Below, in pieces: positions 1 through 64,000 of a stretch of 64,000 nucleotides of DNA; positions within the stretch are counted from its first letter, which is position 1, and each line of letters starts with the position of its first letter. Origin of the DNA: Clostridia bacterium (GTDB taxonomy: Bacteria; Bacillota; Clostridia; Oscillospirales; Acutalibacteraceae); assembly GCA_030526115.1 (NCBI GenBank), contig JAUNDK010000005.1, positions 1-64,000 on the forward strand. The letters are read 5' to 3'. Below the pieces are notes generated by a model. The model was not told where the DNA came from. It searched no databases and saw only the letters and a list, made by a program, of their open reading frames with translations. A program made the position numbers and the translations under genes.

Positions 1-26
1 TTTTCAGGGTTTCATCCCTTTTTTAT

Positions 27-63
27 ACAGTCTATCCATACGGATAGGCTGTTTTGTTTTTAT
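27..63 (+). terminator. Rho-independent terminator of an upstream gene
   Basis: Inverted repeat with inner arms CTATCC/GGATAG, extended by ACAG/CTGT across a T-G wobble, followed by a T-rich run (ttttgttttt). It would end a plus-strand gene lying before the window. Confidence 0.6.
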
Positions 64-83
64 GTTGAAAACTAATACTAATA

Positions 84-121
84 AAGCCGCCTTTCGATTT
101 TCATCGAGAAGCGGCTTTTTC
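84..121. terminator. Terminator hairpin downstream of the PHP phosphatase gene
   Basis: AAGCCGC/GCGGCTT arms enclose a second TCGAT/ATCGA pairing. The plus-strand side is followed by TTTTTC and the minus-strand side by TTTATT, so it could also stop transcripts from the minus-strand gene ending at 186. Confidence 0.6.
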
Positions 122-185
122 TTCTTCAGGCTCACTTTGTTTGCCGGATTCCCCAAAGGGGACGCCATAAAATGAGTAATTATAT

Positions 186-1022
186 TTATTTAAGTGCAAT
201 CTGTTTGAAGTGAACTTTCCCGGTTCCTTCTTTTGTTAGTATGTTTGTGTGAGTGAAACCACATACAATGGCTCTCTCTACAGCTTCATCAAAACATCCG
301 TTAAGCTGTTCTGTGCCGTGAGCATCGGAGTTTATGATAATCTCTCCGCCAAAATCATGCAGGGCTTTGAGCAGGAAAGATTCCGGGTAGAAATCATTTT
401 TACGTTTGCGGTTAATGGCCCCTGAGTTTATCTCAAACGGAATACCGTACTTGCAGAGATGCTCCAGAGCTTCCAGAGCAGGTTTTCTGTAACGCGCATC
501 TGTTGTATCAAACATAGGATAAAGATCGTTAAAACGGGTTACAAGGTCAAAGTGGCCTATAAATGTAGGATTAAGTCTGTCCACAACCTGAGCTTCGAAC
601 TCATAATAGTTTTTTGCGAGTTTATAGAAATCCCCTCCGAAATGATCTTCACAGGTTTTTCTGAAAGAATCGGGCGACATGTCCACAGCGTACAGTTCAT
701 CACCCGGTATATTGAAGTAATGAGTACTTCCTATGTAATACTCTGTGCCTTCTGCGGCTTCTTTAGGCATCATGTTATCAAGCTCCACTCCGACGAGTAT
801 TTCAAGCCTGTCTTTATATGCTTCCTGAAGTCGATAGCACTCTTTTAAATATGCGTCATAATCTTTTATGCACACATCCTCACCGGGATCCATGTGGGAT
901 GAAAATCCGAGCGTTGTGAAGCTGAGCTCAATGGCTCTCTTTACCATTTCTTCTGCGGTGTTTGCTCCGTCACAGAAAGTGGTGTGGGTGTGATAATTTG
1001 CGAGTATTTTTGTATTTGCCAT
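186..1022 (-). CDS. PHP-domain phosphatase, histidinol-phosphatase (HisK-like) family
   Basis: A 278-aa cytoplasmic protein with the full set of PHP metal-site motifs: YHTHTTFCDG near the N-terminus, SSHMDPGED, GVELDN, GSTHYF, GHFDLV and INSDAHGTEQL near the C-terminus. Length and motif order fit the HisJ/HisK class of histidinol-phosphate phosphatases, which removes phosphate in the penultimate step of histidine synthesis. No other his gene is nearby, so the substrate could be another phosphomonoester. It stands alone, ends in TAA and has a terminator below it. Confidence 0.8.
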   Translation of the reverse strand: MANTKILANYHTHTTFCDGANTAEEMVKRAIELSFTTLGFSSHMDPGEDVCIKDYDAYLKECYRLQEAYKDRLEILVGVELDNMMPKEAAEGTEYYIGSTHYFNIPGDELYAVDMSPDSFRKTCEDHFGGDFYKLAKNYYEFEAQVVDRLNPTFIGHFDLVTRFNDLYPMFDTTDARYRKPALEALEHLCKYGIPFEINSGAINRKRKNDFYPESFLLKALHDFGGEIIINSDAHGTEQLNGCFDEAVERAIVCGFTHTNILTKEGTGKVHFKQIALK

Positions 1023-1083
1023 GGTATTTTACCTCAATTGCATTTTTGTTTAGAATATCACTTTTCTTATTTTGGGTCAATAA

Positions 1084-1112
1084 TTGCACATACGATTTGA
1101 GAGTAGTATAAT
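1084..1112 (+). promoter_or_regulatory. Sigma-A type promoter for the PAP2 gene
   Basis: TTGCAC, a 17-bp spacer, then a perfect TATAAT; the ATG follows 29 bp later with AGAGGGAG as ribosome site. Confidence 0.7.
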
Positions 1113-1141
1113 AATTTCAACTAACTGAAAAGAGGGAGATT

Positions 1142-1636
1142 ATGACAAAAGAAACTTACGAGAGAATTTCAGCACCGCTCAGAGAGAACGAGAGAGCCGC
1201 AGAGAGCCTTCTGAGGCTCAATCAGATTATGACATACATGGGATTTATTCTGTATCCTGTGCTTATTGTAATGGAATTCGTGGCATATAAAAGCCTCTGT
1301 GTGAGGAGTCTTATCACAGCAGGAGTTCCCTTCGTGCTTGTGAGCGTGTTCAGATATATATTCAATCAGCCGAGACCGTATGAGGCTCTGGATATAGTAC
1401 CGCTCATCGAGAAGGACACAAAGGGAAAATCTTTTCCATCAAGGCATGTGTTCAGCATCTTTGTAATAGCCATGTGCTGGTTTAAAGTATCACCTGTGGT
1501 AGGAATATTTCTTTTTGTCGGTGGCGTTTTCATGGCTGTTATGAGGGTTATAGGTGGTGTTCATTATCCGAGGGATGTTATTGCCGGAGCTTTAATCGGA
1601 ATTATCTCCGGAGTGATAGGAATGTATATTATCTGA
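1142..1636 (+). CDS. PAP2-family membrane phosphatase
   Basis: A 164-aa integral membrane protein with the three acid-phosphatase signatures: a degenerate motif 1 around NQPRPYEA, motif 2 KSFPSRH with the catalytic-site histidine, and motif 3 GGVHYPRD. The family removes phosphate from lipid phosphates such as undecaprenyl diphosphate or phosphatidic acid at the outer face of the membrane. Hydrophobic segments surround the motifs. It is a single-gene unit with its own promoter and a shared bidirectional terminator. The lipid substrate cannot be told from sequence. Confidence 0.85.
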   Translation: MTKETYERISAPLRENERAAESLLRLNQIMTYMGFILYPVLIVMEFVAYKSLCVRSLITAGVPFVLVSVFRYIFNQPRPYEALDIVPLIEKDTKGKSFPSRHVFSIFVIAMCWFKVSPVVGIFLFVGGVFMAVMRVIGGVHYPRDVIAGALIGIISGVIGMYII

Positions 1637-1660
1637 AGAGTCATGTAATAAGAGCATTAA

Positions 1661-1688
1661 AAAAGGAGCCGTTATTGGCTCCTTTTCT
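1661..1688. terminator. Bidirectional terminator
   Basis: AAAAGGAGCC gttatt GGCTCCTTTT, a perfect 10-bp stem with A/T tails on both sides, between the convergent PAP2 and NhaC genes. Confidence 0.85.
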
Positions 1689-1696
1689 AAGTTTAT

Positions 1697-3022
1697 TCAG
1701 ATTACAAATCCCAGCACACCGTAAACTATCGCTGTGAGTACGAAGCATATGAGTGCATAAGGGAAGGTGACAACCGCAAGATCGACGGAGTCTTTCTCAA
1801 CTGCCTGACCGCACATGAGCATCTGCTCACTGAAGAAGCATGATGTTCCACCGCAAATTGCGCCGGATACAACAGCTGCCATTGTAAGGTACTGGTTTAC
1901 ATCGAAGTTTGCGGCAAGCGGTACTGTAATCGGTGCCATGAGCAGTATTACCGCCCAGTAATCTACACCGCCGAATACCAGCAGAGATACAATTATGAAT
2001 GAGAGCATCGGAATTACGCCGCCCACAAGTATAGGTGTGCATGTGCTTATTACATAATCGCTGAATCCTATATCCTGAAGTCCGCTTACGAATGCGAAAA
2101 CAAGAAGGAGTATTACGAGTATGTCTATCATACTGTGAATGCCCTCGAAGAAGTTCTTGAAGTAATCTTCAAAGCTCATCTTCTTCCTCGGTACATACAG
2201 CACAAAGCATGCTGCAAGGGCGCATATAACCGCTGTTACGAGGTCGTTTGTTACGAGCATTACACCCACAACAACAAGAACAGGAACAATAAAATCTATG
2301 AGATTTCCGTTTGATTCCTCTTCTTCCTCTGCTTTTTCCGTTACGATTGTTTCTCTGTTTTTGTAGAGCTTCTTGAGAGGTCCGATTTTCGGAACAATTC
2401 CTATGGCCACAAGCAGTGCCATTACTATGATAAGCACAGGATAAACAAGGAACTGCATTACCTTGAGGTATTCTGTGAGCATATTTGCGTCAGGAGAGGA
2501 TATTCCGGCATCCTGCATTACTCCGAATACGAAAACCGCCATGGCGGAAACAGGGAGCAGAGCGCATACGGGAATTCCCATTGCGAGGATGATAAATCCG
2601 ATTGCCTCACGGGGAACCTTGTGCTTGTCTGTGATTGTTCGGACAGATGGTCCGATTGCAAGGTCGTTGATGTAGTCATCTATGCACAGGACAACACCTA
2701 AAATCCATGTGAATATAAGACTGCTTTTCTCAGATTTGATATACCTGAGAGCGATTTTTCGGAAACCGTCCACACCTTTTGATTCCAGCAGAAGCTGAAC
2801 GAGGGCTCCGAACAGGGTGAGCATGAGCATTATCCATGGGTAGGTCTCTGCGGCGAAAACTCCGTAGATGGCATCTACTATGCCGCCGATGAAACCGGTA
2901 CCGTCTTTAAGGATAAATACAAAGACCGTTGAGACGAGTAACGACTCAAAAACTTTTTTGGTGGTGATTACGAGAATGACCATCAAAAGAATCGGTAATA
3001 CTGATAAAATACCAAGATTCAT
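1697..3022 (-). CDS. nhaC: Na+/H+ antiporter of the NhaC type
   Basis: A 441-aa protein made almost wholly of transmembrane helices. Stretches such as WILGVVLCIDDYINDLAIGP, with charged DDY residues within a helix, and the C-terminal GGTSCFFSEQ segment are typical of the NhaC superfamily. These proteins exchange sodium for protons, or organic anions in some branches, across the cytoplasmic membrane. A charged loop rich in Glu lies in the middle, around residues 225-240. It is monocistronic. Distinguishing Na+/H+ from malate/lactate exchange is not possible here. Confidence 0.75.
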   Translation of the reverse strand: MNLGILSVLPILLMVILVITTKKVFESLLVSTVFVFILKDGTGFIGGIVDAIYGVFAAETYPWIMLMLTLFGALVQLLLESKGVDGFRKIALRYIKSEKSSLIFTWILGVVLCIDDYINDLAIGPSVRTITDKHKVPREAIGFIILAMGIPVCALLPVSAMAVFVFGVMQDAGISSPDANMLTEYLKVMQFLVYPVLIIVMALLVAIGIVPKIGPLKKLYKNRETIVTEKAEEEEESNGNLIDFIVPVLVVVGVMLVTNDLVTAVICALAACFVLYVPRKKMSFEDYFKNFFEGIHSMIDILVILLLVFAFVSGLQDIGFSDYVISTCTPILVGGVIPMLSFIIVSLLVFGGVDYWAVILLMAPITVPLAANFDVNQYLTMAAVVSGAICGGTSCFFSEQMLMCGQAVEKDSVDLAVVTFPYALICFVLTAIVYGVLGFVI

Positions 3023-3131
3023 AGTCTTTTCCTTTCGATATTCTTTTTTGATATAATAGGGTTGATAACAATATACAATATTCTTTCGGTATAATCAATG
3101 TTTTTATGGGCAATATAACAAAAAAGATATG

Positions 3132-3167
3132 AAAAATCCCTGAAGTCGCAGTTGAAACTTCAGGGAT
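3132..3167 (-). terminator. Terminator of the metal-ATPase operon
   Basis: ATCCCTGAAGT/ACTTCAGGGAT hairpin followed, in minus-strand direction, by TTTTTC. Confidence 0.8.
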
Positions 3168-3176
3168 AAATGATAT

Positions 3177-5072
3177 TTAAAGCTTTTTTACGAATAATGC
3201 TCTTATTGCATTAAGTACTGCGATGACCATAACGCCGACATCGGCGAAGATTGCCATCCACATGTTTGCAATACCGAAAGCACCCAAAACAAGGCATATA
3301 AGCTTTATGCCGATGGCGAACCAGATATTCTCGTAAACAATTCTCAGACATTTTCTTGAGATGTTTATGGCTTTTGATATTTTCTTGGGATCGTCATCCA
3401 TGAGAACAACATCTGCGGCCTCTATGGCGGCATCGGAACCCATGGCACCCATGGCGATACCGATATCGGCTCTTGTGAGAACCGGGGCATCGTTGATTCC
3501 GTCACCGACGAATACGAGCTTTTCCTTTTCACTCTTCTTTTCGAGGAGTTCTTCAACCTTGCTTACCTTGTCGGCAGGGAGCAGTTCGGAGTAAACCTCA
3601 TCAACACCGACCTCTTTTGCTACGGCTTCTGCAACTGCATTTGCATCGCCTGTGAGCATTACAGTTTTCTTAATTCCCGCTTTTTTGAGGGATTTAATCG
3701 CTTCTGCGGAATTCTCTTTGAGTGTATCCGAGATTACTATGTGACCTGCGTAAACTCCGTCGCCTGCCATGTGAACTATGGTACCCACCTTATGACATGG
3801 CTCGTGTTTTACTCCGAGGAGTTTCATGAGTTTCTCGTTGCCGGCGGCTATGAGCTTTCCGTCAACTTTAGCTGTTAAGCCGTGACCGCTTATCTCTTTG
3901 ATTTCGCTTACTCTGGAGCGGTCTATTTCTTTGCCGTAGGCCTTCTGAATGGATTTGCTTATTGGGTGAGAAGATGCGCTCTCCGCATGGGCGGCTAAAT
4001 CTATGAGTTCAGCTTCACTCATGGAGTTATGATGAACTCCGCTTACTTCAAAGTCACCTTTTGTGAGTGTGCCTGTTTTATCGAAAACAACATATTTTGC
4101 CTTTGAGAGAGCCTCAAGGTAATTTGAGCCCTTGATTAAAATACCCTCATGGCTTGCGCCGCCAAGTCCTGCAAAGAATGAAAGAGGTATGCTGATTACC
4201 AGTGCGCATGGGCAGGATATTACAAGGAAAGTGAGGGCTCTGTAAATCCAGTCACCAAATGCAGGGTTAATACCCATAACCAAAGATACTATCGGGGGAA
4301 GTACCGCAAGGGCAAGTGCGCTGAAGCAAACAGCAGGGGTGTAAATTCTTGAGAACTTTGCGATGAATGCCTCTGACTTTGATTTTCTGGAGCTTGCGTT
4401 TTCAACCAGCTCGAGTATCTTTGAAACTGTGGAATCTCCGAACTCCTTGCTTGTTCTGATTTTGAGAACACCCTCCATGTTAATGCTTCCGGAAATAATC
4501 TCATCACCCTCGTGAATGGTTCTCGGAAGGCTCTCGCCTGTGAGGGCTGCGGTGTTGAGCACGGAATTACCTTCGATAACCACGCCGTCAATAGGAACTT
4601 TCTCGCCCGGCTGAACTATGATTACGGAACCGACTTCAACCTCATCGGGATCAACCTGCTCAAGTTCACCGTCAATCTCAATATTGGCATAGTCGGGGCG
4701 GATGTCCATGAGCTCGGTTATGTTTCTGCGGCTCTTGCCGACTGCGTAACTCTCAAAGAGTTCTCCCACCTGGAAGAAGAGAAGTACCGCAACCGCTTCA
4801 TTGAAGTCTCCGCTCTGCTCAATGAATGCAATGGCATAGGCACCTACTGTGGCAACCGCCATAAGGAAGCTCTCATCAAAGGGCTGACGGTTCTTGATTC
4901 CCTTGAAAGCCTTTTTTATTATATCGTGACCGATAATAAGATAAGGTACAAGGAAGGTGATGGCTTTAATAAGTATGGGAGCCTCTACAAAATTAAATAC
5001 GACATTTATTGCCACAATAAGAACTGCGGCGGCTATGATTCTGTACAGCAGTTTTTTCTGTTTTTTGTTCAT
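3177..5072 (-). CDS. Heavy-metal translocating P1B-type ATPase (Zn/Cd/Pb class)
   Basis: A 631-aa membrane pump with all catalytic signatures: the A-domain LTGES, the transmembrane metal site SCPCAL, the phosphorylation motif DKTGTLTKGD, an HP motif in SSHPISKSI, and the hinge GDGINDAPVL. The CPC motif plus the lack of Cu-type signatures point to Zn2+/Cd2+ export. The usual N-terminal metal-binding domain is absent: the protein starts directly at the transmembrane part, and the missing domain is encoded as the separate 73-aa gene just upstream. The two form one operon divergent from the ArsR-AraC regulator. Confidence 0.92.
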   Translation of the reverse strand: MNKKQKKLLYRIIAAAVLIVAINVVFNFVEAPILIKAITFLVPYLIIGHDIIKKAFKGIKNRQPFDESFLMAVATVGAYAIAFIEQSGDFNEAVAVLLFFQVGELFESYAVGKSRRNITELMDIRPDYANIEIDGELEQVDPDEVEVGSVIIVQPGEKVPIDGVVIEGNSVLNTAALTGESLPRTIHEGDEIISGSINMEGVLKIRTSKEFGDSTVSKILELVENASSRKSKSEAFIAKFSRIYTPAVCFSALALAVLPPIVSLVMGINPAFGDWIYRALTFLVISCPCALVISIPLSFFAGLGGASHEGILIKGSNYLEALSKAKYVVFDKTGTLTKGDFEVSGVHHNSMSEAELIDLAAHAESASSHPISKSIQKAYGKEIDRSRVSEIKEISGHGLTAKVDGKLIAAGNEKLMKLLGVKHEPCHKVGTIVHMAGDGVYAGHIVISDTLKENSAEAIKSLKKAGIKKTVMLTGDANAVAEAVAKEVGVDEVYSELLPADKVSKVEELLEKKSEKEKLVFVGDGINDAPVLTRADIGIAMGAMGSDAAIEAADVVLMDDDPKKISKAINISRKCLRIVYENIWFAIGIKLICLVLGAFGIANMWMAIFADVGVMVIAVLNAIRALFVKKL

Positions 5073-5101
5073 AATAATCTCCTTTCGGCAAAAACAGGAA
5101 T

Positions 5102-5124
5102 AAAAACAGCACCTATAAAGGTGC
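5102..5124 (-). terminator. Weak intra-operon terminator between metallochaperone and ATPase
   Basis: GCACC tataaa GGTGC followed in minus direction by TTTTTA. The stem is only 5 bp, so it is more likely a partial attenuator that favours the small upstream gene than a full stop. Confidence 0.4.
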
Positions 5125-5131
5125 CGTTAAA

Positions 5132-5353
5132 TCAGATTCCGAAAATCTCGCAGTCAGATTCCACCTTCCGGCAGTTCTTTAGAACCTCAGGCATAACCTG
5201 CTTTGGGTCGGCACCCTCTTCGAACTCAACATTCATTTTGAGCATCATGAAGTTTACAACAGCATTTTTTACGCCTGCGGTCCTGTTTGCGGCGTCTTCC
5301 ATTTTCTGTGCACAGTTTGCGCAGTCTACATCGATTTTATATGATTTTTTCAT
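5132..5353 (-). CDS. Heavy-metal-associated (HMA) domain metallochaperone
   Basis: A 73-aa single-domain protein with the ferredoxin-like HMA signature DVDCANCAQKME (CxxC metal ligands) and the usual beta strand VKNAVVNFMMLKMNVEF. It would hand metal to, or sense metal for, the ATPase encoded 59 bp downstream, which lacks its own N-terminal HMA domain. The strong ribosome site GGAGGAA precedes the ATG. A second Cys pair near the C-terminus (NCRKVESDCE) is notable and may also bind metal. Confidence 0.88.
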   Translation of the reverse strand: MKKSYKIDVDCANCAQKMEDAANRTAGVKNAVVNFMMLKMNVEFEEGADPKQVMPEVLKNCRKVESDCEIFGI

Positions 5354-5392
5354 TGTGAAATTCCTCCAAATTCAATCTTTGCTTTTTGGTAA

Positions 5393-5453
5393 CAATTAAA
5401 AGCTTGTTTAATTGTTGTGGCTATAATATACTATCTGTGTAAAAAAGTGTCAA
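5393..5453 (-). promoter_or_regulatory. Promoter and palindromic operator of the metal operon
   Basis: On the minus strand TTGACA (5448-5453), a 17-bp spacer and TATATT (5425-5430) form a near-consensus promoter. Just downstream, at 5391-5416, lies a perfect inverted repeat with 10-bp arms AACAATTAAA/TTTAATTGTT around AGCTTG, placed over the expected start region. This position and AT-rich form suit an ArsR/SmtB-family repressor site. That the neighbouring fusion regulator binds it is an inference. Confidence 0.7.
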
Positions 5454-5472
5454 TAAAACAGAGTCTATTACT

Positions 5473-5539
5473 TCCATTTGGGAAAAATAGCCTTCTGTTT
5501 GGAATAAAAGAATTTTTTAATTTATCCATTTGGGAAAAA
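5473..5539 (+). repeat. Pair of 15-bp direct repeats before the regulator gene
   Basis: TCCATTTGGGAAAAA occurs at 5473-5487 and again at 5525-5539, 52 bp apart, the second copy ending 10 bp before the regulator ATG. AraC-type proteins often bind directly repeated sites, and this regulator carries an AraC domain, so these may be its autoregulatory sites. Confidence 0.6.
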
Positions 5540-5549
5540 GAGGAATAAT

Positions 5550-6278
5550 ATGTCGGATATAAAAATAAAAAAACCACTGCTTCCGCATCATCACGGAAGT
5601 GAATCGGAACATCTTGCGGAGCACATGCCCTTTACAGAGGAATTTCAGACTGTATCTCAGATTTTCAAACTTCTGAGCGATCCCGGCAGAATAAAAATAT
5701 TCTGGCTACTCTGCCACTGTGAGGAGTGCGGAATAGATATAGCTGCCATGGCTGGAATGACAGGACCTGCGGCGGCACATCATCTGAGACTGCTGAAAGA
5801 AGCCGGACTTATTGTATCCAGAAGGGACGGCAAAGAGGTTTATTACAAGGCGAGTGATACAGATGAGGCAAAATATCTTCACCTTATGATTGAGCGTATG
5901 GTGGAAATAAGCTGTCCCGAGGAGACACGCAGACTTGAAAAAGTGTATATGAACAGGGAAGAACTGATAAAAGAGGTTCATAAGCTGATTACCGAGAATA
6001 TCGCAGAGAGATATACCATAGAGGATCTTTCAAGAAGATTTCTTATAAACACATCGTCGCTCAAAGAGGGCTTCAAAGAAATATACGGAAAGCCCATAGC
6101 CACATACATGAAAGAGTACCGCATGAAAAGGGCAGAGGAGCTTCTACTCGAGACCGAGGACAGTATGGCGGTGATAGCGGAGAGTGTGGGATATGAGAGT
6201 CAGGGAAAGTTCACAGCGGCATTCAGGGAACACAGCGGAATGCTTCCCAGGGAATACAGGAAAAAGGCCAAAGATTAA
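5550..6278 (+). CDS. ArsR/SmtB - AraC fusion metalloregulator
   Basis: A 242-aa regulator with two DNA-binding domains. Residues about 25-110 form an ArsR-type winged helix (KLLSDPGRIKIFWLL, AAAHHLRLLKEAGL, SRRDGKEVYYKA). Residues about 135-240 form an AraC-type double helix-turn-helix (YTIEDLSRRFLI, ATYMKEYRMKRAEELL, SQGKFTAAFREHSGMLPREYR). Metal-binding candidates are the His-rich start PHHHGSESEH and LLCHCEECG, which sits where CadC-type regulators have their CxC metal site. It is divergent from the metal pump operon and probably controls it. I know similar fusions only loosely from Clostridia; binding specificity is unknown. Confidence 0.85.
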   Translation: MSDIKIKKPLLPHHHGSESEHLAEHMPFTEEFQTVSQIFKLLSDPGRIKIFWLLCHCEECGIDIAAMAGMTGPAAAHHLRLLKEAGLIVSRRDGKEVYYKASDTDEAKYLHLMIERMVEISCPEETRRLEKVYMNREELIKEVHKLITENIAERYTIEDLSRRFLINTSSLKEGFKEIYGKPIATYMKEYRMKRAEELLLETEDSMAVIAESVGYESQGKFTAAFREHSGMLPREYRKKAKD

Positions 6279-6299
6279 ATTCATAAGCTGACAGAAAAA

Positions 6300-6338
6300 A
6301 GAGCTGAACAGACGAAAAATCTGTTTCAGCTCTTACTT
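6300..6338. terminator. Bidirectional terminator
   Basis: GAGCTGAACAGA/TCTGTTTCAGCTC hairpin with a TTTTTT tail on the minus-strand side and TTACTTTTA on the plus side, between convergent genes. Confidence 0.8.
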
Positions 6339-7568
6339 TTATCTTCTTCTGTTGTTTCTCTGCTTTCTTCGTCTTTCGGCGGCACGCTGTTTCTGAACCG
6401 TAATTCTGTGATATACAATGATAACACCCGTAACACATACTATTATCAGAATTACCGCAAAAACCTTTCCTATGGTTGTGAGTACGGAACCTGCGGAACT
6501 GCCTGTTTCGGGAACTTTTGTAGCCTCGGGAACAGGGGAATTTCCGTTTGTTTCGGAATCTGCTGAGGTTTCCTGTTCATTGTCGGAATTTTCGGAAGCA
6601 ATTCCGACAGCGTTTCCGCTTTCCTGCATATATTCGTTTACTTTTGTTACAGCCGCTCCGTAAAGAGCATCTGCACCGGCAGAATAGTTTTTATCTCTGA
6701 AATCGGTTTCAAGGTAAGCTGTGTTCATATCAGAGAGAACTCTGTTATCGAACTTGTTCATAAGTCCCGCACCGGCATAGGCATAGTAGTTATCGTCCTC
6801 TATTGAGAGGAGAAACAGAAGGCCGTATTTCTTTTCACCACCGATTCCCCAGTTGTTAAACAGGGTATAACTGTAATCTCTCAGGTTATAGGTGGTTTTG
6901 GGAATTGTTACCAGAACAACCTGTGCACCTGTGGTTCTGAACAGCTCTTCACCCTTGGCTATAATATCGGCTTTAACTTCACTTGAGAGCACTCCTGCTC
7001 TGTCGAGAACATAAAAATCCTCGTTGGGTGATGGCGGGTTTATATCGGGTGAAGGTGTGGCATTTGTGTTAATCGGCTCTTTTGAAGGGCCCGGTGTGAT
7101 GTTTGGCGATGAACTTTCGGAGTTTTCGCTGTCTTCATCATCTTTGTTGGTGTTGTCGATTATATGAAAACCGGAATCGTCAGTTTCTTCTGTGTCGGTA
7201 TTTTCATCGGTGTTTTCATCACCGTATGATTCTTCGTCCGTACTGTCTTCATAGCCGTCATCATAATAATCATCTTCGTTGTAACCGTCATCATATCCGT
7301 CGTCATATCCATAATCGTAATCATCACTGTCATCGGGGAAGATTTCGGTATCATCAATGAAAGTATCATCGTAATAGTAATCATCACCGTAATCACCATA
7401 GTCATAGTAATCATCGGTGGTGTCTTCGTAATAATAATCGTCGCCGTAATCTTCGTAGTATTCGTCGGCGTTTATTTCAGCAGGCGCAGAAAAACAGACC
7501 ACAGAGGCCGCCAGCATAATTGCGGACAGCCCTGAGGTTAATCTTTTATAAAAATCAAATTTCTTCAA
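6339..7568 (-). CDS. TPM-domain membrane protein with long acidic Tyr/Asp region
   Basis: A 409-aa exported protein. A signal sequence (residues 1-34, ending FSAPAEINA) is followed by about 90 residues made of Asp, Tyr and Glu (runs such as YEDYGDDYYYEDTT), a Ser/Pro/Thr-rich linker, then a TPM domain from about residue 185 (FYVLDRAGVLSSEVKADI, VLVTIPKT, KKYGLLFLLS, YYAYAGAGL). A transmembrane helix near residues 365-390 is followed by an Arg/Lys-rich tail, so the TPM domain faces outside. TPM proteins (TLP18.3/Psb32/MOLO-1) are phosphatase-like or repair-associated. It lies just downstream of telA and xpaC on the same strand, about 30 bp from telA. Confidence 0.75.
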   Translation of the reverse strand: MKKFDFYKRLTSGLSAIMLAASVVCFSAPAEINADEYYEDYGDDYYYEDTTDDYYDYGDYGDDYYYDDTFIDDTEIFPDDSDDYDYGYDDGYDDGYNEDDYYDDGYEDSTDEESYGDENTDENTDTEETDDSGFHIIDNTNKDDEDSENSESSSPNITPGPSKEPINTNATPSPDINPPSPNEDFYVLDRAGVLSSEVKADIIAKGEELFRTTGAQVVLVTIPKTTYNLRDYSYTLFNNWGIGGEKKYGLLFLLSIEDDNYYAYAGAGLMNKFDNRVLSDMNTAYLETDFRDKNYSAGADALYGAAVTKVNEYMQESGNAVGIASENSDNEQETSADSETNGNSPVPEATKVPETGSSAGSVLTTIGKVFAVILIIVCVTGVIIVYHRITVQKQRAAERRRKQRNNRRR

Positions 7569-7600
7569 ATCTATATTTCTTTCTTCCGTAAAATCCGGAT

Positions 7601-8764
7601 TTAAGCCCTGATATCGAGGAGTTTCTGCTTAAGCTCGCCTTCAATCTTTCCGAGCTCCTGCTCGGCGGCACGGCGTCTTGCTCTGCCCTCATCCTGAATC
7701 TTGATAACCTCATCAAGTGTGGAGATAAGGGACTGGTTTGTGGCTCTTAGTGTTTCCATATCCACAACGCCACGCTCAGACTCCTTGGCTGTTTCAATGG
7801 TGCTCATCTTGAGAACCTCTGCGTTCTTCTTTAAGAGGGCGTTGGTCATGTCTGTAACCTCACGCTGTGCTCTTACGGCCTCCTGAGAATGGGAAAGACC
7901 CATGGCGAGAACCATCTGGCTCTTCCAGAGCGGAATAGTATTTACTATTGTGGACTGAATCTTCTCGGCGATGAGCTTATCGTTGTTCTGAACAAGACGA
8001 ATCTGTGGGCTCATCTGGATTGATACCATTCTTGTGAGCTCGAGATCGTGAATTTTCTTTTCAAAGCTGTCGCACATCTGGGCATAGTCATTGGCTGCCT
8101 GGGCATCTTCTGCAAGGCCGCTGCGCTCTGCCTTTGCCTTAAGTTCCATGAGAGTTGTGGCTCTTTCCTGCTGGAGCTTCTTCTTGCCGGCAATGATATA
8201 CATGGAAAGCTCTTTGTGGTAAGCGAGGTTCTGGTCATAGAGCTTGTCGAGAACAACAATATCTTTCATGAGCTGAACCTGATGATTTTCGAGACTCTCC
8301 TGAATTTTTGCAACGTTAACCTCTGCCTTGTCATACTTTGTCTTAAGGGTCTCAAGTTTGTTTGTCTGCTTCTTGAAGAAACCGAAGAATCCCTTTTCTT
8401 CCTCAAGGGCATCGAAATCCTTGAGCTGTGTGACAAGGTTTGTAATCTGATCGCCAACCTCACCGAGGTCCTTTGTGCGTACATTTGCCAGAGCTGTGTC
8501 AGAGAAATTTGCGATTTTTTTCTGTGCGGCACTGCCGTACTGCATTACTATGGAAGAATTGGAAATGTCAATCTTTTCGCTGAAATCATCGACAATCTTC
8601 TGTTCCTCAGGTGAAAGTGTTGTTTCATCGAGTACAACCGGTTCAGCCTCAGGTACCGGAGCTTCTTCAACCTCAGGAGCTTCTGGCTCCAGGGTGAGGG
8701 AAGGAAGTTCCATCTTTGGTGGCTCTGCATCTAATGTTAAATTTGGAATTGTATTCTCAGTCAT
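7601..8764 (-). CDS. telA: TelA/KlaA-family toxic-anion resistance protein
   Basis: A 387-aa cytoplasmic, helix-rich protein. After an acidic, Pro-rich leader (residues 1-50) comes the TelA core with recognisable segments VGDQITNLVTQLKDFD, FGFFKKQTNKLETLKTKY, IRLVQNNDKLIAEKIQSTI and IPLWKSQMVLAMGL. TelA was named from plasmid tellurite resistance, but chromosomal copies in Bacillota are tied to envelope stress and antimicrobial tolerance. It follows xpaC after 27 bp with a GGAG ribosome site, so the two are co-transcribed, a pairing seen often in this phylum. Confidence 0.88.
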   Translation of the reverse strand: MTENTIPNLTLDAEPPKMELPSLTLEPEAPEVEEAPVPEAEPVVLDETTLSPEEQKIVDDFSEKIDISNSSIVMQYGSAAQKKIANFSDTALANVRTKDLGEVGDQITNLVTQLKDFDALEEEKGFFGFFKKQTNKLETLKTKYDKAEVNVAKIQESLENHQVQLMKDIVVLDKLYDQNLAYHKELSMYIIAGKKKLQQERATTLMELKAKAERSGLAEDAQAANDYAQMCDSFEKKIHDLELTRMVSIQMSPQIRLVQNNDKLIAEKIQSTIVNTIPLWKSQMVLAMGLSHSQEAVRAQREVTDMTNALLKKNAEVLKMSTIETAKESERGVVDMETLRATNQSLISTLDEVIKIQDEGRARRRAAEQELGKIEGELKQKLLDIRA

Positions 8765-8791
8765 TTTAATCAGTCTCCTTTTACCATATAT

Positions 8792-9901
8792 TTATAATGT
8801 AAGTGTTATGTTGTTGTCTGCGTCTGTAAGACCCTCCTGGGCTAAGATGTTCTCAAACACCTCAATATCCGCCTGAATGTCCATGGAATCGCTCTCGAAA
8901 AGCTGATCGAGTTTTTTCTCGAATGCCGTTGCGATAGTAACCATCATGCCCTCAATGGCAAACATGGTGGAAGCAATGGTTTCTCCCTTTACTGTCTGGC
9001 TGTCGAGCTTCTTGTAGTGGTTGAGAAGCTTGAGGGTTGTGGGCAGATAGTAATTCATGAACTTCTTTATCTCAGGGGGTTTTGTCGGGTTGTCTCTAAT
9101 ATATTCGAATATGTTTAGGCAGGCATTTTCAATTCTGTCGATTGACATGCTTATGCCCTCGCCGGGAATTTCCGCATTTGCCTCACGAAGGGCGATAATG
9201 TACCTGTTGCCTTCATCGATAACTTTGTCAATTTCAGGGTTGCCTGTCTGTTTTACGGTTGTTTCGGCACGGACTCTTGCTTCTTCGGCTTCCTGTCTTG
9301 CTCTTGCCTCGGCTCTTTCGGCTTCTTTGCCCATGTTCTCGAGTTCCTGCTCACGGCGTTTCTTTTCCTTTAAGCGCTCGAACTCCTCGTCCTCTTCTTT
9401 CTGAGCTTTCTTTTTTTTGAGAAGTTCAACGACATATTTGCCGAGGTAGTAACCGCCGAATCCTACACCGAGGCCGACTGCAACGCTTAAAAATTCACCG
9501 AAAGGAACCTCCGCAAAGGCGATTAATCCGAGAACAACCCAAGGCCTCTTCGGCCAGTTGAAGCCTTTTTTCTGCTTTGGCTTTGCCACAGGGGGTGGGG
9601 TAACGGGAGCACGGTTTATAGGCTTACCGGTATTGGGGTCGAAATTATAATTATTGGGGTTTACTCCTCTCGGAGGATTCTGACCCGATCCGTTATATGT
9701 TACTCTGCCATACTGCTGAGTGTTTACTGCTCTTTTTCCGTTATTAACACTGCGGTGAACTTCATCGCTCACGCTGTTTATTACATTGCCTATGTCATTG
9801 CCCAGCTGTTTTGCGCTGTTTCCGACATCTTTTGCTACTTTATATGAATATGAATTCCTGAATTTCTCAAAAATTTCATCCTCGAATTTTCTTTTACTCA
9901 A
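8792..9901 (-). CDS. xpaC: XpaC-family protein, membrane-anchored
   Basis: About 369 aa. I place the start at a TTG (9899-9901) because GGGAGA stands 10 nt before it, while the in-frame ATG at 9943 has no ribosome site. The N-terminal 110 residues are polar, with a Pro-rich linker before two hydrophobic segments (WVVLGLIAFAEVPF and FLSVAVGLGVGFGGYYLG). A Lys/Glu/Arg-rich coiled coil follows (about 170-225), then the XpaC domain to the end. XpaC was named for hydrolysis of 5-bromo-4-chloroindolyl phosphate; its true role is unclear. It pairs with TelA immediately downstream. Confidence 0.8.
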   Translation of the reverse strand: MSKRKFEDEIFEKFRNSYSYKVAKDVGNSAKQLGNDIGNVINSVSDEVHRSVNNGKRAVNTQQYGRVTYNGSGQNPPRGVNPNNYNFDPNTGKPINRAPVTPPPVAKPKQKKGFNWPKRPWVVLGLIAFAEVPFGEFLSVAVGLGVGFGGYYLGKYVVELLKKKKAQKEEDEEFERLKEKKRREQELENMGKEAERAEARARQEAEEARVRAETTVKQTGNPEIDKVIDEGNRYIIALREANAEIPGEGISMSIDRIENACLNIFEYIRDNPTKPPEIKKFMNYYLPTTLKLLNHYKKLDSQTVKGETIASTMFAIEGMMVTIATAFEKKLDQLFESDSMDIQADIEVFENILAQEGLTDADNNITLTL

Positions 9902-9997
9902 TTCGGTAATATCTCCCTTCTCAACAAGAAAAGTTATTAACATATCAGGAATAACATGTGGAAAACTTTTCCGATGGAATATTATGGTTCAAATTAC

Positions 9998-10026
9998 ATT
10001 TTACATTGATTGTTTAACGCTGTCAA
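9998..10026 (-). promoter_or_regulatory. Promoter of the xpaC-telA-TPM unit
   Basis: Minus strand TTGACA (10021-10026), 17-bp spacer, TAAAAT (9998-10003). Confidence 0.7.
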
Positions 10027-10188
10027 ACTAATAATTTGTGAATATTTGTTTACATAAGTATATATAAAACTCTGAAACCATACAATGCATTTAATATATG
10101 ATTATGTGTTACTTTTTTATGATTTATACATAATTAACGGGGATTATTTTGCCCTGAGATACCAAACTGACACAAGCACAAATAAATG

Positions 10189-10217
10189 TTGACATTCATG
10201 GGCTTAATAATTAAAAT
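10189..10217 (+). promoter_or_regulatory. Promoter of the first MATE gene
   Basis: TTGACA, 17-bp spacer, TAAAAT. Together with the opposite promoter at 9998-10026 it accounts for most of the 386-bp divergent gap between xpaC and the exporter; the rest is AT-rich with no gene. Confidence 0.65.
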
Positions 10218-10287
10218 AAATGTGGACTTACAAATAGTTAAGCACTTAATAATATATTAACTAATAAATAAAGAAAGAGGTTTGAAA

Positions 10288-11643
10288 ATGAACGACAAAC
10301 AGGACTTTACCACGGGTTCCATCTCCAAAAAGATGATAGGCTTCATGATTCCCGTACTCGGTGCCCTCATACTTCAGGCGGCATACAGCTGTGCCGATAT
10401 GCTGATAGTAGGCCGTTTCGGTACCACAGCCGGTATAAGCGGTGTTTCCACAGGGTGCGGAATTGTGAATATGGCAACCTTCACCGTAACATCCATCGCC
10501 ATGGGCGTTACCATACTCATGGGCAGATACATAGGTGAAAAGAATACTCATAAACTAAACGAGGTTATAGGCGGTGCGATATTCTTCTTCGCCATTGCCG
10601 CAGTTGTGCTCACTTTTGGTATGATAGCCTTCGCAAGACCTCTTGCGGTAATTATGCAGGCTCCGGAAGAAGCCCTCGACCTTACCGTAACATATATAAG
10701 AATATGCGGCGCCGGTTTCATATTTGTTATTGCCTACAATGTAATAAGCGGTATTTTCAGAGGAATAGGAAACTCCAGCCTGCCTCTTATCTTCGTAGCA
10801 ATCGCATCTGTTGTAAATGTTATCGGTGACCTCATTCTTGTTGCAGGCTTCAAGATGAATGTAGCAGGTGCGGCTATCGCAACTATTTCAGCTCAGGCAA
10901 TAAGCGTTTTACTCTCACTGCTCATCATCAGAAAGCAGAAGCTTCCTTTCACAGTAAAAAAGGAATTCATCAGACCTAACAGAGAGATAGCAAACTTTGT
11001 TAAGCTCGGTGCTCCACTTGCACTTCAGGAGTTTCTCACAAGCCTTACTTTCATGGCACTCAACGCTTTCATCAACCGTCTCGGTCTCGATGCTTCAGCG
11101 GGTTACGGCGTTGCCCAGAGAGTACAGCAGTTTGTCATGCTGATTCCGGTTTCCATCATGCAGTCAATGGCTTCCTTTGTTGCCCAGAATGTTGGCGCAG
11201 GCAAAGAGGACAGAGCAAAGAAGGGCATGTTCTTCGGTATGGGCTTCGGCGCTGTTATCGGTATTTTTGTTGCCCTCGGCGTATTCTTCTTCGGTGATGC
11301 GGTATCCTCCGTGTTCTCTCACGATCCTCTCGTTATCGGAAGAAGCTTCGAGTTCCTCCGTGGTTTTGCACTGGAAGCAGTTCTCACCAGCTTCCTCTTC
11401 AGCTTCATGGGTTACTTCAACGGCCACGGCAGAAGCCTGTTCGTTATGATTCAGGGTCTTTTACAGTCCCTGTTTGTAAGACTTCCAATGTCCTACTTTA
11501 TGAGTATCATCCCGAATGTAAGCCTCACTTACATCGGTCTTGCAACTCCGACCGCAACTTTATTCGGTATTGCAATCTGTTTTGCATATTACATAATTGT
11601 TCAGAAGCAGATGAAGAAAAAGCCTTCTCCGCTTTACGATTAA
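10288..11643 (+). CDS. MATE-family multidrug exporter
   Basis: A 451-aa, 12-helix membrane protein from the ATG at 10288 (GAAAGAGG ends 7 nt before it; the in-frame TTG at 10282 is too close to that site). MatE features include QAAYSCADMLIVGRF near the start, FRGIGNSSLPL, and the repeat in the second half, QRVQQFVMLIPVSIMQSMAS. These carriers swap Na+ or H+ for cationic drugs or metabolites. It has its own promoter and terminator. Substrate unknown; a second MATE gene lies 2 kb downstream. Confidence 0.88.
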   Translation: MNDKQDFTTGSISKKMIGFMIPVLGALILQAAYSCADMLIVGRFGTTAGISGVSTGCGIVNMATFTVTSIAMGVTILMGRYIGEKNTHKLNEVIGGAIFFFAIAAVVLTFGMIAFARPLAVIMQAPEEALDLTVTYIRICGAGFIFVIAYNVISGIFRGIGNSSLPLIFVAIASVVNVIGDLILVAGFKMNVAGAAIATISAQAISVLLSLLIIRKQKLPFTVKKEFIRPNREIANFVKLGAPLALQEFLTSLTFMALNAFINRLGLDASAGYGVAQRVQQFVMLIPVSIMQSMASFVAQNVGAGKEDRAKKGMFFGMGFGAVIGIFVALGVFFFGDAVSSVFSHDPLVIGRSFEFLRGFALEAVLTSFLFSFMGYFNGHGRSLFVMIQGLLQSLFVRLPMSYFMSIIPNVSLTYIGLATPTATLFGIAICFAYYIIVQKQMKKKPSPLYD

Positions 11644-11649
11644 ATATTT

Positions 11650-11694
11650 TCCGTCGAAACGATAGGTTTATCACTTTCGCTTCGGCGGATTTTC
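11650..11694 (+). terminator. Terminator after the MATE gene
   Basis: TCCGTCGAA/TTCGGCGGA arms with a G-T pair, followed by TTTTCTTT. Confidence 0.6.
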
Positions 11695-11792
11695 TTTGTA
11701 TTTCGCTTGATATTTGGATATTTCGGTGATATTATAGCAATATATGGAAACGATACCATATATAATGGATTTTTCACAAAGAGGTAATTAAA

Positions 11793-12641
11793 ATGAGCAA
11801 TATCAGATACGGTTTACAGATGTTCGGCTGCAGTGCCGATTTCAGAAAAGACACGGACTTTTTCTTTAAGACAATGAAAGACTACGGATACTCAATTATA
11901 GAGCCGTGCATAATTTTCGGTGAGGATGAATTCAGGGCAAACGCCATTGCATCGGGTAACGAGAAAGCAGCCGCCCTTGCGGACCTCGTCTGGACAGAAA
12001 AGAGCGCACCGAAGTTTTATGAGGACATGAAGAAATATGGTCTCGAGCTTGTCTCTGCCCATGTTTTCGGTGCGGATTATGAGAAGATGATGCCTATGAT
12101 GAAGGAGTTTGCTAAGACCACAGGACTTAAATCCTATGTAATAAACATTCCACAGCAGGCAATTGACGAGCCTTTCGGGTTTGTAAAAACTCTTGACTAT
12201 GTTGCGGATGAACTGGAGAGCATAGGCGTGGAGCTGTGGCTTCACAACAGCGGTAACGATTTTCGCAAGAAGGTCAATACAGAAGACGGAGAGATGTTCG
12301 TATATGAGTATCTTTTAACCCACTGCGAAAAAGCATGGGCACAGGTGGACACAGGCTGGGTTATGCCCGGAGGAATTGAGCCGCAGGATTTCATGAAAAA
12401 GTATGAAAGTAAACTTCGCGCAATTCACTTCAAAGATCTGCACGAGAATTTCGATGAGCTCGGATTCCCGAAGATGTTTGCGATTCTCGGAGAGGGCAGA
12501 ACAGATGTTAAGGTCTGCATGGAGCTTGCCCCACAGGACGGCTCAGTTCCTGTATATATAGACCAGGATATGCCGATAAGCGGTGACATTTTCGCGGACA
12601 TGAAAAAATCCATAGATCTTCTGCATTCCCTTGAGAAATAA
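11793..12641 (+). CDS. Sugar phosphate isomerase/epimerase family protein (TIM barrel)
   Basis: A 282-aa protein of the AP-endonuclease-2/xylose-isomerase-like barrel fold. Visible metal-site strands are LVSAHVFGAD, LWLHNSGND, WAQVDTGWV and RAIHFKDLHE, with His/Asp/Glu ligands at strand ends in the usual order. Members isomerise or epimerise sugars, inositols or hydroxypyruvate. It is followed by the HAD phosphatase after 56 bp and then a MATE exporter, perhaps one metabolic unit. The substrate is not predictable. Confidence 0.75.
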   Translation: MSNIRYGLQMFGCSADFRKDTDFFFKTMKDYGYSIIEPCIIFGEDEFRANAIASGNEKAAALADLVWTEKSAPKFYEDMKKYGLELVSAHVFGADYEKMMPMMKEFAKTTGLKSYVINIPQQAIDEPFGFVKTLDYVADELESIGVELWLHNSGNDFRKKVNTEDGEMFVYEYLLTHCEKAWAQVDTGWVMPGGIEPQDFMKKYESKLRAIHFKDLHENFDELGFPKMFAILGEGRTDVKVCMELAPQDGSVPVYIDQDMPISGDIFADMKKSIDLLHSLEK

Positions 12642-12658
12642 GCTGAGTTCTGATACAA

Positions 12659-12684
12659 TTATCGGTAACGCTTTTTACCGATAA
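12659..12684. promoter_or_regulatory. Perfect hairpin ahead of the HAD gene
   Basis: TTATCGGTA acgctttt TACCGATAA, a 9-bp perfect inverted repeat directly adjoining the ribosome site AAAGAGGA of the HAD gene. There is no T-run after it, so it is more likely an RNA structure or operator affecting translation than a terminator. Confidence 0.45.
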
Positions 12685-12697
12685 AGAGGAACTTAAC

Positions 12698-13366
12698 ATG
12701 AATTTAAGAGATTACGAGCTTTTTATTTTCGACTGCGACGGAACTCTGGTGGATTCCATGCCCATGTGGGGGAATATCACCTACGATTTCGCAGATTACA
12801 AGGGAGTTCACGCCCCTGAGGGACTTTCCACTATAATGAACAGCATGAGCCTGCACCAGTGTGCTGATTACTATGTGAACAAGCTGGGTGCAAGCGGTAC
12901 TGTGGAAGAGGTTGCGAACGAAATAACCGAGTTTGCGGCTGAGGGCTACCGTACAAAGGTACCTGAAAAGCCGAGCGCAAAGGCTTTTCTAAATTTTCTG
13001 AAAGAAAACGGAAAACACATAGCCCTTGCGACAGCTTCGGATATAAGTGCTTTAAAGCCGTGCCTCGAAAGGCTCGGTATGTACGATTTTATTGAGTATG
13101 CGGCATCGTGTGCAACCGTGGGCAAAAGCAAGGAACATCCCGATGTTTATCTTGACTGCTGTGAGCATTTCGGAATACCGATGGAGAAATCGATAGTTAT
13201 CGAAGATGCCCTCTATGCGGCAAAGACAGCAAAGAACGCAGGATTTACCCTCATAAGCATGGCTGACGAATGCCACCCCAAAGAGGACAGCGCTGAACTC
13301 GGGAAAATAAGCGATGTTTACATCAGTGATTTTGCGGAACTTATGAAAGAAGGGGAGATTAAATGA
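12698..13366 (+). CDS. HAD-superfamily phosphatase (beta-phosphoglucomutase-like)
   Basis: A 222-aa protein with the four HAD motifs: FDCDGTLVDSM (nucleophile Asp), ATASD, a Lys in VGKSKEHPDV, and VIEDALYAAKTA. A helical cap lies between motifs I and II, as in the phosphatase/phosphoglucomutase subfamily. Substrate unknown; sugar phosphates are usual. Its stop overlaps the next start (ATGA), so it is translationally coupled to the MATE gene. Confidence 0.82.
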   Translation: MNLRDYELFIFDCDGTLVDSMPMWGNITYDFADYKGVHAPEGLSTIMNSMSLHQCADYYVNKLGASGTVEEVANEITEFAAEGYRTKVPEKPSAKAFLNFLKENGKHIALATASDISALKPCLERLGMYDFIEYAASCATVGKSKEHPDVYLDCCEHFGIPMEKSIVIEDALYAAKTAKNAGFTLISMADECHPKEDSAELGKISDVYISDFAELMKEGEIK

Positions 13367-14769
13367 AAAGATTTAAGGAGAGGTTTATAGGAGACAGAGC
13401 ATTTTACAAAATGCTGCTCTCTCTGGTGCTTCCGCTTATCATTCAGCAGGGCATAACGAGCTTTGTAAACCTGCTGGATAATGTAATGGTAGGCGGCCTC
13501 GGAACAGAGGCAATCTCCGCTGTTGCCATAGTAAACCAGATTATCATGGTGTTTAACCTGGCGATATTCGGCGGACTTTCAGGTGCTTCCATATTCTCTG
13601 CCCAGTTCTTCGGCAAGAAGGACATGGACGGCGTAAAGCAGACTTTCCGATTCAAACTGATGCTCGGTGTTACTGCGGGAATAATCTCCATAGTGCTGTT
13701 CATATTCTGCGGAGAAAATTTCATTAAGCTGTTTCTGACAGGGGACAGCGGTAACGGGGATATTGCCCTGACCTTAAGAGAGGCAAAGGAATACCTTGCG
13801 GTAATGCTTGTGGGTCTTATTCCGTTTGCGCTTGTGCAGACCTATACAGGTACGTTAAGAGAATCAGGCGAAACCAAGGTGCCTATGATAGGTTCAACCG
13901 GTGCGATTTTAATCAACCTTGCACTTAACTACTGCCTCATCTTCGGTCACTTCGGCTGCCCGGAACTCGGCGTAAAAGGTGCGGCTATCGCAACAATTAT
14001 AGCAAGGTTCTTCGAGCTGTTCTTCATAGCAGGATATACTCACCTGAAGGCAGAGACAAAGTTCCCGTTCATGAAGGGCGTATATAAGAGCCTTTATGTC
14101 TCAAAAGACCTTGTAGGTCAGATAGTAAAGCTTGGTTTTCCGCTTCTTGCCAATGAGGTGTTGTGGAGCTTCGGTATGACTTTAATATCCCAGTGCTACT
14201 CCACAAGGGGACTTGAAGCTGTGGCGGCGGTCAACATCACCAATACAATATGGAATCTGTTTTCCATAACAATGATTGCAACAGGTAACGGAATCTCCAT
14301 TCTTGTAGGTCAGAAGCTCGGAGAGGGCGACAAGGACGGTGCAAGAGTTACAGATAACAGAATGCTGTTAGTTACAATAATCGCTCACCTTGTTATGGGA
14401 GGTCTGCTGTGTGCATTCTCCGGGGTTATTCCAATGCTTTATAACATAGAACCCCAGGTAAGACAGCTTTCCACAAATCTGCTTCTGTGCGCAGGACTTT
14501 CACTGCCGATTCATTCCGTGGTACATGCCTTTTACTTTACATTAAGAACAGGCGGAAAAACCGTGGTCACATTCTTTTTTGACTGCGTATATACATGGGT
14601 GGTATCGGTTGCGTTGGCATACTGCCTTGCACATTTCACAGATATGCCTGTGCTGGGAATGTATGCGTGCCTTCAGTTCATCGATATAGTAAAGGTTGTA
14701 ATTGGTGCGGCACTTATAAAGTCAGACTTCTGGCTTAACAACATAGTAAACGAAATAGATACAAAATAA
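13363..14769 (+). CDS. MATE-family exporter, second copy
   Basis: A 468-aa, 12-helix MatE protein (SFVNLLDNVMVGGLGTEA, TGTLRESGETKVPM, GNGISILVGQKLGEGD). It overlaps the HAD stop codon by 4 bp. It differs clearly from the exporter at 10288, so the two are distant paralogs. Co-translation with a phosphatase suggests export of a small metabolite, but nothing fixes the substrate. Confidence 0.88.
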   Translation: MKRFKERFIGDRAFYKMLLSLVLPLIIQQGITSFVNLLDNVMVGGLGTEAISAVAIVNQIIMVFNLAIFGGLSGASIFSAQFFGKKDMDGVKQTFRFKLMLGVTAGIISIVLFIFCGENFIKLFLTGDSGNGDIALTLREAKEYLAVMLVGLIPFALVQTYTGTLRESGETKVPMIGSTGAILINLALNYCLIFGHFGCPELGVKGAAIATIIARFFELFFIAGYTHLKAETKFPFMKGVYKSLYVSKDLVGQIVKLGFPLLANEVLWSFGMTLISQCYSTRGLEAVAAVNITNTIWNLFSITMIATGNGISILVGQKLGEGDKDGARVTDNRMLLVTIIAHLVMGGLLCAFSGVIPMLYNIEPQVRQLSTNLLLCAGLSLPIHSVVHAFYFTLRTGGKTVVTFFFDCVYTWVVSVALAYCLAHFTDMPVLGMYACLQFIDIVKVVIGAALIKSDFWLNNIVNEIDTK

Positions 14770-14787
14770 AGAAAGAGAGAAATATAA

Positions 14788-14991
14788 ATGACAGACGCAA
14801 AACTTCAGAGAATCAACGAGCTTGCAAGAAAGGCAAAATCAGAGGGTTTAACTCCTGCGGAAACAGCGGAGAGAGATAAGCTCAGAAAAGAGTATATAGC
14901 GGCATACAGAGCAAGCCTTCGTGCACAGCTCGAGAATATCGTAGTTGTAGAGCCTGACGGAAGCGAACATAAACTCCCACGCAGAAAATAA
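14788..14991 (+). CDS. DUF896 (YnzC-like) small protein
   Basis: A 67-aa, highly charged helical protein with the DUF896 pattern RINELARKAKSEGLT, ERDKLRKEYI and the conserved middle RASLRAQLENI. Family members such as YnzC are short helical hairpins of unclear role, some linked to the SOS response. The ribosome site AAAGAGAGA stands before it and it closes the operon with the MATE gene. Confidence 0.85.
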   Translation: MTDAKLQRINELARKAKSEGLTPAETAERDKLRKEYIAAYRASLRAQLENIVVVEPDGSEHKLPRRK

Positions 14992-15012
14992 ATTTTCAAG
15001 TAAAGTTTTCGT

Positions 15013-15275
15013 CCACCTTTTTCAAAAGGTGGCAGAGCTCGAGACAGAGTCTCGAAGCATATTTGCAGAAACCTGAAATTTTATGAAAACAGAGCGAAGC
15101 TCTGAAATGAAAAGAGTCAGGCACAGGAGTCGAAGAAAAATGATATTAATCATTTTTCGAGCAATCTGTGCCGGCCCTTCTGATGAAGACAAATTCAGAA
15201 AAGAAACGCAATGCGACAGCATTGCAAACTGAAGAAAACAGGTCAGGAGCGAAGCAATCTGACCGAACCTTCTGA
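15013..15275 (+). repeat. Block of nested hairpin repeats, non-coding
   Basis: The gap between DUF896 and the propeller gene holds a chain of perfect hairpins: CCACCTTTT/AAAAGGTGG (15013-15032, also a possible terminator), TCGAGAC/GTCTCGA (15039-15055), CAGAGCGAAGCTCTG (15090-15104), GGCACAG/CTGTGCC (15120-15172) enclosing GAAAAATGAT/ATCATTTTTC, GCAATGC/GCATTGC (15208-15225), and GGTCAG/CTGACC (15241-15264). Two units share the frame cAGG-n-CAGGAG...GCAATCTG-n-CC...CCTTCTGATG. A third, related copy is at 44335-44400. No protein-coding signal is seen. It looks like a small mobile or amplified palindromic element family. Confidence 0.7.
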
Positions 15276-15354
15276 TGGCGGCTAATCAAAAGCTTAAAGA
15301 AGCTTTTATATAAGGTAAAACGGATTTAAAAATCAAAGAAAGGATTTTTTCACT

Positions 15355-16254
15355 ATGGCGTATGACAGAGAACATGACATCTCATATCTTGAGACCTATG
15401 ACATCGAAACAGGGGAGAGAAAACTCCTTCACACCTATGATTTTCTGATTGAAGCCCCCAACTGGTCCCATGACGGAAAATTCATGACATTCAACTCAAA
15501 GGGTAAAATCTATAAGTACATTATAGAGACCGATGAAACAGTCGAGGTGAAATCGGGAAATATTGTCCACTGCAATAACGACCATGTGCTTTCCCCTGAC
15601 GGAAAGAGCATAGCGGTTTCCGACAACACTCACCCCGATGAAAAGTGGGGATTCTCATCCTATGTTCACATTGTTCCGTTTGACGGCGGAGAGCCGAAGC
15701 AGGTCACACCGAATTCACCGAGTTTCCTGCACGGATGGTCCCCTGACGGTGAAACCCTCGTTTACTGTGCCTTCCGTGATATGGAAAACGGCGCAGACAT
15801 TTACGCTATCAATGTAAACGGCGGAGAGGAAACAAGACTCACAGATGCGAAGGGTCTCAATGACGGACCGGAGTTCTCACCCGACGGAAAGCATATATGG
15901 TTCAACTCCGTCAGAACAGGACTTATGCAGGCATGGAGAATGAATGCGGATGGTTCCGGGCAGACCCAGATGACTTTCGATGAGGGCTGGAACACATGGT
16001 TCCCGCACATCTCACCCGATAACAAAAAGGTTGCCATGATTTGCTACAAGGCAGGCGACCTCGAGCCGGGCGAGCATCTGCCACATAAGAATGTGGAGCT
16101 TCGCACCATGAATGCCGACGGATCTGATGTAAAGACCGTGGTTAAACTCTTCGGTGGTCAGGGAACAATGAATGTCAATTCATGGTCACCGTGCTCAAAG
16201 AAATTTGCCTTTGTGTCATACAGAATCAACGAGGAATTTGTTACAGAGGACTGA
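15355..16254 (+). CDS. TolB-like beta-propeller protein (PD40 repeats)
   Basis: A 299-aa protein of repeated WD40-like/PD40 blades, each carrying the SPDGK-type turn: WSHDGKFMTF, LSPDGKSIAV, WSPDGETLVY, FSPDGKHIWF, ISPDNKKVAM, WSPCSKKFAF. There is no signal peptide, so it appears cytoplasmic, unlike TolB itself. Similar stand-alone propellers in gut Clostridia are often annotated as Tol-like or oligogalacturonide-lyase-like. No catalytic residues can be named. AAAGAAAGGA lies upstream of the ATG and a terminator closes the gene. Confidence 0.75.
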   Translation: MAYDREHDISYLETYDIETGERKLLHTYDFLIEAPNWSHDGKFMTFNSKGKIYKYIIETDETVEVKSGNIVHCNNDHVLSPDGKSIAVSDNTHPDEKWGFSSYVHIVPFDGGEPKQVTPNSPSFLHGWSPDGETLVYCAFRDMENGADIYAINVNGGEETRLTDAKGLNDGPEFSPDGKHIWFNSVRTGLMQAWRMNADGSGQTQMTFDEGWNTWFPHISPDNKKVAMICYKAGDLEPGEHLPHKNVELRTMNADGSDVKTVVKLFGGQGTMNVNSWSPCSKKFAFVSYRINEEFVTED

Positions 16255-16270
16255 TATCGGTAAAAGCTAA

Positions 16271-16302
16271 AAAACCGCTTCGTTAAATCGGAGCGGTTTT
16301 TC
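16271..16302 (+). terminator. Terminator
   Basis: AAAACCGCT/AGCGGTTTT stem followed by TTCC; AT tails on both sides. Confidence 0.75.
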
Positions 16303-16448
16303 CTGTCTGCTTTGCATAATTATTGAAAAAAGATTAAATCTCACTTTAAATTTTTGTATATAAGTGGTAAGATATTTAAATCAGTATGTTATAAATATAT
16401 CAATTTATAAATAATATCGGGAAGTTCCTGGAAAGGATGATTAACAAA

Positions 16449-19106
16449 ATGAGAACAAAAAAGATAACAGCTGTTGTTCTTAGCCTTATGCTGATTTTTT
16501 CCTGCTTCAGCGTATGTGGAATTACTGCTTTCGCAGAAACCAACATCGTGGCAGGCGACATTTCCTTTAACGGTTGGACCTATGATTACAGTTTTACCGT
16601 AAATGAAGTTGCCGACGGCACAGATGTTTATCTCGGATGCAATTCCGGTGAGATGCAGTTTCTGGCCGATTATACCACAGTAGGCGAGCTCAGCTACGGC
16701 TCAGGCGGATTTGAGGCATGGGCAACCGAAGGTGGCGGAATTTGCGTCAGATTACACCAGGGCGGCGACAGAACAATTCGCACAAAAGCAAAGATTAACG
16801 GAAGTATTGACGGCGCAAACACCGGTAAGTTTACAATTTCCGCAGGTTCTGCCTATGGCGAATACTGGGCTAACGGTAACCCGCCTGCAGACCCGTACAC
16901 TCCGCCTTCAACAAGCATCAGCTTTTCAACAGGTGTTCCGGGTGCGGTTGTAACACTTAACGGAAATCCCTCAGAGCCGGCAGGTGAAGACGGTATGGTT
17001 TATTTCAGCGGCCTCTCCAATTATGTTTCCTACACAGCTACATGTTCCGCAGAGGGTTACAGCTTCGAAAACCAGTCTTTCACTTTCTATATCGGTAATG
17101 CATTGATGGATAACGCGGGTGAGCAGGTAAAAATCGGCGAACCATACAGCCAGACCTTTACAGGCACACCTGAAACAGTCAAGGGTTCCGCAACATTCTA
17201 TATCGAGGGTGTTGAGTGGGGACAGTACAGCATCTGGAACGGTGACAGTTTCATAGGCAGCTATAACGGCGGTGATACAGCCGGTGACCTCGAGCTTGAT
17301 GTTGAATACACAGCAAAGCCGGGTGAAGAAGAGGGTTATGATGCAGACCCGGAATCAATAACATTTACCCTTACGTCAGAAAGACCTGATTATCCCGGTG
17401 AAGGTGAAGAATGCACTTTCACATATACGGAAAAAGAGTCCGAGCAGACAACAGGTACCGTTATCATTACAGTGAACGGAATTGAAAACGGACAGTATAT
17501 GATTAACGATGTTGCTTACAGCAGCGGAGAGGAATATACTCTCGATGCCGATGTTGTTTATGAGGCTTATCCCGTAACAGAAGGCTATGACGATTATACT
17601 GTGGATAAGAGTGTAATCAGCTTCAGCCTCAATGCCGATAACGGTTATTATTATGAGGATTCCTTTAATTTCACAGCTCCCGACACACCGGATCCGGAAC
17701 CTTCCGACGATCCCGAGCCGGAATCGTCAGATGATCCTGTTCCTCCTTCAACCACAACAATCGGAGTTACGGTTTTATGGGATGACAACGGCAACGAGCA
17801 TGGTGAAAGACCTGAAAGCCTTGATATGAATCTCTATGAGAACGGTTCATACATCGATACTCAGACAGTATCTGCCGATACATCGTGGGAGGCTTCATGG
17901 AGCGACCTTTCAGCTGACAATAATTATTACGTAGAGCCTGAGTTTGTTCCTGAGAACTATACTCTCGACGAGTATTATGATGAGGGTGCAAACACTCACG
18001 TGTTTACATTCACATATTCGGCACCGGATTCAACTCCTGAACCAAAGCCGACAAAGAAGCCTACACCTACTCCGGAACCGGCTGATGATCCTACTCCTGC
18101 CCCGGTAAAGACAAAAACAATCAACGCAACAATTTCATGGGATGATAATGACAATGCCGCAGGAAAAAGACCCGGTTCGGTAACTCTCACAAACTACGAG
18201 AACGGTGAATATTACGGCGATCTCTCAGCATCTGCCGATAACGGCTGGTTTGTCTCATGGACAGATTTACCTGAGTCAAATAAATACAAGGTTAAAATGG
18301 ACAATGTTCCTGCGGGATACAGTGCTTCAAGCTATCTTGACAAAGAATCCAAAACCTATGTGTTCACTCTTCAGTACACAGCTTCAGAGCCGACAGCTAC
18401 TCCGAAACCTCAGAACACACCAACTCCGGTGCCTCAGAATACTCCGACTCCCGCACCACAGAATACTCCAACTCCCGCACCTCAGAACACAGCAACTCCT
18501 GCTCCGTCTCAGACAAGAACAGTCGGTGTTGTAATTACATGGGAGGATAATTCCAACGAAAAGGGTGCAAGACCTCAGAGTGTTACAGCTCAGCTTATCG
18601 GCGGCGATGAGGTAAAGGATACAGCAGAGCTCAACTCCGGTAATTCATGGAGTGCAAGCTGGGAAAAGCTTTCACCTTATGTATCATGGAAAGTAAACCT
18701 CGCTTCTGTTCCTGAAGGATACAAAAAGACCACAAGCCTCAACGGCATGACATTCAATATCAAGCTTACATATGGCGCAAGTCAGAATGTCACACCGAAT
18801 CCGAACCAGGATACAGACCTTCACACTCCTGTTCCTACACCGGAACCCGATAACACAGCAAGACCTACATTTGCACCGGCTCCAAGCTCAAAGGCTTCTC
18901 CGAGCCCAAGCCCTGCCGGAACCGCAAATCAGAACAAAACATCTCCGTCCCCAAGTGCTACTCCGGAAGATAACGACAGCGAAGGCGGCAATAACCTCTT
19001 CCTCTGGATATGCATAGGCCTTATTATTCTTTCTGCGGTCGGTATTGTAGTTGTAATAACAATAACAGTAATTTCAGGCAGAAGAGCCAAAGGCGGCAGA
19101 CGATAA
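16449..19106 (+). CDS. Large Cna-B repeat cell-surface protein
   Basis: About 885 aa from the ATG at 16449; the in-frame ATG at 16437 touches the GGAAAGG ribosome site and cannot use it. Signal peptide 1-29 (MRTKK..., cleaved at AFA). Three Cna-B type domains near residues 435-524, 555-645 and 690-775 each begin with a WDDN/WEDN motif followed by RP (LWDDNGNEHGERPES, SWDDNDNAAGKRPGS, TWEDNSNEKGARPQS). They are joined by Pro/Thr-rich linkers (TPAPQNTPTPAP repeats). Two further related modules lie near 237-410. A C-terminal helix and RRAKGGRR tail anchor it; no LPxTG is present. Probably an adhesin or stalk protein. Confidence 0.8.
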   Translation: MRTKKITAVVLSLMLIFSCFSVCGITAFAETNIVAGDISFNGWTYDYSFTVNEVADGTDVYLGCNSGEMQFLADYTTVGELSYGSGGFEAWATEGGGICVRLHQGGDRTIRTKAKINGSIDGANTGKFTISAGSAYGEYWANGNPPADPYTPPSTSISFSTGVPGAVVTLNGNPSEPAGEDGMVYFSGLSNYVSYTATCSAEGYSFENQSFTFYIGNALMDNAGEQVKIGEPYSQTFTGTPETVKGSATFYIEGVEWGQYSIWNGDSFIGSYNGGDTAGDLELDVEYTAKPGEEEGYDADPESITFTLTSERPDYPGEGEECTFTYTEKESEQTTGTVIITVNGIENGQYMINDVAYSSGEEYTLDADVVYEAYPVTEGYDDYTVDKSVISFSLNADNGYYYEDSFNFTAPDTPDPEPSDDPEPESSDDPVPPSTTTIGVTVLWDDNGNEHGERPESLDMNLYENGSYIDTQTVSADTSWEASWSDLSADNNYYVEPEFVPENYTLDEYYDEGANTHVFTFTYSAPDSTPEPKPTKKPTPTPEPADDPTPAPVKTKTINATISWDDNDNAAGKRPGSVTLTNYENGEYYGDLSASADNGWFVSWTDLPESNKYKVKMDNVPAGYSASSYLDKESKTYVFTLQYTASEPTATPKPQNTPTPVPQNTPTPAPQNTPTPAPQNTATPAPSQTRTVGVVITWEDNSNEKGARPQSVTAQLIGGDEVKDTAELNSGNSWSASWEKLSPYVSWKVNLASVPEGYKKTTSLNGMTFNIKLTYGASQNVTPNPNQDTDLHTPVPTPEPDNTARPTFAPAPSSKASPSPSPAGTANQNKTSPSPSATPEDNDSEGGNNLFLWICIGLIILSAVGIVVVITITVISGRRAKGGRR

Positions 19107-19115
19107 ATAAAAATG

Positions 19116-19145
19116 TCCCGGCATCGTAAGGTGCCGGGATTTTTC
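19116..19145 (+). terminator. Terminator
   Basis: TCCCGGCA tcgtaagg TGCCGGGA followed by TTTTTCG. Confidence 0.85.
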
Positions 19146-19290
19146 GTATATTGGGAAAATCATCGAGATAAACCGCATAAAATCAAAGATTATGTAAAAT
19201 ACAAAGGTATAAATTTCTTTTTGAGAAATTTATAATCAGTAATACATGATATTATAACATATCACGCTTATATACTGAAATTTATACTAA

Positions 19291-19887
19291 ATGAGATTTA
19301 TGAAAAAAGAAAAAACAAAGCGTCAGATCTATATTAAAGCCCTGTCGGTACTGCTCATGGTTATGGTTCTTGCAGGACTTCTGGTACTCGTCAAATCCTA
19401 TTTTGACGGCAAGTTCAACTCCATAGACAGCTTTCAGGAATATATCGAGGGGTTCGGTGCATTCGGACCTGTATTTCTCACTGTTTTTCAGGCAGCTCAG
19501 GTTGTGTTGCCTGTTCTGCCGGGATTTTTGGGCTGTGCCGTAGGCACGGTTATGTTCGGTCCTGTGGTGGGGTTCATATGTAACTATGTGGGAATAAGTG
19601 CAGGCTCGATAATTGCGTATTTCCTCGCAAGAAAATACGGTACACCGCTTATCAGAGACCTGTTCCATGGTGAGAAATACAAAAAATACATAGAGTGGGC
19701 GGCAAGAAGCAAAACCTATACATCGTTTCTTTTTATGGCGATGGTTCTGCCGCTTTTTCCCGATGACTTTTTCTGTTACCTTACCGGGCTTACAAACATG
19801 AAGCCAAAGAAATTTATATGGATTATTATACTGGGAAAACCCTGGTGCATACTGGCATACAGCTTAGGTTTTGCCCTCATTGATTAA
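19291..19887 (+). CDS. VTT/TVP38-family membrane protein (DedA superfamily)
   Basis: A 198-aa protein with five or six helices and the VTT-domain core VLPVLPGFLGCAVGTVMFGP and GISAGSIIAYFLARKYG, containing the re-entrant-loop glycines. The superfamily is associated with lipid scrambling or flipping across membranes. It is followed after a few bases by pssA and then psd, so a role in moving phosphatidylserine, phosphatidylethanolamine or a related lipid is a reasonable inference. The start is uncertain: ATG at 19291 or the in-frame ATG at 19300, neither with a clear ribosome site. Confidence 0.8.
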   Translation: MRFMKKEKTKRQIYIKALSVLLMVMVLAGLLVLVKSYFDGKFNSIDSFQEYIEGFGAFGPVFLTVFQAAQVVLPVLPGFLGCAVGTVMFGPVVGFICNYVGISAGSIIAYFLARKYGTPLIRDLFHGEKYKKYIEWAARSKTYTSFLFMAMVLPLFPDDFFCYLTGLTNMKPKKFIWIIILGKPWCILAYSLGFALID

Positions 19888-19902
19888 AGGAGATTGTGTG
19901 AA

Positions 19903-20547
19903 ATGAAACACGAGGAGAAGCTCTTAGGATATTACAACTATACGGTTGTACTTACATACATAGGAATGCTTACGGGTTTTATGGGCATAGCCTATGCTTT
20001 CGAGGGCAGAGTTACTGCTGCGATAGTATGCCTTATGGTGGCAGGTTTCTGCGATATGTTCGACGGTGCCATAGCATCCACAAAAAAGGACAGAACCGCA
20101 TGTGAAAAAAACTTCGGTATTCAGATAGACTCTTTAAGTGACCTTATCTGTTTCGGTGTTCTGCCGGGAATAACAGTTTATTCAATGAGCGGGAAAAACG
20201 CTCTTACCCTTACCGTAAGTGCAATGTTTGTTCTCTGTGGACTTATCCGCCTTGCTTACTTTAATGTTGACGAGCAGGAGAGACAGAAAACTCAGGCAGG
20301 CCCGAGAAGTGTATATTACGGTTTACCGATAACCATGTCCGCGATTTTCGTTCCGCTGGTTTACGGTTTTGCAAAGCTTATTAAGCTGAATGCATTTATT
20401 CCGCTTACTGTGGCTCTTCTGATAATGGGTGTAATGTATATACTTCCGTTCAGACTTAAAAAGCCGCATCTTTTCGGTAAAATCTGTATGGTTCTTGCGG
20501 GTGTGGCAGAGCTTGTTCTCATGATTTTTGCCTGCATGGATGTGTAA
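19903..20547 (+). CDS. pssA: CDP-diacylglycerol-serine O-phosphatidyltransferase
   Basis: About 214 aa from the ATG at 19903 (AAAGGAG 10 nt upstream; the in-frame TTG at 19894 is too close). Membrane enzyme that makes phosphatidylserine from CDP-diacylglycerol and serine. The CDP-alcohol phosphatidyltransferase motif is present as DMFDGAIAS...GIQIDSLSD. The Arg that normally follows DGxxA (DGxxAR) is Ser here, an unusual change. It precedes psd by 3 bp, giving a complete serine-to-ethanolamine lipid route. Confidence 0.88.
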   Translation: MKHEEKLLGYYNYTVVLTYIGMLTGFMGIAYAFEGRVTAAIVCLMVAGFCDMFDGAIASTKKDRTACEKNFGIQIDSLSDLICFGVLPGITVYSMSGKNALTLTVSAMFVLCGLIRLAYFNVDEQERQKTQAGPRSVYYGLPITMSAIFVPLVYGFAKLIKLNAFIPLTVALLIMGVMYILPFRLKKPHLFGKICMVLAGVAELVLMIFACMDV

Positions 20548-20550
20548 GCT

Positions 20551-21369
20551 ATGGGAATTGATATATTTTATAAGAATGCCTTTGGGCGTTTTATGATAAA
20601 GTTCTTTCAGAAGGCAGGTTTGTTCAGTTTTGCGAGCTTTCTGATGAAAACCCGACTGTCAAAATGTTGGGTTCCGAAATACATCGAAAATAACCATATA
20701 GACATGAGCGAATTCGAGGGTATGGAGTTTAACTCCTTTGCGGAGTTCTTTGGCAGAAAGAGGGAGAATATTCCCTTTGATATGCGAAAGAACGTGCTTG
20801 CAAGCCCATGTGACAGCCTTCTCTCTGTTTTTGAAATCACCGAGGATATGAATATTCCCATGAAGGGATCTCACTACAGATTTGAGGATATCATCCCAAA
20901 CAAAAAGACAGCCGAAAAGTACAATGGCGGTATGTGCCTGGTGTTCCGACTTCAGGCGAGTGACTATCATCACTTCTGTGCTTTTGATAATCTGGAGCTT
21001 AAAGAGACCCACTATATCCCGGGTTTACTGCACAGTGTTCAGCCCATAGCCATTGAGAGCTGTCCTGTTTACAGACTCAACCGCAGGTGGTGGAGTGTGA
21101 TTGAAACCGAGAACTTCGGCGAGGTTCTTCAGGTGGAAATCGGAGCCATGATGGTTGGCGGTGTCACTTTTGCAAGGGATAAGGGAAGCTTTACCAAAGG
21201 TGAGGAATTCGGTAATTTTGAGCTTTGCGGCTCCACAATAGTGCTTATTGTTTCCAAAGAGTTTAAAGAAAAATTCAGGTTCTATGATAAGTTTCTTAAA
21301 GCCGAAAGCGAAGAAGTAGCCATAAAAATCGGTGAAGGTCTGGGCGAAATAAACAGCCAAACAAATTGA
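20551..21369 (+). CDS. psd: Phosphatidylserine decarboxylase proenzyme
   Basis: A 272-aa pyruvoyl enzyme that converts phosphatidylserine to phosphatidylethanolamine at the membrane. The catalytic Asp lies in ASPCDSLL, the His in SDYHHF, and the self-cleavage site is ELCGSTIVL, where the Ser becomes the pyruvoyl group (LGST is the usual form; CGST here). It is the last gene of the VTT-pssA-psd operon, which ends in a strong terminator. A second, secreted PSD-like protein is encoded at 49119. Confidence 0.92.
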   Translation: MGIDIFYKNAFGRFMIKFFQKAGLFSFASFLMKTRLSKCWVPKYIENNHIDMSEFEGMEFNSFAEFFGRKRENIPFDMRKNVLASPCDSLLSVFEITEDMNIPMKGSHYRFEDIIPNKKTAEKYNGGMCLVFRLQASDYHHFCAFDNLELKETHYIPGLLHSVQPIAIESCPVYRLNRRWWSVIETENFGEVLQVEIGAMMVGGVTFARDKGSFTKGEEFGNFELCGSTIVLIVSKEFKEKFRFYDKFLKAESEEVAIKIGEGLGEINSQTN

Positions 21370-21373
21370 CAGT

Positions 21374-21412
21374 AAATCCCTTATACAGCCTCAATTGTAT
21401 AAGGGATTTTTA
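21374..21412 (+). terminator. Terminator of the phospholipid operon
   Basis: Perfect 14-bp stem AAATCCCTTATACA/TGTATAAGGGATTT, tail TTAAAT. Confidence 0.9.
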
Positions 21413-21433
21413 AATAAATATTAGGAGTTCAGT

Positions 21434-22807
21434 ATGATTGCAGAATTAAACAAAGTTGTAAACGACTTTATCTGGGGTGTGCCGGCCATGGTGTGCATTA
21501 TCGGTGTTGGCCTTTACCTCAGTATAAGGACAGGGTTTATTCAGGTAAGAAAATTCCCGCTTGCCCTGAAAAGCACAGTGGGAAAGATTTTCAAAAAGCA
21601 GGAAGCATCCGACGGTGCAATGACACCGTTCCAGGCGGTGTGTACCGCATTGGCGGCAACGGTAGGCACAGGTAATATTGCAGGTGTTGCCGGAGCCATA
21701 GCCATAGGCGGTCCGGGTGCTGTGTTCTGGATGTGGTGCTCCGCACTTCTCGGTATGTGCACAAAGTTCTGTGAGGTTACTCTTGCGGTAATGTTCAGAG
21801 AGAAAAACAATCAGGGTGAGTATGTCGGCGGACCTATGTACTACATAAAGAACGGTCTTGGGAAAAAGTGGTACTGGCTTGCGGCTTTATATTCACTCTT
21901 CGGAGTTCTCACCGTTTTCGGTACAGGTAATGCAACTTAGGTTAACACCATTACAACAGCATTGGATACTGCTTTCACCCAGTACGGATTTAAAATCACA
22001 GATACAACAAACCTTATCATAGGTGTAATCATAGCAATGATGGTTGCCATGGTTCTTCTCGGCGGAATTAAGAGAATCGGCAGTGTAACAGAGAAGCTTG
22101 TTCCGTTCATGGCTTTCCTGTATGTTGCTCTGGCAATAGGTGTTGTTGTAATTAACTACGACAGTATTCCCGGTGTATTCAAGTCCATTTTTGTGGGAGC
22201 ATTCAATCCAAGAGCATTTACAGGCGGTGCTGTCGGTACTCTTTTTCTCAGTATGAAAAAGGGTGTGTCCCGTGGTATTTTCAGTAACGAGGCAGGTCTC
22301 GGTACAGGTTCAATCGCTCATGCATGTGCGGACACAAAGGATCCGGTTAAGCAGGGCCTTTTCGGTATTTTTGAGGTTTTCACAGATACCATCGTAATCT
22401 GCACACTCACAGCCCTTGTTATCCTCTGCAGCGGTAATGGTGTTGTATATGGTAAGGCTGCGGGAGCAGAGCTTACAATCGGTGGTTTTACATCTACTTA
22501 CGGTAGCTGGGTAAGCATATTCACAGCGGTTGCCCTTTGCTGTTTCGCATTCTCAACAATCATCGGCTGGGGACTTTACGGATCCCGCTGTGTTGAGTTC
22601 CTTTTCCGCACAGACAAGGCAACAAGACCATTCCTTGTAATTTATTCTTTCGTTGCGGTTCTCGGTGCTACTGTTGACCTCGGTCTTCTCTGGGACATTG
22701 CAGACACATTCAATGGCCTCATGGTTATTCCTAACCTCATTGCACTTTTCCTCTTAGGCGGAGTTGTGGTGCAGAAGGTTAAGGGAATGGATGAGCATAA
22801 ACTCTGA
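21434..22807 (+). pseudogene. alsT: Alanine/glycine:Na+ symporter (AGCS) gene interrupted by one amber codon
   Basis: The reading frame runs from ATG 21434 to TGA 22807 with a single in-frame TAG at 21938-21940. Before it the protein ends FGTGNAT; after it, in the same frame, it resumes VNTITTALDTAF. In AGCS transporters this place is a conserved GN..Q.N motif, so a CAG (Gln) codon appears to have become TAG. Everything else looks intact (GNIAGVAGAIAIGGPGAVFW, RGIFSNEAGLGTGS, WGLYGSRC). The downstream part has only a TTG with no ribosome site. It is either a fresh pseudogene, a read-through gene or a sequence error. Confidence 0.85.
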
Positions 22808-22817
22808 TAATCATTCG

Positions 22818-22854
22818 GCGATGGGATTTACGTCCTGTCGCCTTTTCTCTTTTG
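22818..22854 (+). terminator. Terminator
   Basis: GGCGATGGGA/TCCTGTCGCC stem, then TTTTCTCTTTT. Confidence 0.75.
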
Positions 22855-22908
22855 TTATAATACATAAATAGAAAAATGAGATGGGCTTATCTTCGGTATA
22901 TTGTCCTA

Positions 22909-22937
22909 TTGTTAGATTTTAACAAAAGTGATACAAT
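22909..22937 (+). promoter_or_regulatory. Promoter of the small membrane protein gene
   Basis: TTGTTA, 17-bp spacer, TACAAT, 36 bp before the ATG. Confidence 0.5.
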
Positions 22938-22973
22938 AATTTTGACTTTATAAATAAACGGAGAACAGTCAAT

Positions 22974-23267
22974 ATGAATTACTTTTACGGTATTATGTTC
23001 ATACTTATCGGTCTTATGCTGGCCGTTAAGCAGAGAAAAGAAAATAAGATTTTCATTCCTCTCGGTATCTATTTTATTCTTGTTGGTGGATGCTGGATTG
23101 CCAGTGCAATCTATCCTTCAGGAGTTTTCACTCTGATAATCAAGGGTCTGAGCGCACTTGCCCTTGTTCTGTGTCTGGTGTTCATCTATCGCAACAGACT
23201 TTTCAGAAACAAAGAGGCAACTCCCGAGGAAAAGCCAAAGAGCAGAGACGATTCAGGTTTATTCTAA
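22974..23267 (+). CDS. Small hypothetical membrane protein
   Basis: A 97-aa protein with three hydrophobic segments (FYGIMFILIGLMLAV, FIPLGIYFILVGGCWIASAI, GLSALALVLCLVFIY) and a charged C-terminal tail. I do not recognise a family. The ribosome site CGGAGA is well placed. It lies 27 bp before the AEC carrier gene and could be a partner of it. Confidence 0.65.
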   Translation: MNYFYGIMFILIGLMLAVKQRKENKIFIPLGIYFILVGGCWIASAIYPSGVFTLIIKGLSALALVLCLVFIYRNRLFRNKEATPEEKPKSRDDSGLF

Positions 23268-23294
23268 AATTAATATATTTAAGAGGTATAAAAA

Positions 23295-24239
23295 ATGGTA
23301 GCGTTTTTAACATCACTTCTTAAGGTGGCAATTATGCTCATCCTTATAGCTGTGGGTTGGATACTCTCTAAAAAAGAGATGATAAGCGATAAGGGAAGCA
23401 AAGATATTACAAATCTTCTTGTATATATTGTAGCTCCATGCCTTACAATTTCATCCTTTGCCAATGCGGACACATCCACAGTAACAGGCAGAAACCTTGT
23501 GCTTTCCCTTGTCGGTGCCATTGCCGCCATGGGTCTTGCCATTGCCATAAGCTTTCTCTTTTACGGAAAAGCTGCGGATGAGGCCAAGAGAGTTATCCGT
23601 TTTTCCATAGTTTTCTCTAACTGTGGATTTATGGGCATGCCACTTGTTCAGAGCATTATCGGTAATCAGGCTGTTGTTTACTGTACATTGTTCATCGGTG
23701 TTTTCAACTTCCTCTCCTGGACCTACGGTTACACCATGATGAGCACAGGTAACACCTCTTTTAAAGACACCCTCAAAAAGGCTATACTCAACCCGGGTAC
23801 CATAGGTCTTGCGGCAGGTCTTGCGGTGTTCTTCCTGAAGCTTAAACTCCCAGAGGTTATCGAGGCTCCTATCACTTACTTCGGTGCGCTTAACACTCCG
23901 CTTGCCATGGTTATTGTCGGTAATAATATCTCCAAGGTAAGATTCCGTGATATACTCACAGACAAGAGAGTTTACATTGTTTCTTTCATAAGACTTGTAA
24001 TCGCTCCGGCATTAGTACTTCCCGTACTTTGCCTTTTAGGTTCTGAGCATGATGTTTTCCTGACAACTGTGCTTCAGGCGGCGGCTCCCGTTGCGGCAAA
24101 CTCCGTAATTTTTGCGGTTATGTTCGGCAGAGATGCAAAGCTTGCTTCAAAGCTGGTTGCGGGATCCACTATACTTTCACTTATCACCATTCCGATATTT
24201 ACCATGCTGAGCGAAGAACTCATCAGAATATTCTGCTAA
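23295..24239 (+). CDS. AEC-family transporter (auxin efflux carrier type)
   Basis: A 314-aa, ten-helix membrane protein with the AEC internal repeat. Recognisable segments are YIVAPCLTISSFAN, FSNCGFMGMPLVQSIIGN, and near the C-terminus LQAAAPVAANSVIFAVMFGRD. Bacterial members carry malate, lactate or other organic acids, or unknown substrates. It is flanked by two small genes with good ribosome sites, probably one transcript. Confidence 0.82.
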   Translation: MVAFLTSLLKVAIMLILIAVGWILSKKEMISDKGSKDITNLLVYIVAPCLTISSFANADTSTVTGRNLVLSLVGAIAAMGLAIAISFLFYGKAADEAKRVIRFSIVFSNCGFMGMPLVQSIIGNQAVVYCTLFIGVFNFLSWTYGYTMMSTGNTSFKDTLKKAILNPGTIGLAAGLAVFFLKLKLPEVIEAPITYFGALNTPLAMVIVGNNISKVRFRDILTDKRVYIVSFIRLVIAPALVLPVLCLLGSEHDVFLTTVLQAAAPVAANSVIFAVMFGRDAKLASKLVAGSTILSLITIPIFTMLSEELIRIFC

Positions 24240-24251
24240 AGGAGAATTACT

Positions 24252-24425
24252 ATGGGACCATATTACTACAGAGTAGAGAGCATTAACGGAGATTACGCAT
24301 ATCTTCGCAGAACAGACATAGTTGATAACGGCGAGCCTTTTATGATCGCCCTTGCACTTCTTCCTGACGGAGTAGATATCGGTACAGAACTCCTCTGGGA
24401 AAACCTTATGTACACAATTCTCTGA
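24252..24425 (+). CDS. Small conserved-looking protein, 57 aa
   Basis: A short frame, ATG 24252 to TGA 24425, with AAAGGAG seven nt upstream, right after the AEC stop. It starts MGPYYYRVESINGDYAYLRR and ends in a hydrophobic/acidic stretch with LLPDGVDIGTELLWENLMYTIL. The even spread of amino acids and perfect ribosome site argue for a real gene. The fold could be a small beta barrel. Function unknown. Confidence 0.65.
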   Translation: MGPYYYRVESINGDYAYLRRTDIVDNGEPFMIALALLPDGVDIGTELLWENLMYTIL

Positions 24426-24480
24426 TATAAAACCGGAACCACTATTATAAAATACTATTTGAAAGACGAGGACACATACT

Positions 24481-25113
24481 ATGTATATAGCACCATCGGT
24501 TCTTGCCGCAGATTTTGCAAACCTTCACAATGAAATGAAGAGAGTCGGCACAGCGGATTACATCCACCTTGATGTTATGGACGGTCATTTTGTTCCTAAC
24601 ATTTCCTTCGGTTTCCCTGTAATAAAGGGAATAAGAAAGAGCACAGAGGTTCCTTTCGATGTTCACCTCATGATAAGCCATCCTTTACAGTATCTTGATA
24701 ACTGCAAAGATGCCGGTGCGGATGTTGTTTCTTTCCATGTGGAATGTGACGACGATGCAAACGAGGTTATCGACAGAATGATCGAGCTCGGTTTAAAGCC
24801 TGCGGTTGCAGTCAAGCCGGGAACAGACATCGAGAGCATTTTCCCATTCATCGAGAAATACGGCGAGAAGCTCTACATGGTTCTTGTAATGACAGTTGAG
24901 CCTGGATTCGGCGGTCAGAAGTTCATGCCTGACATGATGAACAAGGTAAAGGCATTAAAGGCAAAGTACCCGGAACTCTTAGTTGAGGTTGACGGCGGTG
25001 TAAACGAGGAAACAATCGACACATGCCGTGAGGCAGGAGTAGACATCTGCGTAGCAGGTACAGCGGTATTCGGCGCTGAAGACCCTGCTGATGCCATTGC
25101 AAAGCTCAGATAA
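24481..25113 (+). CDS. rpe: Ribulose-phosphate 3-epimerase
   Basis: A 210-aa TIM-barrel enzyme that interconverts ribulose 5-phosphate and xylulose 5-phosphate in the pentose phosphate pathway. Family signatures: LDVMDGHFVPNISFG, DVHLMI, VEPGFGGQKF (phosphate loop) and VDGGVN, with the catalytic Asp pair and metal-binding His residues. Length is usual. A strong bidirectional terminator follows. Confidence 0.95.
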   Translation: MYIAPSVLAADFANLHNEMKRVGTADYIHLDVMDGHFVPNISFGFPVIKGIRKSTEVPFDVHLMISHPLQYLDNCKDAGADVVSFHVECDDDANEVIDRMIELGLKPAVAVKPGTDIESIFPFIEKYGEKLYMVLVMTVEPGFGGQKFMPDMMNKVKALKAKYPELLVEVDGGVNEETIDTCREAGVDICVAGTAVFGAEDPADAIAKLR

Positions 25114-25126
25114 AATATCAAAACAA

Positions 25127-25165
25127 AAGCTCTGTGCAGATTCAGAATGCACAGAGCTTAATTTA
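25127..25165. terminator. Bidirectional terminator
   Basis: Perfect 12-bp stem AAGCTCTGTGCA/TGCACAGAGCTT with A/T tails, between convergent rpe and the glycosylase gene. Confidence 0.9.
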
Positions 25166-26020
25166 TTATTCAAACAGTTCGGGATGCATACGGCTGTAAT
25201 GGAAAATATACTGCTGGGCAATTCCCGCATCCATACCGAATACGACAGGGTCGGTGTCGGGAAGAAGAACTGCCATGGCCTTTTTCATCCATGTATCCAC
25301 AGGGAAGCACTCCATGCGGTGGAAACCGTATAGCAGCGCACAGTCTGCTACTTTGGGTCCGATTCCCTTTACGGTTTTAAGCTTTGCCCTTGCATCATCA
25401 ATCGGCAGAGTGAAAAGGGATGGTATAAACTCATGGTCATTCGCACAGCTTTCCGCACCGGAGATTATATACTTTGCCCTGAATCCGCTTCTTATGGGGG
25501 CAAGATCATCAGGGGTTAAAGCTGCCAGTTTTTCCGCTGAGGGGAAGGTGTAAAAGTCTGTTCCCTCAAGCTTCTCACCGAAGTTTTCGCACAGTCTGTT
25601 TACTATGCCCTTGATTCTCGGAATATTGTTGTTCTGAGAAATAATGAAGGAGCACACAGCCTCCCATGGGTCCTGGCGGAGTATTCTTATACCAGGCGCA
25701 TAGTCGGATGCCTCTTTAAGCACCGGGGACAGGGCAGAGAGTCTTTCTTTTATTGCTTCGTAATCGGTATCCAGATCGAAATAAGATCTCCAGACATTCT
25801 CAAAATCTTCCTTTGAGCAGAAAAATACTATTTCTTTTTCAGTCTGTTCAATTTTCAGATATTTGCCGAAAGCGACACCATGCCAGATTTTTCGGCTGTC
25901 ATCCACAGCTTCCCAGCGGAAAGCCTGACCGCAGTCCAGAGTTTCTGCGAGATCGAATATCGGTGGAAAAGATATATGCTCATCATTTTCGTGTGATGGA
26001 TAGTATGTAAATTCTGTCAT
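25166..26020 (-). CDS. 8-oxoguanine DNA glycosylase (OGG1-like, HhH-GPD)
   Basis: A 284-aa base-excision repair enzyme. The N-terminal OGG domain carries LDCGQAFRWE; then comes QDPWEAVCSFIISQNNNIPRI, and a helix-hairpin-helix LKTVKGIGPKVADCALLYG with the catalytic Lys (GPKVAD) and the Asp in FPVDTWMKKAM. This layout is that of OGG1 rather than AlkA. It removes oxidised guanine and cuts at the abasic site. It is monocistronic and faces away from the long non-coding stretch upstream. Confidence 0.88.
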   Translation of the reverse strand: MTEFTYYPSHENDEHISFPPIFDLAETLDCGQAFRWEAVDDSRKIWHGVAFGKYLKIEQTEKEIVFFCSKEDFENVWRSYFDLDTDYEAIKERLSALSPVLKEASDYAPGIRILRQDPWEAVCSFIISQNNNIPRIKGIVNRLCENFGEKLEGTDFYTFPSAEKLAALTPDDLAPIRSGFRAKYIISGAESCANDHEFIPSLFTLPIDDARAKLKTVKGIGPKVADCALLYGFHRMECFPVDTWMKKAMAVLLPDTDPVVFGMDAGIAQQYIFHYSRMHPELFE

Positions 26021-26865
26021 TTCGTATTTCCTTTCGGTATAAACTGAGTCTATTATACATTAAATCGGAGAAAATTCATTAAAAAAGAGCAGAGATTGTT
26101 AAATCATTGACCAAGTATTTGCATAAACTTGGGAAAATGTATGTATAGCACTGTATATTATGAATATTTATGCAAAAGTTTTCAACATAGAAAAATTCAG
26201 GATTTCAACAACCGTGAGAGGGATAAATCTGTGTTTTTATGTAGCAATATATACATAAATTACATGGATTATATCACAAACTGCCACAAAATCCCAGCAA
26301 AAACGGCGAGAATTACTGAATCCGGTTCAAAAGTTTTCAAATTCTGGGGAAAAGTCGGTGGAAAAGTTGAAGCTTTTGAGGGTGAAGTCTGCAAAATTGG
26401 GGTCTTGACAAAGATAAATCAATATTTTGGGGTATTTTATTGGTTAAACACAATTTATGCGACAAACAAATATTCGCTTATTACATTTTGTTGATGGGGG
26501 AAAAGTCGATAAAAAAGTTGATAAACGGTTTTTCACAACGATATCAGAGAGAAAAAACCGCAAAAATAAGCAACTTTCCACACTTTCCACAGACTTTTCC
26601 ACCGTTTTTTGAATTCACAATGTGAAAAACTCGAAAAAACGGTTTATATTACAAATAGTAAAGCAAAATCATGTATCAGGAATAATTTGCAAATTTTTTT
26701 GCAATGCATAAGTTTAATTTTTATTCACAAATATTTTACATATTCCTCATGATATTGAATGATATGTAAAACATATTTCAGGATTACGATAAAAAAGTTT
26801 GAAGTATTGGGCAAAAAGTGCTACAATGTACCATGTATATATATAGCTTAAGATAGGAAAATTAT
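26021..26865. repeat. 845-bp AT-rich non-coding stretch with repeated motifs
   Basis: No credible gene lies here; the longest frame (26129-26494) has no ribosome site and an unnatural composition. It contains two 25-bp copies of GGGGAAAAGTCG-nnnn-AAAAGTTGA (26346-26370 and 26497-26521, 22 of 25 identical) and, inverted, the series CAACTTTCCACACTTTCCAC... at 26571-26603, with three tandem CTTT(T)CCAC units. These resemble weak DnaA boxes, but there is no dnaA or other origin gene nearby. The rlmB promoter is at its right end. Confidence 0.6.
26799..26827 (+). promoter_or_regulatory. Promoter of rlmB
   Basis: TTGAAG, 17-bp spacer, TACAAT, 38 bp before the ATG. Confidence 0.6.
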
Positions 26866-27657
26866 ATGTTTGATAAAGATATTAATTTAAAAGAAGAAAA
26901 AAAGTTCGGTGAAGATATAATCGCCGGCAGAAATGCTGTAACAGAGGCCATGAGAAGCGGACGTGCCATAGATTCCATCTATGTTCAGAAGGGAAACCGC
27001 CATGGATCAATTACAGCCATAATCTCCAAGGCAAGGGATAAGGGCATTAACATAAAAGAGGCGGATATCCGTAAGCTCGACAGAATGTGCGGTGGTGCAA
27101 ATCACCAGGGTATCTGTGCGGTTGCGGCTGCTGCCGAATATTCCGAGATGGAAGATATTTTCCGTCTTGCCGAAGAGAGATGTGAACCGCCTTTCGTAAT
27201 CATATGCGACGAACTTTCAGATCCACACAACCTCGGTGCAATTATCAGAACAGCAGAGTGTGCGGGTGCTCACGGAGTAATTGTTCCCAAGCGCAGAAGT
27301 GCAGGTCTGACCTATGCCGTAGGTAAAAGCTCCGCAGGTGCGGTTGAGTATGTGCCTGTTGTAAGAGTAAGTAATCTTCCGGCTACCATAGACGAACTCA
27401 AGGAGAGAGGTCTGTGGGTTTATGCCGCGGACATGGACGGAACAAACTGGTGTGAGCAGGATTATTCCGGTCCGGTTGCTCTGGTTGTAGGTTCCGAGGG
27501 TGAGGGTGTAGGCAGACTCATCAAGGAAAAATGTGACTTTGTCATATCTCTTCCTATGAAAGGCAGGATAAACTCACTTAATGCTTCCGTTGCATGCGGA
27601 GTTATCTGCTATGAGGTTTCAAGACAGAGAAGCTCATTCAGGGCAATCAACAAATAA
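26866..27657 (+). CDS. rlmB: 23S rRNA (guanosine-2'-O-) methyltransferase, TrmH/SpoU family
   Basis: A 263-aa SPOUT-class enzyme. An N-terminal RNA-binding domain (GEDIIAGRNAVTEAMRSG) is followed by the knotted methylase with motif 1 DELSDPHNLGAIIRTAECAGAHGVI, motif 2 ALVVGSEGEGVG and motif 3 ISLPMKGRINSLNASVACG. It modifies the peptidyl-transferase region of 23S rRNA (G2251 in E. coli numbering). It is 37 bp upstream of the large membrane protein gene and probably co-transcribed with it. Confidence 0.92.
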   Translation: MFDKDINLKEEKKFGEDIIAGRNAVTEAMRSGRAIDSIYVQKGNRHGSITAIISKARDKGINIKEADIRKLDRMCGGANHQGICAVAAAAEYSEMEDIFRLAEERCEPPFVIICDELSDPHNLGAIIRTAECAGAHGVIVPKRRSAGLTYAVGKSSAGAVEYVPVVRVSNLPATIDELKERGLWVYAADMDGTNWCEQDYSGPVALVVGSEGEGVGRLIKEKCDFVISLPMKGRINSLNASVACGVICYEVSRQRSSFRAINK

Positions 27658-27694
27658 TTATTTTCCACACTGATTTTAGAAGGGAAATTCAGAT

Positions 27695-30600
27695 ATGAAG
27701 AAAAAGAAAAAGAGAAATCAGAAAGGGGCTTATGCGGGACCATCCGAGCCGGTAAATACCGTAAGCGGCGGTTTTGGATGGGAACTCCCTGAGATAGACG
27801 GCTTCGAAGATGATGTCGATAAGGTATCTGACGACAGCACATCCGAAGATTTATTCTCAGTGCCTCAGTCTGATGAAGAGGTTTTCGATTTCAGCGATGC
27901 AGACAGTTTTTCCGAGGGCGATACAGACTACGGTGAAATCTATTCTCAGGATGAAACCGAAGAAACCGCTCCTTATGAATATATGAGTGAAGAAGAACCT
28001 GCGGAATATGAAGAGGATGCTCAGCCCGAAGCGGAATATGAGCAGGAAACTTCAGAGGAACCAGCGGTTTATGAGGAAGAAGCCGCTGCAGCTGCTGAAA
28101 GCGGAAAAAAGAAGAAAAAAGGCCTTTTCGGTCTGTTCAGAAGAAAAAAGAACGATGATTTTGACGAGGAAGAGGACCTTTATTACGGTGTTCAGTTAAA
28201 GCCTGTCGATGACCTTAAGATTGATGATGCCGAGACAATTCCGGCACATAATCCGATGGAAGATACATATACCAAGCTTTTTGATGATTCCGTTACAGCC
28301 ATCGATGAAGAGGTTGAGGCTAATTTCAACCAGATTCAGCGAGAAAGAAGACGCCGTGTTGCAGAGGCAGTTGAGAATGCCGGTGTTGACATGGATGAAG
28401 TAGCCGATGAATTCGGTATAGTCGCACCGCCACCTGTTACATCGTTTACAGAGAGTGATGCCGCACCGGATGATGATGACGACAGCTTCACAAAGGCCAT
28501 AAAGGATCAGGCCAAGTCGAGAACAATGGAGATAAAACTCAATGTTCTCAATGATACCGTGGAAATTCAGAAGATACTCAACATGCCTAAGCTCGATAAT
28601 GATACCATCGAGGAAATTGCAGAACAGGCAAAGGTTTACAATACCACGGAAATCAATCTTCCGGAGGAACTTCCGGAGAGCGGTTCCGGACTTAAATACA
28701 CAGGTCCGATTGAGGTGGACGATCTCCCGAATCTCACAGGTGAAGAGCCCGATACAGATATAGACCCGATAGAGTCTGACGATGAAACCCCGGATTATTT
28801 CCAGGAGTTCCCTGTTCTTGAAGATAACAGCAGGTACCGTCCGAGAATACTCCCGGTTCACAACATAGATCTCGATGTAATTCAGAGTGGAATACTCTCT
28901 GAAGCAGAGGATTATGATGAGGAGACAGGGGAGTACAGAGGCCGCAAGATAAAGACAAAGAAGAGTCGTTTCAAGCTTTTTGAGGGAAGAGAAGAAGAGG
29001 TTGATGATTCCAGAGAATCCATTGATGACTACACTTCAAGAGAAGACGCACCTTCCATAACAACAGATCTCAAGAGCTCCATCTCAAAATTAAGCATAAG
29101 AACACTTGTAACAGGAGTTATTACTCTGGTGCTGTTTGTAATGGGCCTTGCTCTTGAGGGTAAAACCTATAATACAGCTGTTACATACATCATACTTTCA
29201 ATTGTTCTGGTGGGTGTATGCATCGGCTTCTGCTGGAAGAACATCACAGAGGGACTTTTATCCCTCATCAGGTTCAGAGCAAATTCCGATTCCGCAGCGG
29301 CTATGGCTGCTCTTGCGGTAGGCATTCAGCTTATTGTTTCACTTCTGGCTGTAAGACACATCGAAGATGGCAATATTCATCTTTACGGTGCACTTGCAAC
29401 AGGTGTGCTCTTCCTTAATTCCATAGGAAAGCTCTCTCTGGTCAGAAGAATATATGCCAACTTCAGGTTTGTAAGTTCAAGAGACGACAAGTACAGCGTA
29501 AGACTGTATGATGACTACAATACATCAGTCAGACTTGCGAAAGATACTGTTTCGGGTTCTCCTGCCATTGTTTACCAGAAGAAAGCAGGATTCCTAAAGC
29601 GTTTCCTTGAGCTTTCATATGAAGCAGATCCTTCAGAGAGTGCAAGCCATGAGCTCGCTCCTTTCGGCCTGGTTCTTTCACTTGTTCTCTGCATATTCGT
29701 AATACTCAGAACAGGCAGCATAATTTCAGGTATTTCAGCTTTTGCCGCAGCGGCATGCATCAGCGTAATGGCAACAAATATGCTGGGCACAAACATTCCT
29801 ATGGCAAAGTTCTCAAAGAAGGCAAGACGTGCCGGGGCAATGGTATCCGGCTGGACCGGTGTTGAACAGCTCGCAGGATCAAACTGCATCATGATGAGCG
29901 ACATCGACCTTTTCCCTAAGGGAACTGTTATCATAGGTGGAATAAAGGCTTTCGACAGTGAAGGCCTCGAAGAGGCGGTTGTATCCGCAACAGCCCTTAT
30001 CAATGAGGTTGGCGGTACGGTTGCGGATGTATTCGAGCAGGTAATCACAGATTCCGGTATGGAGCTTCCGAAGGTAACAAGCATAGTCCTCGACGGTGAC
30101 GACGGTGTTTCCGGTGTGGTAAATGACAGACATATACTCATCGGTAACCGTGATATACTCATCTCAAGAAATATCACGCCGCCTGAGAGAGAGGACATCA
30201 TGAAGTACCTCGAGGGTGGCAAAAAGCCTCTCTTTATTGCGGTGGACGGTGTTCTCAAGGCAATGCTCGTTCTCACATACAAGGCAGACAGACGCAGAAA
30301 GACAGAGTTCGCAAAATTTGCTGACAATGACCTTGCATTAATAGTTCACTCCATGGATGCAAACATCACTCCGTCCCTCATCTCAAGACTTTACGATATA
30401 GGTGAATCAAGAATAAGTGTGGTTCACGGTGACCTTGCCGCAGAGTGCATGAGAAACGAGGCAACCGAAGTTACAAGAGCAGATGCAACAGCTGCCACAA
30501 AGGGCAGAATCGAATCACTTTTAAGTGTGCTCAATGCATCAAAGTCCGTTAAGAAGCTTGTGAACATTGTAGTTCTCATTCAGCTTATCGGTGTGCTTCT

Positions 30601-30736
30601 CGGCTTCGTAATTGTTGCCGCAGTAAGCCTTGGTTCAGGCGCGGGTGCCCACAGCATTTCAGCATTAAGCCTCATCTTCTTTGAGATAATCTGGACAGCG
30701 GTGGTGCTCATGGTACCGAAAATACTCGAAAAATAA
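27695..30736 (+). CDS. Degenerate P1B-type ATPase-like membrane protein with acidic N-terminal arm
   Basis: A 1013-aa protein. Residues 1-460 are very acidic and low in complexity after a basic start (MKKKKKRNQK). The rest has the P1B layout: four helices (about 471-580), a short cytoplasmic part, two helices (about 656-700), a large cytoplasmic part (about 705-955), two helices to the end. MVSGWTGVEQLAGSN matches the segment before the phosphorylation site, but DKTGTLT is replaced by DIDLFPK; the TGES loop and CPC motif are missing, and GDGxNDxP is replaced by HGDLAAECM. An N-domain-like VSGVVNDRHILIGNRDIL remains. I infer a non-catalytic transporter-like or sensor protein. Confidence 0.65.
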   Translation: MKKKKKRNQKGAYAGPSEPVNTVSGGFGWELPEIDGFEDDVDKVSDDSTSEDLFSVPQSDEEVFDFSDADSFSEGDTDYGEIYSQDETEETAPYEYMSEEEPAEYEEDAQPEAEYEQETSEEPAVYEEEAAAAAESGKKKKKGLFGLFRRKKNDDFDEEEDLYYGVQLKPVDDLKIDDAETIPAHNPMEDTYTKLFDDSVTAIDEEVEANFNQIQRERRRRVAEAVENAGVDMDEVADEFGIVAPPPVTSFTESDAAPDDDDDSFTKAIKDQAKSRTMEIKLNVLNDTVEIQKILNMPKLDNDTIEEIAEQAKVYNTTEINLPEELPESGSGLKYTGPIEVDDLPNLTGEEPDTDIDPIESDDETPDYFQEFPVLEDNSRYRPRILPVHNIDLDVIQSGILSEAEDYDEETGEYRGRKIKTKKSRFKLFEGREEEVDDSRESIDDYTSREDAPSITTDLKSSISKLSIRTLVTGVITLVLFVMGLALEGKTYNTAVTYIILSIVLVGVCIGFCWKNITEGLLSLIRFRANSDSAAAMAALAVGIQLIVSLLAVRHIEDGNIHLYGALATGVLFLNSIGKLSLVRRIYANFRFVSSRDDKYSVRLYDDYNTSVRLAKDTVSGSPAIVYQKKAGFLKRFLELSYEADPSESASHELAPFGLVLSLVLCIFVILRTGSIISGISAFAAAACISVMATNMLGTNIPMAKFSKKARRAGAMVSGWTGVEQLAGSNCIMMSDIDLFPKGTVIIGGIKAFDSEGLEEAVVSATALINEVGGTVADVFEQVITDSGMELPKVTSIVLDGDDGVSGVVNDRHILIGNRDILISRNITPPEREDIMKYLEGGKKPLFIAVDGVLKAMLVLTYKADRRRKTEFAKFADNDLALIVHSMDANITPSLISRLYDIGESRISVVHGDLAAECMRNEATEVTRADATAATKGRIESLLSVLNASKSVKKLVNIVVLIQLIGVLLGFVIVAAVSLGSGAGAHSISALSLIFFEIIWTAVVLMVPKILEK

Positions 30737-30745
30737 GCTAAATAA

Positions 30746-30775
30746 ATCAGCTCCTTACAAAGGGGCTGATTTTTA
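30746..30775 (+). terminator. Terminator
   Basis: ATCAGCTCC/GGGGCTGAT stem followed by TTTTTA. Confidence 0.8.
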
Positions 30776-30794
30776 CTGAAAGGGAAAGAAGTAC

Positions 30795-31451
30795 ATGAAT
30801 AATATCTTAGCAAAATACAGGGGAAAGAGACTTCCCTCAAGAATAATCGCCATGCTTATGGGATGCATAATGCTGGGTTTCGGTGTTGCGGTTTTCTGGC
30901 ACACTGCCATGGGTGCCGACCCATACTCCACACTTAACACAGGTTTAAGCTACAAAATGAACATGAGCTTCGGCAAGTGGCAGGCTATTATAAACATTGC
31001 CCTGCTGGCAGTTGTTGTAATATTTGACCGAAGCATGATAGGTTTAGGCACTGTCGGCAATATGTTCCTCGTAGGTTTTTCCGCAGACTTTTTCTTTCCC
31101 ATGCTTGGGAAGATTATTCCACCTACAGACGAGATGGGATTTATAGTGAGGGTTTTAATCACCGTTGCGGCGGTACTTATTCAGCTTGTGGGCTGTTCTT
31201 TCTACATTACATCAGATCTGGGCATGAGCCCTTACGACAGCATCACCTATATTATTCCCGATAAAATCCATGTTCACTTCAGATGGTGCAGAATTGTCAC
31301 GGATTTAATCTGTGTTATCATAGGTTTTGTGTGCGGAGCAAGTGTGGGAATAGGAACTCTTCTTAATGCTTTCGGTGCAGGACCAATGCTTCCGATACTC
31401 AACAAATACGTAGCCGGACCGATACTCAAAGCGGAGAATGTAAGATCATGA
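30795..31451 (+). CDS. YczE/YyaS/YitT-type membrane protein
   Basis: A 218-aa protein with about five helices. Segments like LGFGVAVFWHTAMGADPYST, YITSDLGMSPYDSITYIIPD and CGASVGIGTLLNAFGAGP fit the YczE-like group of uncharacterised membrane proteins. A paralog with the same pattern lies at 35877, on the other side of ileS. It overlaps the next start by 4 bp (ATGA), so it is coupled to the metallophosphoesterase. Confidence 0.75.
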   Translation: MNNILAKYRGKRLPSRIIAMLMGCIMLGFGVAVFWHTAMGADPYSTLNTGLSYKMNMSFGKWQAIINIALLAVVVIFDRSMIGLGTVGNMFLVGFSADFFFPMLGKIIPPTDEMGFIVRVLITVAAVLIQLVGCSFYITSDLGMSPYDSITYIIPDKIHVHFRWCRIVTDLICVIIGFVCGASVGIGTLLNAFGAGPMLPILNKYVAGPILKAENVRS

Positions 31452-32275
31452 GTAAAAACAGAAATCATAAGCTTTTGGCAGAGCTGACAGCGGCTGTTGT
31501 GGCAGGTGCGGGTGTTGGCGTAAGTCTTTACAACGGAAACACAAAGCTCGAGACAAGCTTTTACAGAATCGGGGAAGAGGAAGAAAACTTCTTCAGAATC
31601 GTTCAGATTTCCGACCTGCATGGTGCGGAGTTCGGAAAAGAAAATGCAGAGCTTTTTGCAAAAATAAGAGATTTGAACCCCGATTTAATAGCCGTAACCG
31701 GTGATGTGATATACGGCAGAAACCCTGAGATAAAAAAGGCGGCAAACTTTTTTGAGGAGGTAGTGAAAATCTGCCCGGTGGCTTTCTGCACAGGTAATCA
31801 CGAGGAAAAATTTGTCGGTACAACGCTTGATACATGGCTTATGATTTTTGAGAAACTCGGTGTTGATGTTCTTGATAACACAGGCCGAATATATACCAAA
31901 GACAATATGGAAATTTATGTCGGCGGTGTCAGTGACAGAAACCTGAACTTCGGTAAAATAATAAAGCCTGAGACAGACAGATTCAGCGTTCTTCTCGCCC
32001 ACGAACCGCAGTATGTGGAATTTTACGCAAAATGCGGATATGACATGGTGATTACAGGTCATGCCCACGGCGGACAGATAAGACTGCCCCACGGCAATGC
32101 GGTGGTCGCACCCGGGCAGGGTATTCTGCCGAAATACACCTCAGGAAAATATAAGGCAGGAAACACAGCGGTGTATATCAGCCGGGGACTGGGAAAATCA
32201 CTGTTCCCGTTCAGAATTTTCAACAGGCCCGAGATATGTGTTTATGATATATATGAGAAAAAATGTGGCTTTTAA
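31448..32275 (+). CDS. Membrane-anchored metallophosphoesterase (YaeI/YkuE-like)
   Basis: A 275-aa calcineurin-type phosphoesterase. Metal-site motifs are all present: QISDLHGAEFG, IAVTGDVIYG, CTGNHEEK, and GHAHGGQIRLP. A hydrophobic N-terminal segment (LTAAVVAGAGVGVSLY) would anchor it to the membrane. The GHAHGGQI form is typical of the YaeI/YkuE group, which act on lipid-linked substrates such as UDP-diacylglucosamine-like molecules. Coupled to the YczE-type protein upstream. Confidence 0.85.
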   Translation: MSKNRNHKLLAELTAAVVAGAGVGVSLYNGNTKLETSFYRIGEEEENFFRIVQISDLHGAEFGKENAELFAKIRDLNPDLIAVTGDVIYGRNPEIKKAANFFEEVVKICPVAFCTGNHEEKFVGTTLDTWLMIFEKLGVDVLDNTGRIYTKDNMEIYVGGVSDRNLNFGKIIKPETDRFSVLLAHEPQYVEFYAKCGYDMVITGHAHGGQIRLPHGNAVVAPGQGILPKYTSGKYKAGNTAVYISRGLGKSLFPFRIFNRPEICVYDIYEKKCGF

Positions 32276-32287
32276 GCCATAACTTTC

Positions 32288-32316
32288 TTGACAAACCGCA
32301 ATTAAGGTGATATTCT
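32288..32316 (+). promoter_or_regulatory. Promoter of the ileS T-box transcript
   Basis: TTGACA, 17-bp spacer, TATTCT. Confidence 0.7.
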
Positions 32317-32334
32317 AATTTCCACATGAAATAA

Positions 32335-32578
32335 ACAAATGCAATGACGATGAGAGTAACTTTTTCCGAAAGTATCAGAGAGCTGTCGGTCGGTGTGAGA
32401 CAGCATGAGTAGAAAAAGGTGAAGATCACATCCGAGCAGCTGTCCCGAATTATCGTAGGAGCAGACGGAACCTTACCGTTACCAGAAGGAGCATATGACA
32501 GTATGTAAACAGGTGGTTTAAGCGATATTTGTAAATTGATGTCGTCCTGATTTATATCAGGACGGCTTTTTTATTTTT
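32335..32578 (+). ncRNA. T-box leader, isoleucine-specific
   Basis: Stem I start ATGACGATGAGAGTAA, an AGAGAGCTG...GGTGTGAGACAGC loop, then GAAGATCACATCCGAG, where ATC (32425-32427) sits in the specifier position, an Ile codon that fits the downstream ileS. The terminator is GTCCTGA/TCAGGAC (32544-32563) with a T-run. The usual GGTGGTACCGCG antiterminator box is changed to GGTGGTTTAAGCG, keeping the TGGT needed to pair with the tRNA 3' end but losing the ACCGCG side. Uncharged tRNA-Ile would prevent termination. Confidence 0.85.
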
Positions 32579-32626
32579 ATAGTTAATCCAGGCGAAGTTA
32601 CAATAAATACGAAAGGAAACACTGCT

Positions 32627-35600
32627 ATGTACAAGAATGTTTCAGCATCTCAGAACGTGGTTGAAAGAGAAAGAGAAACCGTAAAGTTCTGGAATGAGCA
32701 TCAGATTTTTGAAAAGACAGTAGAAGATTGCAAGGGCAAGCCTACTTACACTTTCTATGACGGTCCTCCAACCGCCAACGGAACACCTCACATCGGTCAC
32801 GTTTTAACCCGTGCCGTTAAGGACCTTATTCCACGTTACCGCATCATGAAGGGTTACGATGTTCCTCGTAAGGCCGGCTGGGATACTCACGGTCTCCCTG
32901 TTGAGATTGAGGTTGAGAAGATTCTCGGCATCAACGGTAAGGACCAGATTGAGGCTTACGGTCTCGACCCATTCATCTCCAAGTGCAAGGAGTCCGTCTG
33001 GAAGTACAAGGGAATGTGGGAAGACTTCTCCAAGGCTGTCGGTTTCTGGGCAGACATGGATGACCCATATGTAACATATGACAACAACTTCATCGAGTCC
33101 GAGTGGTGGGCTCTCAAGGAAATCTTCAACAAGGGTCTCCTTTACAAGGGATTCAAGATTGTTCCTTACTGCCCTCGTTGCGGAACACCGCTTTCCTCTC
33201 ACGAGGTTGCTCAGGGATATAAGCTCGTCAAGGAGCGCTCCGCTATCGTAAGATTCAAATTAAAGGAAGAGGACGCTTACGTTCTCGCATGGACAACAAC
33301 ACCATGGACACTTCCATCCAACGTTGCTCTCTGCGTAAACCCTGTTGAGTCCTACGTTAAGGTTAAGTCCGGTGACTACACATACTACCTCGCAGAGGCT
33401 CTCTGCGATACTATCCTCGGTGAGGGTAACTACGAGGTTCTTGAGAAGTTCGTCGGTAAAGACCTCGAGTACAAGGAGTACGAGCCGCTCTGGAACTTCG
33501 TTTCCCCTAACAAGAAGGCATGGTACATCACATGCGACAGCTACGTAACTCTCACAGACGGTACAGGTGTTGTTCACATTGCTCCTGCATTCGGTGAAGA
33601 CGACGCAAATGTCGGAAGAAACTATGACCTCCCTCTCGTTCAGCTCGTTGACGGCAAGGGCCAGATGACTAAGGAGACAAAGTGGGAAGGCGTATTCTGC
33701 AAAGATGCTGACAAAGAGGTTCTCGTAGACCTCGAGACAAGAGGCCTCCTTTTCTCCGCTCCTAAGTTCGAGCACAGCTATCCACACTGCTGGAGATGTA
33801 ACACACCTCTCATCTACTACGCAAGAGAGTCCTGGTTCATCAAGATGACAGCAGTAAGAGAGGATCTTATCAGAAATAACAACACAGTTAACTGGATGCC
33901 TGAGTCCATCGGTAAGGGCAGATTCGGTGACTGGCTTGAGAATATTCAGGACTGGGGTATCTCCCGTAACCGTTACTGGGGTACACCACTCAACATCTGG
34001 GAGTGCGAGTGCGGTCATTTCCACTCCATCGGCAGCATAGCAGAACTCAAGGAAGTTGCTGACAACTGCCCTGAGAACATTGAGCTTCACAGACCATACA
34101 TCGACGATGTTACAATCACATGCCCTGACTGCGGCAAGACTATGCACAGAGTACCTGAGGTTATCGACTGCTGGTTCGACTCCGGTTCCATGCCATTCGC
34201 ACAGCACCACTATCCATTCGAGAACAAGGACAAGTTCGAGGCTCAGTTCCCGGCAGACTTCATCTCCGAGGCTGTTGACCAGACAAGAGGCTGGTTCTAC
34301 TCTCTCATGGCTATCTCCACACTTCTCTTCAACCAGGCTCCTTACAAGAATGTTATCGTTCTCGGTCACGTTCAGGATGCTGACGGTCAGAAGATGAGTA
34401 AGTCCAAGGGCAACGCCGTTAACCCAATGGATGCCCTCAATACTTACGGTGCAGACGCTATCAGATGGTACTTCTACTCCAACTCCGCTCTCTGGCTCCC
34501 TAACAAGTGGCACGAGAAGGCAGTTATGGAAGGCCAGAGAAAGTTCCTCTCCACACTGTGGAATACTTACGCATTCTTTGTACTTTATGCTAACATCGAC
34601 AACTTCGATGCAACAAAGTACAACCTCGATGAGTGCAAGCTCACAGTTATGGACAAGTGGCTCATCTCCAAGCTCAACACTGTTATCAAGACAGCTGACG
34701 AGTACATGGCTGACTACAGAATTCAGGATACAACAAAGATTATGACCGAGTTCGTTGACGAGCTCTCCAACTGGTACGTTCGCCGTTCCCGTGAGAGATT
34801 CTGGACTAAGGACATGAATGACGATAAGATTGCCGCTTACATGACTCTCTACACAGCTCTTGTAGAGTTCTCCAAGGCAGCAGCTCCGCTCACACCGTTC
34901 ATTACAGAGGAGATTTATCAGAACCTCGTAAGAACAAACGATGCAAATGCACCTGAGTCCATCCACCTCTGCGCATACCCACAGTATGACGAGAGCAAGA
35001 TTGACACAGAGCTCGAGCAGAACATGGAAGAGGTACTCACAGCAGTTACTCTCGGCCGTGCTGCAAGAAACGATGCTGCAATCAAGAACAGACAGCCTCT
35101 CGCAAAGATGTATGTAGCAGGTGAGAATGAGATTCCTGATTCCTACAAGGCTATCATCACTGAGGAACTCAATGTTAAGGAACTCGAGTTCACAAACGAT
35201 GCAAGCAGGTTCGTAAGCTACACATTCAAGCCACAGCTCCGCCTTCTCGGTAAGAAGCTCGGCAAGCGCCTCAACGCTGTAAGAACAGCTCTCGCAGAGC
35301 TCAACGGCAGCGCAGCAAAGCAGGAGCTCGATAACACAGGTGTACTCAAGCTCGATCCTAATGACGGCGAGGGTGTAATCGAACTTACAGCAGAGGAACT
35401 CCTCATCGATACAGCAAAGGCAGAGGGCTTTGTATCCGCATCTGAAAACGGCGTAACAGTTGTTCTCGATACAACTCTCACAGACGAGCTCATCGAAGAA
35501 GGTATGGTTCGTGAGGTTGTAAGTAAGGTTCAGAACATGAGAAAGAGCTCTGACTTCCAGGTTACAGACCACATCGTTCTCGGTGTTGCAGGTAACGACA

Positions 35601-35749
35601 GAGTTCTCGAGATTGTCAGGAAGAACGAAGAGAGCATCAAGAGCGATGTTCTCGCAGACGAGATTACCTACGGCACAGTAGACGGCAACGTTGAAGAGCA
35701 GGATATCAACGGTGAGATGACAAAGCTCTCCGTTAAGGTAAACGGCTGA
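32627..35749 (+). CDS. ileS: Isoleucyl-tRNA synthetase
   Basis: A 1040-aa class I synthetase of the long form. HIGH motif as GTPHIGHVL near residue 55, editing (CP1) domain in the middle with TWTTTPWTLPSN, KMSKS as GQKMSKSKGN, then an anticodon-binding domain. It charges tRNA-Ile. Controlled by the Ile T-box directly upstream. Codon choice is strongly biased to CTC, TCC, GTT and AAG as in the ribosomal protein genes here, showing high expression; this bias also leaves a false 845-codon frame on the opposite strand. Confidence 0.97.
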   Translation: MYKNVSASQNVVERERETVKFWNEHQIFEKTVEDCKGKPTYTFYDGPPTANGTPHIGHVLTRAVKDLIPRYRIMKGYDVPRKAGWDTHGLPVEIEVEKILGINGKDQIEAYGLDPFISKCKESVWKYKGMWEDFSKAVGFWADMDDPYVTYDNNFIESEWWALKEIFNKGLLYKGFKIVPYCPRCGTPLSSHEVAQGYKLVKERSAIVRFKLKEEDAYVLAWTTTPWTLPSNVALCVNPVESYVKVKSGDYTYYLAEALCDTILGEGNYEVLEKFVGKDLEYKEYEPLWNFVSPNKKAWYITCDSYVTLTDGTGVVHIAPAFGEDDANVGRNYDLPLVQLVDGKGQMTKETKWEGVFCKDADKEVLVDLETRGLLFSAPKFEHSYPHCWRCNTPLIYYARESWFIKMTAVREDLIRNNNTVNWMPESIGKGRFGDWLENIQDWGISRNRYWGTPLNIWECECGHFHSIGSIAELKEVADNCPENIELHRPYIDDVTITCPDCGKTMHRVPEVIDCWFDSGSMPFAQHHYPFENKDKFEAQFPADFISEAVDQTRGWFYSLMAISTLLFNQAPYKNVIVLGHVQDADGQKMSKSKGNAVNPMDALNTYGADAIRWYFYSNSALWLPNKWHEKAVMEGQRKFLSTLWNTYAFFVLYANIDNFDATKYNLDECKLTVMDKWLISKLNTVIKTADEYMADYRIQDTTKIMTEFVDELSNWYVRRSRERFWTKDMNDDKIAAYMTLYTALVEFSKAAAPLTPFITEEIYQNLVRTNDANAPESIHLCAYPQYDESKIDTELEQNMEEVLTAVTLGRAARNDAAIKNRQPLAKMYVAGENEIPDSYKAIITEELNVKELEFTNDASRFVSYTFKPQLRLLGKKLGKRLNAVRTALAELNGSAAKQELDNTGVLKLDPNDGEGVIELTAEELLIDTAKAEGFVSASENGVTVVLDTTLTDELIEEGMVREVVSKVQNMRKSSDFQVTDHIVLGVAGNDRVLEIVRKNEESIKSDVLADEITYGTVDGNVEEQDINGEMTKLSVKVNG

Positions 35750-35769
35750 TATATCTAAATATAATTCAG

Positions 35770-35806
35770 GAGTGTCGGACTCATAAGAGTTCGACACTCT
35801 TTTTTC
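35770..35806 (+). terminator. Terminator of ileS
   Basis: GAGTGTCGGACTC/GAGTTCGACACTC stem and TTTTTTC tail. Confidence 0.85.
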
Positions 35807-35814
35807 TTAAGCTC

Positions 35815-35843
35815 TTGACATTCTCCTTTTCAGAGCTTATTAT
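35815..35843 (+). promoter_or_regulatory. Promoter of the second YczE-type gene
   Basis: TTGACA, 17-bp spacer, TATTAT. Confidence 0.65.
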
Positions 35844-35876
35844 CCTTTAGGTTAATTCTGAGAAAGAGGAAAGAAA

Positions 35877-36521
35877 ATGAAAGAAAAACTTTATCATCAG
35901 TTCGTGAAACCGCAGATGACAAGAAGAATAATGATGGTGATGATTGCCCACATTATCATGAGCTTCGGTACTGCGACACTCAAGCTCTGCCTTCTGGGTA
36001 CAGATCCGTTCAGCGCAATGATGCTCGGACTTACCGCAAAAACAGGCATGAGCTACGGCAATTTCTGTGCCCTTGCAAACTGCTCATTCTTTGTGATTGA
36101 AATACTCTGGGGCAGACAGTACATAGGCTTCGGAAGCATAGTAAACTGGTTCATGCTCGGCTATCTTGTGGATGCCTGGTCATGGGTTTATAAGCTGATT
36201 GTTCCGAATATGACAGATTCCCTTGTTGTGAGAGTTCCGCTGTGCTGTGTTGCTATTGTAATCCTCGCATTCAGCCTTTCACTTTACCAGTCCGCGGATA
36301 TAGGATCTTCACCGTATGACAGCATGCCGCTTGTTATGAGGGACAAGCTTCATCTTCCGTTTGCTGTGGCAAGAATTCTGCTCGATGCTTTCTCCGTTGC
36401 GGTTGCATTTATTTCAGGCGGAATCATAGGTCTCGGCACCATACTTGTTGTGCTTTTCCTTGGTCCGATATGCGCATTCTTCAACAGAAACTTCAGCGAA
36501 AAGCTGGTTAATAAAGCATAA
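35877..36521 (+). CDS. YczE/YyaS/YitT-type membrane protein, second copy
   Basis: A 214-aa paralog of the protein at 30795, with the same spaced motifs (FGTATLKLCLLGTDPFSAMM, YQSADIGSSPYDSMPLVMRD, SGGIIGLGTILVVLFLGP). About five helices, no catalytic residues known. The family is uncharacterised; some relatives lie under regulators of peptide antibiotics or T-boxes. It has its own promoter and a terminator. Confidence 0.75.
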   Translation: MKEKLYHQFVKPQMTRRIMMVMIAHIIMSFGTATLKLCLLGTDPFSAMMLGLTAKTGMSYGNFCALANCSFFVIEILWGRQYIGFGSIVNWFMLGYLVDAWSWVYKLIVPNMTDSLVVRVPLCCVAIVILAFSLSLYQSADIGSSPYDSMPLVMRDKLHLPFAVARILLDAFSVAVAFISGGIIGLGTILVVLFLGPICAFFNRNFSEKLVNKA

Positions 36522-36530
36522 GATTTTCAT

Positions 36531-36586
36531 GTCCGACTGTACTGTGATTTGTCACAGAGAGCAGTCGGATTTTTCTTTTTTGAAAA
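36531..36586 (+). terminator. Terminator
   Basis: TCCGACTG/CAGTCGGA outer stem with inner CTGTGA/TCACAG, then TTTTTCTTTTTT. Confidence 0.85.
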
Positions 36587-36611
36587 ATTATTATAATTGA
36601 TATTTTATGTA

Positions 36612-36640
36612 TTGACATTGGCAAAGTTTGGATATAATAT
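36612..36640 (+). promoter_or_regulatory. Promoter of the MFS gene
   Basis: TTGACA, 17-bp spacer, TAATAT, 33 bp before the ATG. Confidence 0.75.
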
Positions 36641-36672
36641 ATCCTCGATTTTTCACATTAGAGAGGTGAATT

Positions 36673-37899
36673 ATGAGCAGATTTTCAATTGATTACCGTA
36701 ATCCGAATTTTAAAAATGCCCTGAAGCTCGCAGGCCTCCAGTCAGGCTTCTGGATTGCCACCGCCTTCGCAAATTATCAGACCGTATATCTTCAGAAGGG
36801 CGGCATGAGTGCCTCAAGCCTCGGTGTGCTTAACTCTCTCGGCTCCTTTGTAGGTATTTTTGCTGTAATGTTCTGGGGCATGATTTCGGATAAAATAAAT
36901 TCCATTAAAAAGACCTTCATGATAAGCATGGTTCTCGGTGCCGCGCTCATGGCCGGGCTTCCGTTTCTGCCGACAGGCTGGAAGTATGCCACACTGATGT
37001 TCATGATTTACTGTCCTTTCGTAAACTTTTTCAGAAGCCCGGGTGGTACACTTCTTGATAACCTCACCATAAGAAACTGCAACCAGCAGGGACTTGACTA
37101 CGGCTCCATAAGAGCAACGGGTTCGTTCTTCTTTACGGTTGCGTGCTTTGTAATAACAGCAATCGTAACAAGATTCGGTGTTAACTGCTCATTCTGGCTT
37201 GCGGGAATACTTATGATTTTCCCGTTCCTGCTTCTCTTTAGAATAAACGACCCGAAGTTTGAGGTTAAGCATGGTGAGAAGAAGGCATCCGTAAGTCCTA
37301 AACCACTTTTCAAAAACTATTTCTACATTGCATTCCTTATCTTTGTCGTAATTTCATATATTACATTCAACGCAGAGTACTGTTTCATGACCTACCTTAT
37401 GCAGGACAGAGGCGTAAACATTGAAAATTACGGCGTATTCAACGGAATCAGAGCGCTGTGTGAGGTTCCTGCTCTGCTCCTTATAGTCAAGCTTCGTCAG
37501 AAGTTCAAGCTGAAGTATATTATTATCACAGCGGTTACCCTCATGGGTACGGAGTGTTTCCTCCTTGGACTGTTTGCACATACTTTCCCGCAGTTCCTCA
37601 TGTGCGGTGCTGTGTTCGGACTCGGTAACGGTCTGTATATAGGCTCTGCGGCGGCTTATGTATATAAGCTGGCACCTGCAAACCTGAAAGCATCTGCCCA
37701 GTCAATTTATGCTTCCGTTGCTTCCGCTTCCGGAATTGTTGCCAACTTCACAGGCGGTTTCGTATTCCAGAGAATAGGCGGAGAGAAGTTCTACATTCTC
37801 CTCGGAAGTATAGCTTTTGCTTCAATTATTATATGGGTGCTTTCTTTCGTGTTTGCAAAGGGTAAGTATAACCCCGGTGATGAACTCGGTTTATTCTGA
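36673..37899 (+). CDS. MFS transporter (MFS_1-like / nucleoside-sugar symporter group)
   Basis: A 408-aa, 12-helix major facilitator with the loop-2 signature WGMISDKINSIKKTF. The first helix has the YQTVYLQKGG pattern and helix 5 contains DYGSIRATGSFFF, both typical of the LacY/NupG-like MFS_1 group that imports sugars or nucleosides with protons. It has a near-consensus promoter. Substrate not predictable. Confidence 0.8.
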   Translation: MSRFSIDYRNPNFKNALKLAGLQSGFWIATAFANYQTVYLQKGGMSASSLGVLNSLGSFVGIFAVMFWGMISDKINSIKKTFMISMVLGAALMAGLPFLPTGWKYATLMFMIYCPFVNFFRSPGGTLLDNLTIRNCNQQGLDYGSIRATGSFFFTVACFVITAIVTRFGVNCSFWLAGILMIFPFLLLFRINDPKFEVKHGEKKASVSPKPLFKNYFYIAFLIFVVISYITFNAEYCFMTYLMQDRGVNIENYGVFNGIRALCEVPALLLIVKLRQKFKLKYIIITAVTLMGTECFLLGLFAHTFPQFLMCGAVFGLGNGLYIGSAAAYVYKLAPANLKASAQSIYASVASASGIVANFTGGFVFQRIGGEKFYILLGSIAFASIIIWVLSFVFAKGKYNPGDELGLF

Positions 37900-37961
37900 T
37901 TGACCGAAAGTAAATAAAGATATATAATCGATGTATATTAACTTAAAAGGTGGTTATTTAC

Positions 37962-39326
37962 ATGAAATACATGGATAAAGTTGAGCCTTTAATGCCTGAA
38001 ATCAAGGCTAATTTAGCAAGGCTTGTCAAGTACAATTCCGTTCTCGGTGAGGCAAAAGAGGGTATGCCTTTCGGCGAAGGCCCTAAGGCTGTTCTCGATG
38101 AAGGTCTCAGGATTGCCGAGGAACTCGGCTTCAGAACAAAGAATGTTGACAATTACTGCGGTATTGCGGAGATGGGTGCCGAGGACAGCGATAAGCTCAT
38201 CGGTATTGCCGCTCATCTTGATATTGTTCCTGCAGGTGAGGGCTGGGATACAGATCCGTTCACCATGGTTGAAAAGGACGGTTACCTTTACGGCAGAGGT
38301 GTCTCTGATGATAAGGGTGCTGTAATCGCAGGCCTTTATGCCATGAAGATACTTCGTGATATGGGTGTTCCTGTCGAAAAGAAGATCCGTCTTCTCATGG
38401 GTACAAACGAGGAGACAGGTTCCAAGTGTATGAAGTACTATGTAGAGCACGAACAGCCTGTAACTTACGGCTTCACTCCTGACGGCGGTTTCCCGGGAAT
38501 CTACGGCGAAAAGGGTCACTGCGGAATGAAGCTTTCTTCCAAGAACACAAAGATTGTTAATATCAAGGGTGGCTTTGTAAGTAATGCCGTATGCAACAGA
38601 TGTTCCACAACAGTAAAGGCAGCAGATGTAGACGCTGAGGCACTCAGGGCAGAGCTTGCAAAAACTCCGCTCAAGTCCTTCACAGTTACAGAGGAGAACG
38701 GTGAGCTCACAATCGATGCAATCGGTGTTTCCGCTCATGCTTCCACACCTCTCCTCGGTGTAAACGCCTGTGCTTATACTATGGTTGCTCTCAAGGCAGC
38801 AGGTTTCGAGGATGATTTCTGCGACTTCTACAACGATAAGGTCGGTACAGCATGTAATGGTGAGGGTGTAGGTCTTAATATTGAGGATGAATACGGCGAC
38901 CTCACTTTCAACAACGGCATGATCTGGATGGAAAACGGACAGATTATCGGCACTATCGACATCCGTGTTCCCGTAACATATCATCCTGAGCAGGTTCGTG
39001 CGCTCTGTGAGGGCAAGCTCGAGAACGAGAAGGGCAGCCTTGAGATTGTTCACTGCGCAGACGGACTTTTCTTCCCACCTGAAAGCGACCTCGTAAAATC
39101 TCTCCACAGTGCCTATGTTGAGATTACAGGCGACAAGGAGAACCGGCCTATGGTTATAGGCGGCGGAACCTACGCTCAGGCTGTTCCGGGCATTATCGCA
39201 TTCGGCTGTGAATTACCCGGTGAAGACAACCACATTCACGATGCAAACGAGAAACTCAGTGTGGAATCTCTCAAAATTCAGATCTGCATTTACATTCAGG
39301 CAATACTCAATCTTCTTGCTTTATAA
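37962..39326 (+). CDS. M20-family dipeptidase, PepV-like
   Basis: About 454 aa from the ATG at 37962 (AAAAGGTGG eight nt upstream; a longer in-frame GTG start overlaps that site). Metal-site motifs: IAAHLDIVPAGEGWDTDP, GRGVSDDKGAVIAG, MGTNEETGSKCM, and GGGTYAQAVPG near the end, as in PepV/PepD Xaa-His dipeptidases. A lid/dimerisation domain lies between. It would release amino acids from small peptides in the cytoplasm using two zinc ions. Single gene with its own terminator. Confidence 0.88.
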   Translation: MKYMDKVEPLMPEIKANLARLVKYNSVLGEAKEGMPFGEGPKAVLDEGLRIAEELGFRTKNVDNYCGIAEMGAEDSDKLIGIAAHLDIVPAGEGWDTDPFTMVEKDGYLYGRGVSDDKGAVIAGLYAMKILRDMGVPVEKKIRLLMGTNEETGSKCMKYYVEHEQPVTYGFTPDGGFPGIYGEKGHCGMKLSSKNTKIVNIKGGFVSNAVCNRCSTTVKAADVDAEALRAELAKTPLKSFTVTEENGELTIDAIGVSAHASTPLLGVNACAYTMVALKAAGFEDDFCDFYNDKVGTACNGEGVGLNIEDEYGDLTFNNGMIWMENGQIIGTIDIRVPVTYHPEQVRALCEGKLENEKGSLEIVHCADGLFFPPESDLVKSLHSAYVEITGDKENRPMVIGGGTYAQAVPGIIAFGCELPGEDNHIHDANEKLSVESLKIQICIYIQAILNLLAL

Positions 39327-39342
39327 TTTGCAACAAAATTCG

Positions 39343-39374
39343 AGACATCCGTGCAAAAACGGGTGTCTTTTTGC
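39343..39374 (+). terminator. Terminator
   Basis: GACATCCGT/ACGGGTGTC stem with TTTTTG tail. Confidence 0.8.
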
Positions 39375-39445
39375 ATGTTTTGATAAAAAATACGCAAATT
39401 CTGAAACTTCAATAATAAAAAATTGCAGATTTTTAATATTTTTTC

Positions 39446-39474
39446 TTGTAATTGTGCAGGATTTATGCTAAAAT
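39446..39474 (+). promoter_or_regulatory. Promoter of gdhA
   Basis: TTGTAA, 17-bp spacer, TAAAAT. The following untranslated leader of about 100 nt contains GGCAGAG (39503) and CTCTGCC (39549-39555), able to pair just before the ribosome site. Confidence 0.6.
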
Positions 39475-39499
39475 CTACCCATCATTTTTAAAGTGCTAA

Positions 39500-40921
<1,422 letters not shown>

Positions 40922-40940
40922 TAACTTAATAATTGATTAT

Positions 40941-40976
40941 TCGGGCGGTCGGTTTTTCCGGCCGCTCTTTTATTTT
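40941..40976 (+). terminator. Terminator of gdhA
   Basis: GCGGTCGG ttttt CCGGCCGC (one G-T pair) then TCTTTTATTTTT. Confidence 0.8.
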
Positions 40977-41036
40977 TGCATATTTTGATATATAATAGGG
41001 AAAAATGATAAGAAACGATAAGAAGGGATAGTATAT

Positions 41037-42038
41037 ATGAGTAACACAAAGAAAATATCGGTTCTCGGTTCAGGCAGCTGGGGCACAGCATTAAGCCTTG
41101 TCCTTGCCGATAACGGCCACGATGTTACCCTGTGGTCCTTCAGCAAAGAGGAGATAAAGGGCATAGCCGAGAACAGAGAGAATATAAGCAAGCTCCCGGG
41201 GGTTAAACTTCCCGAGAGCATAAAGTATTCCTCTAACCTCGAAAAGAGTATAGAGGGAAAAGATATAATAGTAGTTGCCGTTCCGTCTGCGGTTATAAGA
41301 GGAATGGCGGCTAAAATCGGAGCTTACGCAAAGCCAGAGCAGATTATCGTCACAGTATCCAAGGGCATAGAGGAAGGCACTCTCATGACCCAGAGCCAAA
41401 TTATGGAAGACGAGACAAACGGAAACAAAGTAGTTGCTCTCTCCGGTCCGTCTCATGCGGAGGAGGTCGGCAAAAGACTGCCGACAACTCTCATCTCGGC
41501 ATGCAGTGATTTAGCTACTGCAGAGACCGTTCAGGATGCTTTCATGAACGACTACATAAGAGTTTATACCAGCGAGGATATTTTAGGTGTTGAACTGGGT
41601 GGTTCCTTAAAGAATGTTATAGCCCTTGCCGCAGGCATGTGTGACGGTATGGGTTTCGGTGATAACTCCAAGGCGGCTCTTATCACAAGAGGTATAGTAG
41701 AGATGTCACGTCTTGCCATTGCCATGGGTGCAAAGCAGGAGACCCTCGGTGGTCTTTCCGGCATAGGCGACCTTATAGTAACCTGTGAGAGTGTTCACAG
41801 CCGTAACAGAAAAGCAGGCTTTCTCATGGGTCAGGGCATGAGCATGGAGCATGCGATGAAAGAAGTAAACATGGTTGTTGAGGGTGTGTATTCCGCAAAG
41901 GCGGCTCTTGCCCTCGGAAAGAAATACAATGTAAGCATGCCGATTATCGAGCAGGTGAACCTTGTTCTCTTTGAGGATAAGGACGCAAAACAGGCGGTTT
42001 ATGACCTGATGAACCGTGACAAAAAGGCAGAGTATTAA
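41037..42038 (+). CDS. gpsA: NAD(P)H-dependent glycerol-3-phosphate dehydrogenase
   Basis: A 333-aa enzyme that reduces dihydroxyacetone phosphate to sn-glycerol 3-phosphate, the first step toward phospholipids. N-terminal nucleotide fold SVLGSGSWGTALS, catalytic-domain segments LSGPSHAEEVGKRLPT, ELGGSLKNVIALAAGMCDGMGFGDNSKAALITRG and GLSGIGDLIVTC (quoted in part). It is followed after 18 bp by the methyltransferase gene, probably co-transcribed. Confidence 0.95.
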   Translation: MSNTKKISVLGSGSWGTALSLVLADNGHDVTLWSFSKEEIKGIAENRENISKLPGVKLPESIKYSSNLEKSIEGKDIIVVAVPSAVIRGMAAKIGAYAKPEQIIVTVSKGIEEGTLMTQSQIMEDETNGNKVVALSGPSHAEEVGKRLPTTLISACSDLATAETVQDAFMNDYIRVYTSEDILGVELGGSLKNVIALAAGMCDGMGFGDNSKAALITRGIVEMSRLAIAMGAKQETLGGLSGIGDLIVTCESVHSRNRKAGFLMGQGMSMEHAMKEVNMVVEGVYSAKAALALGKKYNVSMPIIEQVNLVLFEDKDAKQAVYDLMNRDKKAEY

Positions 42039-42056
42039 GGAAAGAGAGAAATATAT

Positions 42057-43283
42057 ATGAAACAGGTAAGAGAATATCCATCCGTACATATTACTCCAAA
42101 GGGAGAAAGAGCCATAAAGAACGGCCACCCATGGGTATATGACGGAGAAATCAAAGAGACCAAAGGCAACCCCGAAAACGGATGCATAGTAGATGTGTTT
42201 TCAGGAAATGCATACATGGGCACAGGATTTTACAATGCAAACTCCAGAATTACAGTCAGACTTTTAAGCCGTAACGCCAACGATAAGTTCGATGAGGCTT
42301 TCTGGAGAAGAAGAGTTGAGTATGCCGTAGCTTACAGAAAAACCGTTATGCCGGGCGATGACTTCAAGTGCTGCCGCATAATTCACGGTGAGGCAGATCA
42401 GATGCCCGGCCTCACAGTTGACAGATATAATAATATACTTTCTGTACAGATTGCATCCCTTGGTATGGAATGTGTTAAACATATGGTATATAAAGCCCTT
42501 TGGGATGTGCTTAACAATATGGGCGAAGGCATAGAGGGAATCTTCGAGAGAAACGATGTTGCCCTTCGTGAAAAAGAGGGTCTCACCCAGTACAAGGCAT
42601 GGTATGAAGATAACAGCTTCACTCACCCTGAGAGTGCCGTTACAGAGATATGCGAGAACGGTGTTAAATACTTTGTGGATGTTGAGAATGGACAGAAGAC
42701 AGGTTTCTTCCTCGACCAGAAGTATAACCGTGCCGCTGCCGCAAGAATTGCCGAGGGCAAGACTGTTCTCGACTGCTTTACCCACACAGGTTCATTTGGA
42801 TTAAATGCCGCAATGGGCGGAGCAAAGCATGTTCACAGTGTAGATATCTCTCAGACAGCCATAGACATGGCAACAGAGAACGCAAAGCGAAACAATCTTG
42901 AGAATATCGATTTCGAGACAGCAGATGTTTTCGAGCTTCTCACAAAACTTGCCAATGAAAAGAACCACGATTATGACTATATCATTCTTGACCCACCTGC
43001 CTTCACAAAGTCAAGAGGAACAGTAAGGGATGCCGCAAGGGGATATAAGGAGATTAACATGAAGGCCATGAAACTCCTTCCAAGGGGTGGATATCTTGCT
43101 ACATGCTCCTGCTCTCACTTCATGACAGATGAGATGTTCCGTGATATGTTAAAGTCTGCCGCAAAGGATGCCAGCGTTTCCCTTCGTCAGATAGAGGCAC
43201 GCCAGCAGGCTCCGGATCATCCTATTTTATGGAATGTTCCCGAGACAGATTACCTCAAGTTCTATATTTTCCAGATAGTATAA
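42057..43283 (+). CDS. PUA-domain class I rRNA methyltransferase (RlmI/RlmK-type)
   Basis: A 408-aa SAM-dependent enzyme. The N-terminal PUA domain shows KGERAIKNGHPWVYDGEI; the methylase domain has LDCFTHTGSFGLNAA (SAM loop), VDISQTAIDMA, and the catalytic-loop ILDPPAFTKS, with TCSCSHFM holding the Cys expected for a 5-methylcytosine mechanism. By likeness to RlmI it would modify C1962 of 23S rRNA. Its position after gpsA has no obvious meaning. Confidence 0.85.
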   Translation: MKQVREYPSVHITPKGERAIKNGHPWVYDGEIKETKGNPENGCIVDVFSGNAYMGTGFYNANSRITVRLLSRNANDKFDEAFWRRRVEYAVAYRKTVMPGDDFKCCRIIHGEADQMPGLTVDRYNNILSVQIASLGMECVKHMVYKALWDVLNNMGEGIEGIFERNDVALREKEGLTQYKAWYEDNSFTHPESAVTEICENGVKYFVDVENGQKTGFFLDQKYNRAAAARIAEGKTVLDCFTHTGSFGLNAAMGGAKHVHSVDISQTAIDMATENAKRNNLENIDFETADVFELLTKLANEKNHDYDYIILDPPAFTKSRGTVRDAARGYKEINMKAMKLLPRGGYLATCSCSHFMTDEMFRDMLKSAAKDASVSLRQIEARQQAPDHPILWNVPETDYLKFYIFQIV

Positions 43284-43287
43284 CAAA

Positions 43288-43320
43288 AGGTCCGACCGAT
43301 TGATTTCGGTCGGACCTGAT
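43288..43320. terminator. Bidirectional terminator
   Basis: Perfect 12-bp stem AGGTCCGACCGA/TCGGTCGGACCT between convergent genes. Confidence 0.9.
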
Positions 43321-43322
43321 TT

Positions 43323-44189
43323 TTATCCCTCGAGGTTTTTGAGTTCCTCTATTTCTTTTCTGTTAACGCTGATTCTGCCGTCTTTGAGAACCTTAACTTC
43401 ATCTGCCTTGCAGATGACAGGTGCGGCATCGGGGTCTTTGTCGAGCTTTATGGTGAGCTTCTGTGTGATAAGATTTACATCTGTAACAACGCCCTTGCCT
43501 TCCTTTACGGAAACTATCGCACCAACCTTCGGTGTGGTCTTGAGAAGGTCTGAATAAGCCTCCTGCTCATATTTAAGACAGCACATGAGTCTGCCGCAGG
43601 TTCCGGAGATTTTGACAGGGTTAAGGGAAAGTCCCTGTTCCTTTGCCATCTTGATGGAAACAGGCTGGAATCCGTTGAGGAAAGAGCCACAGCAGAAAGG
43701 TCTGCCGCATATTCCAAGGCCGCCTAAAAGCTTTGCCTCGTCACGAACACCAATCTGACGGAGCTCGATTCTTGTGCGGAACATTCCCGCAAGGTCCTTT
43801 ACAAGCTCACGGAAGTCAACTCTGCCGTCACTTGTGAAATAGAAGAGTATCTTGCTGTTGTCGAAAGTGTATTCAACATCAACGAGTTTCATATCAAGCT
43901 TGTGCTCTGCGATTTTCTTTTCGCAGGCGACAAAAGCTTTTTTCTCTTTTTCCTTATTCTCTTCAATACGCTTGAAATCATCTTCTGTTGCGATTCTGAT
44001 GAGTTTTCTGAGTGGCTGAACAATGCTGTCGTCAGCAACTTCTCTGTTCTCAAGAGCAACCTCACCGCATTCAATGCCTCTTGCGGTTTCAACGATTACC
44101 TTCTCACCCTTTAAGAGCACTCTCTTGTCCGGGTCGAAATAGTAAACCTTGCCGGTGCTTGAGAATTTTACACCTATAACTACTGCCAT
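43323..44189 (-). CDS. yaaT: PSP1-domain protein YaaT (RicT)
   Basis: About 288 aa, starting at the ATG at 44189 (AVVIGVKFSSTGKVYYFDP is the normal family start; the longer frame begins at an unlikely TTG). The Cys clusters GGLGICGRPFCCGSF and CGRLMCCLKYEQEAY are the iron-sulfur ligands known in this family. With RicA and RicF, RicT forms a complex that tunes RNase Y processing and, in spore formers, phosphorelay activity. The order darA-holB-yaaT is conserved in Bacillota. Confidence 0.9.
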   Translation of the reverse strand: MAVVIGVKFSSTGKVYYFDPDKRVLLKGEKVIVETARGIECGEVALENREVADDSIVQPLRKLIRIATEDDFKRIEENKEKEKKAFVACEKKIAEHKLDMKLVDVEYTFDNSKILFYFTSDGRVDFRELVKDLAGMFRTRIELRQIGVRDEAKLLGGLGICGRPFCCGSFLNGFQPVSIKMAKEQGLSLNPVKISGTCGRLMCCLKYEQEAYSDLLKTTPKVGAIVSVKEGKGVVTDVNLITQKLTIKLDKDPDAAPVICKADEVKVLKDGRISVNRKEIEELKNLEG

Positions 44190-44334
44190 TATATTAACCT
44201 GAAGGAGATTATTCTCCCTCGTTCCTTTCAAAAAATCCCTTATATTATAACCGAAAAATGAAACTTGTTCAAGTTAATCCCAAAGATTAAAACTTTTCTC
44301 GAAAAGCGGAAAAGTAAATCAGAACGGGTAAACA

Positions 44335-44400
44335 CATTGCGAAGCAATGAACAAAAAAGAGGCAGGCACAGGAGTGAAACAATCTGTGCCGAACCTCTTT
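44335..44400. repeat. Palindromic repeat related to the 15-kb block
   Basis: CATTGCGAAGCAATG (44335-44349) is followed by a nested hairpin: AAAGAGG/CCTCTTT outer arms (44356-44362, 44394-44400) and GGCACAG/CTGTGCC inner arms (44365-44371, 44384-44390). The core CAGGCACAGGAGTGAAACAA then TCTGTGCCGAACC matches units at 15118 and 15239. It fills the gap of about 245 bp between holB and yaaT, which holds no gene. Confidence 0.7.
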
Positions 44401-44434
44401 CGGTAAGTCCGGAAATTTAAACAAAAATTCTTAA

Positions 44435-45424
44435 TTAAATAGCATTCCTCAGCTCCGCACAGAAACTTGTAACCAGAAGTTTCATATTCACATTGCCCTC
44501 ACACATTGTGCGATATTTTACGCATAAATCCGGCAGGTGAATCAGTTTGGTCATGGTGCGCTTGGATGCGAGTTCTTCACTCACATCTCTTGCCATGCCT
44601 ATCATGCTTTTTCCGCCCGAGCGAAGAACAATGGCATCTCGGAATATCGCCTCAAGAAGTTTGCTTACTTCCTGAAACAGCTTCCTGTTATCAATCAGCG
44701 GAGCGGTTGTTTTCAGGAGTGCATTCGCATCTGATGCGGCGGCAAGGGCAGCCACTTCTGCTGCTATGATTACGGCTTTGTTGTCCTTGGTTTTCCCTTC
44801 GATAAAATCCAGCATATTGCCAATGTTGCCCTGATAAATCTCATAGGCATTCTCAGCCTCTTCTCCTGTACAGGCGGTTTTGTCCATGCAGAACCGCTCG
44901 GCTTCATATTTGCTTACGGGGTGAAGAGAAATTATGGCTGAACGGGATCTTATGGTGGTTAAGAGACTTTCCGCATTCGGTATGTTTATGATGAAATAAC
45001 ATCCGGCAGGGGGCTCTTCAATAACCTTCAGAAGCTTATTCTGTCCGATTTCGGGAAAGATTTTTCCGCTTTCGAGAATATAGACATTGCTGTCGCTTTC
45101 TTCGGGTGCTTTGTAACAGTCGGTAGTGAGAAAGGCAATGTCTTTTACTGCAAATGCACCGCCTTTATTGGAACCTTCAACTATTCTCAGGTCAGGGTGA
45201 GATCCTGCCTCAAACTGTCTGCATGCACGGCAGTTACAGCATGGCTTTATGTCATTATCTGAATTCTCGCATAATATGGCTTTGGCGATAAGTCTTGAAA
45301 GCGCAGACTTACCAAGGCCGTCCTCACCCTGCAGAATTATTGCATGGGGAAGGCGGCCTGCGGAAAACAGATTATTCAGTCCTGTTTTAACATTATCGTT
45401 GCCGACAAAGTTTTTAAAGTTCAT
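44435..45424 (-). CDS. holB: DNA polymerase III subunit delta'
   Basis: A 329-aa clamp-loader subunit. Walker A as GEDGLGKSALSR, zinc-binding Cys set in CCNCRACRQFEAGSHPD, and the SRC-like sensor at TIRSRSAI. It opens the sliding clamp together with DnaX and HolA. Its start follows the darA stop by 2 bp, so the genes are co-translated. Confidence 0.92.
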   Translation of the reverse strand: MNFKNFVGNDNVKTGLNNLFSAGRLPHAIILQGEDGLGKSALSRLIAKAILCENSDNDIKPCCNCRACRQFEAGSHPDLRIVEGSNKGGAFAVKDIAFLTTDCYKAPEESDSNVYILESGKIFPEIGQNKLLKVIEEPPAGCYFIINIPNAESLLTTIRSRSAIISLHPVSKYEAERFCMDKTACTGEEAENAYEIYQGNIGNMLDFIEGKTKDNKAVIIAAEVAALAAASDANALLKTTAPLIDNRKLFQEVSKLLEAIFRDAIVLRSGGKSMIGMARDVSEELASKRTMTKLIHLPDLCVKYRTMCEGNVNMKLLVTSFCAELRNAI

Positions 45425-45426
45425 AA

Positions 45427-45750
45427 TTATAATTTCTCAAATCTGTCAACGTTGAGAACAAAGATTGTGGCACCGCCAACGGTAACTTCAACAGGGAATG
45501 AGGAGTACATGCCTACATCCATTGTGGATGCGCTCGGAACTATCTGAGTGCGCTTGCTGGAGTGTTTGCCGATAATTTCAATAGCCTCATCTACCTTGTC
45601 ATCCTGAACACCGGAGATGAATGTGGTGTTACCTGCCATGAGGAATCCGCCTGTTGTGGCAAGTTTTGTTACCTGGAATCCGTTTTTTGTGAGTGCAGAC
45701 TGAACAGCGGAGCTGTCGTCGTTGCTGATTATTGCAAGTAAAAGTTTCAT
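45427..45750 (-). CDS. darA: Cyclic-di-AMP receptor, PII-like (DarA/PstA)
   Basis: A 107-aa PII-like trimeric protein. The start MKLLLAIISNDDSSAVQSAL, then KLATTGGFLMAGNTTFISGV and HSSKRTQIVP, are the family's c-di-AMP binding strands. The effector of DarA is not well defined. AAGGAGGATT stands before the ATG, and a perfect palindrome GTAGAAATTCTAC (45769-45781) lies in the leader. The 340-bp gap to the ligase gene holds only this leader, the ligase promoter and AT-rich sequence. Confidence 0.9.
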   Translation of the reverse strand: MKLLLAIISNDDSSAVQSALTKNGFQVTKLATTGGFLMAGNTTFISGVQDDKVDEAIEIIGKHSSKRTQIVPSASTMDVGMYSSFPVEVTVGGATIFVLNVDRFEKL

Positions 45751-46005
45751 AAAAAATCCTCCTTGGGTGTAGAAATTCTACTTCTTTCGATTTCATTATA
45801 CCATATTTAAAGAGACGTGCGCCATAAAATTTATAAATTTGGGAATAGTGAAAGATTTCTGTGTCCTCATTTGTGTAATATAACAATACAGCCGAGAAAC
45901 TGAAATATATGGGGAATAACAGCATTACGATTACGTGTAACGGCAGAGATTTCGGATTGTTTGGTAATTCATAACAATGTCATCAGATATAATTTGTGGA
46001 AAATA

Positions 46006-46033
46006 TTGACATAATAATTTAAAGTGGTAAAAT
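46006..46033 (+). promoter_or_regulatory. Promoter of the ligase gene
   Basis: TTGACA, 16-bp spacer, TAAAAT. Confidence 0.65.
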
Positions 46034-46090
46034 AGTTAGTGTAACTAATTAAGAATAATAAACTATTTTGTGTATTCGGAGGTATTGGTA

Positions 46091-47749
46091 ATGCCGAGAA
46101 CTTACGATGACAGAATGTTCATAGATACTTTTGAACATCAATATACATGGCTTAACGGCTTTCTGAGAAATGTGTCCAGATATTCCGACAGACCGGCCCT
46201 GCTTGATCCGCTCACAGAGAGAAACTGGAATTATTCGGAACTCAATAAAGAATGCAACAGACTTGCCCATGCCTTAAAAAAAGACGGAACAGGTAAAGAT
46301 GATGTGGTTATGACAGCCATGCTCAACTGTCCTGAGTTTGTTTTCTCATATATAGGCCCGAGAAAAATAGGAGCAATACTTAATCCTGCTAACTTCAACC
46401 TGGCACCGGGCGAGATGGCAAAGCTCATTGACCACAACAGGCCAAAGGTGTTTATGTATTCTCCGGATGTAAGGGATATGGTAACAGAGGCAATCGGTCT
46501 TGCGAAGAATCCGCCTGAAGTAATTATCATGGTGGATAATCTCAGGGGTATCGAGCTTCCTGATGGTCATACAGCTTACAATGACTATGTTAGGGATATG
46601 CCCGATACAGACCCAAAGCAGGATTTTATTCCCCATATATATGACGAAGTGTTAAGACTGTGCACATCGGGTACAACATCTCTGCCGAAAAGCTGTCCGA
46701 TTAACGATATAAACGAGGTGCTCTCCGCTCACGATGTAATCATGCAGTATCCTTTACAGTCAGGGGATATAACCATGAATATGACACCGTGGTTTCACAG
46801 GGGAGGAATTCACAGCGGTGGTCCCGGTCCTTCCTTATATGTAGGTGCGGCAGTTACGGTCATGAGAAATTTTCAGCCGAAGCAGGTATTGAAATGGACA
46901 GAGCAGTTTGATATAAACTATCTTATGGGTGCACCTTCCACACTTGAAATGCTCGCAAGAACTCAGAAAAAGCATCCCCATGATTTATCCTCCCTCAAGG
47001 GCCTTGTAACCATGGGAGCACCCCTTGAAAAAGAGGCCTGTGAGGAATATATGAATGTACTCACACCGAGAATTTTCAACGGCTACGGCACAACCGAAAC
47101 CTTCTGGAACAGCTTTTTAAGACCGTTTGATCTTCCTGAGGGAAGCGGTACCGCAGGCGGAAGCTGTATAGATGACGAGACAAGAATCGTAAAGGTGTAC
47201 GATGACCGCAAAGCGGAACCCGATGAAACCGTGCCGAAGGATAACGAAACCACAGGTGAGATTATTATATGGAGTCCCGCCAAGGGTACATATACTTATA
47301 TAAATTCCCCTGAGGAGACCGAGGAAAAATTTTATTCAGGTTGGATGTATACCGGCGATCTCGGTGTCTGGGATGAAAAAGGCTATGTCACCATAAAGGG
47401 CAGAAAAGATGATATGATAGTATGCGCCGCAGAGAATATCTACCCAACCCAGGTGGAAAATGCCATTATAGAACATCCAAAGGTTGAGGACTGTTTTGCT
47501 GTGGGTGTTCATGACAAACTGAGAGGTCAGGCCGTGGCGGCTTATGTCAAAGCAAAGGATGAAAGCCTCACTGCAGAGGAAGTTTCCGAGTTCTGTCATA
47601 ATCATCCTGACTTATCCGCATACAAGCGACCAAGGTATATAATGATTACCGAAAGTCTGCCATATACTCCGACAGGCAAAAAACAGAGAGCAAAACTGCG
47701 TAAATCCGCTGACAGCGACCTTGAAGAGGGCAGACTCAGAAGAGTCTGA
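46091..47749 (+). CDS. AMP-forming acyl-CoA synthetase-like enzyme
   Basis: About 552 aa from the ATG at 46091 (CGGAGG seven nt upstream; an upstream in-frame GTG is not needed). ANL superfamily motifs: A3 as LCTSGTTSLPKSC, A5 as NGYGTTETFW, A7 as YTGDLGVWDE, A8 as GRKDDMIVCAAENIYP, and the A10 catalytic Lys in PTGKKQR. The A3 loop is changed from TSGTTGxPKG to TSGTTSLPKS, losing two glycines. It would activate a carboxylic acid as acyl-AMP and pass it to CoA; the acid is unknown. Monocistronic. Confidence 0.82.
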   Translation: MPRTYDDRMFIDTFEHQYTWLNGFLRNVSRYSDRPALLDPLTERNWNYSELNKECNRLAHALKKDGTGKDDVVMTAMLNCPEFVFSYIGPRKIGAILNPANFNLAPGEMAKLIDHNRPKVFMYSPDVRDMVTEAIGLAKNPPEVIIMVDNLRGIELPDGHTAYNDYVRDMPDTDPKQDFIPHIYDEVLRLCTSGTTSLPKSCPINDINEVLSAHDVIMQYPLQSGDITMNMTPWFHRGGIHSGGPGPSLYVGAAVTVMRNFQPKQVLKWTEQFDINYLMGAPSTLEMLARTQKKHPHDLSSLKGLVTMGAPLEKEACEEYMNVLTPRIFNGYGTTETFWNSFLRPFDLPEGSGTAGGSCIDDETRIVKVYDDRKAEPDETVPKDNETTGEIIIWSPAKGTYTYINSPEETEEKFYSGWMYTGDLGVWDEKGYVTIKGRKDDMIVCAAENIYPTQVENAIIEHPKVEDCFAVGVHDKLRGQAVAAYVKAKDESLTAEEVSEFCHNHPDLSAYKRPRYIMITESLPYTPTGKKQRAKLRKSADSDLEEGRLRRV

Positions 47750-47773
47750 TTAATAATAAACATAAATATCCTA

Positions 47774-47815
47774 AACAGCACTTCGAAATATTGATTCGGG
47801 GTGCTGTTTTCTGTT
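47774..47815 (+). terminator. Terminator
   Basis: AACAGCACttCGAA/TTCGGGGTGCTGTT stem and TTTTCTGTT tail. Confidence 0.75.
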
Positions 47816-47883
47816 GAAAATATGATTTTCAGATGTTAGTATATATAAAACCACTACTAAAACTTAAAAGGATGAACCTGATT

Positions 47884-48960
47884 ATGGCAAGCAAACATCT
47901 TGTTATTATCATATATATTTTTGAGCTTATTGCTGCATGCATACTGCTCACGAATTTTGAGTCACTTTGGAATAACAGATTTTTAAATCCGAAAGTAAAA
48001 ATCGAAAGTGAAAACCGAAAGAAACTCCTCAGGCTTTTTATTCTGATGATAATCAGAATTATAGTAAAAGCGGTGTATTTTTACATTGAGTTTTATATAC
48101 GGGAAATTCCTGTGGCGTACCTGCTGGATATGGCCATGGATTTCACCTATGTGCTGTCGCTGTATTTCTGCTACGATATAGCACTGTATAAAATCGGAAA
48201 AGAAACAAGCCGGATAAAAACCATGCTTAAGGTGTGCGGCGGAATTTACGCCTTTGGCTTTCTGTTTGTTTCACTGATATGGCTCGATCCGAACATGGGC
48301 ACACTCATTATTCCTAAAGGTCCGGCGTGGATTGCATATATTGCAAGCGAACTGGTGGCATTTGTTCCGTATATAATCACAGGACTGTATCTTCTGTATG
48401 AACTTGTTTCAAAATACAGAGGACAGGAGTATTTCATTGAGAGTCTTGTACTGGTGCTCAATAATCTCTGGTATGTTGTTTATGTTCATATGTGGAACTT
48501 CAGTTACCTTGATAAGAATCTGTATTTCTTAAGGATACTCAAACCCCTTGACGGTCTGCATCTGTACATGGCTGTACTGCTTATACTGTTTACAGGAGTA
48601 TTCGTAAGACAGTACAGAAAAATGACAGGCGATATGCTTGTGCAGGAGACAGATCATAATGAAATTCTGCCGGCGGAAAATTCTTCCCGTGAAGAAACAA
48701 TAAATGATGAGCCGGATAAAATTCAGACGGAAGAAGCAGATGTGATTCATGAGGAGAAAACTCACGAGGAATTTCAGCTTACCCACCGTGAAGAGGAAAT
48801 ACTCAGTCTTCTTGTCGAGGGTAAATCCTATCAGGAGATTGCGGATGAACTTGTTATTTCTCTGAACACAGTAAAAAGACACTGCTCGAATGTGTATCAT
48901 AAATGCGGTGTTAAGAACAGAAATCAGTTAAGTTCACTGATTAACACCAAAAATAAATAA
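47884..48960 (+). CDS. Membrane-embedded LuxR-family regulator
   Basis: About 358 aa from the ATG at 47884 (AAAAGGATGA upstream; an earlier in-frame ATG touches that site). The first 245 residues are about seven transmembrane helices with no recognisable domain. After a Glu/Asp-rich linker, residues about 295-355 form a LuxR/GerE helix-turn-helix: LTHREEEILSLLVEGKSYQE then IADELVISLNTVKRHCSNVY. The sensor and DNA-binding parts are thus in one chain. Target unknown; the secreted decarboxylase gene follows 158 bp downstream. Confidence 0.8.
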   Translation: MASKHLVIIIYIFELIAACILLTNFESLWNNRFLNPKVKIESENRKKLLRLFILMIIRIIVKAVYFYIEFYIREIPVAYLLDMAMDFTYVLSLYFCYDIALYKIGKETSRIKTMLKVCGGIYAFGFLFVSLIWLDPNMGTLIIPKGPAWIAYIASELVAFVPYIITGLYLLYELVSKYRGQEYFIESLVLVLNNLWYVVYVHMWNFSYLDKNLYFLRILKPLDGLHLYMAVLLILFTGVFVRQYRKMTGDMLVQETDHNEILPAENSSREETINDEPDKIQTEEADVIHEEKTHEEFQLTHREEEILSLLVEGKSYQEIADELVISLNTVKRHCSNVYHKCGVKNRNQLSSLINTKNK

Positions 48961-48971
48961 GTATCACATAA

Positions 48972-49020
48972 CACAAAAGGGTTATTTTGCGTGAAAAAGG
49001 CGTAAAATGGCCCTTTTGTG
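48972..49020. terminator. Long hairpin after the LuxR gene
   Basis: CACAAAAGGG/CCCTTTTGTG outer arms with an inner ATTTTGCG/CGTAAAAT pairing. There is no strong T-run, so it could be a terminator or an operator-like structure before the decarboxylase gene. Confidence 0.5.
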
Positions 49021-49118
49021 CAATTTCCATCCGAGTAAGAAGAGTCTATTATGCAGTCATGGATTTTCACTACGGAAAAACCAAATCACTATTCAAATCT
49101 TTTTAGGAGGAAACGGAA

Positions 49119-50354
49119 ATGAAGAAAAACGTTTCAAAAATCGGATCACTCTTACTCGCAGTGATCATGTTATTCAACATCTGTGTCTTCGCAGTTAATG
49201 CAGAAGAAACAACAGAAAAAGAGAGAGCCCAGATTACTCTCGACTTTATGAAGCTCATGGAGGACGAAGAGCTTAAGGCTTTAATGGAGGAATCCATTGC
49301 CCTCGCAGCAACAGTAAACCCTGACAGAAAGACAAACCCGGTTCAGTCCCTTGAGGAGTACTACGACTTCCTCGACTGGTCCGCAACATGCTTACCTTGG
49401 AATATCCTCAATACAGTTGATATTGAGTCCATATATTCCCGTATCGACCAGAGCCTTGACTACTGGTACTTCCTTATAGATCAGCCGCTCCCTGAGCTTG
49501 CAGGTAAGGGTTACTACTATCCATGCCTCGAGTTCCATGAGCCAATCGCATCCTGGGTTAAGGATTACTGCAAGAGCTGGGGCGAGTACCTCTCCACAGA
49601 AGATTCCTGGTGCGACGAGTATTATGACATTATCTGCAATGATGGCGACTTCGGTATGGATAAGGGCTGGTACGGTGATGAGAACATCTGGACAACATTC
49701 AACGAGTGGTTTGCAAGACATCTCGCAGATGAGAACCAGAGACCTATCTCCGATGCAGACATCGTTGCACCTGCAGACTCCTCTCCACAGGGTATCTGGA
49801 ATATTGACGAGAACTCCCAGATCGATCTCGGCGTTCAGCTCAAGAGCGTAAGATTCTACAATGTAGAAGACATCATCGGCGAGGACAGCGAATACGAGAC
49901 AGAGTTCGCAAACGGTATTCTCACTCATACTTTCCTCGACGTTAACGACTACCACAGATATCACTTCCCTGTAAGCGGTAAGGTTCTCGAAATAAGAAAG
50001 ATAAGTGGATTCGACGCAGTCGGCGGCCTCATCTCCTGGAGCGAAGAAGAAGGCAGATACCTTCTCTGGGATGAGAATCCTGGCTGGCAGTCCATCGAGA
50101 CAAGGGACTGCGTAATCCTTGACACAGAGTACGGCCTCGTAGCAATTCTTCCTATCGGTATGTCTCAGGTTTCATCCTGTAACTGGGAAGATACAGTTGT
50201 TCCGGGCGCAGATGTTAAGGCAGGCGACCCAATGGGTTACTTCCTCTTCGGCGGATCTGACATAGTCATGATTTTCCAGGATGGCGTTGAGCTTGATCTC
50301 ACAACAGAGGACCACATCCTCATGGGCGAGCCTTATGCAACAGTAGTAAAATAA
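49119..50354 (+). CDS. Secreted phosphatidylserine-decarboxylase-like protein (PsiD-type)
   Basis: A 411-aa protein with a clear signal peptide (residues 1-28, FAVNA then EE). The N-terminal half (about 75-200) resembles the extra domain of fungal PsiD-type decarboxylases, including SWGEYLSTEDSW and WTTFNEWFARHL..RPI. The catalytic half has all three PSD elements: Asp220 in VAPADSS, His279 in DYHRYHFPVSG, and the self-cleavage GGS (378-380) in YFLFGGSDIVMIF, preceded by IGMSQVSSCNW. PSD-fold enzymes decarboxylate phosphatidylserine; PsiD acts on tryptophan. Export is unusual. Strong codon bias shows high expression. Substrate unknown. Confidence 0.8.
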   Translation: MKKNVSKIGSLLLAVIMLFNICVFAVNAEETTEKERAQITLDFMKLMEDEELKALMEESIALAATVNPDRKTNPVQSLEEYYDFLDWSATCLPWNILNTVDIESIYSRIDQSLDYWYFLIDQPLPELAGKGYYYPCLEFHEPIASWVKDYCKSWGEYLSTEDSWCDEYYDIICNDGDFGMDKGWYGDENIWTTFNEWFARHLADENQRPISDADIVAPADSSPQGIWNIDENSQIDLGVQLKSVRFYNVEDIIGEDSEYETEFANGILTHTFLDVNDYHRYHFPVSGKVLEIRKISGFDAVGGLISWSEEEGRYLLWDENPGWQSIETRDCVILDTEYGLVAILPIGMSQVSSCNWEDTVVPGADVKAGDPMGYFLFGGSDIVMIFQDGVELDLTTEDHILMGEPYATVVK

Positions 50355-50400
50355 TTACTTACTCCCATACAATACACCAACTCATAAATCCCCCATTACT

Positions 50401-50436
50401 GAGCAGGGTCGCTTTAAGCGGCTCTGCTCTTTTTCT
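50401..50436 (+). terminator. Terminator
   Basis: GAGCAG-GTCGCTT/AAGCGGC-CTGCTC stem and TTTTTCT tail. Confidence 0.85.
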
Positions 50437-50507
50437 ATTGATAATTGTGATATATTATATTTACACTTATCTTAAATAGCTGAAACAGTAACTCAGGGGA
50501 GGATGTT

Positions 50508-51518
50508 ATGAAAAATATAATGAAAAAACTGATGTCACTTATACTGGTTGTCACATTGGCAATGTCTGTTACCGTGCAGTTTTCAGAATCTGCGGAAGCT
50601 GCCGAGTATATAAATAGTGGAATATATGTAATGTCCAAAGGCATCGGAGCAAATGTAGGAACCTACTACATTGTTGTGGAAAAGAAAAACGGAAATTACT
50701 GGCTTTCGGTATATAACGGAAAAAGTAATTACAGGGCGAATAAAATCAGTCTGGGAACCTTTCCGTGGAAGATTTCAACCAACAGCTACCGCATAGAAGG
50801 TCAGGCAACAAGGATTGATCTTGTATGGAAAACCCGCAGTAAGATAAAGGTAACTCAGACAGGGCCGAACTGTGCCGGTTTCAACATGACGGGTACATAT
50901 CGTAAGGCTGAAAATTACACCGCCCCCTCGAAGCCTTATCTTGCAAAAGCAGAGTCATATAAAAACGGAATCAGACTGAAGTGGCCCAATAAGTTTACAT
51001 CTGGTGATTATGTGGATGTTTACCGTATATACAGGAATTCCGGAAACGGAGGCTTTGTTCCGATTGCAACGATAAACGCAACATCGAAATATTCAAAGTC
51101 TTCAGACGGAAAATATGTGTATTACTATGACAGCACCGCAAAAGAAGGTGTCAGATATTCCTATAAGATACGCTCTTACCGCTCCGGAAAATACAGCTAT
51201 ATGAGCAATATAAAGCCGGGTATGTATATTAAAGCTCCGTCATCGGTAAGCATCAGCCGTGCCTCTTTCGGACGCCTCTCGCTGAGCTGGTACAATGTAA
51301 AAGGTGCAACAAGCTATAAAGTTTACAGAAAAACAGGGTCATCCGGAAAGTGGGATATGATTAAGACGGTTTCTTCTGACAAAACAAACGGACTTACCGG
51401 AAGACTTACATTCCGTGACAGCAATGTTACATCAGGAAAAAGATATTATTATTGTGTAAAGGCATACAGGAGCGGGTATTTAAGTGAAAAATCACGAACT
51501 GTTTCATGTGTTGCATAA
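50508..51518 (+). CDS. Secreted protein with two fibronectin-III-like domains
   Basis: A 336-aa protein. Signal peptide to about residue 32 (ESAEAA). An N-terminal beta-rich domain (about 35-135) is followed by two Fn3-like modules, about 140-240 (APSKPYLAKAESYKNGIRLK...YSYKIRSYRSGKYSYMSN) and 243-335 (APSSVSISRASFGRLSLSWY...YYYCVKAYRSGYLSEKS). No anchor or catalytic domain is seen. Such proteins often bind cell-wall or polymer material. AGGGGAGG precedes the start. Confidence 0.7.
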   Translation: MKNIMKKLMSLILVVTLAMSVTVQFSESAEAAEYINSGIYVMSKGIGANVGTYYIVVEKKNGNYWLSVYNGKSNYRANKISLGTFPWKISTNSYRIEGQATRIDLVWKTRSKIKVTQTGPNCAGFNMTGTYRKAENYTAPSKPYLAKAESYKNGIRLKWPNKFTSGDYVDVYRIYRNSGNGGFVPIATINATSKYSKSSDGKYVYYYDSTAKEGVRYSYKIRSYRSGKYSYMSNIKPGMYIKAPSSVSISRASFGRLSLSWYNVKGATSYKVYRKTGSSGKWDMIKTVSSDKTNGLTGRLTFRDSNVTSGKRYYYCVKAYRSGYLSEKSRTVSCVA

Positions 51519-51531
51519 CGGGATTTATTGC

Positions 51532-51566
51532 AGGGCAGACCGGGAGGGTTTGCCCTGTTTCTGTAT
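51532..51566 (+). terminator. Terminator
   Basis: CAGGGCA/TGCCCTG stem followed by TTTCTG. Confidence 0.65.
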
Positions 51567-51699
51567 ATCTCACAAAGAATACATCCTTTATTTGTAATTA
51601 CTGCATAGATAAAATGTAAATTCGCGTGAAAGAAAAAGCGAGAAAAAACTAGTAAAAAAGAGAACCTGAAAACTAAATTAAATTTTCTCAAAATTCTTG

Positions 51700-51728
51700 T
51701 TGACACAGGGGTGCCCATGTGGTATTAT
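51700..51728 (+). promoter_or_regulatory. Promoter of rplM-rpsI
   Basis: TTGACA, 17-bp spacer, TATTAT. Confidence 0.8.
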
Positions 51729-51734
51729 CATTAG

Positions 51735-51832
51735 GCGCTAAAGCGAAGAAATGGCTTTATAATGCCTTTTTCAAAAGGTAAACTTCGTCTTAGGGCGAAG
51801 GTTAATATATCTAATTTTTATGGAGGTACGCT
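51735..51832 (+). ncRNA. Probable ribosomal protein L13 leader
   Basis: The roughly 100-nt leader between promoter and rplM can fold: GCTAAAGCGAAG near the start pairs with CTTCGTCTTAGGGC, and ATGGCTTTATAATGCC and CCTTTTTCAAAAGG form inner hairpins. Its place and size match the autoregulatory L13 leader known in Bacillota, which binds L13 to repress the operon. I rely on position and structure, not on a covariance match. Confidence 0.55.
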
Positions 51833-52264
51833 ATGTCCACTTTTATGGCAAAGGCTGGTCAGGTTGACCGCAAATGGTATGTCATCGATGCTGCTGGTAA
51901 GCCACTCGGCCGTGTAGCAGCTCAGGCAGCTATCTTACTCAGAGGTAAGCACAAGGTAACATTCACACCACACGTTGACTGCGGTGATCACGTAATCATC
52001 ATCAACGCTGCAGATGCAGTTCTCACAGGTTCCAAGCTCGATAATAAGGTTTATTATCATCACACAGGCTATATCGGCCACATGAAGGCTGTTAAGTACA
52101 GCACACTCATGAGAACAAAGCCGGAGCTTGCTATGAAGCTTGCTGTTGAGGGTATGATTCCTTCCAACACAATCGGCCGTAAGGCTTGCACAAGACTCAA
52201 GATCTATGCAGGCAGCGAGCACCCACATGCATCTCAGAAGCCTGAGACATGGGAAAAGATCTAA
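51833..52264 (+). CDS. rplM: 50S ribosomal protein L13
   Basis: A 143-aa ribosomal protein with the standard L13 segments KWYVIDAAGKPLGRVAAQAA, LLRGKHKVTFTPHVDCGDHV and the C-terminal LKIYAGSEHPHASQKP. The bias to CTC/GTT codons marks high expression. It precedes rpsI by 18 bp, the normal pairing, and has GGAGG as ribosome site. Confidence 0.98.
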   Translation: MSTFMAKAGQVDRKWYVIDAAGKPLGRVAAQAAILLRGKHKVTFTPHVDCGDHVIIINAADAVLTGSKLDNKVYYHHTGYIGHMKAVKYSTLMRTKPELAMKLAVEGMIPSNTIGRKACTRLKIYAGSEHPHASQKPETWEKI

Positions 52265-52281
52265 GAAGGAGGATTTAAATT

Positions 52282-52683
52282 ATGTACGAAAAGGCACCAT
52301 ATTTCTACGGTACAGGCAGAAGAAAGTCTTCCGTTGCAAGAGTTAGACTTTATCAGGGTACAGGTAAGATCACAATCAACGATCGTGAAATCGACGATTA
52401 TTTCGGACTCGAGACACTCAAGCTCATCGTTCGTCAGCCACTCGCTCTCACAGAGCTCGAGGGTAAGTTTGACATCGTTTGCCGTGTAGCTGGCGGCGGT
52501 GTTTCCGGCCAGGCAGGCGCTATCCGTCACGGTGTAGCAAGAGCACTTCTCCAGTATGATTCCGAGAATCTCCGTTCTTCCCTCAAGAAGGCTGGTTTCC
52601 TCACAAGAGACCCAAGAATGAAGGAAAGAAAAAAATATGGCCTCAAGGCTGCGAGAAGAGCACCACAGTTCTCAAAGAGATAA
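52282..52683 (+). CDS. rpsI: 30S ribosomal protein S9
   Basis: A 133-aa ribosomal protein with [16 protein letters not shown] near the start, [19 protein letters not shown] in the middle and the basic tail [17 protein letters not shown] that reaches the decoding site. Second gene of the L13-S9 operon. Confidence 0.98.
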
Positions 52684-52707
52684 TTATCTCCAAAGAATGT
52701 ATATTAT

Positions 52708-52735
52708 CCCCAGAGCGTTTGCTCTGGGGATTTTT
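52708..52735 (+). terminator. Terminator of rplM-rpsI
   Basis: Perfect CCCCAGAGC gttt GCTCTGGGG, then ATTTTTG. Confidence 0.9.
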
Positions 52736-52883
52736 GCGTCCGGTATAAAAATCGGGCGCTTTTTTGCTGAAATTTGCATGAAAATTATTTGCGAATATGG
52801 AAATTTATGGTATATTGTGTTATAATAACTATAAAAATAGTGTTAAATTAGAATTATTTTCGAGGTTATGTAATTGATTCATA

Positions 52884-52912
52884 TTGACAAATATTGTTCA
52901 TTGTAGTAATAT
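52884..52912 (+). promoter_or_regulatory. Promoter of the Trp T-box operon
   Basis: TTGACA, 17-bp spacer, TAATAT (with TATAAT overlapping 3 bp further on). Confidence 0.7.
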
Positions 52913-52929
52913 AATATCAAACTAATATG

Positions 52930-53209
52930 ATAAACCGATGAAGCGGAAGTAAAGACAGTTATGGCTTTACAGAGAACCCGGGATGCTGAGAGCCGGGTGA
53001 GAAACAGATTGTCAAATGGACCGCAGAGGGCGCAGTCAAATGTGATTATCACAGAGTATTCTGCGACGTTGAAGGCATACGTAATTTGCCGGGGATATAC
53101 AGGTATCCCGCTAAGTGCACAGGTCATGCTGTGAATCAAGGTGGCACCGCGGATAAGAACTATTCGTCCTTGACAGAAGGGATATTTCTGTCAGGGACGT
53201 TTTTATTTT
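52930..53209 (+). ncRNA. T-box leader, tryptophan-specific
   Basis: A full T-box: stem I start GATGAAGCGGAAGTAA, loop GCTGAGAGCCGGGTGAGAAAC, then AAATGGACCGCAGAG, where TGG (53017-53019) is at the specifier place just before ACC..GAG. The antiterminator box AAGGTGGCACCGCGG (53138-53152) is canonical. The terminator pairs CGTCCTTGACAGAA with TTCTGTCAGGGACG (53165-53199) before a T-run. Uncharged tRNA-Trp would switch on the YkvI-type transporter and the dehydrogenase. Confidence 0.88.
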
Positions 53210-53253
53210 ATCCCGGACATGAATATAAATTATCATTTTCGGGAGAGAGAAAA

Positions 53254-54372
53254 ATGAGTAACGCTTTTATCTGGTTCACAACGCATTTCGGAGGAGGTTT
53301 TGCCTCAGGCGCACAGCTTTACAGCTATTTCGGTAAGTTCGGAATGCTTAGTTTACTGCTTCCTGTTCTTGCGATGGCTTATGATGCCCTGTTTTTCGGT
53401 TATGCCATGCACTACGCAAGAAAACACGAGCTGTACGATTACCGATCTTATAATGATTCGTTTTACGGAAAGTTTTCACCGATTTTTTCGAATCTGTTCG
53501 AAGTGATTTATCTTGTTACCATGTGTCTTGCTCCGGCGGTTGCTTTTGCTACCGGAGGTGCTACATTACAGGCAATAACAGGCCTTCCGTATCTGCTGTG
53601 CACAGTAATTATCGGAGCTTTCATTTTTCTGGTTTCAATTTTCGGGTCAAAGCCGGTTCGCAGGGTTGCCTCGGTTCTGTCGATTGTCATAATAGCAGGT
53701 CTTTTAATTGTATATATTCCGAATATCATAGTCGGAGCAGATAAAATATCAGCTTCTGTCACAGAATCTCAGATAGATTTCTCAACACTTAAGAATGCCC
53801 TTTATTCCGCATTTCTTTACGGCACTTTCCAGCTCATAAATATTGCTGTGTTTGTTCAGCATGCCGAGAGTTATTCTGAGGCAAAGGAAGCAAAGCGCAG
53901 CATGGCAATAGGTTTTGTCATCAATTCTCTTATGATGGTGCTTGTTGCCCTCGGACTTCTCACAATCAGTAACGAGCCTGATATTGCCACACAGAGTGTT
54001 CCGACTCTGTTTATGGTTCAGAAGGGCGTGGGCTCTTCATTCATGCTTCCGCTCATCTCTGTACTCATTATTCTCGGTGCGGTATCAACGGCCGTGAATA
54101 TGGTAGCCGCAATGGTTCGCAGGGTGAGTGTTCATTTCGGAGCGGAGAAATCAAAGGAAAATCATACAGGTAAACCTTCGAAAAAAACCATAGTGATAGC
54201 CCTTGTATGCTGTCTTGTCGATTTCGGTATTGCTCAGTTCGGACTTCTCACTCTTGTTCAGAAAGCATATGGTTTCCTCGCATATCTTGAGATTCCCGTA
54301 ATTCTTATCCCTTATATAATTCATATGATAGTAACCAAATTCGATACAAAGAGCAGGGTGGGAGGAAAGTAA
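53254..54372 (+). CDS. YkvI-type membrane transporter under Trp control
   Basis: A 372-aa membrane protein, ATG at 53254 with GGGAGAGAGA upstream; longer starts would lie inside the T-box terminator. About ten to eleven helices of the LeuT/APC type, opening with the THFGGGFASGAQ signature, an unwound first helix typical of YkvI-like proteins. Residues TGGATLQAITGLPYLLC and VSTAVNMVAAMVRR are also family-like. YkvI proteins are uncharacterised. Control by a Trp T-box suggests uptake of tryptophan or an indole compound. The next gene starts 1 bp after its stop. Confidence 0.8.
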   Translation: MSNAFIWFTTHFGGGFASGAQLYSYFGKFGMLSLLLPVLAMAYDALFFGYAMHYARKHELYDYRSYNDSFYGKFSPIFSNLFEVIYLVTMCLAPAVAFATGGATLQAITGLPYLLCTVIIGAFIFLVSIFGSKPVRRVASVLSIVIIAGLLIVYIPNIIVGADKISASVTESQIDFSTLKNALYSAFLYGTFQLINIAVFVQHAESYSEAKEAKRSMAIGFVINSLMMVLVALGLLTISNEPDIATQSVPTLFMVQKGVGSSFMLPLISVLIILGAVSTAVNMVAAMVRRVSVHFGAEKSKENHTGKPSKKTIVIALVCCLVDFGIAQFGLLTLVQKAYGFLAYLEIPVILIPYIIHMIVTKFDTKSRVGGK

Positions 54373-54373
54373 G

Positions 54374-55471
54374 ATGAGACTTGAAAATTATGAGATGCAT
54401 CTTCCGAGCTATTCCATCGGAGACAGATGCTATGAGAATATAGTAAAAGTCTGCCGTGATTATGGAAGTAAGGTTCTGATGATTGGCGGAAAAACCGCCC
54501 TGAGTGTTGCGGAACCGAAAATAAGAGCCGCAATTTCAGGTTCAAAACTTGAAGTAATCGGTGTGGAAATATACGGACATGAGTGCAGTTACTCAAATGT
54601 GGAAAGACTGAGAAAACTGGATGTATATCAGGCGGCGGATATGGTATTTGCTGTCGGCGGAGGAAAGGCCGTAGACACCTGCAAGTGCCTGTGCATAGAT
54701 GATGATAAACCGATTTTCTCTTTTCCGACCATTGCTTCAAACTGTGCGGCAACCACCTCTGTTTCCATTATGTACGGTGAGGATGGTACATTCTTAAAAC
54801 CACACTTTTTCATAAGACCCGTTATGCACGCATTCATTGATACCGAGATTATTGCAAAGGCCCCTGTGAAGTATATGTGGGCCGGTATCGGAGATACTTA
54901 CGCCAAGTACTATGAGGCGATGATTTCTTCAAGAGATGAAACTCTGGAGCATTATACCGCTCTCGGTGTGAATGTAAGTCTCATGTGTAAAGATCCCATA
55001 CTTAAATACGGACAGAAAGCTCTGAAAGATCATGAAGCTCAGATGGCATCTTATGAGCTTGAGCAGATAGCGCTCTCAATAATTGTTACAACGGGAATAG
55101 CATCCATATTCCTCACAAGGGATTTTACACCCGACTACAACAGCGGTCTTGCCCATGCAATATTTTATGCCCTGACAAAGTATCCTGTAATTGAGGAGAA
55201 ACACCTGCACGGTGAAGTGGTTGGTTTTGGTGTGCTGTTTGCCCTTCTCTGTGACGGACAGATAGATGAGTTCGAGAAAATCTATGCGTTCAACAAAAGT
55301 ATAGGTTTGCCGGTAGCTGTAAATCAGATCGATATCAGCGATGAAGAATTTAAAGAGACAATAACAAGAGTACCTGAAATGTCTGATATCAGACATTATC
55401 CGTATAAAGTGACGGAAGAAATGCTTTATAAGGCATGGGATGAACTGAAAATAAGATCCTCTCAGATATAA
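54374..55471 (+). CDS. Metal-dependent alcohol dehydrogenase (glycerol dehydrogenase fold)
   Basis: A 365-aa type III dehydrogenase. NAD-binding site FAVGGGKAVDTCK; metal ligands Asp in GIGDTYAKYYEA, His in NSGLAHAIFYAL and His in KHLHGEVVGFG. Closest in form to glycerol dehydrogenase (GldA), yet co-transcribed with the YkvI transporter under a tryptophan T-box, so the substrate may be an aromatic alcohol, aldehyde or keto acid rather than glycerol. That substrate idea is inference only. Confidence 0.82.
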   Translation: MRLENYEMHLPSYSIGDRCYENIVKVCRDYGSKVLMIGGKTALSVAEPKIRAAISGSKLEVIGVEIYGHECSYSNVERLRKLDVYQAADMVFAVGGGKAVDTCKCLCIDDDKPIFSFPTIASNCAATTSVSIMYGEDGTFLKPHFFIRPVMHAFIDTEIIAKAPVKYMWAGIGDTYAKYYEAMISSRDETLEHYTALGVNVSLMCKDPILKYGQKALKDHEAQMASYELEQIALSIIVTTGIASIFLTRDFTPDYNSGLAHAIFYALTKYPVIEEKHLHGEVVGFGVLFALLCDGQIDEFEKIYAFNKSIGLPVAVNQIDISDEEFKETITRVPEMSDIRHYPYKVTEEMLYKAWDELKIRSSQI

Positions 55472-55474
55472 TCG

Positions 55475-55514
55475 AAAAACCGGCCTCGGAAGAAAATGTT
55501 CCGTGGCCGGTTTT
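55475..55514 (+). terminator. Terminator of the Trp T-box operon
   Basis: AAAACCGGCC-CGGAA/TTCCG-GGCCGGTTTT stem and T-rich tail. Confidence 0.85.
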
Positions 55515-55618
55515 CGTATCTGAAAATACCTGAGGAATTCATCAAAAATCTTGACAAATGCGTCAGAGAATATAAAAATATCATAAGATAAATAAATCAG
55601 GTTAAAGGGGAAAATGCA

Positions 55619-56146
55619 ATGAATCTGGAGAGAAATCTGATTGATAATATTCTTGAAAGTGAAGTAAAGCTTGGTCATGCGGATATGCCGATAACATTTT
55701 ACTATCCGTCGGCCTCTCTTTCTGAACTGTTAGGCTGTGATGAATCAGAGCTGGAGAGTGAAATCTTAAAATTCTGTGAGGAAGAAGCAGACCGATTCGG
55801 AAAAATAACAATAGAAGAACTTGCAAACGAGAAGGGAAGATATGCGGTGACGGTACCTGTGTATGGAGTAAAATGGGTCCATGATAATTTTGAACCGGGT
55901 GATTTCATGAAAAGTTTTATCACAGAGATTAAGAAGCCGTTTAATACCATAGATAATATCATAAATCTGTTTCGCTGTTATTCCAAAGAAACAGAAGTGA
56001 ATCAGGTTTCCGAAGATGAATGGTCTCTGAGTTTCTCAGATGAATCCATAGATCCTTATGTATATCATGTGGAGAAAAATGTTTTCGGTCTGGAATACCA
56101 CAGATTCACCAGGGAAGCATACAGAAAAACAATTCTGGAAGAATAA
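55619..56146 (+). CDS. DUF3877-like protein
   Basis: A 175-aa acidic cytoplasmic protein that I match to DUF3877, found mainly in Clostridia. It has no signal peptide, membrane helix or known catalytic motif; conserved-looking parts are ITFYYPSASLSELLGC, VPVYGVKWVHDN and VFGLEYHRFTREAYRK. AAAGGGGAAA precedes the ATG. Function unknown. Confidence 0.65.
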   Translation: MNLERNLIDNILESEVKLGHADMPITFYYPSASLSELLGCDESELESEILKFCEEEADRFGKITIEELANEKGRYAVTVPVYGVKWVHDNFEPGDFMKSFITEIKKPFNTIDNIINLFRCYSKETEVNQVSEDEWSLSFSDESIDPYVYHVEKNVFGLEYHRFTREAYRKTILEE

Positions 56147-56164
56147 AGCACGAATATAAATAAT

Positions 56165-56204
56165 AAAAGTCAGCTCATGGGGAGGAATCCCGGAGCTGAC
56201 TTTT
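56165..56204. terminator. Bidirectional terminator
   Basis: AAAAGTCAGCTC/GAGCTGACTTTT, a perfect 12-bp stem between convergent genes. Confidence 0.85.
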
Positions 56205-56215
56205 GTGTTTATATA

Positions 56216-56833
56216 TCATAATGTATTTGCAAATGAACTGAATACCGCTTCGGCAAAATCTTTGTGTCCCTGTTCCGTCATATGCTCTCTGTCCGTAAGA
56301 CTGGGAACCGCATAATCGGATGCGGCAAGGAAGTTAAGTTTTTTCCTTTTGGCAAGTTCTCTATATTCCCGCTTTAACTCTGACGAAGTCAGGAGGGATT
56401 TTTCGTTGAACTCAGGATCAGATTCCCATATGTTTTCGCCGAGGTGAATCGGTGAGACAAGCAGAATTTTATCCGCAGAAACGAACTTCAGAAGTTCGTC
56501 AATGCATTTCTCCATACCCTCTGCGACACTGTGGGCATTCAGGTCAAAACATTCCTTGCAGTCATTTGTACCAAGCATGATTATAACAGCATCAACAGGA
56601 GAATGGGTTTCCATTATAAGCGGCAGGGTTTTCAGGCCATTCCTGTTTTCACGGTAGCTGTCCTCGAAAACAGTGGTTCTTCCGCACAGACCTTCTTCTA
56701 TTATGCGTATATCCTTTCCGGATAACATCTCCTGAAGTACCCCGGTCCATCTTGTGTTCCATGGGTATCTTTCATGTGTGCCGGGGATAAGTCCCCAGGT
56801 ATTGGAATCACCGTAGCATAATATGGTTTTCAT
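56216..56833 (-). CDS. SGNH/GDSL-family hydrolase
   Basis: A 205-aa esterase of the SGNH fold. Block I LCYGDSNTWGLIPG (nucleophile Ser), Gly in block II, block III MLGTNDCKE (Asn), and block V DREHMTEQGHKDFAE with the catalytic Asp/His pair. There is no signal peptide, so it is cytoplasmic. The GDSNTWG form resembles aryl-esterase/acetyl-xylan-esterase relatives. It is downstream of the ABC operon by 28 bp and could be its last gene. Confidence 0.85.
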   Translation of the reverse strand: MKTILCYGDSNTWGLIPGTHERYPWNTRWTGVLQEMLSGKDIRIIEEGLCGRTTVFEDSYRENRNGLKTLPLIMETHSPVDAVIIMLGTNDCKECFDLNAHSVAEGMEKCIDELLKFVSADKILLVSPIHLGENIWESDPEFNEKSLLTSSELKREYRELAKRKKLNFLAASDYAVPSLTDREHMTEQGHKDFAEAVFSSFANTL

Positions 56834-56860
56834 GCGGAATCACCGTCTTTTCTTTAAGTT

Positions 56861-57601
56861 TTAATATTCAAATGATTTTAAGAACTGTTTTGCTCTCTCT
56901 GTTTTCGGAGCTTCAAAAAATTCCTTTGGATTACTGCTTTCCTCTGCGATTTCTCCGTTTTCAAGGAAAAGTACACGGTCTGCAATGGCTTTTGCAAAGC
57001 TCATCTCGTGGGTTACTATCAGCATGGTACTGCCTGTTTTTGCAAGGTCGAGTACAACCTGAAGAACCTCGTGAACCATCTCGGGGTCAAGTGCCGCTGT
57101 AATTTCATCGAGAAGTAAAACTTCGGGGTGCATGATGAGGGACCTTACTATGGCAATTCTCTGCTTCTGACCACCGGAGAGCTGTCTGGGGTAATCGTTC
57201 TTTCTGTCGGCAAGTCCTACTCTGCTGAGCAGTTCCGTTGCCTCTGCTTCCACCTCGGAGCGTTTTCTTTTCAGAACCTTCATCGGAGCGAGGATAATAT
57301 TTTCAAGTATGGTTTTGTGGGGGAAGAGATCGTAGCTCTGGAAAACCATTCCGATTTTCTGTCTTATGGCAGTAATATCCTTTGAACCGCTTATGACTTT
57401 TCTGTCATCAATGAGTATCTCTCCGCCCTGAATATCCTCAAGACCGTTAAGGCAGCGCAGAAGTGTGCTTTTGCCACATCCGGAAGGTCCGATTATAACT
57501 ATAACCTCGCCTTTGATTACCTCAAAATCTATGCTTTTGAGTATTGTTTTGCCGTCAAATTCCTTGTGAAGATTTTTTACTGTAAGAAGAGTATTTCCCA
57601 T
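56861..57601 (-). CDS. Polar amino-acid ABC transporter ATPase
   Basis: About 246 aa, start ATG 57601 overlapping the permease stop as TAATG (AGAGGTGG upstream; the longer GTG start is unlikely). Walker A GPSGCGKST, Q-loop FQSYDLFPH, signature LSGGQKQRIAI, Walker B LLLDEITAALDPE, His in IVTHEM. It belongs to the GlnQ/HisP/TcyN group. The two permeases upstream are its partners. With the Cys-type binding domain at the start of the operon, cysteine or cystine is the likely cargo. Confidence 0.92.
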   Translation of the reverse strand: MGNTLLTVKNLHKEFDGKTILKSIDFEVIKGEVIVIIGPSGCGKSTLLRCLNGLEDIQGGEILIDDRKVISGSKDITAIRQKIGMVFQSYDLFPHKTILENIILAPMKVLKRKRSEVEAEATELLSRVGLADRKNDYPRQLSGGQKQRIAIVRSLIMHPEVLLLDEITAALDPEMVHEVLQVVLDLAKTGSTMLIVTHEMSFAKAIADRVLFLENGEIAEESSNPKEFFEAPKTERAKQFLKSFEY

Positions 57602-58275
57602 TATGACCACCTCTTTTCAAGATATACGGAAAGTTTGCCTATCGGCCAGCAGATGAGGAAATACATCAGGAATACCACCGCAAACACACCGAATGCCGCA
57701 TTGGGTGATGCTTTTCTGTTAGCCTCAATAATCTGCTGTGCCACTTTGAGTACCTCGACTATGCCTATCATCATGACAAGGCTTGTTGTTTTAATCATTC
57801 TTGTAATAAGATTTATTGAAAGCGGAATGAGCCTTCTTACAGTCTGGGGAAGAATAATGTGGTAGTAAACCTGAACTTTGTTCATTCCCAGCGCCATGGC
57901 ACTTTCATACTGAATTTTCGGAATACTTATGAGCGCACCTCTGACGAGATCGCCCATCTCTGCGGTACCCCAGAAGCTGAAAACTATAATTGCGGAAAGC
58001 TCTGCATCGAGATTCCAGCCGAACACCCTTGTGGTTCCGAAGTAAACGATGAACAGCAGAACCATCTGAGGCATAATGCGGACAATCTCAAGATATATTC
58101 TGAATATCGTTTTAAGCACTTTGTTTTCCGAGGTCATGAGAACTCCGACAATGAGTCCGAGCGCTATGCTTATGCTCACGGATATAAGGCTGATTCTCAC
58201 CGCAACCCAAAGGCCTGTGAGAAGTCTTATGAAGTTCTTTCCTTTGAAAATAACATCAAGACCCAAACTCTGCAT
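57601..58275 (-). CDS. Polar amino-acid ABC transporter permease 2
   Basis: A 224-aa inner-membrane protein of the HisM/HisQ type: about five helices, start segment GKNFIRLLTGLWVAVRISL, and the EAA loop AMALGMNKVQVYYHIILPQT. The ATG overlaps the end of permease 1 by 20 bp, and GGAG lies within the previous gene, so translation is coupled. It forms a heterodimer with the next permease. Confidence 0.9.
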   Translation of the reverse strand: MQSLGLDVIFKGKNFIRLLTGLWVAVRISLISVSISIALGLIVGVLMTSENKVLKTIFRIYLEIVRIMPQMVLLFIVYFGTTRVFGWNLDAELSAIIVFSFWGTAEMGDLVRGALISIPKIQYESAMALGMNKVQVYYHIILPQTVRRLIPLSINLITRMIKTTSLVMMIGIVEVLKVAQQIIEANRKASPNAAFGVFAVVFLMYFLICWPIGKLSVYLEKRWS

Positions 58276-58915
58276 GGCGAAGTCTCCTTTCCACTATATT
58301 ACCGAGTATTGATACCGGCAGAAGCATTATAAGATAAAATACCACCAGAAGTGTTAAGCACTCTATGGTTTTTGCGTACATTCCTATAAGGTCCTTTGCA
58401 GTGAACATCAGATCCATAAGGCTGATGGTTGAGAACACACTGGTTTCCTTTAACAGGAAAATTACATTTGCGACAAGTCCCGGTACACTGGAAGAAACCG
58501 CCTGAGGAAGTATTACATATCTGAATACCTGAAGCCGGTTCATACCAAGGCTTTCTGCGCTTTCGTACTGAATTTTAGGTATGTTCTCGAGACCGCTTCT
58601 AAAGGTCTCTGTCATGTATGCACCGCCTAAAAGTCCCAGACCCCATGTTCCGCAGGCTACGGGGGAAACTTTTATTCCGATTTTCGGTAATGCGAAATAA
58701 ATGAAGAACAGCTGAACAAGAAGCGGGGTGTTCCTGAAAAGCTGGGTATAGGCACCGACTGTCTGTCTGAAAACAGGAACTCTGAAATGAATTACCGCAG
58801 AGCAGAGAAGTCCGATTACTATTGAGATTATTACACCCTGCCAGCCCACTCTCATGGTGAGAAATAGGGCTTCTTTATACAGGGGCAGATAGGAAATCAT
58901 AACATCAAAATCCAC
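58256..58915 (-). CDS. Polar amino-acid ABC transporter permease 1
   Basis: A 219-aa HisM/HisQ-type permease starting at a GTG (58913-58915) with AGGAGGAA six nt before it. Segments FRNTPLLVQLFFIYFALP, ETFRSGLENIPKIQYESAES and the EAA loop SLGMNRLQVFRYVILPQA are characteristic. It follows metI by 17 bp. Confidence 0.9.
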   Translation of the reverse strand: MDFDVMISYLPLYKEALFLTMRVGWQGVIISIVIGLLCSAVIHFRVPVFRQTVGAYTQLFRNTPLLVQLFFIYFALPKIGIKVSPVACGTWGLGLLGGAYMTETFRSGLENIPKIQYESAESLGMNRLQVFRYVILPQAVSSSVPGLVANVIFLLKETSVFSTISLMDLMFTAKDLIGMYAKTIECLTLLVVFYLIMLLPVSILGNIVERRLRHAEFGS

Positions 58916-58932
58916 GGTATATTCCTCCTGAG

Positions 58933-59598
58933 TTAATGGTTGTTTCTGTGGTCTGTTTTCTTTGAGATGAATGTTCCGATGTACTGCATGAGCTGAACTA
59001 TTATGACGATGAATACGAGAGTTACCAGCATGACCGGTGTGTTGTATCTGTAATATCCGTAGCGGATTGCAATGTCACCGAGACCGCCGCCACCTACAAC
59101 ACCTGCCATTGCGGAGTATCCGAGTACTGTACCAAGCACTATTGTAACTCCCACAATAAGTGATGTTCTTGCCTCGCCTATAAGAACTTTGAGAACTATG
59201 GTGCTTGTTTTTGCACCCATGCTTACTGCTGCTTCAATTACACCTTTGTTTACTTCTTTGAGAGAAGATTCCACCATGCGTCCGATGAACGGTGCGGCGG
59301 CAAGGGTGAGAGGTACTATTGTTGCAGTTGAGCCGTAGCTTTTGCCCACAATGAGTTTTGTGAGGGGCATTACCACAATAAGCAGAATTAAAAACGGTAC
59401 GCTTCTTGTTATGTTTATTATTATATCAAGGACACCATAAACCGCTTTGTTCGGTCTGAGTCCGTTTTTGTCTGTGAGTGTGAGGGCAATGCCTATGGGA
59501 AGTCCGATGAGGTATCCGAAAAAGGTGGATATCACAGTCATGTATATTGTGTCCCTTATGCCTTCGAGCATCATGATTGTCATGGTGTTATCCCACAT
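58933..59598 (-). CDS. metI: Methionine-type ABC transporter permease
   Basis: About 221 aa. The start is the ATG at 59596-59598, giving the normal MetI beginning (MWDNTMTIMMLEGIRDTIYM); an upstream frame inside metN is ignored. MetI features: GLPIGIALTLTDKNG, NITRSVPFLILLIVVMP, and the EAA loop VSMGAKTSTIVLKVLIGEA. The gene overlaps the end of metN, and its ribosome site GAGGAGG is made by the Glu codons of the MetN tail. Confidence 0.92.
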   Translation of the reverse strand: MWDNTMTIMMLEGIRDTIYMTVISTFFGYLIGLPIGIALTLTDKNGLRPNKAVYGVLDIIINITRSVPFLILLIVVMPLTKLIVGKSYGSTATIVPLTLAAAPFIGRMVESSLKEVNKGVIEAAVSMGAKTSTIVLKVLIGEARTSLIVGVTIVLGTVLGYSAMAGVVGGGGLGDIAIRYGYYRYNTPVMLVTLVFIVIIVQLMQYIGTFISKKTDHRNNH

Positions 59599-60361
59599 TT
59601 TCTTCTTCCTCCTCTTCTTCCAGTAATAACAGGCGTTTTGCCGCTTTTGATTTCGGATGTGCGAAAATCTCGGAGACAGTGCCGGTTTCCTGAACTTCGC
59701 CGTTTTCAAGAACCGCAACCGATGTGCATATCTCCTGAATAACCTTCATTTCGTGGGTTATTATAATAACAGTGATTCCCATTGTATCGTGAATGGACTT
59801 AAGCAGACCGAGTATGGTCTTGGTGGTTTCGGGATCGAGGGCGCTTGTTGCCTCATCGCAAAGCAGAATGTCAGGCTCGTTTGCCAGAACTCTTGCAATG
59901 GCGACACGCTGTTTCTGTCCGCCTGAAAGCTGAGAAGGGTAGGCATCCGCTTTTTCGGCAAGTCCTACTTTCTGCAGAAGTTCCAGTGCCTTTTTTCTGC
60001 GCTCCTTTTTCGGTATTCCTCTTATCTCCAGAGGAAAGCATACATTGTTAAGCACCGTCTGCTGTTCCAGCAGGTTGAAGTGCTGGAAGATCATTCCGAT
60101 TTTCTGTCTGCGCAGACGGAGTTTCTCATCTGACAGATTAAGAAGATTCTCGCCGTCAATTATAACTTCGCCGCTGTCGGGTCTTTCCAGCAGATTTATA
60201 CATCGTACAAGTGTACTCTTTCCGGCTCCTGATAATCCTATCACGCCGAAAATCTCATTTTTCGGAATGGTGAGTGACACGCTTTTCAGTGCTTCAACTG
60301 CGCCGTTTCCGGCTGAGTATCGCTTGGATATTGAATTCAGTGTAATGTAATTATCATTCAT
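59588..60361 (-). CDS. metN: Methionine-type ABC ATPase lacking the regulatory NIL domain
   Basis: A 257-aa ATPase. GLSGAGKSTLVRCINLLERP, FQHFNLL, LSGGQKQRVAIARVL and LLCDEATSALDPET are typical of MetN. Standard MetN has a C-terminal NIL/ACT-like domain of roughly 90 residues that senses internal methionine (trans-inhibition). Here the protein stops after the ATPase core with a poly-Glu tail (EEEEEEENVG). Uptake would therefore not be shut off by that route. Pairs with metI. Confidence 0.9.
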   Translation of the reverse strand: MNDNYITLNSISKRYSAGNGAVEALKSVSLTIPKNEIFGVIGLSGAGKSTLVRCINLLERPDSGEVIIDGENLLNLSDEKLRLRRQKIGMIFQHFNLLEQQTVLNNVCFPLEIRGIPKKERRKKALELLQKVGLAEKADAYPSQLSGGQKQRVAIARVLANEPDILLCDEATSALDPETTKTILGLLKSIHDTMGITVIIITHEMKVIQEICTSVAVLENGEVQETGTVSEIFAHPKSKAAKRLLLLEEEEEEENVG

Positions 60362-60381
60362 AAAATAACCTGTCTTTCTGA

Positions 60382-60416
60382 AATAAAAAGAGGGCAGTGG
60401 TTTTTCACACTGCCCT
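60382..60416 (-). terminator. Intra-operon terminator between binding protein and metN
   Basis: AGGGCAGTG/CACTGCCCT stem, followed in minus direction by CTTTTTATTT. It sits 11 bp after the binding-protein stop. Partial read-through would give more binding protein than transporter, a common ABC design. Confidence 0.8.
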
Positions 60417-60426
60417 TTCTGCTTGA

Positions 60427-62046
60427 TTAATCCTCGAATGGAACAACTGCTCCATCGTAAGTTTCGTTGATAAACTTCTTGATTTCCTCAGATTTGAGTA
60501 CCTCGGCAAGGGCCTTTATTCCTTCATTTTCTTCGTTTCCTTCTTTAACTGCGAGGATGTTTACGTATGTCTTTGCGGCAACGGAATCGCTTGTCTCATA
60601 AGCAACTGCATCGTGTGCAACTGAGAAGCCTGCCTCGAGTGCGTAGTTACCGTTTAATACTACGAATGCAACCTCGTCCTTAACACGGGATACCTGAGCT
60701 GCCTCAAGCTCCTGAATCTTGATGTTGTGTGGATTTTCTTCTATGTCTTTTACTGTTGCAAGTAAGTCTGCTCCGTCCTTGAGCTTGATGATGCCGTTAT
60801 CCTGGAGGAGAAGAAGTGCTCTTGCTTCGTTTGTTGTGTCATTTGGTACTGCGATTACATCGCCGTCAGCAAGGTCTGCAAGGTCTGTCTTTGTGCCGGG
60901 GTAAATTCCGAATGGCTCATAGTGAATACCTGCTACGGAAACAATGGATGTACCGTTTTCTTCGTTGAAGTTATCGAGATAAGGAACATGCTGGAAGTAG
61001 TTTGCATCGATGTCGCCGCTCTCTACTACGAGGTTTGGCTGAACATAATCTTCAAACTCTGTTACCTTAAGTGTCCAGCCCTGCTTTTCAAGAATCTTTG
61101 CTGCCTCTGCGAGGATTTCTGCGTGTGGTGTTGTGGATGCTGCTACTGTGATTGTGCCCTTTGGTTCAACTTCTTCGCCTGCTACAACGCCACCCTCTAC
61201 AACAAGAGTATCTTCGTAATCTTTGCCGTAAGTATCAAGGAGAGTTGCCTCATAGTCTGCGTGGAAGAACTTTTCTTCGCCGAGCTTTACGATCTCATCG
61301 TTGATCCAGTTGAGGAGAGTTTCGTTACCCTTTGTAACAGCGGCTGCGATTGTGTCTGCACTGCCGAGGGAAGGAATACCGACTGTGTAGCCTTCGTTCT
61401 CAATTGCGAATGCAATAACCTCTGTGTTATCGTTTGCCCATGCTACACCGTTGCCGTTCTCGAATGCTGTCTTTGCCTGTGCGTAAGCATCATACTTCTG
61501 GAGTTTGATGTCAGGGTAGTTTTTTTCGAGATAAGTCTCTGCTGTTGTACCGGAGATAACGATTACTTCGTCGTCTGCTTTGATGTCGTCAAGGCTTGTG
61601 ATAACCGCATCATCAGGGGAGACAACACCGAGGGCTACATTCATGTATGGAAGAGCGAAGTCAACTTCCTGTGCTCTTTCTTCTGTTACTGTGAAGTTTG
61701 CGAGGATGATATCAACCTTACCTGTCTGGAGGTACTCTATACGGTTTGCGGCTTCGGTGGATACATAGTTGATCTTTACTCCGAGGTCTTCACCTATTCT
61801 GTTACCGAAGTAAACATCGTAACCCTGATAGTCACCGTTCTCATCCACATAACCGAATGGGCTCTTGTCGGAGAATACACCGATATTTATGGTTCCGTCC
61901 TCTTTGATTTCATCGACTGTTCTGTAAACTGTCTTTTCTGTCTTGTCCTTGGATTCCTCTGCGGAAGCTCCTATACCTGTAAATGTTGTGAATGCCAGTG
62001 TTAATCCGAGGAGGGCTGCTCCTGCACGTTTGAAAAATTTATTCAT
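60427..62046 (-). CDS. Fused dual substrate-binding protein: cysteine-type (SBP_bac_3) plus methionine-type (NlpA/MetQ)
   Basis: A 539-aa secreted protein. Signal sequence 1-28 (GIGASA then EE) with no lipobox; the protein has no Cys at all. Residues about 50-280 are a family-3 binding domain close in pattern to the cysteine-binding CjaA (INIGVFSDKSPFGYVDENG, EAANRIEYLQTGKVDIILAN, DFALPYMNVALGVV). Residues about 297-539 are an NlpA/MetQ domain (TITVAASTTPHAEILAEAAK, QPNLVVESGDIDANYFQHVP, VAVPNDTTNEARALLLL-like). These are normally separate lipoproteins for separate importers, and genes for both importers follow. Confidence 0.9.
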   Translation of the reverse strand: MNKFFKRAGAALLGLTLAFTTFTGIGASAEESKDKTEKTVYRTVDEIKEDGTINIGVFSDKSPFGYVDENGDYQGYDVYFGNRIGEDLGVKINYVSTEAANRIEYLQTGKVDIILANFTVTEERAQEVDFALPYMNVALGVVSPDDAVITSLDDIKADDEVIVISGTTAETYLEKNYPDIKLQKYDAYAQAKTAFENGNGVAWANDNTEVIAFAIENEGYTVGIPSLGSADTIAAAVTKGNETLLNWINDEIVKLGEEKFFHADYEATLLDTYGKDYEDTLVVEGGVVAGEEVEPKGTITVAASTTPHAEILAEAAKILEKQGWTLKVTEFEDYVQPNLVVESGDIDANYFQHVPYLDNFNEENGTSIVSVAGIHYEPFGIYPGTKTDLADLADGDVIAVPNDTTNEARALLLLQDNGIIKLKDGADLLATVKDIEENPHNIKIQELEAAQVSRVKDEVAFVVLNGNYALEAGFSVAHDAVAYETSDSVAAKTYVNILAVKEGNEENEGIKALAEVLKSEEIKKFINETYDGAVVPFED

Positions 62047-62108
62047 TGTTGTTACCTCATTTCAAAATATAAAAAGTTTAGCTGGTTTACACCGTTGGAA
62101 TCTGAGCA

Positions 62109-62142
62109 CAAAAAAACCGGGGCTTCAGATAAGCTCCCGGGC
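62109..62142 (-). terminator. Attenuator terminator of the sulfur-amino-acid operon
   Basis: In minus direction CCGGGAGCTT atctg AAGCCCCGG (bulged A) followed by TTTTTTTG. Its 5' arm overlaps TGCCCGGGAG (62134-62143), which can instead pair with CTCCCGGGCA inside the leader peptide gene (62232-62241). The two structures exclude each other. Confidence 0.85.
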
Positions 62143-62180
62143 AAATGGCTTTGTGGATATTTCAATCATGCTCTGAAATA

Positions 62181-62294
62181 TCATACATCGGTGCAACACA
62201 AAGTAGACGAATGCACCCTGCCATAACTATATGCCCGGGAGAACAACATTCGACAACACATTATGGAATTAACAGCTCTGTTTGTTCTTTTCAT
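62181..62294 (-). CDS. Leader peptide with two Cys-Cys pairs
   Basis: A 37-codon frame, ATG 62292-62294 to TGA 62181-62183, with the strong ribosome site AAAGGAGAGG nine nt upstream. It reads MKRTNRAVNSIMCCRMLF and ends SSTLCCTDV, with Cys at codons 13-14 and 33-34. It begins close to the promoter and is followed by the attenuator. The antiterminator arm starts 11 nt after the first Cys pair. Further hairpins GGTGCA/TGCACC and GATATTTCA/TGAAATATC (62156-62164, 62174-62182) lie within and after it. Read as a cysteine-supply sensor. Confidence 0.75.
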   Translation of the reverse strand: MKRTNRAVNSIMCCRMLFSRAYSYGRVHSSTLCCTDV

Positions 62295-62341
62295 AGCATT
62301 CCTCTCCTTTCACTGAGTGTTTGCTCAAATTCGATGGGCTT

Positions 62342-62370
62342 AATATACACCATAAATCCTACTATGTCAA
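62342..62370 (-). promoter_or_regulatory. Promoter of the sulfur-amino-acid operon
   Basis: Minus strand TTGACA (62365-62370), 17-bp spacer, TATATT (62342-62347). Confidence 0.8.
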
Positions 62371-62445
62371 TAGGAAATATAAGAAAATTTAAAATAAATT
62401 TTTCACTTATGAAATAAGGTTGAAAATATTATATACATTATAAAG

Positions 62446-62474
62446 AAAAAGAAGGCAGTTTTATCGCTGCCTCC
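62446..62474 (-). terminator. Terminator of the alarmone synthetase gene
   Basis: GGAGGCAG cgataaaa CTGCCTTC (one G-T pair), then TTTTTCTTT. Confidence 0.8.
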
Positions 62475-62482
62475 TTACTGAG

Positions 62483-63211
62483 CTATTCATTTTCTATGGT
62501 GTTTTTAACATTCTGCATTTTCATGTCAAGCTCTGCGCTCATCTCGGCACATGCCGAAAGCTCTGCGGCTATCAGATCTGTAATATGATCCGGGAGATTC
62601 TTTTTATATCGAAGCTTGTGCTCAAGGTTTGCCCAGAACTCCATTGCTATGGTGCGAAGCTGAACTTCAACCTTCATAAGGCGTTTCTCGTTTTCGAGAA
62701 ATACCGGAACCTCAACAATAAGATGCAGACTGCGATAACCGTTTCCCTTTGGGTTTTTGATATAATCCTTTTGTTTGATAAGGCGTATATCATCCTGCCT
62801 GAGCAGACATTCCGCCAGCATATAAATATCATCCACAAATGAGCAGATAACTCTCACTCCGGCAATATCGGTGAGTTCATCGAGAGAATCAAGAGTAAGA
62901 GGCAGACCGCGCCTTCTGAGTTTTTCAAGTATGCTCTCGGGGGATTTGACTCTGGTTTTAATGGTCTCTATGGGGTTGCGCTCATGGTTAAGCGAGAATC
63001 TTTCGTTGAGAACCCTGAACTTGGTTTCAATTTCCATTATGGCACACTGATAGCATGACATGAGAGATTTGAGCTCTTCAAAGGTTCTTCTTGTTTTTGT
63101 GAGAGACTCCTCATCAAAATAATCCGAGAGGGTTTTTGCTATGTGAGAAGTGCTGTGTTTAGCCTGAAGGGTATTCACAACCATGGGGGTTGCCATATCT
63201 TTGCTGTCCAT
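62483..63211 (-). CDS. Small alarmone synthetase (RelQ/YjbM-like)
   Basis: A 242-aa single-domain RelA/SpoT synthetase: RVKSPESILEKLRRRGLPLT, the Mg site DELTDIAGVRVICSFVDD, KNPKGNGYRSLHLIVEVP, and VEVQLRTIAMEFWANLEHKL. It lacks the hydrolase and the TGS/ACT parts, so it belongs to the small alarmone synthetases, making (p)ppGpp from ATP and GTP/GDP. It is the only intact gene here ending in TAG. Upstream of the sulfur operon, same strand, but separated by its own terminator. Confidence 0.9.
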   Translation of the reverse strand: MDSKDMATPMVVNTLQAKHSTSHIAKTLSDYFDEESLTKTRRTFEELKSLMSCYQCAIMEIETKFRVLNERFSLNHERNPIETIKTRVKSPESILEKLRRRGLPLTLDSLDELTDIAGVRVICSFVDDIYMLAECLLRQDDIRLIKQKDYIKNPKGNGYRSLHLIVEVPVFLENEKRLMKVEVQLRTIAMEFWANLEHKLRYKKNLPDHITDLIAAELSACAEMSAELDMKMQNVKNTIENE

Positions 63212-63346
63212 ACTGTCACCTCATATGTAAAACGATATTTCGGCATTATTTCCGTTACTGAAATTGTAGCACATTAATTTTGCCAATTCAACAAAATAGA
63301 TTGGATGAGTTTGGAAGAACTTTTGACAGTTTGGCCAAGTTTTTTC

Positions 63347-63375
63347 TTGAAAAGAATACAAAAAAAGGATATAAT
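63347..63375 (+). promoter_or_regulatory. Promoter of the Hpt gene
   Basis: TTGAAA, 17-bp spacer, TATAAT. The leader to the ATG is about 95 nt long. Confidence 0.65.
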
Positions 63376-63477
63376 TATTCTAACTACATATGCCTGTGTG
63401 CATTCGCTCATCTAAGGCAGTCATAAGGGTATATGTTATGGTTGAAAGTATGATTAAGATTTAACGGAGGAAATATT

Positions 63478-63840
63478 ATGACTATTCAGGAATGCTACAT
63501 TGAGCTCGGCGGAAATTACGATGAGGTTTGCACAAGACTTCCTTCCCAGAGCCTTGTTGAAAGATTTACACTTCGCTTCCTTGATGATAAAAGTTTTGAT
63601 GAGCTTTGCACAGAGATTGAGGCAGGACATCGTGCCGAAGCTTTCCGTGCGGCTCACACATTAAAGGGTGTATGCGCCAACCTCGCATTCACAAAGCTTT
63701 TCAATTCCGCAAGTGAACTCACAGAGCTTCTCCGTCCCGAGACAGATACTGTTCCGGCAGAGGCTGCTGCTCTTCTCGAGAATGTAAGAGCCGATTATGA
63801 GCTTACAACAGCAACAATCCGCAAGTATCACGGTAAGTAA
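63478..63840 (+). CDS. Histidine phosphotransfer (Hpt) protein
   Basis: A 120-aa helical protein with the Hpt signature RAAHTLKGVCANLAF, whose His takes and passes phosphate in a phosphorelay. It stands alone as a single domain with CGGAGGAA before the ATG. A hybrid kinase or response regulator may lie beyond the window edge; none is inside it. Confidence 0.88.
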   Translation: MTIQECYIELGGNYDEVCTRLPSQSLVERFTLRFLDDKSFDELCTEIEAGHRAEAFRAAHTLKGVCANLAFTKLFNSASELTELLRPETDTVPAEAAALLENVRADYELTTATIRKYHGK

Positions 63841-64000
63841 AAACGTTTATCGCCATAAAGGCGAATTCATTTAATCGGAACAGGCAGGGATTAACGCCCA
63901 CAAAGCAGAATCCATAAATTAGAACATTTAACGGAACCCTTTATGTTCAGGAAGATTTTACAGAGGGGATTTTAAGCGCAACCTTTTTCCACGGCAGGAG
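63841..64000. other. Window end, no gene seen
   Basis: The last 160 bp hold a small hairpin CGCC ataaa GGCG (about 63851-63863) and no supported reading frame. Confidence 0.5.

Follow-up and report, generated by a model that had tools for sequence, protein, structure and literature searches.

A probable transcription attenuator with methionine and cysteine control codons, shared by sulfur amino-acid operons in Clostridia

Control of transcription by leader-peptide attenuation is classical, as in the trp and his operons of Proteobacteria. In Firmicutes, the control of methionine and cysteine genes is usually credited to T-boxes, SAM riboswitches and DNA-binding regulators. Leader ORFs with Cys codons precede sulfur genes in Actinobacteria (PMC1262725); for the mycobacterial examples, no terminator was found and control was described as translational (Canestrari 2020, cited in PMC13236596). 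An earlier note on this DNA placed such leaders mainly in Actinobacteria. They are indeed described there, but also before cysS of Rhodobacterales, where the leader uORFC-8-2 has tandem Cys codons at about positions 14–15 and a terminator (PMC8632094). In Gram-positive bacteria, leaders with His codons have been predicted in Clostridioides and other Eubacteriales (PMC9413887) and in Bacilli (PMC2965389). Here, we analyze a leader in a window of 64,000 nucleotides (the whole stretch of DNA under study) from a Clostridia contig, and conclude that it very probably acts as a ribosome-mediated transcription attenuator responsive to how far tRNA-Cys and tRNA-Met are charged, as one member of a sulfur amino-acid leader regulon.

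With the classical attenuators, this leader shares runs of control codons, mutually exclusive antiterminator and terminator helices, and a decision that depends on ribosome position. It differs in that each tract holds codons for two sulfur amino acids, in serving a regulon of unlinked operons, in its occurrence in Clostridia, and in the CGA-AUG that follows the tract. Like the Actinobacterial leaders, it is a short ORF with a Cys-codon run before sulfur genes, but their run lies near the stop codon, whereas here Met is mixed in and an intrinsic terminator and antiterminator are conserved. Searches of NCBIfam and Pfam with the peptides of five leaders, to a limit of E 10, gave no match that would indicate homology to the Actinobacterial peptides, bar one chance match at E 0.9. 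The Rhodobacterales leader has its tandem Cys codons at about the same place as the window leader and likewise a terminator, but it controls the single gene cysS, is Alphaproteobacterial and uses Cys only; we claim no sequence kinship. The Firmicutes His leaders are also Gram-positive leader-peptide attenuators, but with His codons, before his genes, and in few genomes. The kind of attenuator is known. Its Met/Cys version in Clostridia is absent from Rfam (release 15 has no entry for this leader class) and from the literature searched, which covered papers open without subscription: neither a leader with Met or Met/Cys codons nor a sulfur leader regulon turned up there for Clostridia.

The promoter, leader ORF and helices all lie on the minus strand (Table 1). 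The preceding RelA/SpoT-like gene has a separate terminator (62476–62449), 3′ of which the promoter lies, and so we assign the promoter to the receptor operon. The earlier note had reported a consensus promoter, a 37-codon frame with a strong ribosome site and Cys pairs at codons 13–14 and 33–34, and two exclusive pairings. All of these hold, with coordinates and codons correct: the promoter matches consensus at 11 of 12 positions (62370–62342), CTCCCGGGCA and TGCCCGGGAG are perfectly complementary across 10 bp, and TGCCCGGGAG overlaps the 5′ arm of the terminator hairpin (62140–62117), which is followed by a T7 tract. The hairpin comprises 9 bp with one bulged A, at −13.0 kcal/mol. A simple terminator scan of the window misses it, and the bulged A probably explains why. 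Codons 13 and 14 start 17 and 14 nt, respectively, 5′ of the antiterminator arm. Beyond what the earlier note had described, the region contains Met codons in the control tract, a CGAATG/CATTCG pairing and a long outer stem that links the start of the transcript with the stretch immediately 3′ of the terminator.

Table 1. Coordinates of the leader, its RNA elements and the genes of the receptor operon in the window.
Feature	Position	Strand	Remark
Promoter TTGACA-17-TATATT	62342..62370	-	11/12 consensus matches
Outer stem 5′ arm GAATTTGAGC, predicted transcript 5′ end	62323..62332	-	
Ribosome-binding site AAAGGAGAGG of leader ORF	62301..62310	-	sequence
Leader ORF, 37 codons + TGA, peptide MKRTNRAVNSIMCCRMLFSRAYSYGRVHSSTLCCTDV	62181..62294	-	frame kept in relatives
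Control codons Met12-Cys13-Cys14	62253..62261	-	
CGAATG (Arg15-Met16)	62247..62252	-	nearly invariant; partner CATTCG at 62213-62208
Antiterminator 5′ arm CTCCCGGGCA	62232..62241	-	
Inner antiterminator extension ATGGC	62220..62224	-	partner GCCAT 62149-62145
Antiterminator 3′ arm TGCCCGGGAG, doubling as terminator 5′ arm sequence	62134..62143	-	
Intrinsic terminator	62110..62140	-	hairpin 62140-62117 + T7 tract 62116-62110
Outer stem 3′ arm GCTCAGATTC, past terminator	62098..62107	-	pairs with 62332-62323
Fused receptor, SBP_bac_3 (cystine-type) + NlpA/MetQ, 539 aa	60427..62046	-	
MetN-like ATPase	59588..60361	-	TIGR02314, E 1.4e-100, under curated cut-off
MetI permease	58933..59664	-	NF008049, over curated cut-off
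Two TcyL/TcyM-like permeases	57601..58915	-	58915-58256 and 58275-57601
TcyN/GlnQ-like ATPase	56861..57610	-	
GDSL hydrolase	56216..56833	-	final gene of run

The leader was folded with a ribosome in place, the RNA being taken as free from 14 nt ahead of the A site, an offset assumed from known footprints. Placing the A site on Cys13 or on Cys14 gives a probability of 0.94 for the antiterminator and of 0 for the terminator, in line with the earlier proposal that a ribosome stalled at the first Cys pair would end just before the antiterminator arm. Once the A site has moved to codon 17 or past it, the terminator has a probability of 0.98–0.99. The second Cys pair (codons 33–34) was rejected as a sensor, since a ribosome there lets the terminator form; of the two pairs proposed before, only the first, together with Met12, is placed to free the arm. 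When no ribosome is present, RNA extending up to the second antiterminator arm folds into the antiterminator (0.96), and the full RNA at equilibrium into the terminator (0.98). Among 146 leaders, 86 behave as a clean switch at equilibrium, a calculation that ignores the antiterminator forming first, and the median probability of the terminator is 0.41 with the ribosome stalled versus 0.91 with the ribosome past. In cystathionine synthase/lyase and LysR-type leaders, the antiterminator is mostly absent at this place.

These features suggest the following mechanism. Transcription would begin at about 62335, and a ribosome would start on the leader ORF. If Cys-tRNA or Met-tRNA is short, the ribosome would halt with its A site on Met12, Cys13 or Cys14 and its front edge just 5′ of CTCCCGGGCA, leaving this arm to pair with TGCCCGGGAG as the latter is transcribed. 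The antiterminator would capture the 5′ arm of the terminator, and polymerase would read into the genes for the receptor and two ABC transporters. If both tRNAs are charged, the ribosome would instead cover the antiterminator arm, the terminator would form and transcription would end. Behind the advancing ribosome, CGAAUG may pair with CAUUCG and sequester the antiterminator arm. The parts and the folding switch are computed directly, as are the conservation, covariation, codon pattern and position, and regulon described below; stalling in the cell and the sensing of both amino acids we infer from them.

A scan of named genomes yielded 80 fused receptors with 68–87% identity, chiefly from gut and rumen Lachnospiraceae. 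Most have a Met/Cys-codon leader ORF at the equivalent place, and the terminator is present in most as well. The earlier note had called for an alignment across relatives and a covariance analysis; the frame, Cys codons and antiterminator turn out to be kept, and in these relatives we did not see the hairpins retained without the frame or the Cys codons. A blind RNAalifold consensus of 35 aligned leaders consists of exactly the 10-bp antiterminator and nothing else. In this alignment, 98.3% of cells are paired, and 6 of the 10 pairs carry double changes. Pairing falls to 16–58% when the partner is slid, and the 13 double-change cells compare with 2.4 by shuffling (none of 500 shuffles reached 13). 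In the inner ATGGC/GCCAT extension, 78% of cells are paired, with double changes in 4 of 5 pairs. Covariation of the terminator on a MAFFT alignment is weak, no better than that of a one-column slide, because loop lengths vary. A subgroup (L050, L053, L054, L058, L061 and kin) has the identical layout with an unrelated arm pair, GGAATCCCG/CGGGATTCC. All 18 near relatives compared retain the outer stem, with compensating changes: one of its positions is variously U-A, U-G or C-G. It can form solely in read-through RNA, and our guess is that it may protect that RNA.

Might the ORF instead encode a working small protein, with the hairpin an ordinary upstream terminator? The peptide is indeed alike among near relatives. 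Outside the core MMCCRM-x-x-SRA, however, it varies in sequence and in length (18–49 aa), the SRA of the core is encoded by the antiterminator arm, and the peptide matches no Pfam or NCBIfam family, all of which makes a small protein barely credible. The start codon is ATG in 154 of 155 leaders, and a ribosome-site match is found in 144 of 155. Taken together, the leaders present a translatable ORF with a ribosome site, control codons at a permissive distance, and an exclusive antiterminator/terminator pair for which covariation is strong in the antiterminator and the terminator alignment weak. As a separate observation, several loci (L050, L052, L053, L054, L061, L063, L066, L070 and L044; also L037, L045 and L048) have a second small ORF between the attenuator or terminator and the receptor gene, with the layout CGAATG - hairpin - CGATGT and the peptide R-M-x-x-G-R-R-C. 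It looks like another RNA or peptide element.

Another reading is a metabolite riboswitch or T-box accompanied by a chance ORF; elsewhere among the Clostridia, these genes are under the control of such elements. In this genome itself, one SAM riboswitch and 16 matches to the T-box were found, and in L011, from another genome of the order, a T-box-like leader with AGGTGGTACCACG lies before a metQ. At the leader, however, no Rfam family matches at gathering score, either here or at 14 related loci; the best permissive match in the window leader has E = 3, in agreement with the earlier note, which saw no known riboswitch and named such a match as an outcome that would count against its reading. 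The T-box model (RF00230) gives nothing at the leader and detects T-boxes at other places in both the window and the genome. Likewise, RF00162 and other SAM families give nothing at the leader and one match elsewhere in the genome. What is conserved is the frame, the Met and Cys codons and the antiterminator, with no aptamer-like core. We regard a riboswitch or T-box at this leader as very improbable. Within the window, one T-box (96.8 bits, 32335–32552, plus strand) lies 5′ of the isoleucyl-tRNA synthetase gene at 32627, and a second, with a score at threshold, spans 52929–53174.

We examined codon composition as a function of distance to the antiterminator arm in 155 leaders, 60 from the receptor set and the rest from other operons. 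The combined share of Met and Cys is 88%, 94% and 90% at 12–14, 15–17 and 18–20 nt before the arm. Further 5′, it declines to 65% (21–23 nt), 32% (24–26 nt) and then 22% and 15%, reaching 2–4% at 39–53 nt. The consensus of the tract is M-M-C-C-R-M. In a non-redundant set of 63 clusters with little sequence in common, Cys occupies the fourth and fifth codons before the arm (12–17 nt) in 50 clusters each (p 3e-68), and Met occurs at 18–20 nt in 37 clusters and at the seventh codon (21–23 nt) in 33, with p 5e-31 for the latter relative to the upstream part of the leader. Both residues are present in 58 of the 63 clusters. Since ATG shares no base with TGT or TGC at any position, exchange of Met and Cys at a fixed codon points to selection on the encoded residue rather than on the RNA. 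There is good evidence, at the level of sequence, that selection acts on both Met and Cys in the control tract. The earlier description of a Cys-codon leader was right about Cys at the control position but too narrow, as Met is equally part of the tract.

Could the same attenuator sense cysteine only, its Met codons arising from start-codon context, from pairing or from drift of ATGTGT repeats? Cys is the more constant residue: counting back from the arm, it stands at 83% in the fourth and fifth codons. Leaders with Cys codons are, moreover, already established as a kind (PMC1262725, PMC8632094). One of the two residues is absent in 17 of 155 leaders, including ten receptor-set leaders that have no Met in the permissive stretch. 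The window leader has one permissive Met codon (Met12), and its nearest relatives are also poorer in Met. On the other hand, Met stands at 55–57% at the sixth and seventh codons, as against 2–4% further upstream, in 63 independent clusters. Some tracts, such as CMCMMMCGCM, MCMCMCRM and, before metNIQ, MTMMYMCMFRM, consist almost purely of Met and Cys, and the targets include metK, metY and metNIQ. On balance, sensing of cysteine alone appears unlikely, though well within consideration. When metQ/metNIQ leaders were compared with those of cysteine import, the Met share of their control codons showed no significant difference (p = 0.28); this share does not track operon type, and dual sensing is therefore unproved by this comparison.

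Codon usage in the leaders is unusual. Their Cys codons are TGT in 311 cases and TGC in 54, the reverse of the window genes (33 and 85, respectively). Of 137 leaders, 136 use CGA for the Arg that follows the tract, whereas CGA makes up 3% of the Arg codons of window genes. The 36 leaders whose last codons are Arg-Cys-stop all use CGA there too. Near-invariance of Cys-Arg-Met and of CGA goes beyond what tRNA sensing needs, and would speak for an arrest peptide or for a peptide that senses a small molecule, e.g. SAM, within the ribosome rather than tRNA charging. Yet the Met and Cys codons upstream of Arg-Met are freely exchanged, repeated and shifted, and a ribosome halted after Arg-Met would cover the antiterminator arm, favouring termination. 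An RNA role for the motif is suggested by leader L132, in which CGAAT is kept out of frame, and by the 6-bp partner of CGAATG, which is present in 57 of 138 leaders versus 22 expected and is clear in the receptor set. An arrest or sensor peptide is, in our judgment, improbable. Nor is CGAATG an RNA-pairing element only; we rejected this, as the partner is missing from all 18 metQ/metNIQ leaders.

The earlier note tied the switch to the fused receptor; instead, it precedes many sulfur amino-acid operons. These were found with a covariance model, R1, built from the receptor-set leaders, so that its matches are biased to their sequence, including the Cys codons; the Met codons at positions 7–9 before the arm lie outside the model. 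In this genome, R1 has a second match (75.7 bits, G000:C47:5566-5699, locus L100), with the leader MSTIKSETIVSMCSMCSRMLNFQASDMAEC. The L100 operon begins with a GST-like protein, followed by SBP_bac_3, a permease, an ATPase, a GNAT protein and a Cys/Met PLP enzyme, and would serve to scavenge cystine or S-conjugates. R1 matches occur in 13 of 391 sampled Clostridia genomes, in 80 of 188 genomes of the order around G154 (up to five per genome) and in 38 of 299 genomes of the family of G405, nearly all of distinct genera. The groups of Clostridia with the leader, taken at order or family level, number at least three. The isolate Lachnospiraceae bacterium YSB2008 has one of these leaders (L046). 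Downstream genes so far, with names that are provisional (assigned by local BLAST with a small set of reference proteins and by sequence reading), are metY-like (29), cystathionine synthase/lyase with cysK and metNI (26), metQ or metNIQ (18), cysteine import (tcyLMN) or cysK (9), and LysR with nitrogenase-like genes (7), in addition to metK, gshA and the fused receptor. We consider it rather likely that these leaders constitute a class which reads Met and Cys jointly and coordinates a regulon of sulfur import and synthesis across Clostridia groups, in place of the T-boxes and SAM riboswitches of other Firmicutes.

The leader stands before LysR and nitrogenase-like genes in L163, L175, L185, L190, L194, L195 and L249. 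In L132, it stands before metK, behind which lie NifH-like and sulfonate-type ABC genes. Perhaps these are organosulfur reductase clusters. In L259, it precedes an 821-aa protein resembling a glycyl-radical enzyme, with its activase, which would possibly cleave C-S bonds.

In the window, the operon itself appears to import cyst(e)ine and methionine, as judged from family membership. The receptor combines SBP_bac_3 (residues 53–258) with NlpA/MetQ (residues 299–536). The TcyL/TcyM-like permeases carry the subfamily domain TIGR01726 over the family cut-off, which does not fix their substrate. Relatives of the GDSL hydrolase lie 3′ of metQ in other leader-led loci. Over its 539 aa, the receptor has no Cys and two Met; at the rates of the other window genes (1.4% Cys, 2.7% Met), about 8 and 15 would be predicted. 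Its 79 relatives average 1.0 Cys and 2.1 Met. A sulfur-poor composition fits a protein that is made and works under sulfur amino-acid starvation. In the window receptor (62046–61950), the lipobox cysteine that 76 of 80 relatives have is missing, leaving a type I-like signal peptide. This could be a further saving of Cys, or an altered anchor.

The receptor operon is absent from the two congeneric species examined and scattered in the family. Contamination of the contig was rejected, since its IleRS shows 82% identity to that of each of the two congeners, against 37% at most beyond the genus; the contig is therefore native. With Lachnospiraceae receptors of up to 87% identity and congeners that lack the gene, it is likely that the operon was gained horizontally; a search of a plasmid collection gave nothing similar.

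As outlined here, the leader class covers genes for the import and synthesis of sulfur amino acids, and possibly for the synthesis of SAM, in common gut and rumen bacteria. In uncultured Clostridia, the leader can serve as a pointer to uncharacterised sulfur amino-acid genes. The class is also a natural setting in which to ask whether the charging of two tRNAs can be summed by a single leader. Finally, regulatory Met codons are seldom considered, Met also being the start of proteins, and these leaders provide a natural test of why such codons work.
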